Of a DNA stretch of 64,000 bases, positions 1 through 64,000 are shown one piece after another. Under the pieces are notes generated by a model. That model had not been told where the DNA came from. It saw only the letters and a program-made list of their open reading frames with translations, and searched no databases. This DNA comes from Haliclystus octoradiatus (Eukaryota > Cnidaria > Staurozoa > Stauromedusae > Haliclystidae). The DNA lies in assembly GCA_916610825.1 (NCBI GenBank), contig OU744452.1, positions 16,393,103 through 16,457,102 of the forward strand. The letters are read 5' to 3'. Position 1 is the first letter of the stretch; every line of letters begins with the position of its first letter. Made by a program: the position numbers and the translations under genes.

Positions 1-267
1 GAAATGATATTTCAAGCTGCCATTTGAAAAACTTTGAATTCCTCTTGATGTTTATCAGCAGTTTTATGAATTCAAAACATACTTTACATCTATTGTATTC
101 TATGCCCCCTCTCCCTGCACACAAGTTGTGTAACTTCGTCTACTCCATTGGCTCTTATCTAATCTCTATATGAGCATTGTACCAATGTACATGGATGGCT
201 CCTTAAAGTATACTCTTAAAGTTTGTGATTACTTTGACCTGAACTTGGTATTTTTTTATATTTCTAG

Positions 268-3082
268 ACTGGTGTTGATTTAGAAACTATTGATAAAATG
301 CCATTGCTGGAATGGCTTGCGAATAATTATAAAAGTTTTGGTTAGTATTTATTTAGTCAAATCAAATATTCATTTGAACATAAACTGTAACATTTTTTCG
401 TCTTAGCAAAGAAAGCTTTGACCAGGGACCAACAAATAGTGTCTTTTTCAAAAATCCAAATCTCTGGAAAATTGTCAACAATTTGATTTTCTGCAACCAG
501 AAACCTGCGGTAGTTGACGGTTTTGTCTGGTGTTTTGCCTTGACACCCTTACAGTAACTTTGTTTGGCATAATATTGTATGATTCTTATCATTCTTTTAA
601 AAGTTTTCTGATTGTTGAAATAAATATAACTTTAATCTCTTGCTTGAATGGTAGTGAAGTTTTATAGGCATGTATCTCTATTAGGTAACACTAATACAAT
701 ATATTTTTTCTGTCAAGACTAACAATTTTATTGCATTTTTTGTTCCAAAGGTGCTCATCTTGAAATTGTTACGGATAAATCACAAGAAGGTTCACAGTTT
801 TGTAGAGGATTTGGTGGTGTTGGGGGTAAGTTATTCTCAAATGACTCTATGTCTCTTAAATAATGCGAAAAATATTATTTTATCAGTATCAAATGTAATT
901 GAAAAATGTTGACTTCTGCATTGAATTACTGTACAGTGAGTGAAACCTGTATGTAACGGCCAGCTACAAGAGGTAGATAAATTGACCACTATAGACAGGT
1001 GGCCTTTATATACAGATTTGATTCAATAGAAAACACTATTTTAGACATTGAAAGAGTGAGGCTAGGGTTATATGGACGCACCGAACTCAATTCTAATTAG
1101 GTGCGACACCGAATTGTTTAAACTCGCATTTGGGGTTATACAGACGAACCGAATGTTGACGATCTTTAAAAACTGGCCAAAATGTCACGTGATAGGAAGT
1201 AGTTTTCTCAGAATTATACCGCATGGTTTGAAACCAGAGTGTTTTGTTTGCATTATTTTTCATTTTCAGCGATTTTTACGTTCTATTTTGCCTATCTATA
1301 GTTTGAAACTTGTATGATGTAGTAATCTCACAGGTTTGCAAGTATTTTTATGGGAGACAGTTTTTGTTCTATCAAGGCATATAGTACTCAGAGCAAATTA
1401 AATGCCAATTTCCATTATAATAACATATTATGATAAAAGCGACCCCAATTCTAGTGCTGATGCATCGTGATTGACTAAAATAAAACGTTTTTAAAATGTT
1501 TTAAATCATGATTTTGGAAAACATCAGCTTCCCTGTCAGCCATCTTTCAATCATATAAACAAGTCACCATAACAACATCCCAAAAGCGATGTTCTTTCTA
1601 TCGTATTGCCATGGAAACATCCTTTAAAATAATTTATGATTTGCACATCCCCCGGTTTATTGCCATGTAAGGTAGATATAGGAGCTCAGTCACGGCACCG
1701 TGAGTCGAATGTATTTAGTTCGGTGCGATGATAGCTCGCTCGTATAACGCGGCGATGAATTTAATTCATGGAGAAGAGCTCCGCATGTCAAGCCTTGACA
1801 TGCGGAGCTAGCTTGACGCACTTAATGTTTTTTGAGGAATGTTGATGAACCGAATGATGTTATACGAAGCGCGCTATCATGAGATTTAATTTGAATGAAT
1901 GAATCAATTGAGTTCGGTGCGTCCATATAACCCTAGCCTAAAGAAGCGAATATTTGCATATGATTAGCTTTTATTTGTTTTACTACACTTTCCAGATAGA
2001 TTCCAAAATTTTCAAAATTTTTCCAAAGTTTCAAGTGGATTTCAAACGGTGTTTTTAACAGACTTCTCGACCATTTTTCAAATGCAAAATATTTAAAACA
2101 ATTTGTTCTGAGTATCAAATCAAACTGAATGAAATTGACGTCTGGAATCATCATCATCAATTTATTTATTTTACCTCAAATTCTACATTCACAAAAAAAA
2201 TGCCGAAAAATAAAACGCTGTATAGAGGTGACCGTTATAACAGGTTTGACTGTACTAAGAAATTGAACTGAATTAACAACAAACAGTACTGTTTCTAGCC
2301 ATTTTGAATCTAGTAAATTTTTCGAGTATATCGTTAACAGCCAAATACCTTCGTAGTTTACACAACCCAACTACTTAAAATGTCACACAAAAATGATGAT
2401 CCCTCTTAATGAGCAGCTCAGCCCTCTTAATATTTGCCTTTCGTGTTTTCATCATATTTCTCTGAATTTACAAAATTATAGGAAAACAAAAAACTGGAAA
2501 CCACAAAGCTTGTGTGTTGCATTTCCTCAATAGTGTGCCAAGAAGGCATTGACTGCGAATAATGAAATGTAAATTGGATTTTGACAGGTTTACAATGGAA
2601 TTTGATTAAAACAAGAAAAGCAAAAGTATTTAGTGTAGTTTTATAAACACTTTCATATGAATTTCTTGGAGTTACTCGGAAAAACATGTCGTTTTAGATC
2701 TGTGGTGCTCGGTATTAATAAACCCTCTGAAAATTAAATCTTGAATACAGTGAAACCTGTATATAACGGCCAGCCAAGAGAGGTAGATAAATTGACCACT
2801 ATAGACAGGTGGCCTTTATATACAGGTTTGATTCAATAGAAAATACTATTTTATACATTGAAAGAGTGACCACTATAGACAGGTGGCCGCTGTATAGAGG
2901 TGACCGTTATAACAGGTTTGACTGTATTTTGGGTACCGGTATTAATTTTTTGTTGCTGATTGTTTTTGTGTGATTTTGTATTTGTAGGTATGCTGAGGTA
3001 TAAAGTTGATTTCCAATCAATGGAATATGATGGCGAGGAGGATTATCTTTACGACTTTGATGACGAAGAAGATGGATATTAA
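268..3082 (+). CDS. ETF1: Eukaryotic peptide chain release factor subunit 1 (eRF1), C-terminal part, 5' cut by window
   Basis: eRF1 recognises all three stop codons in the ribosomal A site and, with eRF3, triggers peptide release in the cytosol. Three exons are visible: 268-340, 751-825 and 2988-3082 (stop TAA 3080-3082). They have AG/GT borders and phases 1-1, and encode the last 80 residues. [29 protein letters not shown] and [15 protein letters not shown] match the C-terminal domain 3 that contacts eRF3. The tail is acidic ([17 protein letters not shown]), as in other animals. The N-terminal and middle domains, including the GGQ catalytic loop, lie left of the window; bases 1-267 read as intron. 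The 2.2-kb last intron holds two TACAGT-type MITE copies and a larger inverted-repeat element. Confidence 0.95.
932..2254 (+). mobile_element. TACAGT MITE copy 1, interrupted by a larger insertion
   Basis: The left end (932-1058) reads TACAGTGAGTGAAACC, then the family body (GGTAGATAAATTGACC, GACAGGTGGCC, GATTTGATTCAATAG). The body breaks off at 1058, and its right end (GCTGTATAGAGGTGACCG to GACTGTA) reappears at 2217-2254. The gap contains the 881-bp inverted-repeat element at 1059-1939 plus about 275 bp of unassigned AT-rich DNA. It lies in the last ETF1 intron. Confidence 0.75.
1059..1939. mobile_element. DNA transposon-like element with 34-bp terminal inverted repeats, inserted in a MITE
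   Basis: The ends are perfect 34-bp inverted repeats: AGGCTAGGGTTATATGGACG at 1059 and its complement ending at 1939. The interior has no long open frame, so the element is non-autonomous. It holds a 33-nt near-perfect palindrome at 1777-1809 (16-bp arms around one C). The insertion splits a TACAGT MITE copy, so this element is younger. No clear target duplication was found (AAAGA flanks both ends). Confidence 0.7.
2427..2716 (+). repeat. Partial copy of a dispersed foldback repeat (family of 54430-54897)
   Basis: The right part (AATTTCTTGGAGTTACTCGG, CGTTTTAGATCTGTGGTGCT) matches the right end of the 54430-54897 element with scattered differences. The left inverted end is not recognisable here. 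Confidence 0.45.
2746..2926 (+). mobile_element. TACAGT MITE copy 2, intact 181 bp
   Basis: This is a clean reference copy. It starts TACAGTGAAACCTGTATATA and ends AACAGGTTTGACTGTA; the two ends are imperfect inverted repeats of about 22 bp. Flanking TA on both sides fits a TA target site, as in Tc1/mariner/pogo-type elements. Two direct repeats of TGACCACTATAGACAGGTGG lie at 2793 and 2867, exactly 74 bp apart. It is non-coding and lies in the last ETF1 intron. Confidence 0.85.
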
Positions 3083-3576
3083 ATAAACAGCGAATTTTGA
3101 AAAAATATTACAATTGCTAATACAAAAGATTTCTTTAAAAATCATGAAAATACAGCGGAAAGGAAATGCATATACATTATGTCAATATAAAAAGAAAGAC
3201 AATAGCTCTAGAAACTAGCTATGAAATTTAATTGGTCATAACAACTTTATTTTAGATTAAATTATTGAAAAAATATCCCAGTCGTATTAGGATTTGCTAA
3301 CTATACAACGAAATATTTTAAAATCTATGTAATTCACAGAGTCTTGGTCCCATTCTTCCATCTGTTGGATATTATACTGACGCTAGCAAATAACATCAAT
3401 TTATGGATAATTTTTCTTTGAAATATGCTTTTGTATATTGCTAAATTAATTTAGCTCTCATGTCAAATCATATTATTTTCTGATTATGGCATGTTAATTC
3501 TAGCACATGATGCATTTGAAATTTACAACAATGTCCAGTTTTGTTGTTTGTTCATCTCTAGGCATTCTTAAATATA

Positions 3577-3582
3577 AATAAA
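3577..3582 (+). terminator. Candidate ETF1 polyadenylation signal
   Basis: AATAAA lies about 495 nt after the ETF1 stop codon. A second ATAAA-like string overlaps the stop itself and is too close to be used. The choice is inferred from position only. Confidence 0.4.
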
Positions 3583-5253
3583 AAGTGTTCACAAGGGACT
3601 CGATTATAATTATGAAAATTATAACCAAAATATTAATCATTCACAAATATCTTGATTAAGTCATGATTAAGTTGAATCCAAACTTTTCAAGGATATGGAA
3701 AAGCTAAAGTTCAACAAGACGACGGTTATCATCCTTCAGTCTAGTTAAACCCAGGCCAGAATCAGAAAAAGTATTTTTTTTTTCACAACAAGGAGGTATC
3801 CGACAGATAAATATTTGCTATTAATTCTTCCTATCAAGTTTTCGTTGATCTTATATTCAAGAATTTTTAAAAATTCAAATTATTTTGCAGAGTGAAAATT
3901 ATCAAAACAAAATAATTCAACAGACAACAATGAAAATAATATACAGTATTGCAATTTTGCTACAGTTGAACATTTAGTTTCCAGTAAATACCTCACAACA
4001 CGCCTTCATAAAGAAACAGTCTGACAGCAGCTTAGAACAGATTAATTGTAGAGTCATGAAATTCAATAATTATATAAAATAAAACAATAAATTAATGTGG
4101 CCTGAGTGAAAACCATATACTTTGCAGTTTCTTGGATTTATGTTGATGAATTTACTGCTTTTGAAATCTTTCATAGGCGTTATTTGTATCAAAAATGTTC
4201 GAGTGGAAAATATTAAACACAAGGGAAAATAGGACAGCAAACGAGGGACGTTCGAAAGCAGAACGATGCGCTCTGATTTCGCCCAAATTATGTCTTGTGA
4301 ACAATTTGAAGGAATATAAGAGAACACTATCAAATCAAAGCGAATAGATAAGTATTTGCCACCAAAAGTCTGCTTCGTTTTATAAAACTTTTATCAGCCG
4401 CTGTGTGGTAACTCTTTAATGAACATCGGGGTCATTTTATGTTTGTGAACTGTTCATGAACTCCTGAATTGTTTTCATTGAACTGTTGTGAAATTCACAG
4501 GGGTTCTTTTGAGGGTGATTCAGGGTAAATTTCTGGAAGAGTATATCGAAATCCAGAAGAAAATTGGTATTTTGTGATTTGTAGGCCAAATTATATAACA
4601 AATAATTACAAAGAAACTGTTTTAATGTTCTCAGGTATTGCTAACCCGAATTTCAGGCTAAACCTTTTTTGTCTGTTCCTAAACAGTGCTATGCAGCACC
4701 CCATACAAAATAGTACAACTGTTGAAGAGCCTCGAAATATTCATTAATCTTGTGGACAGTTCATGAACATTTTATTGACACTTCAAAACTAGTTTATGAA
4801 CGTTATATGACCTGTTTTTCATGATTTGTATTTTGGGAATTTTGATATTTAATGTTCATTGTAGTTCGCTGACATGTGCTACATCTCAAATTATTGCTTT
4901 CAGGTTGGTGGGAGACACTCAGTAAGGTAGAATAAACTTATCTATAGCTTGTTTAATAATTTAAGGCTTCATTCATGTCTCCCAACATATCATGCAATGA
5001 ACCCTTTATTACACAGATAGTTTTCATATATTTATGGGATTCTACTAATGAGTAATAAAAATGTTGGGCTGTCTTGTGAAAGGCGAAAAAGTAGTAAATA
5101 AACCTTCGCACATAAATTATGAGTTCTTTTATAATAATATTATTTTATACTGTTACACTGTTTCTACCATTTTATCTTTGTATGTTATAGCATTTGAAAT
5201 ACGTTATTTACCCTACTGTTCCAACTAACCATAAATTCTTCAAAAAAGCCTTT

Positions 5254-5259
5254 TTTATT
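5254..5259 (-). terminator. Candidate ARL3 polyadenylation signal
   Basis: TTTATT on the given strand is AATAAA on the ARL3 strand, about 225 nt after the ARL3 stop. Another lies at 5005-5010. Assignment is by position only. Confidence 0.35.
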
Positions 5260-5482
5260 AAGAATCTTGTTATTGGTATGTTGTCCTGTTGCTTCAATTA
5301 TATCCATAAAAACATCTTCAAGATATTATAATAGCGTCCATCCAATAAAAGATTTATCCATTTATAAATAAGACCAAAGCTTTCAAAAACAATATATTAT
5401 CTCTGACCGTTGGGATTTCGTATGATATATAAAGACATTAGGCAGTACCAACAGCTATCATCAACATTTCTCATATACTATT

Positions 5483-8400
5483 TCATTTTTTGTCTGGTTG
5501 AACTTTCTTCAGAACCCATTTGATACCAGCCTAATGTGGAAAAAGTATAAATAAAATCAAGATTTAATACATTTAAAATGAGTATAAATAAATATATAAA
5601 TAAATAAATAAATAATGCCATCAGGCTTTTATACATTTATGCAAATAAACAACAAACATCCTGCCTGTGTGAAAACAGTCCAGGAAAAACAGACCATCTA
5701 ATGTTTATGAACCAGTTCTCAAACTGTTTATAAGGTGTTCATGAACTATCCAAAAAAAAGTCTATGAAAAACAGACCATTTAACGTTCATGAATTAGTTC
5801 ACAAACTGTTCATATGGTGTTCATGAACTATCCGTAAAAAAGTCTATGAAAAACAGACCATCTAACGTTCATGAACTAGTTCACAAACTGTTTATAAGGT
5901 GTTCATGAACTATCCGTAAAAAAGTCTATGAAAAACAGACCATTTAACGCTCATGAATTAGTTCAAAAACTATTCATAAGGAGTTCATAAAAAGTCTATG
6001 AAAAACAGACCATTCAACGTTTATGAACTAGTTCACAAACTATTTATAAGGAGTTCATGAACTGTTCATGAAAAAGTCTATGAAAAACAGACCATTTAAC
6101 ATTTATGTGCTTGTTTATAAACTGTTTATATGGTGTTCATGAAATGTTCATGAAAAATTCCATAAAATCAGACCATATAACGTTCATGAACCATCATCAT
6201 CATCATTTACTCAGAAAACTTGATAATCTACAAGCTTTTTTCACATGGGGTATGTTGACGATTTAATACGGAATTGATTTGTCATAAGGAACAGATTTAC
6301 AACGGAACAAATTTGGATTACGGAACTTTATTTACCTATAATACCATAATCATAACAATACTATTTGCGTTGGAACATTTGACCTTATTATTTAAAGTAA
6401 ACATTTAATGTGCTTAGATTTTATAACCATAGTTGTGTAAGAAACTTATAAGAATAAAAGTGTAGGAAGCTATTGAATAATGTTTAAGTTATACCCCGCA
6501 AACATAACCCGATAATAATATTTGAATAGCTTAATTTAGCCTCTGTATTTCCTATAAATACCGTTGCAATTTACAAATAAGATGAGATAAGCTAGAGGCT
6601 TAATAAGAACATATGTATTAATTCAAGATTAAAGATTATACATTGCATACGCATCTCCCGAAGCGGCGCTGCCCTTCGATGTTATAAGTAAACCAATAAA
6701 GAATATAATCAAAGACATACTTCTGGTGTATTTGGTGAGTCAAGTTGTTCATATTACTTGCTGTTGTCTTGATAGTCCAAGTAGTAAGCTATCGTCGGTA
6801 CACATAAGTTTTAAGTTCCTGATAGAGTTGGCATTAGCGGGTTCAAGTAGAGTCCGGCCCCATTGTTTTAAGACAAACTCCATCAGGGTATATAGTTCAT
6901 GAAGTGTTTATAAGGTGTTCATGGTATTTTCTCTAAGGACTTAAATTGTAGTTATTACAAGGACAAATGAATAATACCTCTAATCCTTCTTTCGTTAGAG
7001 CAGAACAAGGTTGTGTTTGCCATGGACGATCTTTCAAAGAAATTAAATCCAATAAATTAATTATCTGAAAATAAAAAATAAGAAATTGTCATAAATCAAA
7101 ACAAAGCAATATGTGAACAAGTTTAGTTTTAACAAAGTTGACATGAACCTCGGCTACATTTTTAGAGCAAACTCAAAATCTTTATTCAATTGAATTTGGC
7201 GCATTGTGTTTATCAATTTTAAATTATTACATCGCAATTACTCAATTAGGAAATCTACATCGTATGTGATTCCAATGAAAGTCCATTCAATCTGTTTTGA
7301 CGATTTGAACGTGATCTGTAACAGTAAACATTTATGAACAATTCATGAATAATTCTTCAGCAGTTTACAAAAAATTTATAGTCTATTCATTGCAACTCCG
7401 AAGATGTATTATTACCCATTTTATTATATCATTTCTATTAGCATTTTATGAACTATTTGTGAATATTTATGTGATTTCTAAATATATCTATATTGTCAAT
7501 AGACCTGCCGGTAGTTATGTGAAGTATTGAATAACAGCTAAAAACGTATTACAGTATACAAGAGGTTCTTTATAATCAGGGTTGATTCAGTAGGATAATT
7601 AATGATTAGACCAGCCGCTTTATCAATTGATTATTCAATCACGTTGTTATTCAACCGGGACTGCGCATGCGATATCCATCGAGGTTGTCACCATCTCTAC
7701 AATTCGCAATGTCTGACGAGCTACGACATCAGAAAGGTCTCTGATGAGTTCCTTGGCAGGAACGAAACACGTGTCAGATCAGCCGCTTTATCAATCAAAT
7801 AATTAATGATGTTTGTATATTAGGCTACTGAATTTAACATACACACATTAAGCGTTCAACACTCTCATTGCTAACCGCTTCAAAGGAGGGCATGTAGTAG
7901 TATTGTTATTATATAGTAATATTTCTATCACTTCCTTATAATGTCACAGTACTAATATCGTCCATTCATTGTAACTCACGTAAATATCATTCTCTAGACA
8001 ATGTAATCTCATTCCTTGCTTGGTGCTTTAATGAACAACATCTAAACTCAATATGTTGTATTACTATGTCAATCCTGCCCCACACAAAATTCTCATGTCA
8101 TTACATTAACACTAATTAGAAGTAGATGTATAGTAGATAGAAATTGGCAATGTAAAAACGGGTTAGTTGAATTTTTATTGCGAATGAGCAAAGAAACCAT
8201 TTTTCTCAATATATTACCAGTAATTGTTACATTAATTAGGATGATGGAGGATATACAGATAATTCATAAACTCACATCGGCACATGAAGCAGCACCAACT
8301 AGATCTTGTTTATTAGCAAATATTAATACTGGTACACCAACTAATTTTTCTTCTTCTAATAAATCAGCTAATTCCTGTAATAAAAAACAAAGCACAAACC

Positions 8401-11400
8401 AGTCAAATTGATATCCTTGTAATCTGTTCTAACCTGTTGTGTCCCAGAAGACAATATATAAACTTTAAAGGTGTTCTGAATTAAAGATGATAATTATGAT
8501 AACACATTGCGTGGTAATGAAATCCAATTGGCCATACTGTAGTTTAGCAATTGATTTTTTTTTTTTCCATTTATATATTGTAAATCATATTTTTATTGTA
8601 TAATTATTTCTCTACAATGTAAATAGTCAGGACAGGATTTAGGCGTACAGTGAAACCTGTATATAACAGTCAGCTACGATAGGTAGATAAATTGACCACT
8701 ATAGACAGGTGGCGTCTTTATACAAAAGTAAAGTAATTTGGGCGGTGACGCCCTACCGAAGGCACCTGTATCACTCCTCTATTTCTAAGGAAGTGGCTCT
8801 TTTCGCTAAGAGCAATGATGTTAAACGCTCCTGAGATCTCAGTTGCGACACTGCAGATCAATCTCAACAGATTTCATGGCAGATAGGCCTTCATTGTCAA
8901 TGCGCAACGATGCGCCACAGCTACTCACAATGCAATTCCCTCTGGACCATTCCATCCGCCATCCTTAGATGGTACTCATTTGATGTTTTAGATAAAGTCA
9001 AGGCTGGGTTGACCTCAAGGGGATTTGAACCACAGTCGATCAGATATGATCCGATCTGAAGTTCGTTTGCTCTGCCAACTGAGCTAATCACCCCTTTATG
9101 CAGGTTTGATTCAAATAGAAAATACAATGTTAGACATTGCAACAGTGACCACTATAACAAGTTTGACTGTATGCACAATAAGTCTAAACCTAAAGCAACG
9201 GCCAAATGACTTTTTATTTTGACAACATTGGTAGGATTTTGCAGAATCCTACTGGAATGTCGGCGAAAAAAAAAATAGGTCATCTTCATCTTCATGTTCG
9301 CTGTTGTTGGCTGATGTTGGATTTTGAAGACGCCCAAAATTTCACCAGCATCGGTAGGATTTTACAAATACTCAATTGTTCTCAACGTAAACCTGGCCAA
9401 ATGATATTTTACTTTAGCCAACATTAATAGGATCTGTGGAATATGAGCCTTCTTCTGATTGTTCGACTCAGAAAACCTGATGATGTAGCTCGATTCAGGA
9501 TTGGCGGACTTGATTAACTAGTCACTAACCTTCAAAATATCATTGGTGTTGGCAAAAATGAAATAAAATAAATCTTACAGTATGTAGATGTTGGCCAAAT
9601 AAAAAGTCATCTGATCAGAGCTTAAAACACAAACTAAAATAGTGCATTTCCAATATTTTTTTTAAATCTACAAAATTAAAGTAGATAATTTCGATATAGA
9701 TATCAATAACCAAATTGTCTGAAACAGCTCACTAAATTATGGCTTGTGCCATGTGTTTGGCTGTCGGTTTTGCTGAAGTGTGGGTGAGAGTCACTCTTAC
9801 AATCTAAAAGATATAGCTTAGGCAATCATAGAAACATCCGTTGATCATCACATGCATTAATTATTGCAATACTCACAGCACCCGCTTCTTGCAATCGTTT
9901 TCTATCTGAGCTGTCAATAACATAAATCTAAAAAACAAACGAAAACAAATAAAAACACTGATCTCCACTGTAGTTATATTTGTTGACAGAAAAGAGTAGG
10001 CTAAATTATTAAACAATTAAAAATCCTTCTATTTCATGTTTTTCTTAGTAAATTATATTTATTTCTTAAGTAGAAAAGTTATCCCAAAGGTGTGGGCATA
10101 GCTGACTTGCCATTCCAACTGTTGTTCCGAGTTTGGAAAATAATGAATGATCAAAAATGGGGTATATTGCAACATTTAATATCTCCGCTTATGCGTGGCC
10201 AAATTAAAAAATCTTTTTCATCATTCTTCATCATTTAGCTTCAGTTACTCCAATTTGTGTTAAATTTTTTCGTGTCATGTGCACTTTAAGAGTACTTGTA
10301 AATTGTAAATGTAATAGACATTATATTATATTACAATTGGGCTATTTAACATTCATGAACAGTTCAAGGACACCTTATAAACAGTATATGAACAGTTCAT
10401 GAAAATTGGGGCTATTTAACGTTAATGGGGCTATGAACTCTTGAACTGTTCTTTACAGGGGTTATACGTTGTTATTGTAACATTATATTATAAGAATAGT
10501 TTGCTAACTAATTCGAGAGCATTATGCCAATAATAAAGTTGAATATGCAAGATAAAAAGCAAACATATTTGTCAAAACTTACAAGAACATCTGTATTTTC
10601 AAAGTAATTTTTCCAATATGACCGAATTCTTCGCTGTCCTAAAGTTAAGATACCATGAATTGAAAATTACACTAGTATCGGGTTGGTTTATACTGGTAAT
10701 ACCATACAAATAAAAGTTACATGTCAATAACTATATGCTAAGTTTGTTCAACCATTTTTTGATCTGTTCTACCGACAACAGCAAATATGCTACACTACTT
10801 TGCTTTCATACAAATAGCAATGGTAATACTGCAACACTGCCTTAAAGTATAGCCTAGGTTATTAATAAAGAAAAGTGGGGGAATGGTCTCAAGAATACCC
10901 AATGAAGTTTCCATTCATAAAAAAGACTGTTGCATAGTCTTTAATGAAGTGGAACAGATCTATCTTTTATTGTAGGTTTGCAGTTACAACACTAGGCCTA
11001 TCACTATTGAGCCAGTTCCTATCAATATCCAATATATTCAGCGGATGACATAGTTTGACCAAAGACTGGATCAGATGGCATCAGGTTTATCAGCAGTTTC
11101 ATTAATCAAATTTTATCTTATAAGCTGTATGGAGGCTCGTCTCCGTCACAGACCAAATTCATTTACAACCAGGGGTCATTTGACGTTCATGAACTGTTTA
11201 TGAACTCCTGAACTGTTTTTTGCAGGGGCAATATTACCAATTTTAAAAATTACAGATCTATTCTCTCGTAAATAAATTTGTCTTTAACATGTTCTACATG
11301 TAGGCTAGTTTGTGTCTTTCTCTCAGTAGCCTATCCCAGAGCCATCTATTTACAAGAGTTGGGACACGCTCTCATGAGCCGCTATCGTCTCCAATTGGAC

Positions 11401-14400
11401 AGATGCCAGTCACGTGATTTTTGGATGCCATCTTTGTTCTTTTGGAAACAGGTTCTCAATCATTTCAAGTGAAACGTGCGAAAAAATACAATACAATATG
11501 GCTGAAAAAAACACACAACATTCTCCTGCACATGCACACTATTAAAAACGTGCTCGGGTCCAGGCAAAAAGATACAAAAATGGCAGAAGTGTCCCAACTC
11601 TTGTAAATAGATGGCTCTGGCCTATCTCTATTGCTATTACATCTTGATCTTACCTCCTATATCCCACACATTAAGTTTAAATCCTTGCGTAGCTACTGAT
11701 TTGATATTGAAACCCTAAAAAAAGAAAAGTACATTAAAACTACTTCTAGCATACAGTTGATACATTTAGCCTACTAAAGCCCCGGCCAAATGACTTTTTG
11801 TTTCGCCAACATTGTTGAATTCAACAAAATCCGATGAATGTTGAGAAAATAAAAAGTCATTTGGCCACCCTCACTTTTTCGGATTTTGTTGGCTGATGTT
11901 GAATTTCGATTTTGAATACATTCAAAAATTTCCTCAACATTCATCGGATTTTGTTGAGTTCTATTGTTCTCTACCGATGTTGGCGAAGTGGCCAAATGAC
12001 TTTTTATTTTCTCAACATTGTTGAGTTTTGTTGAAAATATGAACCTTGCTCTGATTGGTCAACAATGACGTAGCCTGTCTCAGGATTGGTGGGCTCGATT
12101 GACTAGCTTCCAAGCCTCAAAATACCATCCGCTGTTGACGAAAATGAACTCAACAAAATCCGATGAATGTTGGCGAAAATAAAAAGTCATTTGGCCACCC
12201 TCAAAATGTTGACGAAAATGAACTCAACAAAATCCGATGAATGTTGGCGAAATAAAAAAAGTCATTTAGCCTACTAATATTTGAACAAGTAGAGTCTGTA
12301 GTTATCTATTATCAGTGGATGGCTTTGATTAGAAGGTTGCACGATCAAGACTTGATCTAGATACAGTTTGAACAATCAAATTCACTCCAATGTGTTTTTC
12401 GTCTCTGTATAGCGCTAGTCTTATTCACATTTGTTAGATATGTTAAAATAAAGGCTTTGATCAAATTTAACATCACACTGTATAACTGTTTACACAATAT
12501 ATACCTGCGTTGGCGTGATCTGTGTTATATCTTCTTCAGCTAAGGCTTTTAAAATGGTAGTTTTGCCAGCATTATCTAAACCAAGAAGCAAAATCCTGAC
12601 TTCTTTTGCATCCTGCTTCTTCATCTTTCTCAGTAAACTTAAAAGACCCTAGGTAGAAATAACACAAGCGTACAACAATTTTAAAAGTAAACAAGTCATA
12701 GGCCTACTGCTGGAACAACTTTTTAGAAAACTCTAGAGAAACTTTTTGATGATTATAAGTGATTAGCTCAGGCATCAGCCTACAAGTTGAATTATGAATA
12801 GTGTAGGATTTAGTTATGATATTGTTCATGGTAACACGTCTTCCTGGTCTCAGTTGTATATCTGTGTGAAGTGTTGTAGTGACGATGTTTTGAATATGTG
12901 ATGTCATGTAGTATTTTAGGTATTGTGCATGTTGTTCATGTGATTGTATTGTTTGAGTGCATGTGATGGTGTGTAATAATTAGTAATATGTTTTGATTGG
13001 TGCTTCGTATTGCCATGTGATTAGTAACTGCTATATGTATTTCGCATGCCTGTTGTTTTGCTCTCTTGCTTGTCAATCGTTGCTGTGTGAAGTAATAAAG
13101 TTATAACGTTAATTTAACTGCATATTTTCTGTCTCCTCCATGCCGACCCCATAAGAATCTTACAAAGAGCTATGGCCACATGGTGTATTTGACAACAGAG
13201 TCAATATGTGAAGTCTGTTGAATTTAATCTGCATTGTCACATCTGAGATCACGAAGATCAGCAATACGCATTCATTGTTTTTGCTTTGAGCGAATGGAAC
13301 ACAATTTATAGGCCTACTTTCTTCTATTCTAGTCATCAATTTTTAAATATGTCCAAGGTGTAAAACATTTAATTACATTATAATGATGTTAATAATTGAT
13401 CAAACTTACTTAGCAAGATGTCTTCTCTGCATGACAATAGATTGATTTATAAATTTATAATGTGGATTTTAAAATTCAAAGATGGTATTTTTGTAGGGGA
13501 CATATAATGTGGGCTTAATTTTCTGAAAATGCCTGAACTTCAGAGAAAGAGCATTCTGCAAAAATTGAACCTGAGTCTGAAAGAATTTGATAAAGAATTG
13601 TTTTATTCTAGTAATATAGCATGTGATCTAGATGATTCTGGTAAAAAATTTTTGAGCGGCTCAAGAGACTTAGGAATACTCTATTATCTTAGGAGCGGCC
13701 CTGCTTTACTTTGAAAATCGATAAACAGACCATATATATATATCTAAAAATGTTTTGGGTTTGCGATAATGCAGACTTATTAATGCATATAATGCAGACT
13801 TAATGTGATAATGACTTCTCAGCGCTAGATTCTCAATTAGCCAGATCCTATAAAATGGCTCGCCCGAGTTTACAGAGTAGGATGCTATTTAACGAGATCT
13901 TGGAGGCACACACAATATTCGCTTCTGTCTGATTTAACGGATTTTGCCTTCTCCATGGACGGAAAAACATCCTGTAGACAAATGGTAGTATTATGCTTCT
14001 CGCGAAAATTGATTGGGAGAAGCTCGAGATATTTAACTTAAACTAATGTTATCTCGGGTGCTGCTCTGTCGTGCTCTGCAAACTGGCTGATAGACAGACT
14101 CAAAATATATGTTTTAAACAGCCATAATCTTGATCAGGTTGTACAGTGTACATTTCTCTTTACCTTTCTCTTAATATCTGCACGCTTCAATCAAAACTTA
14201 GCCACAACTGGTAGCCTATGCATCAGCAGAAACGTAGAGTTTTCCGCGAATTGTTATTTCAATGTTCAAATGCCAATCTATTTAATATAATGTCTGTCTG
14301 TCCAACACTATTCAACCCGTCTGACTGGTTATCAATTGAATAATAATACACGTAAATTGTTAAACATTAAGTAAATATTGCTCTATAATACACCATATTG

Positions 14401-14625
14401 ATAAATTTTGAGGCCTACAGTAGCGCAAGAGAGAGAGATGGATGCTGCCTTACCTATATACAGGCCTACCTTATCTGAAGGATGAACGGGTAGGCCTAGT
14501 TTAGTTGTTAATTAAGTTAATGGCCTGCGCAAAGTTGTAATTCTTTAGCTTATCCATTTATCGCATTAATCTTGTTCATAAGCGGTAAAAATTTACAAAG
14601 ATGAGAAGCATGAAATACCTACCAT
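5483..14625 (-). CDS. ARL3: ADP-ribosylation factor-like GTPase 3
   Basis: ARL3 is a small GTPase that, when GTP-bound, releases lipidated cargo from PDE6D and UNC119 for delivery to cilia. Coding exons on the minus strand: 14623-14625 (ATG only), 12505-12648, 11654-11714, 10583-10638, 9877-9927, 8276-8374, 6978-7064, 5483-5530 (stop 5483-5485). All borders are AG/GT and the phases join to 182 aa, the usual length. Seen in order: [12 protein letters not shown]-terminal helix, P-loop GLDNAGKT, switch I TPTQGFNIKSV, switch [19 protein letters not shown], and SALTKEG (the SA base loop). TPTQ and the ending PDKK favour ARL3 over ARL2. Introns carry two foldback repeats, a hAT-like MITE and a SINE. 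The single-codon first exon rests on ATG followed by GTAGGT and on matching phase; a different upstream Met exon remains possible. Confidence 0.95.
5676..6180. repeat. 82-bp minisatellite rich in TTCATGAAC palindromes
   Basis: AGTCTATGAAAAACAGACCA recurs at 5759, 5841, 5923, 5993 and 6075: spacing 82 bp, with one shortened unit of 70 bp. Each unit also has several GTTCATGAAC-like palindromes. It lies in the last ARL3 intron. Dispersed pieces of the same motif set occur at about 4430, 6895, 10350, 11170, 38260, 45810 and 56760. Confidence 0.8.
8646..9172 (+). mobile_element. TACAGT MITE copy 3, split by a SINE
   Basis: The MITE starts TACAGTGAAACCTGTATATA at 8646 and ends GTTTGACTGTA at 9172. 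A reversed tRNA-derived SINE (about 8722-9093) is inserted at the CTTTATA site. The right part lacks the second 74-bp-spaced repeat and is internally shortened. It lies in an ARL3 intron. Confidence 0.8.
8722..9093 (-). mobile_element. tRNA-derived SINE (family 1), minus orientation
   Basis: Read on the minus strand, the head GGGGTGATTAGCTCAGTTGG carries box A (TAGCTCAGTTGG, 9075-9086) and box B (GGTTCAAATCC, 9021-9031), followed by about 290 bp of body shared with the copy at 36548-36923. Flanks TTTATA/TTTATG look like a short or decayed target duplication. The head is tRNA-like but too diverged to be a tRNA gene. Confidence 0.8.
9200..9610. repeat. Foldback repeat, GGCCAAATGACTTTTT family
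   Basis: The left end GGCCAAATGACTTTTTATTT at 9200 is inverted near 9590-9610 (TTGGCCAAATAAAAAGTCAT). Inner inverted pieces (GCCAACATT...GGATTTT) give several nested stems. It lies in an ARL3 intron. Open frames across it repeat the motif and are not genes. Confidence 0.6.
11337..11619. mobile_element. hAT-like MITE, 283 bp with perfect 31-bp inverted ends
   Basis: The ends begin CAGAGCCATCTATTTACAAG, and the 31-bp inverted repeats are identical. The flanks GCCTATCC (11329-11336) and GCCTATCT (11620-11627) match at 7 of 8 positions. A CAG start with an 8-bp duplication is the signature of hAT-superfamily elements. It has no transposase frame. It lies in an ARL3 intron, and a truncated relative is at 57542-57616. 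Confidence 0.75.
11784..12272. repeat. Compound foldback repeat, GGCCAAATGACTTTTT family
   Basis: A compact hairpin at 11784-11866 (GGCCAAATGACTTTTTGTTT and its complement) is followed by more inverted and direct copies of the same ends at about 11992, 12190 and 12250. ACTCAACAAAATCCGATGAA recurs. The whole is several nested or tandem copies. CATTTAGCCTACTAA occurs just left and again at the right end, possibly a duplication. Confidence 0.6.
13190..13300 (+). repeat. Diverged fragment of the family-1 SINE body
   Basis: GTTGAATTTAATCTGCATTG and TCTGAGATCACGAAG followed by a TTGCTTTGAGCGAA-like string parallel the body of the 36548-36923 SINE (AAATTGATCTGCAGTGTCAC onward). No tRNA head remains. 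It lies in ARL3 intron 1. Confidence 0.4.
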
Positions 14626-15431
14626 ATTCCAGTAATATTTTAATCGATTGGATACAATGTAGGTAATTTCATAAGGCAAAGAAACAATAAATGTTTTTGA
14701 GTCTTTGCTGCTAAGGACGACTGTCAACAAATAAATATACCAAAGGCAGACAGCTGTTATTGGGACTGGTGACCAGTCATTTTAACTAGATCCAGGCTAC
14801 TAAATAAAAATAAATAAATAAATCTACTTAAAAGGGGATCTAAAAAGTTTAGGATAGCCGCTCTTAGATATTAAAAGTATATTATGCTGAAAATTGAAAT
14901 GTAATCTTGTTGAAATCTTCCATCAGAGTGATTCATCCAGAACATATACCGAGATTTATCATACTCAAATCAAGTATAAAGACAGAGAGAAGGTTTTGAA
15001 TAATTTATATAGTCCATCATCCGATGTATCCAATTAAAAACAACCAAATTTTTTAAGCTCATAATTTGTAAATATCCCATATATTTTGTTCCGTAATCAT
15101 TCAATTTAAATACTACTTGGACTAAATATACAAAACACTAAATAAATAAATTTTATAACATGAAAAACTTAATATCTGAGAAAAGTTTCTTTGAAATGCG
15201 CTCTGATTTGTTCGAGTGATAGTCTGGGACTGAGGTCGGAAATGAGAGCAGTACAAATTTTACTTTCAAGAAACTTTTACTGAACGCCATCATGGCGTTC
15301 GAGGAGATACATCCAAAATATAATTATGGAATCCGATGAATCCTCTCTTAAACAAGACAATTATTTGATAGCTTCGCCCTTAAAAGATCACTTATTGCTT
15401 TTTTTGCAATCATATGGTAGTCTTTGTAAAA
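14626..15431. promoter_or_regulatory. Divergent promoter region between ARL3 (-) and PPP2R2 (+)
   Basis: About 800 bp separate the two start codons, which point away from each other, so both 5' UTRs and promoters must lie here. A 19-nt palindrome at 15282-15300 (GAACGCCAT, C, ATGGCGTTC) places two ATGGCG cores head to head. No clear TATA box is placed for either gene. Confidence 0.5.
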
Positions 15432-15437
15432 ATGGCG
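15429..15437 (+). promoter_or_regulatory. YY1-like motif over the PPP2R2 start codon
   Basis: AAAATGGCG spans the initiator ATG. AAnATGGCG is the established YY1 core often found at transcription or translation starts of housekeeping genes. That it binds here is inference. Confidence 0.4.
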
Positions 15438-18400
15438 TCAGGTTAGTTCACTTTAATTCACCGCCCAATACCCTATTCACTCTTGTTTTGTTATGATTGC
15501 AATGTAAATATATTTCTGCGGATACACAACGATCAGATACGATGTCATCTGTACCAAAAATATAATATATATAACTATGTCAAAACGTTGTTGTTCGTAG
15601 GTGACGATGTACCGGTTCAATGGTGTTTTTCTCAGGTCAAAGGTACCATTGAGGAAGAAATCACCGAAGGTAAAATTTTGATTCAATATTTGCTCAGCTC
15701 AAGCATTTGAGCTCTTACATTATATGCACATTACTTTGGAATAACGAAGAAAATTATTTTGCACATTTCATTCGATGCGAAATAATATTAAAAACATCAA
15801 AAATGTAGCTGTAGCACCAGCTACTAGAATATGCTTGACAACTAATTTTAATTCTTTGGAAGGCGTAACCGCGATCATTTTTGCCTACTACCAGCCTACT
15901 CAATAAGGAACTTGAAAATTTGAATATATTTTGTACCTCAAATAACGTTTTTTGAGTGTGTAACTGATTGATAAAACTTTTGTGATATTGTTACTAGACT
16001 AATCCCTCTCTTCGTTGTTTATGTTCGTAACTTTGTTTTTCAACTGGACCTGCTATTCATTATTGTCTAAATTTGAATAATACAATTTATAAACTACCTA
16101 ATGCGATGGTTTTAATATCCCCTGTTCAGAAATCCTGACTAATTAGATTATCTCACTTTTCTGGTAAATAATCATTGTCATCTTTGATGAATATTTAATC
16201 AGCAGCTTTTTGTATGTCTAAATAACACTCAGCATTTTATAATTCAGACATAAGAATTGTCAGACTTTTACGGATTTCAGACATTTACACACTTTTGTGA
16301 ACTCTAGTTAATTACCTTTTTCATATTAACCTTCCGTTACAATTAAATTAGTTATACTTGATTTCAAACTGTAGAAAATGGTATTAAATTTTCAAAGATT
16401 ATCAAACTATACTAGCAGTAAGGCAGAAGTTATACGAGAGAACCAAACTAAATATAATTCAACTATTTTATTCATTTGAATTAAGTCCGCTGTTAACACG
16501 CTTCGTATAATGCAGTTGCATGAGCTCACCAATGTATTAGATTCGCATAGTCCAATGGTGCTAACTGCGAACCTAATGCATTGAGCGTGCCTCCGCATAA
16601 AACATTTCAAATGTCTGTCTTTATAAAAAGACGGGCAACGGCCAAAGCAAATGACAATCTGCTTGCAGGATAACCTTTCAACGTCCAGATCAAGACGTAG
16701 ATATAAATTTTCTAATAATTTTATGTCCAAGAAAAGATATACTTGACTGTTGTCCATGTTTTCTATCAGTTTCAAACAAAAAATTAACTTGCCTTGTAAT
16801 AACTGGGTTTGCTATTGTCTTTACACCTTTTAAGGGATTTACATATGGCTTTCATATCTGCAGTCATACTCTGATAAAACTTCATATACTAAATATTTTA
16901 TTGTTTCTGTGAACCTCGTTTAAACCACAGAAAAATATCTTTTTGGTAAAATGACTAATTTAGAAAAATTCAAAGAAATTCCCCTTTTATATGCTATGAA
17001 AAATACTTATATTTATTTTAAAATTTCTCTAAGTTTCAGAGAAATTTTTGAAAACTTTTAGGATTCCGTAAGGTAAAACCTTATGTCAGACCCTGTCTGC
17101 AAGCAGACACCTGACAGCCATAAGAGAGTTCTTCCAATCAGCGGCTTTCCTTCTTTTCTGTTGATTCCGAAACAAAGAAAACACTGATCTAGATTTAAGG
17201 TGGTTTTTAAGGGTTTTCCTTTCCTTTGACTGAACTCTACTCTCATGGATGACCTGACTAGTGTCTCTAGAGTACATGATCATTGACTCAGTTTGTTTTA
17301 CAATCTTTAACCTAACTGATTCATCTCGAATTCTACATGATTGATTAACTAAAGTGCAGTGTTTACGATTTTTAATATTTAATCCCAGCGTGGATTATGC
17401 TGTAATTAAGTTGATGGTTTTTAAACAATCCAAAGGCTAAGTTGGTTTTGATTGTTGATTGTATATAGGTTTTTATGTGACGTGAAATTTTAAGGTTGTG
17501 GCTGCAATTCAATCTAATCATGCTCAAGATGCAGTGCAGTAGAAAATGTGACATAGAATAGGATATTAGCCAACCAATGGTCACAATAACGTGAGTTCTG
17601 CTTGAAGGGATCACAGCTATAGTCTAAGGCTTAATGTATTGATAATGACAATACGTGTATATTTGCTGCTTTAACTCAAAAAGCGTATTAATAGTAGCTG
17701 TTTTATGATTGAATAATTTAAATGTTTTTGTTTTTGGAACAGCTGATATCATTTCAACAGTTGAGTTCAATCATGATGGGGAGCTATTAGCAACTGGAGA
17801 TAAAGGTGGAAGAATAGTTATTTTCCAAAAAGATAATGCAGTAAGTTGATATTTTTGATGTTTATCAGATTTCACAAGGAGTACTAATCAGGGCACAAAT
17901 AAACAGAAGCCACCACTAGGACGTTGCAATTTTTGAGAACAATTATTCTTCCTAAAATGATTTCCCTTAAAGTCAGTAAGCAAGCAGTTTAGCAATACGT
18001 AACTATGTAACATATGTTGTAGACGCTGTAATTCAGACCTGAATATTTGCTCCTTGGAATAACAATTGATTCCTTGTTCATCTTTCAAGCAATAAAAACC
18101 TTGTTTCTATTATTTTAATCAGAAGACTTTCGTTCATGTTTAGATTATTCAAAGTTTGGTTGTATAATGATATCTTCCCTAGAACGTCAATCGTTTGCAA
18201 TTTTTTCCACTTTGACTCTCAGTAATTTTGCTGGAATTGCTGGAATTTGTTAATCGAATCATTTTTCTTTGAGGAGATACCACTGAATTTTAACTTTTGA
18301 CTATATAACAAGCAAACACTTGGAAGTGTATTGATTAAATGTTTCAAATGAAACAATGAATTAATATTTCATTTGTTTTTCTTGCTAGCCAAAATCGTCT

Positions 18401-21400
18401 CCTCGTTATGGAGACTATAATGTATATAGCACATTTCAAAGTCATGAGCCAGAATTTGATTACTTAAAAAGTTTGGATATTGATGAGAAAATAAATCGAA
18501 TGAGATGGCTACGACGAAGAAATGCTGCCAATTTCCTCCTGTCTACAAACGGTAAAGTATTGTTTATTACACATGGTGATACTTTTCATGTCATCCACCT
18601 GTAAAAAGGGCCATCTGTACAGTGGTCATGTCAGCAATGTCCAAAATGTTATTCTGAGCCACTGGTTGCGAATGTCTGTATGCTGTTGTTGTGTCCAGCT
18701 ATCTTGCGCATTTCTCATGCAAGATTGGTGATGGGTCCGATTGCATTACAATACAAGCGGTTAACATATAAAAACATGCGAATAAAAAAGAACATTTTCA
18801 AATTTAAATTAATATCATGTTAAAGTAATTCTCAAACGCATATGCGTTCATTTTGTTATCATATCTTCTGTTATCATATATTTATCTGTTCATATCTTTA
18901 CTAGTGTTCAACATGTTTGACGATTTAAATTATAGACTGTATTTTGATGTTTGTTATTTTCTTGTAGACAAAACTGTGAAATTGTGGAAGATATCAGAAC
19001 GAAATGTTAGGATTGATGGTCCATTAAATACAAAGACTGCAGATGGACAGTTTGATCTTGACCAAGGAGAAATTAATTTTTTACAATTTCCAAAACTTCA
19101 ACCAACATCTCTAATGGTTGAGGCTAGTCCTAGAAAAATATATGCAAATGCACACACTTACCATATCAATTCGATATCTGTAAATAGTGACGATGAAACA
19201 TTTTTATCAGCGGATGACCTTCGCATTAATTTATGGCATTTGCAGCGTACAGATCAGAGTTTCAGTATCTTTTTCATTTTTTATCTTTTTTATTGTATGT
19301 TTGACAGTGACCCCTCACACTGTATTAATTGCTGTAGTCAGAAATAGTCCCTACTCATGGACACTTCAATTATATAATAATCTCCTTTTAAATTTTAATG
19401 TACACATTATACAGACTTTTTTTGGGGGAATGTGGAACATGTGTCAATAGAATAGACACTCTTTGAGACTTTGTTTAAAAATTAACTGCAAATATGATTG
19501 TTGCAAATATGCCTTCGCCAACAGAGTCATTAGTCCATGGAATAGCCTTTCTGAAGATTTGATTTCTTCTATATCTTTGGAAATGTTCCTAACAATACTT
19601 TAAAAAGTTAGTTTATTAAAGAAGAGACAAAAATGGGTCAAAAGCCTTTTTTCGTTACTCAGATCTTCACGCATTAAACTCCTGAGTACCAGAAAAATGC
19701 TTTTGCCTCATCTTTGTCTCTTACTCTTTAACTCTTTAATGCTCTGTTTTACCCAACATTGAGCACTTTCATATACATATGTGTATTTGAGTTTACATCC
19801 AATATAATTCATTTTTTAATTTATTATTGCAAAGTTAGTCTAAACTTTGTAGTTACTCTAGTTATATCAGTTGCTTACTTTTGTATTTTCTGTTTACTTT
19901 ATGTTGTAACTCTCTGATATTTCTCTGTATACATATTTGAAAGGTTGTGTTGCAAATATTGCAACTGCTTGAATGTAAAGTAACAGTTCCAGCATTACCG
20001 ATATTCAAATCATTACCGAAATTCAAATCCGGATATATTTACGGTTGAACTTATTAAATATTTTTAGTAATGATACTAATGAATTCTCTCAATAATGATA
20101 AAATAATTTATTAATTTCTCTCCCTATTATCATATTCTGCTCCCTGTGGCATGTACCAATAGTTCCATATTCAACTGTATTTGATTGATAGAAGTCAAAA
20201 TTGATTGATAATATTCTTCCTTTAATCTGTTTATATTTGCCTTAACATTTATGTATAGATATTGTAGATATCAAGCCAACGAATATGGAGGAACTGACAG
20301 AAGTTATAACAGCTGCTGAATTTCATCCTATCCATTGCAATGTCTTTGTCTACAGCAGTAGTAAAGGCACTGTCCGCTTATGTGATATGCGAGCAAAAGC
20401 TTTATGTGATAAACAGGCCAAATGTAAGTGTGGTTAGATTTTCGCATGATTGACACCAGGGGCCGATAAAAGTAGGGATCCTGCGATACTCGATCCCGGA
20501 AGGTTAAAACAAATTCAGAAGAAATTTAATAATTTTCCTATTTATTGCTCAAACCTCAACAAAAAATTCAGAAGAAATTTAATAATTTTCCCATTTATTG
20601 CTCAAACATCAACAAAAAATTCAGAAGAAATTTGATAATTTTCCTATTTATTGGTCAAACCTCAACAAAAAATTCAGAAGAAATTTGATAATTTTCCTAT
20701 TTATTGGTCAAACCTCAACAAAAAATTCAGAAGAAATTTAATAATTTTCCTATTTATTGCTCAAACCTCGACAAAAAATTCCAAGATTCCAAAAGGCGAA
20801 ACCTTTCATCATATACTGATTGACACCAGGGTCCGATAATAACATGGCAACCAGCAATTAGGTTTCTGGAAGGCTGGCCAAAGTTCCGAAGAAAATTGAT
20901 ATGTTTTTTATTTTTCTCTTCGGATTAAAGACATTTAAATATTGCAAGGACCTTTTCAGGTGAACAGTTTCCAAAGGTTTTTTATTGATGATTTTATGAT
21001 GATGACAGAAAGGAAAATCATTTTTTGGATCCTGATTGACCCTCTTTCACTTTCAATGGACTCTTGCAATGGACTCTTCCCAGTGAATCTAGCATTGCGG
21101 TAGATCATTCTACTTACAAATCATAACTGTTTAACACTGATACGATTTCAATTTTAACTCTACAATTTTATTTTTTATTTTCAAGAATAAATTGCTTTCT
21201 TACAATCTCACCATTATGTATTTGTTTAGTGTTTGAAGAAGAAGAAGATCCACTAAGTAAATCGTTCTTTTCTGAAATCATATCCTCAATAGCTGATGTA
21301 AAATTTAGCCACAGTGGACGTTATATGCTGACACGTGATTATCTAACTGTAAAAGTGTGGGATTTGCACATGGAAAAAGAACCAATCGAATCATATCAAG

Positions 21401-23266
21401 TTCACGAATATCTTCGGAGTAAATTATGTGCCTTATATGAAAACGATTGTATTTTTGACAAATTTGAATGTTGCTGGAGTAGTGATGACAGGTAAGACTG
21501 ACCATTGACATTAATATAATCTATTGTAAGATAAGGCGTTCTGCTCTCTCATCTGGGAAACTTCTTGAATTATGAGTTAAAAGAGACAGTCCACTGCTTG
21601 TTAAAATTATTAAAATATTCTGTATATATCATTAATTAAATCTTTCACCTTGATAATACAACGTTTTGCCCAGGTTCTTGATTGGTGAGAGGAATCAGAC
21701 AGCAATAACTAGATAAAGGGCTGACAGAGCTAATGCAGACCTGACAAGCAAATATATAATTTCTGCAGTAGTATAATAGTCCCATAGAAATAATCACTTT
21801 GTCCTATAAGACTATAGCCTACTACTTCACAGATTGTAGATTCGCAACTTGTCTTTTCCAACAAGCTTATAATTCTCATAAACGGCATGCTGAAAAATAT
21901 CAACAATGATACAGTGGAAACTGTTTATAACGTCACCTTTTATAACGAATTATTGTTTATAGCGTACAAATTAATGTTCCCGGCATATTTTAGTAGGTTT
22001 TCTCTTGATAATTATCGGCTATAACGTCACTGTTTATAACGGATTATCTCCTATAACGTCACCCATTTTTATTCCTGTGAACTAAGAAAGTTGTTTATAT
22101 CGTCTTATTTACAAAAATCTTTGGTTTTCATTATCGAATGACGAATACAAACAATATAGTAATTTTTCAACAATAAGAAAGTATTTTGGATGCGATGGAA
22201 CGTATAAAATGTCACGCTTTGCTCTCTGAGTTATTTGAACATGCAATATCAAATAAAACAGTGAAGTTTTTTAGCATTTGAAAGGAAAAAACTTGTGTCA
22301 CTGTTTGTATAACATTGAATCTATAGTCAAATAAAATTAAAAGCAACATCATGAACAATAAAACTAATTAATCACCGATCATTAGCCATCATAAATAATA
22401 AAAACCATAAGTATCCGTCCAATTAAAAGTAAAGTGAATACTAATAATCCGATTTAACAGCAACCACTTTCTATTCCACTTCTTTAGTGTTGTTTAACTC
22501 AATAAATAACTAACTTTGGTTTTAACTGCTACAATTTCTACAATTTATCGTTTCTTAATTAAATAAGTAGAAACTTTTTTGCTAGTTGTTCCCTTATCTT
22601 TTTGCCACGCTTTTGATTTTAGAATAACACTTTTCTCTCAGATCAACAGACAGATGTAAGATAGACCAAGAACGCTGTGTTTTGCTTCTTTAATGGTATT
22701 AATTATAATAACAAGGTAGATGGCATCTAATAGCTTATAAAAAAAGTGTTCGCTGTAGCCTGTCAGCTTTTGACAGAAAATTGATTAGCCTAATAAAGTT
22801 GATGGAGTAAAACAATACACATTCTTTAGTTACTCAAATTTCATACCGGTGTGATCATATTTTTTTTCTGACATTTTTAAACTCAAAAATGTGTATTTTT
22901 TACTCTTAAACTGTCATGTTACATTGTTTTCTTTCCTTAAATTGTTTCAGCGGTTTTTTAATATGTCTGTATTTTCTGTCATGTTTCAGCTCCATTTTAA
23001 CAGGATCGTATAATAACTTTTTCCGATTGTTCAATCGAACTGAAAAAACTGGATTATGTTTAGAAGCCACAAGAGAAAATGTTCGACCAAAACAACCTTT
23101 GAAAGCAAAGAAAATAACTTCGACGGGTAAGAGAAAGAAGGATGAAATCAGTGTAGAATGTTTGGATTTTAATAAAAAAATCTTACATATGGCATGGCAT
23201 CCTACTGACTCGATTATTGCTTTAGCTGCTACAAACAATTTATATTTGTTTCAAGAAAAGGTTTAA
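15432..23266 (+). CDS. PPP2R2: PP2A regulatory subunit B, B55 family (WD40)
   Basis: B55 is a seven-bladed WD40 propeller that binds the PP2A scaffold and directs the phosphatase to its substrates, including mitotic Cdk targets. Exons: 15432-15441, 15601-15669, 17743-17840, 18389-18551, 18968-19264, 20259-20423, 21230-21491, 22990-23266 (stop TAA 23264-23266). Phases join to 446 aa, against 447 in human PPP2R2A. Diagnostic strings include [111 protein letters not shown] and [10 protein letters not shown]-like [10 protein letters not shown] near the end. Exon 1 encodes only MAS plus one base. Introns carry the 53-bp minisatellite and a Tigger-like end. The invertebrate gene is probably single-copy, so no vertebrate paralogue letter is assigned. 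Confidence 0.96.
20445..20840 (+). repeat. 53-bp minisatellite within a duplicated GATTGACACCAGGG element
   Basis: AAATTCAGAAGAAATTTAAT recurs every 53 bp from 20511 to about 20775, roughly five units. GATTGACACCAGGG followed by a CCGATAA string flanks the array on both sides (20448 and 20818), so the array sits between two copies of a dispersed element. It lies in PPP2R2 intron 6. The open frame across it is a by-product of the repeat. Confidence 0.75.
21910..22095 (+). repeat. Tigger/pogo-like repeat with TATAACGTCACC strings
   Basis: TACAGTGGAAACTGTTTATA at 21910 resembles pogo/Tigger ends and the left end of the 57506-57762 element. TATAACGTCACC recurs three times. No opposite end is found, so it is a fragment. 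It lies in PPP2R2 intron 7. Confidence 0.4.
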
Positions 23267-24976
23267 AAAACAATTATTTAGGATGAATTTCTGATTATGG
23301 ATTATTCCATCGATCAAAACCGACAGCACATTGAAATTACATTTCTATATAACAACAAATAGAAATATATTGATGCAAATAGAAGTTGTTGACCTAAGTA
23401 AAGATATAATAAAACACAGCAATATGTGTATTTATAGAATTCATAATTGTAAATTCTGTAATTGTATTGGCTTAAATGTCAGATTTGTAAAACAACATCT
23501 AATTCCTATAAGTACTTTAGTTCTGTATTGTACAATTATTAGTATGGAAGATCAAAAAGTTTTGTACAAAAGGCAAAAATGTTTTTGCTTCATTTTCTTT
23601 TATTACCATGGTACAATCTATTGTATATATTATATAGTAGTAGCAGTATTTATAAACATCCACTTCATAGGAATAATTATTACAATTTGCTGATAGCAAC
23701 CGATACAATTTTTCTGAGCTTGAGTACGGTCAAACTCAGCTAATATTTCCTTGGTTCGCTAACATTTGGAGCTCAGACTGCTATAAAGGTCCACATTATT
23801 TCTTGATTGTAGCAACTAATATTTATTCAAAAGTTCCATTGAACCTTTTTGTTTGAACTACGAGTTGAAGTTTTCAATTTTTAATATTTATATATTGAAT
23901 TGACAACTACTGCGGTTTGTGGTAGTATATTTTGAGTTTACCAGTAAGCCTAACATTGGTTTGGAGTTTGAAGGTTTATTTTTACATTTTTATAAATCAC
24001 CTTGTTTGCATAGCAAAGTAAGACTAATTTTATTTTGCAAAAGTGAGTAATTTATCAATTGCCGAAAATCTGTTTTCTTATTTCTTTGTATGACATAAAA
24101 CGAGTTCTCTCGAAATTTAAATCAAATATTTCAATGTTGTTTGATTCAAACAATCAACACAGCTTTTGATAATTGCTTTGGAGACACTTTTATTGTAAAA
24201 TAAATATTCCTTTTATACAGCAAATATCAAATTGTTGTTTCATTATTCCTGAAGGTAGTTAAATAAAATGATAACTTATCCGTGCTTTGAACACATGTGC
24301 ATATATTATATAGATTAAATGATTACATATTTTGATAACATTTCTTACTATCTGAGCGAAAAGCATTAAAACTGTGATTAATGTTGTAACTATTGCTAAA
24401 TGTATATCTTTTGTAGTGAAAGTCGACGTTTAAAGGCATAATATATAACGGAAATAGTCATCAATAGCTATTGTTGATTGGTTCACTATATAATCACGTG
24501 ATATTTTTCATTGTCTAAAATACCCTAACGGAAATGTGAAGTTACACAAACGCGCCGTGACTAGCGAATGTTTGTCTATCATGATTGGAAGGAATTTACT
24601 TTTAAATGGCTAAAAACGAAAGCCATAATATTATTATCTGCATATCATCAAGAAATTACATGTGGCGCAAATCATATCTGTCTTTCATCTGAAACACTAT
24701 GGTGCTATTTCTGGAGTGATCAAAGTTTGACGATTGTTCATCTGCCTGCCAAATTTCACACCGACATTGAACGCTCACACTTTCACGACAATCGATTTGA
24801 GTTTGTTTAAAGTTCAGGTAAAAAGCATTTTAACAAAGCAGTATTTGAATGTTTTAGCTGTTGTTGTTATTGAATAGCGACCGTTTACATGACAAGAGTT
24901 TGCTTAAACATTATCTGTTATGTCGCTGTATGAGATGACCGTTTGTTTTCAAATTTTCGTATGTATTTGTTGATCT
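23267..24976. other. Intergenic region between PPP2R2 and RGS12
   Basis: It contains the PPP2R2 3' UTR and the RGS12 promoter and 5' UTR. An open stretch at 24568-24810 ends just before a possible donor (CAGGTAAAAA), so it may be RGS12 5' UTR sequence, but it has no protein resemblance. No other gene is seen. Confidence 0.5.
23408..23413 (+). terminator. Candidate PPP2R2 polyadenylation signal
   Basis: AATAAA lies about 142 nt after the PPP2R2 stop. Another is at 24199-24204. Which is used cannot be told. Confidence 0.4.
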
Positions 24977-45635
<20,659 letters not shown>

Positions 45636-47564
45636 TTGGAAATTTAAACGCACGCAACAACATACCTCTCTCGTGATTCTTATACAGCCTGTTACTTGTG
45701 AATCAAATCAACTGCCTTTGAATATAATATTCCGTAGTTGAATTCATATTTTCAAGTTTTACAGATTGCTTAGTAATAAAACCCAGTCATATCCCCTTTT
45801 AAAAATAGTTCAGCAATTCATGAACAGATCATGAACTAGTTCATGAATGTTAAATGGCTCAATTTTCATGGACTTGTTCATGATTTGTTCATAAACTGTT
45901 TTTCATAGGGGATCTGATTTCTGTGTATTGCTGAATCGTATCGTATAGAACATTATATTGGCGATATGAATGATTAAATATTATAAATAATTGACCATGA
46001 TACACCTGTGATACATTCCATCATAAATTGCATCAAAATGTTTGAGATGCTGGCGTCTCGTCCTATTCTGGATGAAAATGTCCATGAGGCGAACAACATT
46101 CCCATTCCCTACAAATTGTAAATAATATTCTCCACAGATCTTGTAATTATCTTCCACAATATGTTGTTCAAGTTATCCTTTTTAGATTGTTTTTTGTACT
46201 TTATTACTAAAAATTTATCTTAGTTTGTGATAAAAAGCAAATTGAATTTGCAGACAATATAATTTTTTGTTGAAAAATGTTCAATAATTGAGATAGTTCT
46301 GTAAATCTCTCTCAGTTGTGACTTTGTACATTTGGTATTTATAAATATGAAAATTTGTTCCTGAAATTGATATTCAAGTTGCATTTCTTAATTATTGTCT
46401 TCTGCATGAAGAATAGAAATATCTTTTTTAAGCCTTCTCTTAAGTAAGTTATTATTCTTCTAAGTTATCTATTTTAGTGTGTAAAGTAAAACACCCTCCC
46501 AAATATGGGCCGTCCCGAGAAAGTTTGTTCAAGTGGGATGTTGAGCAATAAATTTTCAGACTTCACCTGAATCCGAACTGGATATGTAACCATAAATTGG
46601 AAGCAAGTTATGGTGCGGTATTCGGGGTTGAATCCGCCACATAAAGTTTTGCCATGCGCGTTTTAATTGTACGTTGACCTAAAGTCATCCTGTAGGGTCC
46701 AAAATTTCTCTCGCCTATCCTCTTCATCAAACACCAAAAATTGAAGATAATTGTCTCTACATACAGTATTCATTCTTTATGTGGACACGAATTAAAAGAA
46801 TTCTCTGACTTCCACTCTTATAGAGAGTGAACATCACAATATTCCTTTGCAATTTTTTCCCCTTCTTGCCGACTGGAGACATTACAAGGAAGATTTGCCA
46901 AATGAGCGAGTCATCATGGGTGTCACACCCCTAATACCCCATACTAGGAACGGCCCCCTGCCCCCAAGCACTGTTAGCAGATACAATCAGAGATCACTAC
47001 TTTGTATGCAGGACATTTTCAATTTGCTGAAACAGCCACTATATGCAGGTGGTCGTTTATAGAGGTTATTTATTTCTAGTCTAGTCTGAATGAGCCTTCT
47101 CACGGACTCTCTGTTATTGGAAATTCAATAGCTTTTGATTAACTAATGCATAGCAAGACTGGATTTAGTTTGATCGACAAACGTATGAATGTTCGATACA
47201 TATGGATTTTTAAGTTCGTGGACTTAGCTACGTCCTACGTGTAAATCAGAGGACAGAGACGTTACAAATGTTGACTTCTCAATATGTCCAACCATACGTC
47301 CTTCAAATGATTTTGGGACTCCGGTTCCGAAAATCTTCCATTATGGCATTTTATGCAGTCTCTAAAAATGTGATTAGTTTCTAGAATTTGATACAATATA
47401 AACCTGATCGTCGATCGACAGAATTTGATTTCTCCAAAAATACGATAAAACGTCTCCCGCACAATCAAGTCAAACAGAATATAAACCGAAACTGAAAATA
47501 ATTTATTTCGAAAGTGGAAATGAGGTATGATCATCAATGTGAGGCTGCAGATACAGAAGACAAA
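45636..47564. other. Intergenic region between RGS12 and COX15
   Basis: It contains the RGS12 3' UTR, a TTCATGAAC-type repeat piece at about 45815-45915, a decayed TACAGT-MITE scrap near 47030-47065 (CCACTATATGCAGGTGGTCG) and the COX15 promoter. No supported gene. Confidence 0.5.
45775..45780 (+). terminator. Candidate RGS12 polyadenylation signal
   Basis: AATAAA lies about 140 nt after the RGS12 stop codon, the nearest consensus hexamer. Confidence 0.45.
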
Positions 47565-47570
47565 ATGGCG
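47562..47570 (+). promoter_or_regulatory. YY1-like motif over the COX15 start codon
   Basis: AAAATGGCG spans the initiator ATG, the same nine bases as at the PPP2R2 start. The regulatory reading is inferred from the established YY1 core AAnATGGCG. Confidence 0.4.
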
Positions 47571-50500
47571 AGCTGTCACAGCTTCCAAAGAGGAATCTTA
47601 TCCCTTGTAAAGGTACGACAATCATCACCTAAGAAATATAATGATTACCTCAAATGTAAAAATATGATTTTAAATAGTTTATATATTTCAATTAGTTTGA
47701 AATATTTACGAAGGTAAAAGGCTATAAATTGATATGTAGAATGACCTCAAGTTTACTGTTTCTGTTTACCCCCTCTTGTTTATTACGCGTACTCCCCTTA
47801 CGTAACATAAATTTGAAAATTAGTGGTGTCCAAGTCCATGTTTTAATAGATCACGTCAAATGTTTTGGTCTAACACATCTCACAGATCTATATATTCTCA
47901 ATTCAACAGGTGTAGGCTACTGCAGTTGTATTTATTCCACTTTTGATCTCATCTGAATGAATAGGATAGGCCTACGCACTGTGTCAGACCACTGTGCAAA
48001 TTATAGTTTTTACACCATTTTCACAACAAGTCAATATTCAAATACGGCCAAATTAAGTTGAAAACTATGGAAATTTCCCAGGTTTGAGCTATCTGTATGA
48101 CACATTTTCAAAAGATCAGCTACGATTTACGCCGGGTATATTCGGCTAAACATACATGGATTCCCGGTACTATGAACGATGGAATGATCCCTTGAGGATA
48201 CCGTTATTGGAGATAATGATTTGAATTTTGATTAATTAGGGCTCTGGTATGGCTAATCCGCTACTGGCAAGAACCAAAAGATTCTGTATAATTCAACACC
48301 GTGCTTTTGGTTTTCAAATATCACCATATCTCAACAGAATAAATGTATGTAACTACCTAGACTACACTTTAAGATTTTTCCTTTTTATTTTTATCCACCG
48401 TTAATCAATTTTGATATGTTAAAGTCTGATACTGTAATAATGTTATTTTCCTCAATTAACAATTAAATGTAGGCCTAATCATGTCATAGAATTTTACCTC
48501 CATAAAATGGTCACCTGTCTATAGTAGTCACTTTTTATAATTAACTGGTTGTTAATTTGATACCGGTAATTAGAGGAATGAATAGGCTACTCTGCTAATA
48601 ACATTAATTTAATACAAACCCTTTAGGAGGCCTATGGCATTGTTTGCATTAATGCACAAACTAACTAAGAAAAATGTAACCAATCACATCAAGATCAAAA
48701 TAAGGCTTAGTTTGACTGGAATGAATTGAATGAATCGACAATTAAAGGAACAGACCAGACGGGCAAATACACCTCTATACAACGGCCACCTGTCTATAGT
48801 GGTCACTCTTGCAATGTCTAAATAGTATTCTCTATTGAATCAATCCTGTATATAAAGGCCACCTGTCTATAGTGGTCATTCATTCAATGTCTAAAATAGT
48901 ATTCTGTATTGAATCAAACCTGTATATAAAGGTCACCTGTCTATAGTGGTCATTCATGCAATGTCTAAAATAGTATTCTCTATTGAATCAATCCTGTATA
49001 TAAAGGCCACCTGTCTACAGTGGTCATTCATGCAATGTCTAAAATAGTATTCTGTATTGAATCAATCCTGTATATAAAGGCCACCTGTCTATAGTGGTCA
49101 TTCATTCAATGTCTAAAATAGTATTCTGTATTGAATCAAACCTGTATATAAAGGTCACCTGTCTATAGTGGTCATTCATGCAATGTCTAAAATAGTATTC
49201 TCTATTGAATCAATCCTGTATATAAAGGCCACCTGTCTATAGTGGTCATTCATGCAATGTCTAAAATAGTATTCTGTATTGAATCAATCCTGTATATAAA
49301 GGCCACCTGTCTATAGTGGTCATTCATTCAATGTCTAAAATAGTATTCTGTATTGAATCAAACCTGTATATAAAGGTCACCTGTCTATAGTGGTCATTCA
49401 TGCAATGTCTAAAATAGTATTCTCTATTGAATCAATCCTGTATATAAAGGCCACCTGTCTATAGTGGTCATTCATGCAATGTCTAAAATAGTATTCTCTA
49501 TTGAATCAAACCTGTATATAAAGGTCACCTGTCTATAGTGGTCATTCATGCAATGTCTAAAATAGTATTCTCTATTGAATCAATCCTGTATATAAAGGCC
49601 ACCTGTCTATAGTGGTCATTCATGCAATGTCTAAAATAGTATTCTCTATTGAATCAATCCTGTATATAAAGGCCACCTGTCTATAGTGGTCATTCATGCA
49701 ATGTCTAAAATAGTATTCTCTATTGAATCAAACCTGTATATAAAGGTCACCTGTCTATAGTGGTCATTCATGCAATGTCTAAAATAGTATTCTCTATTGA
49801 ATCAATCCTGTATATAAAGGCCACCTGTCTATAGTGGTCATTCATGCAATGTCTAAAATAGTATTCTCTATTGAATCAAACCTGTATATAAAGGTCACCT
49901 GTCTATAGTGGTCATTCATGCAATGTCTAAAATAGTATTCTCTATTGAATCAATCCTGTATATAAAGGCCACCTGTCTATAGTGGTCATTCATGCAATGT
50001 CTAAAATAGTATTCTCTATTGAATCAAACCTGTATATAAAGGTCACCTGTCTATAGTGGTCATTCATGCAATGTCTAAAATAGTATTCTCTATTGAATCA
50101 ATCCTGTATATAAAGGCCACCTGTCTATAGTGGTCATTCATTCAATGTCTAAAATAGTATTCTCTATTGAATCAAACCTGTATATGAAGGTCACCTGTCT
50201 ATAGTGGTCATTCATGCAATGTCTAAAATAGTATTCTCTATTGAATCAATCCTGTATATAAAGGCCACCTGTCTATAGTGGTCATTCATGCAATGTCTAA
50301 AATAGTATTCTCTATTGAATCAATCCTGTATATAAAGGCCACCTGTCTACAGTGGTCATTCATGCAATGTCTAAAATAGTATTCTGTATTGAATCAATCC
50401 TGTATATAAAGGCCACCTGTCTATAGTGGTCATTCATTCAATGTCTAAAATAGTATTCTGTATTGAATCAAACCTGTATATAAAGGTCACCTGTCTATAG

Positions 50501-53500
50501 TGGTCATTCATGCAATGTCTAAAATAGTATTCTCTATTGAATCAATCCTGTATATAAAGGCCACCTGTCTATAGTGGTCATTCATTCAATGTCTTAAATA
50601 GTATTCTCTATTGAATCAATCCTGTATATAAAGGCCACCTGTCTATAGTGGTCATTCATTCAATGTCTAAAATAGTATTCTGTATTGAATCAATCCTGTA
50701 TATAAAGGCCACCTGTCTATAGTGGTCATTCATGCAATGTCTAAAATAGTATTCTGTATTGAATCAATCCTGTATATAAAGGCCACCTGTCTATAGTGGT
50801 CATTCATGCAATGTCTAAAATAGTATTCTGTATTGAATCAAACCTGTATATAAAGGTCACCTGTCTATAGTGGTCATTCATGCAATGTCTAAAATAGTAT
50901 TCTCTATTGAATCAATCCTGTATATAAAGGCCACCTGTCTATAGTGGTCATTCATTCAATGTCTAAAATAGTATTCTCTATTGAATCAAACCTGTATATA
51001 AAGGTCACCTGTCTATAGTGGTCATTCATGCAATGTCTAAAATAGTATTCTCTATTGAATCAATCCTGTATATAAAGGCCACCTGTCTATAGTGGTCATT
51101 CATTCAATGTCTAAAATAGTATTCTGTATTGAATCAAACCTGTATATAAAGGTCACCTGTCTATAGTGGTCATTCATGCAATGTCTAAAATAGTATTCTC
51201 TATTGAATCAATCCTGTATATAAAGGCCACCTGTCTATAGTGGTCATTCATGCAATGTCTAAAATAGTATTCTCTATTGAATCAATCCTGTATATAAAGG
51301 CCACCTGTCTATAGTGGTCAAATTAACTACCTCTTGTAGCTGCCTGTTATGTACAATTTTCACTGTAGGCCTATGGGTTTGAAAATAATTTTTAATTATA
51401 ATTCACATCACAGCCCATAGGACAGATGTATATTGAATTAAAATTGATTATTTTTACAACAAATCTCTATTAAATTTCTTGTATTTCCAGACAAATACAT
51501 TACGGCATGGTTTATCAAAAAACTTCAAAAGACTTTTATCATCAAATGTTGCAGCTAACGGACAAAAATATGTTGGTAAGGTTTCTACATTTATATTAAA
51601 TAAGCATTGTATTGTGCAACATGCACAGGTCATTATAAATAGTTTGAACTAATGTGAGCATGCAAGTCTTGCTTAACAAATTGAAACTCTGAAAATCTGG
51701 AGTTATAAATTGAAAGCACTGATTAGTGAATGAATGTTGACTTGCTCAAGTCTCAATTCTGTGTTATGCCCATCTTGATGGATTGGGAAGTGAGACTTGT
51801 GTCCTTTGAGAAATCATTGTCTTCAAACACAGAGAAACCACTTCAGTTTTCAGGAAGTGACGCACATAGTCAGTTAGTGTTCCAGGGAGTCAATATGCAA
51901 CTTGAAATCCTTTTCTCGTCATTCACAAATATCGAGCCTGAAATTTGCGAAGCTATTGAGTTTGTATAGAGTTCTGAATTTGAATGATGACATTTATTTA
52001 CATGTTGATTCTTCAAAGGTTTACTTATAAAGAGAAAGACTACAAATTATAGTGATTATTTACATGTAGAGCAAGACGAAATACAAACAGGATTAATGTA
52101 AGCACAACAAACAAACCACAACATTGCACGGAAAAACATTGGTTGAAGCATTTTCGTATCATCAAGTTGACGCTGTCGAAGCTGTTTGTTTTCAATGGCA
52201 GAGATGTTTCGTAGTCAATTTGCTCTGGCATTTCTTTGATTGATATCAAATAATGATCAATTTCCATTCCCGTTCCTGAAAAACCTCGCGATGTCGTGAT
52301 TTCTGAATATCGTAAATATTTTGTTCTGATCATTTGTCATTTGCTACGACCAAACTGCTATTTTAAAAACAATTACTTGTCTTACTTTGTAAGATGTGAA
52401 TGAACATTAAATATTCTAAACGTTTTGTAAACATTTCTAATTCCGGGAGCCTAAAATTCTTTAAAACGTTAGTCAGTATTAGAGAACTTGCTTGTGTTGG
52501 GTGCCCCGTCTTGTTCCGCCTTATGAGTAGGTGAACATTTATGAAACAATAGGATCAAACAAATACCATTGTGCAGGATTCTGCACAAAGGATCACAAGG
52601 ACACAAGTCCGGCTTTCCAGCCATGAAAATGAGGCAGCAAAAAGAAAGCGGGACTTCAGCCAGTCAAGAATGAATGTGATCCAGTCAAACCTGTATATAG
52701 TAGCCACCTGTCCACAGTGGCCACTTCTTGAATAGTAATAGACTACTTGAACATTTTCTTGACTCACGATATGCCAGATTTCAAAGTATTAGTATTAAAA
52801 ACAGCATACCTAGACTTTAAAAGTCAACCAGCTGGTTTTTATGCGATTTTTGCGTGATTTTTACGCGATTTTTACTCACTTTGAGTTCGTAGTGCAGAAT
52901 GCAAAAACTCCAACAATGCAAAATGTAACCTATTGTTTGTACGTGTTTCCAAATGGGGCATCGCACCAAAGGGGGATTACCTCCATGACATTTTTGCATT
53001 CTCACCTTTACAATCAGCGCGAGGAAAAGCCTTATCAGGCTTTTTACTGAATAGTGATGATGATTATGACCGAGGTACCAGAAAGTGGGAAACCTCCATA
53101 AAAAATTGTGAATAAAATGCCTCTAGGATTCCAGAAGATTGAACCTTATATTGGACCCTGCTTAAATTATGTATCTTTATTATAATTGCTGTTTTTCTGT
53201 TGTGGTTTAGACATGCTTCAATCGTTTTATATTGCTTTCTGTTTTGCAAGACGAAAGAAAATACAGTACACTGTATTAATCTGTTTTATTTACAGCTTTC
53301 ATTTTCAACAACAACAAATTTCACGAAGTTGTCACATTTCAACAATGCATCAACATATATAATCAAAACATTTATTAACAAAGAAACCCTTTTCTAAAAT
53401 AAAACAAATTTCAGAACCAAGTTTGTTTATATTGCGAAATGTTGTTTGAATTTTGCATTAATGATTTAAAATTCAATTTCAATTCAATGTTTCTACTCAC

Positions 53501-56500
53501 ACTATCCTTGTATTAAATGAAAACTTCACAATGTACTAGTCTTTCTTCAATGGAGACATCTTTTCTTGGTATTATTTCTTTAATTACATTTTGTAGCGGT
53601 AGTCAGGGTCCGACAAAGTCCAGAAACTTGGAAACATAGTTTGCGGAAGGCTAGTAAAATTCACAAGGAAAATGCAAAATGCTGAAGATAAAGCTAAAAT
53701 AATTAGAAAAATATGAAAAATAAAATTTCGATTTTACGTTTTTACTTCAGTAAGAATACTCAAACAGTCATCTGAAAAGTTGAGGTTTCCGGAAGGGAAA
53801 ATGTTTTGTCGGACCCTGGCAGTAGTTTCTTATTCTTTTTCAGCTTGGAGCCTCTTACAAAATTTTATCGTCAAGTTTCGCCAAGAATTATTGAGAAATG
53901 TTTATCCTAGAATCTCCAAACGCATAGACCAATCAATCAAATTGCAGAATTGCGTTCGGCTACAACATCATATTTTACAATGTTTTTTTTTTCTTTTGTT
54001 GAAATTAACCTGAAACAACTGAAACACGAGTAACTCATTGCTAGTTTATATATAAAACCATGTCTTTGTATTGGTGTTATTATTAGGGTATTGGTTGATT
54101 GGTTGCTGTGCTTCTGTTGCTGGTGCTGTGAGTCTTGGTGGTGTTACACGTCTGACAGAATCTGGTCTATCTATGGTTGATTGGCATTTAATACGGGGTA
54201 TTAAGAAACCATCATCAAACGAAGAATGGGAGAATGAATTTGAAAAATATCAAAATTATCCAGAATACAAACTGTAAGCTGTAATTATGCAACATCCAGA
54301 GCTTGCAAGGATAAAAGACTGCATGCCTAGTCATATTTCTTTATTCCTTTATGATTTAAGATTGAGAATTGGATCATTTGCCCTCAATTGAGCTATTCCA
54401 ATTAATTCATAGGATTCATCATTAGCTTATAGACCAGGCGTCACAGAACTAAATCGGTAAATTTCTCCGGGCAAGTTGAAAATCACATAAAATAAAAGTG
54501 TTCATAAAAATATGCTAAACAATTCCCTATTTCTTGTTTCAAATAAATTTTATTGTGAACCCTTCAAAAATCCAATTTATATTTCATGATTCACGGTCAA
54601 AGCCTTCTTGTTGTTTTGAGAAAATGCTGCATGTGAGCTTCGTGGTGTTTGATTCTTTTGTTCTCCCATGATTTTGCGAATCCATAGAAGCATGACGAAA
54701 ACACGAAATGTATGAATTAAGAGGGCTCTGACCGTGAAGTGATTTACAAATTCACCGTTGGTGAGCTCCACAATGAAATTTGACTAAAACAAGAAACAGG
54801 AGAGTATTTAGGCCCTATGGTATTATTATGAACATTTTATGAGAATTTCAAGTTGCCCGGAGAAACCTGCCGTTTTAGATATGTGATGCTCGGTCTATTA
54901 TACTCTATATTATATTCCTGCTCTTTATAATTAATTGATGGGTGAAAGTTCTAATAAATTGTTTGTAGATGTAGGAAACTTCTTTGGATTTCCTTATCAG
55001 TTTTCTATTGTTTATTGTTTATTCTATTGGTTTATGCCACATCAAAATTAATAAGGTTTCTTACTCACATATGAGCCTTATTATAGCTGCAGGCCTGCTG
55101 CTACTCATAGAAATCCCACAAGAAATAATTAATTTAAGTGAAAGAGATGTTATAAAATTTGAGGATGAGCAAATAGTAGTTTCTTGATCGAGAGACTAAT
55201 TTATCCATTGAACTAAGCTACACTACTGACACCAAACACATAAAAAATATTGTGAAATTTCATTGTGTTTTCATGGCATTTCCAAGGCATTTTCACATTT
55301 TAATATCGTGGATATGGATGTTTTAATGGTTTTCAAATTTTTTACATTTTCATGGCATTTTCACATTTTAATATCGTGGATATGGATGTTTTAATGGTTT
55401 TCAAATTTTTGCATGGCTTAAAAAGTTTGTGTTTTTCAATTTTTTACATTTTCATGGCATTTTCAAGGCATTTTCACATTTTAATATCGTGGATACGGAT
55501 GTTTTCATGGTTTTCAAATTTTTGCATGGCTTAAAAAGTTTGTGTTTTTCAATTTTTTACACTTTCATGGCATTTTCATGGTTTTGGTATTGATAGTGAC
55601 AATTTTACGTCAACGTCTGTTTATTTTTTGTTGTTGTTGCTGTTTTAGTGCTCGTGAAGGCATGACATTATCAGAATTCAAAACCATATGGCATATGGAA
55701 TATTTTCACCGGATGTGGGGGCGTTTTGTTGGCTTAGCCTTCATAATACCAGCTGCTTATTTCTTTCGTAAAGGATACCTTTCCAAGGCAATGAAACCAA
55801 GGGTATTGATTTATGGAACTCTCATTGGTATGCAGGTATTAATAATTGATTATTCAGCACAGTTTGCATGATCCATTTTGAAACTATCCTCAATGGGATA
55901 CCAGAAGGACCAACTTGAGTCATTAACGAATTATGGCCAGCTTCTTCTTCCTTTAGAGCTAGGTAATGTAACATCATCATTTTGATTAACTCAAAGGGTC
56001 TTCTTGGTTGGTATATGGTCAAAAGTGGATTAAAAGAAGAGACAATGAGCCCAACAGAACATCCGCATGTCAGTCAATACCGTTTAGCTGCACATCTTGG
56101 TATGGCATTCACGCTCTATTCATTGATGCTATGGCAAGCGTTGAGCCATTTACTAAAGCAATCCCAGGTATGTCAGCCATTTGTTATTTTTTCATTGCAT
56201 TATGACTAAAAAAAAGATGGTTTCAATCACTAAATTGTTAAGGAATTGGAAGATTATAAGACTCAGTTAAATACTAATACGTGATAGAGATATATTTCAA
56301 AACAATATAGTATAATTTTTAAACACAGTTCAGAAATGTCTACAGAACTTTTCCATGTTCAATTCTTGTGGCAGTAGGCCTATTGAGTTATTTGGTATTA
56401 AAAAATGTTTATTTCTCTTCAAGATTAAACCAAGTTTGCAATTATTGAGAGTAAAGAAATGGTCTCATGCCGTGCTGGCACTCTCCTTCTTCACTTCAAT

Positions 56501-59212
56501 TTCAGGTTAATATTTATTACGCTGTTGTAGGCTATACATAATAATTCAAAATGTGATTTCAATACAATAAAAAACCTGCCTAATGTAGCCATTAATGTTT
56601 TCTAAATTACAATTATTAAATGGTAGAGTTTTAAATTAATAAATGTATTTGGTGTTTAACTGATGAAGTGATGAGAGGTCCTTATATAGATTAAGATAAT
56701 AAAATGCCTCCCTGTAGCCTATTCGCCTGTCAGTTTAAATTTCCCTTGTGAAAAAAGTTCATGAGTTCATGAACGTTAAAATGCCGAAAAATTCATGAAT
56801 TGTTCATCAATAGTTCATGAAAGTGCATGAATAGTTCATGAAAGTGCATGAATAGTTCATGAATTGTTCATCAACAGTTCATGAAGTGTTCATGAACTTT
56901 CAGGCAATTTCACATTCATGAACCAGGTCATGTTGATGATTAGTCACAGAAAGTGCATCATCACTTCATGAACTCATGGATTTTTTCCACAGGGGCTAAC
57001 AACGAAATCGCATCACCCAATATGTAAATGCTTATTATTTACAGTAGGTCTTGTAGATGTTTTTATAAACGCTTTTGTTCAACCGATCTTATTCACATTT
57101 AATAATGAACAAATCAAGAAGTTTTATTGTGATGAAAATAATGATATCACGCAAGCTTTCGTACGGATGGTTTTTTTTTTTTTTGGATTTATCATTTATC
57201 CACAAACCGGGTAAGCTTGCAGCTTTTTTTCACCGGGGTGATTGGTTAAATTGGTTAGTATTTGAAGCTTGCGTACGTTTAATAGTCGGATGCCCTTCCT
57301 GACGCCAACCTATAGTGCTCCGACCAGGGATTGAACCCGAGACCCTGCGGGCCGTGGTCCAACGCCCTAGCCACTACACCAAGACCGCATGAAAAGTGGG
57401 ACATTAAACGAGGTAGGATTATGAGAGTTTGTATGGAGAATGGAAAATAGAATGAAATTTATGTAGATACATTAAAAAGAGGATATCAACCGAGTTTGAC
57501 TGTAATACAGTAGAAACTGTTTATAACTTCACCTGTTATGACCAGAGCCATCTATTTACAAGAATTGGGACACGCTTTCATGTGCCGCTATCGTCTCCAA
57601 TTGGACAGATGCCAGTTTGTTTGTAACATACTGAATTTAACTAATGTTCCTGATGAAATTTGATATCTCTCTTCTTATGAATAATTGGCTATAATGGCAC
57701 ATTGCCTATAGCGTACTTTTTGATAATTTCCTTGGGGTGCCGGATAAACAGTTTATACTGTATTCCAATTCTGCATTGCATTTGTTGTCTTTTTGTTATT
57801 TTAGGTGCTTTTGTTGCTGGTTTGAAAGGTGGTTTAGTTTACAATTCATTCCCGAAAATGGCTGATAAATGGATACCTGACGACATTTTGGCATTAAAAC
57901 CTTGGTACAAAAACATATTTGAAAATCCTACTACGACGCAATTTAATCATAGAGTTCTGGTGAGTCGTTGTTCATTATAAATCAATTTATTAGTTTATAC
58001 CTTACCTGAGATTCATAGTATAGTCAATGCTTTCTTTATTGTCTTTGCAGGGTACATTGACACTTTCTAGTATTATTGCAATGTGGTGTCTCGCAAGACC
58101 AGTCACTCTCCCTTATCGTGCACGCCTTGCATCTAACATGGTTTTAGCAATGTCGTTTACACAGGTAGGCTAGATCTTAATTGAAAAATGGAGAAGCTTG
58201 GTAGACTGGGAGGGCTCCCTCTAATGGTAGCTTGGATCAGTGTATTAAACACTGCCTTTTTCTTTGTTTTTCTTTGATTTATATTGTTGGATTCTATTGC
58301 TTGAACAAAGAAATTTATGGGAAAGACACTTCATAGAATTCGGAAACAATTCACGAAGCTTAATAATGAAACATCATACATCCTATTTCACAAACCTTTT
58401 GATATTTCGTGATCAATTAATATCAATTTTTATAACTATATGTTTCTTTATCAATGGTTCATAAATAATGAACACTGCAACGTTTGTGGACTGTACTTGA
58501 ACTCAGGAGTTGGGTTCCGATTGCTGGATTGGACATTGTTACAATCACCATGGTTGCAATCACAATTATTATTGTGATCAAAATTCTAATAAAAGTTACA
58601 GTTTCATCATTACTTGTGTGCACTAATAGAAAATAATTCAAATCTCATTTTAGGTTTTAAATATAGGTTTTTCAAATTACTATTGTTGAATCTCAAACTA
58701 ATTTTTACAGAAGTTCATGTTAGCACACTTCGAAATATGTTGCATAATTAATTTGATTAATTAATTATGATGACATTTCTCCAGGATCATATATCATTTT
58801 CAAAATAATTATCTGAAAGTTCCTTGTTCTCGTAAGTCGTATTGCTAGAGTGACCGTTATAGACAGGTCGTCTTTTTACAGGGCTGATCCAATAGAAAAT
58901 ACTAGTTTAGACGTTGCCAGAGTGACCACTATGAGCAGGTGGTCTTTATACAGAGGGGTTATTCAATGGAAAATACTATTTTAGACACTGCTAGAGTGAC
59001 CACTATAGACAGGTGGCTGCTGTGTAGAGTATTGAAGTGACCGTTGTAACATGTTTGAATGTATTTAATTTTAGGTTGGATTGGGAATCTCAACTTTATT
59101 AATGTACGTACCAACAACACTCGCTGCTACCCATCAACTTGGTTCACTTACATTATTATCTTTCGCACTTTGGTTTAATCATGAATTACGAGGTGGTAAA
59201 ATACCAAAATAG
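47565..59212 (+). CDS. COX15: Heme A synthase, mitochondrial (COX15)
   Basis: COX15 oxidises the heme O C8 methyl group to make heme A for cytochrome c oxidase, in the mitochondrial inner membrane. Exons: 47565-47612, 48240-48344, 51491-51575, 54087-54273, 55649-55835, 55997-56167, 56424-56505, 57805-57959, 58051-58164, 59075-59212 (stop TAG). Phases join to 423 aa, close to the 410 of human. The first hundred or so residues are basic with almost no Asp/Glu ([16 protein letters not shown] onward), as in a mitochondrial presequence. Core: [79 protein letters not shown] and LAATHQLGS. The four heme-ligand histidines of the family (in HRMW, LAAH, NHRV, THQL) are all present, and several hydrophobic helices are visible. 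Exons 1-2, poorly conserved presequence, are less certain than the rest. Intron 2 holds the 74-bp satellite. Confidence 0.95.
48760..51368 (-). repeat. 74-bp tandem satellite (about 34 units) grown from a TACAGT MITE
   Basis: A unit such as CCTGTATATAAAGGCCACCT... repeats every 74 bp from about 48837 to 51320. Left and right borders are the two ends of a minus-oriented TACAGT MITE: CACCTCTATACAACGGCC on the left, and TCAAATTAACTACCTCTTGT to TTTTCACTGTA on the right. Ordinary 181-bp copies carry two direct repeats exactly 74 bp apart, so the unit equals the internal period of the MITE. Units fall into two linked variants (CAATCC...GGCC and CAAACC...GGTC) arranged in trimers and dimers. It lies in COX15 intron 2, read on the given strand as the complement of the MITE. 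Confidence 0.93.
51993..51998 (-). terminator. Candidate polyadenylation signal of the nested minus-strand gene
   Basis: TTTATT here is AATAAA on the minus strand, about 42 nt after the stop of the frame at 52040-52333, a typical spacing for a short 3' UTR. Confidence 0.35.
52040..52333 (-). CDS. Possible small C-terminal-anchored membrane protein nested in COX15 intron 3
   Basis: I do not recognise this 97-aa protein. It starts [20 protein letters not shown], has a mixed charged region ([19 protein letters not shown]), and ends with a Cys-rich lead ([11 protein letters not shown]) into a hydrophobic segment [16 protein letters not shown] at about residues 75-90, then a short polar tail. An in-frame TGA lies two codons before the ATG, so the frame is complete. 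An AATAAA follows about 42 nt downstream. Base composition is richer and codon use more mixed than in the surrounding intron. It could be an intronless gene antisense to COX15, a 3' terminal exon, or chance. Confidence 0.4.
   Translation of the reverse strand: MIRTKYLRYSEITTSRGFSGTGMEIDHYLISIKEMPEQIDYETSLPLKTNSFDSVNLMIRKCFNQCFSVQCCGLFVVLTLILFVFRLALHVNNHYNL
53604..53818. mobile_element. hAT-like MITE with CAGGGTCCGACAAA ends, 215 bp
   Basis: CAGGGTCCGACAAA at the left is inverted at the right (TTTTGTCGGACCCTG). The flanks GCGGTAGT (53596-53603) and GCAGTAGT (53819-53826) match at 7 of 8, fitting an 8-bp hAT duplication. Related GGGTCCGA...TTCCGG pieces occur near 20820, 26680, 30910 and 31370. 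It lies in COX15 intron 3. Confidence 0.65.
54430..54897. mobile_element. Foldback element with TAGACC...CTCCGGGCAA ends
   Basis: The left end (TAGACCAGGCGTCACAGAAC, then TTTCTCCGGGCAAGTTGAAA) is inverted at the right (TTTCAAGTTGCCCGGAGAAA, then GATGCTCGGTCTA), with about 50-bp imperfect arms. A partial relative is at 2427-2716. It lies in COX15 intron 4. The minus frame inside is not supported as a gene. Confidence 0.6.
55250..55590 (+). repeat. Tandem repeat, CATTTTCATGGCATTTTCAC units
   Basis: ATATCGTGGATATGGATGTT and TTTTCATGGCATTTTCACAT recur about three times, with units of roughly 60-120 bp. A single related copy lies at about 35380-35470. It lies in COX15 intron 4, ending about 60 bp before exon 5. 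Confidence 0.7.
56760..56996. repeat. TTCATGAA-rich palindromic repeat
   Basis: GTTCATGAA/TTCATGAAC strings occur about a dozen times, with a short direct duplication of GTGCATGAATAGTTCATGAA. It is the same motif family as the 5676-6180 minisatellite. It lies in COX15 intron 7. Confidence 0.7.
57238..57388 (-). mobile_element. tRNA-derived SINE (family 2) with RTE-like tail
   Basis: On the minus strand GCGGTCTTGGTGTAGTGGCT carries box A (57371-57381) and GGTTCAATCCC box B (57327-57337). The segment GGCGTCAGGAAGGGCATCCG that follows is the sequence commonly shared by RTE-clade LINE tails and their SINEs. The body is shorter than in family 1 and unrelated to it. It lies in COX15 intron 7. Confidence 0.7.
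57506..57762. mobile_element. Tigger/pogo-like MITE carrying a truncated hAT-MITE end
   Basis: The ends TACAGTAGAAACTGTTTATA and ATAAACAGTTTATACTGTA are inverted with TA borders. Inside, 57542-57616 (CAGAGCCATCTATTTACAAG to GACAGATGCCAGT) is one end of the hAT-like MITE at 11337-11619, broken off after about 75 bp. It lies in COX15 intron 7. Confidence 0.65.
58846..59062 (+). mobile_element. TACAGT MITE relative with three 74-bp-type modules, next to a splice acceptor
   Basis: GTGACC(A/G)(C/T)TAT..CAGGT modules recur three times (near 58851, 58920 and 58994), and the right end reads CATGTTTGAATGTA. The left TACAGT end is missing. It ends only about 12 bp before the acceptor of COX15 exon 10 (59075), so the branch point may lie in it. 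Confidence 0.7.
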
Positions 59213-60927
59213 ACTGATTGTAACCATGGTAATACAATCCAAAGATGACTAAGCTAAAGGTCAGTAAGACTATAATATCGATATGAGACCAAGACATGTA
59301 ATGCTGTTTTTCAACTTGGGCTGGGTTTGAATTTGATTTCTAAAGCACTTGCATGCACTAACTAACACTACTGCTATTTGCACTATTACTTTGCTTCAAA
59401 AGCTGTATTCTACTCAATGCACATGTAAATCGATAATTAAGATATAAATTAATTATATTGCCTGTATAGTGTGTATGCGATTAATCTAATTACTGCTGCA
59501 TATTTTATCAACTATATTGTGTGTAAAATGGAGAGAAATAATTACTAATACTTTACCACTCACAATAGATTTAACAGATTTGTCTATGACAAAATGTCGA
59601 TAAAGTAAAGTTCTTAAAAATATCTTGGTGAAATTTTCAATTCTATAGTTGAATTCTAAACTTTGAAGGTTTTATGGAACTCGTTGTGAATGATTGTAGC
59701 CGCTGTACCACGTCAATACAACAAGGACCACATTGACCTATGTAAGACTCAAACTGTTTCCCTATTTGTAAAGGCCACCTGTCTTCAGTGGTCAAAGTTT
59801 CATATTCTGTGAATACAGTTTTCTTTTCAGTTTGTAGTTGAATTGGTCTCATTATATCGTCACTTGGTTAAAAAAGTTAATAATTTTTCAATTTCTCGTC
59901 TGATTTAAAAAGTAAAGTAACAAGTCCTAGATGTAAAATGGCATAATTGGAGTATACAAAATTTGTATATTCTGTTTTTAATTTAATTTGTACTGTAATT
60001 TGAAAATAGCACGAAATATAGCAGCATCATTGAAATGCAATCATTGAAATGCAATCATAGTTGATAAAGAATATAGGACCAACTCCGTTGCGTATGTTTC
60101 ACTACTTAATTTTTTACGTTTCTCCTTTTTATGTTTAGTCATTGTTTGGAGCATTATAGAGATTTGGTTTAGATATATTATGAATCAAATCAGTTGATAT
60201 TTTATAAACTTCATTTGAACATTTGTACATACATACAAATTAAATATAAAAAGACAATCTTTCCAACATTAAAATTTAACTGTAAATAAATAAACTTATA
60301 ATGTTAAGGAAGATCAACATCCTCATATATATATATATATATATTTCAATTAAGAATTAGATCAACTAATTAATTAAGTAACAATAATCAATTTTTAAAA
60401 ATCATCCAAGTATCTATTTTGAGTCATTATAATCAATATAAAATGGCGTCTCCTCTTATCAACCAAACTGATTTATTAACATTTTTGTGTAACAGTATTG
60501 TATGAACAAGTCAGATATGGCCAGCAATATGAAAGTGACAGATTGCATGAGGTTAGTTGTGGTCTAAATATTCGAATCAGGGTTGATTCAAATTTAAGCA
60601 AAATATCCTGCGATCGCAATATTTCCGTGTGTATAGGAATAATAGAATAACATTATGTGCAAGTGCTTTAAACAAGAATTGATTGATGCATGCCCAGTGT
60701 AACATTTTACATTCGAAGATGTGACGCACGAATATTCCGTTTAGTTAAAATCCACACTCAAGGCAAATTTTCCCTTAGCGAATTATTGTGAACGCACACG
60801 ATTTACAAACGGGGAACAATGAAATATGCGTTCTAGACAAAACTTATTTTGACGCATGCTCAGTGTGACATTCTGGTGCTTGCCAAATTGTAATCTATAT
60901 AGTATAATTTGTGTGTTTAAAATTTTG
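59213..60927. other. Convergent intergenic region between COX15 and the minus-strand membrane-protein gene
   Basis: It contains both 3' UTRs: AATAAA for COX15 at 60285-60290, and TTTATT (AATAAA on minus) at 60472-60477 for the next gene. A MITE scrap lies at about 59765-59800 and a short (AT) run at 60326-60345. No gene is supported. Confidence 0.5.
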
Positions 60928-63132
60928 TTAACCTTTCGGTGGTTCTGGTAGGCCTACACGTCCTTTGTAACGAAGTCCTTTTATCATTCCTGTTTTTCTG
61001 GTTGGCACATGACCAGGATATTCTTTATAGCCTTCTTTCCATGTGAATTTTTCCCATGCCTCTGATTTATACGTTTTATCCAGTGACCATAAAACGAGGC
61101 CAATCAATAAACCAATCACAATGAGTGTTATTACGATTATTAAAATAAGCCATATTAACGACCTCAAATGAGCACTTGGTGTTTTCGAGACTGTAACAAC
61201 AGAGGGCGTTGTTTGTATGAGAGCCTAAAATCAGTGTAAAAAAAATTAAATTAAAATCTAAGAAATGAGAACAAATTCAGAAAGAAAAACATATTTTGCT
61301 GATTTGCAAGTTTCTCATTCATCGGTTATATTGTGTTGAATTTATTTTTGAAATATACTACTCTATATAGTAATAATTGCAGAAAGGGAGAAAGAATCAG
61401 AAATTGTCGTGGATAATTTGCCTTGGAAAAACTTCATTGATCAATTTTAAGTCAATTTCAAACTTGGACATTGCTTGCTTCATGCTTTAAAAATGGCAAT
61501 TACTTCTTTTTTTGGAAATTGACTTTGTATTGCTAATTTTGTCGCATGGAAATTGTAGCAGGCAAATTAGTACGCATTCACTTTCTCAACAACAAAAAAT
61601 TAAAGCATGGCCATATATAATATATATCATATATGAGAAGCTAGCTGTAAGTTTTCCGTATGAAAGAGAACACCATGGCTTATATAGTACAGGCGCCTTT
61701 TATCCTGTATTTTGCGTGTGCTTTTGTCAAACGGATAAACAAATAGATAATAATTAATCGCTTGTATCTATACTTTGAGTTTGTGTGCGTTTCAACGTGG
61801 TTCTCAAAAGATAACCTGCGTGGGCGCTGTAAAACCGGTAATATATAAAACATGTAAACTTTCTGTTAATCCAACACGTAAGCTCGCACGTAGGTCGATG
61901 GCTGATTTTAATAAAGCGCCGGATCACTACCTGTTGCTCTTATAAATACAAATTATATATTATGATCCAATTATTGTATTGTACAGTACTATAAATTTGT
62001 AGAATTTTCTAGAATCATATCAAAGTTTGTAATTTTGTAGCCTGCCTGCGTCACAGGCGAAAAACATTTCAAGAACCCAATGAACGAACGAAATGTTTTG
62101 ATCTGAAATTCTGGCCATAGTTTATCTTAAGGATCATTACGTAGAAATCCGGCATTCTTTTAGGTGAAAATCCTTGTTTTAGAAGGTATTTTTCCTTGGT
62201 ATTTTTTATATAATCTCGTTTGAGTAAGTAATTAACCTTGTTTTCTAGTGACTAGCTTGAGTCAGTGTGCTGCCGGAAGGCGTAGAGAGCTTACCAGCCA
62301 TGAGCTAAATCACAATAAATTGCACTTGATTACATTCAAATGTTGCTAATTGGCTATAACGAGAACTGTGAACCAACAGCATAACTCCACATTAATCAGA
62401 AACATTCTTGACTAATGGCTAGATATAGGAAAATTTTATTTCTTGCAAGAATATATATTGCTTGTTCCAAAGTCTGTTTTACTTTCTCTAAGCCAAAATG
62501 TCTTGTTTTAAGCAAAAAATTGTTATGTTGAGAAAAAAAAATGATTGCTGTGTGCAATTTTCAAGCAGTTTGGTCTTACAAGACACTAATGCTGTAACCA
62601 TTCATGACAGACTGTATATACCATAAAATGCGCATGAAACAAGTAAAAAATGCTTGAATTAAAGGAGCAAAAATGACCGGCAGGCGCTACGCACTTAGGA
62701 TCACGTGCATGTTTATTGCATGACATGAATTTATTACAAATTAGACGTGCGTATAGCAATAGTTTCAAAGCGAGACGGTTGAATTACGCTAAGCATAAAT
62801 TCAACTTGAGCTCGCAGCGGTCGCCGGTCAATTTTGCCCCTTTAATCAATATTGTTAAAACTATCGATAGACTTTGTCAGGCAATGTTGCTGTACTGGCC
62901 TTCTCGAAATTGCTTACTTTAAAATGGACTTTGAATATATATAGTCCTATAAATATAGACTATAGTAGGCTTACAGTATAGCTTGTTGGTTGGATTCACA
63001 ATTTCACAACACACAATAAACTGATCTGATTCTAATTAATTATATCACCTGTCCGCCACTACTGTTTTGATTGGATGATTGTCCAGCTTGATAAACGTGA
63101 TAACGATCATTTTTTATTGTATTTAATTGCAT
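60928..63132 (-). CDS. Unrecognised single-pass membrane protein, two exons
   Basis: Exon 1 is 63049-63132, starting MQLNTIKNDRYHVYQAGQ (in-frame TAA just upstream, donor CAG/GTGATA). Exon 2 is 60928-61224 (acceptor TTTTAG, stop TAA). Both joins are phase 0, giving 126 aa. The N-terminal half is polar and rich in Ser/Gln/Thr/Val. A strong transmembrane helix (IWLILIIVITLIVIGLLIGL) lies at about residues 52-73, followed by a basic, aromatic tail of about 50 residues (KFTWKEGYKEYPGHVPTRKT, GLPEPPKG). There is no classic N-terminal signal peptide, so it is probably a signal-anchor protein. I know no family with this tail. Exons between 61225 and 63048 cannot be excluded. A further upstream 5' UTR exon is likely, as an acceptor-like CAG lies at 63191. 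Confidence 0.6.
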
Positions 63133-63214
63133 CTTTGATTATACCAAAATAACGATGCTGGTGAAATAAATTCTGTTTGTTGACATGAGCCTGAAATAGA
63201 TAATAAATAAACTA

Positions 63215-63522
63215 TATTAGATATTATCTAATAGCAAAAAATAGTGCCGATGTCATTTGACAGAGCTAAATATAATAAAAGGAATCAATGACTACACATT
63301 CATAATTGTTACTAATAGTTTCATGCTTAAGCAATCATCAGACAAATAAATTAAACAACTCTTTTAGTTTATTTGAGTTTCTTTGTTTATTTGTCTGATG
63401 ATTGCGTAAGCATGAAATTATTAGTAACAATTATGAATGTGTAGTCTTTGACTCCTTTTATTATATTTTGCTCTGTCAAATGACATCGAGCACTATTTTT
63501 TGCTATTAGATAATATCTAATA
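63215..63522. repeat. Long near-perfect inverted repeat (about 140-bp arms)
   Basis: The left arm starts TATTAGATATTATCTAATAG and runs to about 63355. The right arm (about 63380-63522) is its complement with few mismatches, around a short AT loop. The direct repeat TAATAAATAAACTAT flanks both sides (63201 and 63521), like a target duplication. It lies just upstream of the minus-strand membrane-protein gene, probably in its 5' UTR intron or promoter. Confidence 0.85.
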
Positions 63523-63535
63523 ATAAATAAACTAT

Positions 63536-64000
63536 TTATTAATAAGTATTTGTAAGAGATCTTGTTCAACAATTCTGCTGTGCGATGCGTTAAATACTTT
63601 GCAGGAGCTACATAGAATACATTTTCCTTGGAAAATTTGTTTGAATGTATAACTCAATAAATGTTTGGCATTTAATGATGAAATTTCGTGTCAACGATAG
63701 TATCTTGTGGTAATCGCTTGCATATATTAATATTAACTTTTCTGTATATCACGCTAATCATAATGTAAAAAAAATTTGTTTCAAAATTTATCAATTTAGC
63801 ATGTATATCAGAGTAATCGATCAATTTTAAATTATATTATGTAATTTTCTATTATAGCGTATAATCCCACTTTTGTAATTTTTTGTGTCTGGTCGACTTG
63901 ATGCGGCGTACCAAAAAAGTTGGTACGGCTCTCGAAAGTACGGCGTATATAACCTATATGGGTAAGAATCAATGGCTCAATAGGGCCTTTTGAGCCATTG
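63536..64000. other. Unassigned right edge, ends in a hairpin
   Basis: AT-rich DNA without a gene. The last bases form an 11-bp stem (CAATGGCTCAA at 63970-63980 and TTGAGCCATTG at 63990-64000) with a 9-nt loop, cut by the window edge. It could be the end of another inverted-repeat element. Confidence 0.4.

Follow-up and report, generated by a model that had tools for sequence, protein, structure and literature searches.

Satellites are usually visible only as finished products. Their growth from repeats inside transposons is a process known in other animals, and the case in Haliclystus octoradiatus is an unusually legible one. The Xenopus MITE Xstir (Hikosaka and Kawahara, 2004) occurs, according to the passages on it in PMC12628747 and PMC2872659, in tandem arrays and composite forms. 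It resembles the Haliclystus element in combining these features, and its tandem repeat may derive from MITE-internal sequence. However, PMC2872659 lists Xstir as a piggyBac-MITE, whereas the Haliclystus element appears pogo-like, and two direct copies of a core, found in a transposase-coding relative as well, define the unit of the latter. miDNA4 (Scalvenzi and Pollet), a Xenopus Tc1/mariner MITE whose internal satellite varies in copy number, is similar in type: both families hold from one to many internal units, and their arrays later lose ends (PMC12628747). For miDNA4, Scalvenzi and Pollet are reported there to suggest the capture of an existing tandem repeat, with short AT-rich direct repeats, whereas the Haliclystus unit comes from the element's own repeats.

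In Tetris of Drosophila virilis, copy number change among the TIR-220 repeats is ascribed to unequal crossing-over (PMC4079207, in its account of these repeats). Tetris shares with the present family internal repeats similar to the element end and longer, satellite-like arrays. It is foldback-like, with a unit of about 220 bp amplified in beta-heterochromatin, whereas the Haliclystus unit is 74 bp long and its arrays are dispersed, one of them being intronic. For the MITE ends and the transposase domains the comparison system is the pogo/Tigger-like transposons (PMC7325037). Common to both are TA beside CAGT ends and, in a relative of the MITE, CENP-B_N, HTH_Tnp_Tc5 and DDE_1 domains. By contrast, the Haliclystus MITE is non-coding and has been turned into arrays.

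Dispersed copies of the family in the window, i.e., the whole analysed stretch of 64,000 nucleotides, include the following:

2746 to 2926, plus strand: ordinary two-core MITE copy of 181 bp, cores at 2793 and 2867 (sequence, blastn)
29599 to 29779, plus strand: ordinary two-core MITE copy of 181 bp (sequence, blastn, consensus alignment)
58851 to 59063, plus strand: older three-core copy, cores at 58851, 58923 and 58997, spacings 72 and 74 bp (TRF, border test); its 3' end is present and a 5' end was not detected

The family consensus (38 copies) is 181 bp long and contains an identical 20-bp core twice, at a distance of exactly 74 bp; the cores sit within about 35 bp of repeat. The copy at 2746 holds TGACCACTATAGACAGGTGG twice without a mismatch, at 2793 and 2867, in agreement with the two direct repeats at 74-bp distance that the initial annotation had described. 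The terminal inverted repeats are TACAGTGAAACCTGT at one end and, inverted, TACAGTCAAACCTGT at the other. A length of exactly 181 bp is found in 30 of the 38 aligned full copies, which had been pre-selected for 170-192 bp; among copies on contig C1 chosen solely by an exact 5' end, 18 of 20 have two cores and measure 180-182 bp. The two-core form is thus the ordinary form of the MITE. A 26-mer of the 5' end occurs at 4704 places in the genome with two or fewer mismatches and nowhere in the reversed control, which excludes chance. The element is therefore a MITE in being short, uniform in length, present in very many copies and bounded by terminal inverted repeats; it encodes no protein. Sampled 5' ends start with TA, a candidate target site duplication that was itself part of the search pattern.

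Pogo elements have CAG-type ends. Judged by sequence, the MITE appears to be a non-autonomous pogo/Tigger-like (Tc1/mariner) transposon. Locus L047 carries what is evidently a relative of it, not a close parent, with a 533-aa frame predicted to encode the CENP-B_N, HTH_Tnp_Tc5 and DDE_1 domains. Its ends match those of the MITE at 76% over 80 bp and 67% over 134 bp. Its inverted repeat is CAGTCAAACCTGTATATAACGG, with 21 of 22 positions matching at the other end; on the 3' side, TA and CAGT are separated by one additional base. Two core-like sites, picked by eye, occur at a distance of 72 bp near the 3' terminus of this relative, within its 3' end, and a third lies in its 5' end. The surroundings of 12 of the 97 DDE_1 matches in the genome were read, and five of these 12 stretches (L043-L047) have MITE-like ends at E <1e-5.

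The family also forms a tandem array within a gene in the window, arranged as follows:

51490 to 51577, plus strand: candidate COX15 exon adjoining the array, with an open frame of 29 residues (limits placed by eye)
51321 to 51367, minus strand: MITE 5' segment with terminal inverted repeat, outer end TACAGT (blastn, border scoring)
48786 to 51320, minus strand: tandem array of 35 cores and 34 spacers, in 74-bp units (TRF, core spacing, sequence)
48770 to 48785, minus strand: 16-bp remnant of the MITE 3' segment, 15 of 16 positions matching (sequence, border scoring)

About 34 tandem 74-bp units, lying in MITE minus orientation inside COX15 and bordered by both MITE ends, had been proposed in the initial annotation. 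The count holds: there are 35 cores and, from core to core, 34 spacings (33 of 74 bp and one of 73 bp; locus L042), while TRF reports a repeat at 48772-51320 with period 74, 34.5 copies and 96% matches. The unit length equals the core spacing of the ordinary copy. Orientation and setting agree with the sequence as well, COX15-like peptide motifs lying downstream at 54149, 55707 and 56006; the host gene is presumably COX15, given the resemblance of these motifs to the human protein. The borders are another matter. The 5' segment is complete and diverged, shows 80% identity over 45 bp to the copy at 2746 in blastn, adjoins the first core in phase (phase 0) and scores 31 in the border test against an internal maximum of 9. 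The 3' side keeps only its 16 bp, without the outer 24 bp that include the terminal inverted repeat, and its score of 15, one above the internal maximum (14), falls below the strict cut. A flanking by both ends is therefore half right.

No regular higher-order periodicity was found in this array, since its maximum lag identity was reached by 459 of 500 permutations. Its units fall into two main types that differ at module sites 20, 35 and 69, and these states are present elsewhere in the MITE family, so a second MITE copy may have contributed, through conversion or ectopic exchange.

Junction searches covering 261.9 Mb show that internally expanded copies are present elsewhere in the genome. 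They returned 100 one-core junctions, 3638 first-core junctions (copies with two or more cores) and 286 internal junctions (three or more cores), with none of any class in the reversed control. One-core copies have lost one 74-bp module, the product opposite to growth; those read measure 106-107 bp. At least 39 loci with internal junctions are present, clustered by hand from the first 100 of the 286 matches, so the loci tested below are part of the total. Core numbers per array are scattered from 3 to at least 58, and the usual spacing in the arrays read is 74 bp, with some units of 57-98 bp. The longest arrays read span at least 4.2 kb (L024 with L076) and about 5.9 kb, the latter (L075, at C5:27.617 Mb) including a 3.2-kb insertion and showing a 445-bp higher-order period. 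With these lengths, and with 2.5 kb inside a gene for the COX15-locus array, the arrays read do not appear to be the long heterochromatic arrays of a classical satellite. A single genome thus holds one-, two-, three- and four-core copies of the same MITE family together with arrays of at least 58 cores, many with their ends. Because these stages coexist and ends are often attached, it becomes possible to measure how fast arrays grow and shrink, what part the direct repeats play and how the ends are later lost.

Units are related mainly within loci. Among units of 70-80 bp, at the 17 loci with at least four of them, 243 of 255 have their strictly nearest unit in their own array. In a unit tree they group by locus, with 47 changes of locus label against a shuffled mean of 243; in the COX15-locus array, identity is 0.971 within and 0.847 between arrays. 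The unit consensuses of the 15 compared arrays with four or more units are all different. This pattern makes it unlikely that the arrays were spread by transposition of a small number of master copies that had expanded beforehand, which would make arrays at separate loci duplicates of each other; the scatter of core numbers also argues against that reading. In its favour, a G to A change at module site 20 is common to C1:38.1-39.0 Mb, C5:25.06 and 27.6 Mb, C11:0.75 and 6.07 Mb and part of the COX15 array, and both ends can persist in short multi-core copies (L010, L011, L038). Furthermore, in nine loci with 2-5 units each, no more than 12 of the 26 units have their nearest neighbour at the same locus, with ties counted as own. 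Locus-specificity is weak in these small loci, where copying of an already expanded element may thus have occurred. Module site 35 deviates from the common copies in 13 of 15 arrays against 3 of 20 incidental copies, which suggests that the arrays stem from a particular or older subfamily, with the copies of the family contributing unequally. L024 has a boundary core identical to the family core (20 of 20 positions), while its inner cores agree with it at 15-17, as expected if one altered inner unit was amplified.

The borders of the arrays were tested in 24 of the 34 loci L009-L042 and in L075 and L077, with a strict cut of 16 (the highest score of 5000 random windows) or the internal maximum of the same array plus 3. 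L022 and L026 (two cores), L030 (a nested form) and the two-core copies L034-L037, L040 and L041 were left out. L024 and L077 extend past the fetched DNA and do not enter the 3' count. L075, split by its insertion, was handled by hand as a single array. In L023 a spurious extra core masks a 5' end that blastn shows, and in L021 the scoring is confused by an adjoining second copy. The 5' end is present in 21 of 26 arrays and the 3' end in 16 of 24; neither is found in one of 24. Two further three-core copies were tested, L038 and the one at 58851, of which one has both ends and the other the 3' end only. With these, the test covers 28 arrays or copies of at least three cores, 22 of which keep the 5' end; where both edges were read (n = 26), the 3' end is kept in 18, both ends in 13 and neither in one (L018). 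Eight of 24 arrays, among them that of the COX15 locus and 5 of the 9 with ten or more cores, have no 3' end or one that scores below the cut. The arrays thus consist of units homologous to the MITE internal segment and carry MITE ends at their borders.

The 5' border lies in phase with the MITE at 16 of the 18 loci with a 5' score >16, a count from a scoring run in which some boundary cores were offset by 17 bp and MITE copies were present in the null. Growth through rolling-circle copies (eccDNA) reinserted into a MITE, instead of exchange or slippage in place, is improbable in view of this phasing and is unnecessary for the one-, three- and four-core copies; such copies would yield many units at once, and the 445-bp period of L075 is compatible with multi-unit jumps. 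The capture of a pre-existing 74-bp satellite by the MITE, a model published for miDNA4 (PMC12628747, in the part on that family) and for which L018 might speak, is very improbable, as both ends are lacking in only 1 of 26 arrays or copies, the ordinary form already has two cores and a core-like pair 72 bp apart lies in the 3' end of L047; the satellite standing widely without MITE ends, which the initial annotation would have taken as a sign of capture, was not seen among these 26.

The MITE ends at most arrays, the two-core ordinary form and the kinship of units within their own arrays together indicate that the satellite was born inside the MITE, as initially proposed. The birth appears to have been local and took place more than once: the MITE gave rise to several separate satellites and not to a single new one. 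Slippage or unequal exchange between the cores, the route suggested in the initial annotation, is the best mechanism, although the exchange step itself, like the local, core-mediated course of growth (as opposed to rolling circles or copying in) and its timing, is something we infer. Very probably, the COX15 array arose by the multiplication of the 74-bp module in place, between the cores of an inserted minus-orientation MITE. In such a course, a MITE copy would have inserted at the locus in minus orientation; misaligned exchange or replication slippage between its two cores would then have duplicated the module; and further rounds would have raised the core number from 2 to 35, with the outer part of the 3' end being lost during growth.

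The link to a pogo-type transposase suggests how transposon ends could turn into satellite units, a route that is open to testing. It is a tentative and rather doubtful suggestion that the core serves as a subterminal recognition site for a pogo-type transposase whose DNA-binding domain is CENP-B-like, in which case expansion would multiply binding sites. If so, the genome would replay, at dozens of loci and in all stages, the step between pogo, CENP-B box and satellite that is thought to have occurred in mammals; the transposase, or a domesticated protein descended from it, could also be titrated by the arrays.

Compared with the family consensus, the 15 array consensuses differ at 14 of 300 core, 77 of 810 spacer and 187 of 1137 end sites. 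These figures are not taken as evidence of selection on the core: the arrays were found by their units, which favours well-kept ones, conservation is nearly flat (0.94-0.97) along full non-array copies, and 13 of the 77 spacer differences come from one subfamily site.

As to location, an excess in the outer tenths of contigs is not significant genome-wide, where 19 of the 39 clustered loci with internal junctions and 36 of 100 one-core loci are outer (p 0.18), nor among the 17 arrays found by their units, 10 of which lie in outer tenths (p 0.25). On C1, the outer tenths contain every one of the 8 loci with at least three cores, compared with 24 of the 69 exact two-core junctions (p ~2e-5 in a rank test).

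The 74-bp tandem array in a probable COX15 intron is located on the minus strand, and its elements are arranged as follows:

51321-51367, minus strand: MITE 5' end, in phase, adjoining the first core of the array
48772-51320, minus strand: 74-bp tandem repeat (TRF, 34.5 copies, 96%)
48770-48785, minus strand: start only (16 bp) of the MITE 3' segment, adjoining the last core

Read in element orientation, the array contains 35 cores, the 20-bp direct repeat TGACCACTATAGACAGGTGG, each matching at 19 or 20 of 20 positions. The spacing is 74 bp, and 73 bp for the final interval. The array, orientation and unit length proposed in the initial annotation are borne out, as are the two cores, separated by 74 bp, of the ordinary MITE copy at 2746-2926. 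Of the two MITE ends that it placed at the borders, the 5' end is complete, whereas the 3' segment ends after 16 bp. Support for the assignment to COX15 comes from peptide motifs downstream of the array that resemble those of the human protein. The window also holds a perfect ATAG repeat (43057-43522, 116.5 copies, 100% matches), a TTA repeat (40784-41360, about 192 copies, 96%) and two further tandem arrays, with units of 82 bp (5672-6191) and 53 bp (20511-20781).

Across the surrounding genome (261.9 Mb, 33 contigs), the 26-base MITE 5' end is present at 4704 places (up to 2 mismatches) and a 35-base module segment at 5200 (up to 3 mismatches), with no match for either reversed control. The consensus of 38 full copies, restricted to those of 170-192 bp that are nearly end to end, measures 181 bp with cores exactly 74 bp apart. 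Twenty copies, the first 20 listed for contig C1, were sampled with an exact 5' end as the sole criterion. Of these, 18 have two cores and a length of 180-182 bp; the remaining two are an irregular copy and a two-core copy whose 3' end lies at 279 bp. A one-core copy neighbouring this sample measures 107 bp, that is, 181 minus 74, and two further one-core copies (L028 and L031) are 106-107 bp long.

Junctions typical of one-core copies number 100 genome-wide, first-core junctions of copies with at least two cores 3638, and junctions requiring at least three cores 286 (up to 3 mismatches, reversed controls 0), in counts that miss older, more diverged copies. The first 100 of these 286, clustered by hand, fall into 39 loci. 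Module gain and module loss both occur, and the two-core form prevails; one-core copies may also have transposed as one-core elements. On contig C11 (15.978-16.028 Mb), four one-core copies whose matched sequences are identical lie about 15.5-19 kb apart, which suggests a larger tandem duplication.

Borders were compared in 26 arrays of at least three cores, drawn from 34 loci matched by units of the window array and from further stretches. As the loci were selected by unit similarity, MITE ends played no part in the choice, although well-kept units are favoured. An end was counted if it scored above a random cut and above the internal units of its own array. The 5' end is kept in 21 of the 26; where both edges were read (24 arrays), the 3' end is kept in 16, both ends in 12 and neither in one (L018). 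Two added three-core copies, L038 (both ends kept) and window 58851 (3' end alone), bring these totals to 22/28, 18/26, 13/26 and 1/26, respectively. Long arrays often lack the 3' side: with at least ten cores, the 5' end is kept in 11/11 and the 3' end in 4/9. The longest array read (L024 with L076) has at least 58 cores and extends past the DNA read; in L024 the core at the boundary has the canonical sequence (20/20) and the inner cores are altered (15-17/20). A bordered array at C5:27.617 Mb (L075) displays a 445-bp higher-order period. It is split by a 3.2-kb stretch (L075 2399-5643; C5:27.619-27.623 Mb) that looks LINE-like by eye and whose open frames resemble reverse transcriptase.

When all array units of 70-80 bp are compared together with 37 modules of ordinary copies, the strictly nearest unit lies at the same locus for 243 of 255 units (17 loci with at least four units). 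The unit tree (29 labels, 315 tips) requires 47 label changes, where shuffling gives 243 on average. Array births appear to be local, at least among the larger arrays. At nine smaller loci the nearest neighbour is at the same locus for just 12 of 26 units, so short multi-core copies may partly have been copied from one another.

Module site 35 is T in 34 of 38 common copies, and G or A in 13 of 15 arrays vs. 3 of 20 incidental full copies (Fisher p 3e-5), so the arrays descend from an older or particular MITE subfamily. The window array consists of two main unit types, in which sites 20 and 35 are linked and sites 47 and 69 partly so. Other members of the family show some of these states too, so another copy may have contributed by exchange.

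The favoured mechanism is slippage or misaligned exchange between the cores, a single process that would explain four observations: the unit equals the core spacing, modules are gained and lost whole, MITE ends form the borders, and the larger arrays have locus-specific units. Masters that were already expanded and then moved may be the source of variants common to some copies; growth through rolling circles is improbable. In L030 (2486-3232; C11:2.492 Mb), MITE 5'-end pieces alternate with modules, spaced about 272 bp apart. The pattern resembles insertion of one MITE into another followed by repetition of the composite, an amplification different from that of the window array.

Satellite growth from internal repeats is already in print for MITEs, with Xstir and miDNA4 described in a 2025 review (PMC12628747), and for the transposon Tetris (PMC4079207); the present case offers unusually complete intermediate stages. 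The arrays reported for coral CMITEs consist of whole elements in tandem (PMC2872659). Among the titles listed by a literature search, none concerned a pogo-type MITE that makes satellites, which does not prove absence.

A search for DDE_1 yielded 97 matches, some of which are fragments of a single frame, and MITE-like ends (E < 1e-5) occur in 5 of the 12 stretches read around such matches (L043-L047). The nearest relative among these is:

C10:17099000-17102700: L047, transposase-coding, with inverted repeat CAGTCAAACCTGTATATAACGG

Its ends align to the MITE at 76% (80 bp) and 67% (134 bp) identity. An uninterrupted 533-aa frame, opposite to the MITE orientation, includes CENP-B_N, HTH_Tnp_Tc5 and DDE_1 domains. 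Core-like sites, picked by eye, are found at 2975 and 3047 (72 bp apart) in the 3' end and at 712 in the 5' end, so the direct repeats probably predate both the window array and the MITE. The latter may have originated by deletion between such sites and, by analogy, the cores are putative transposase binding sites. A second pogo-like group (L048, L050 and L051, on contigs C7 and C10) has DDE_1 frames flanked by perfect 25-bp ends TACAGTGAAACCCCGTTAATATCAC, whose perfection suggests recent activity.
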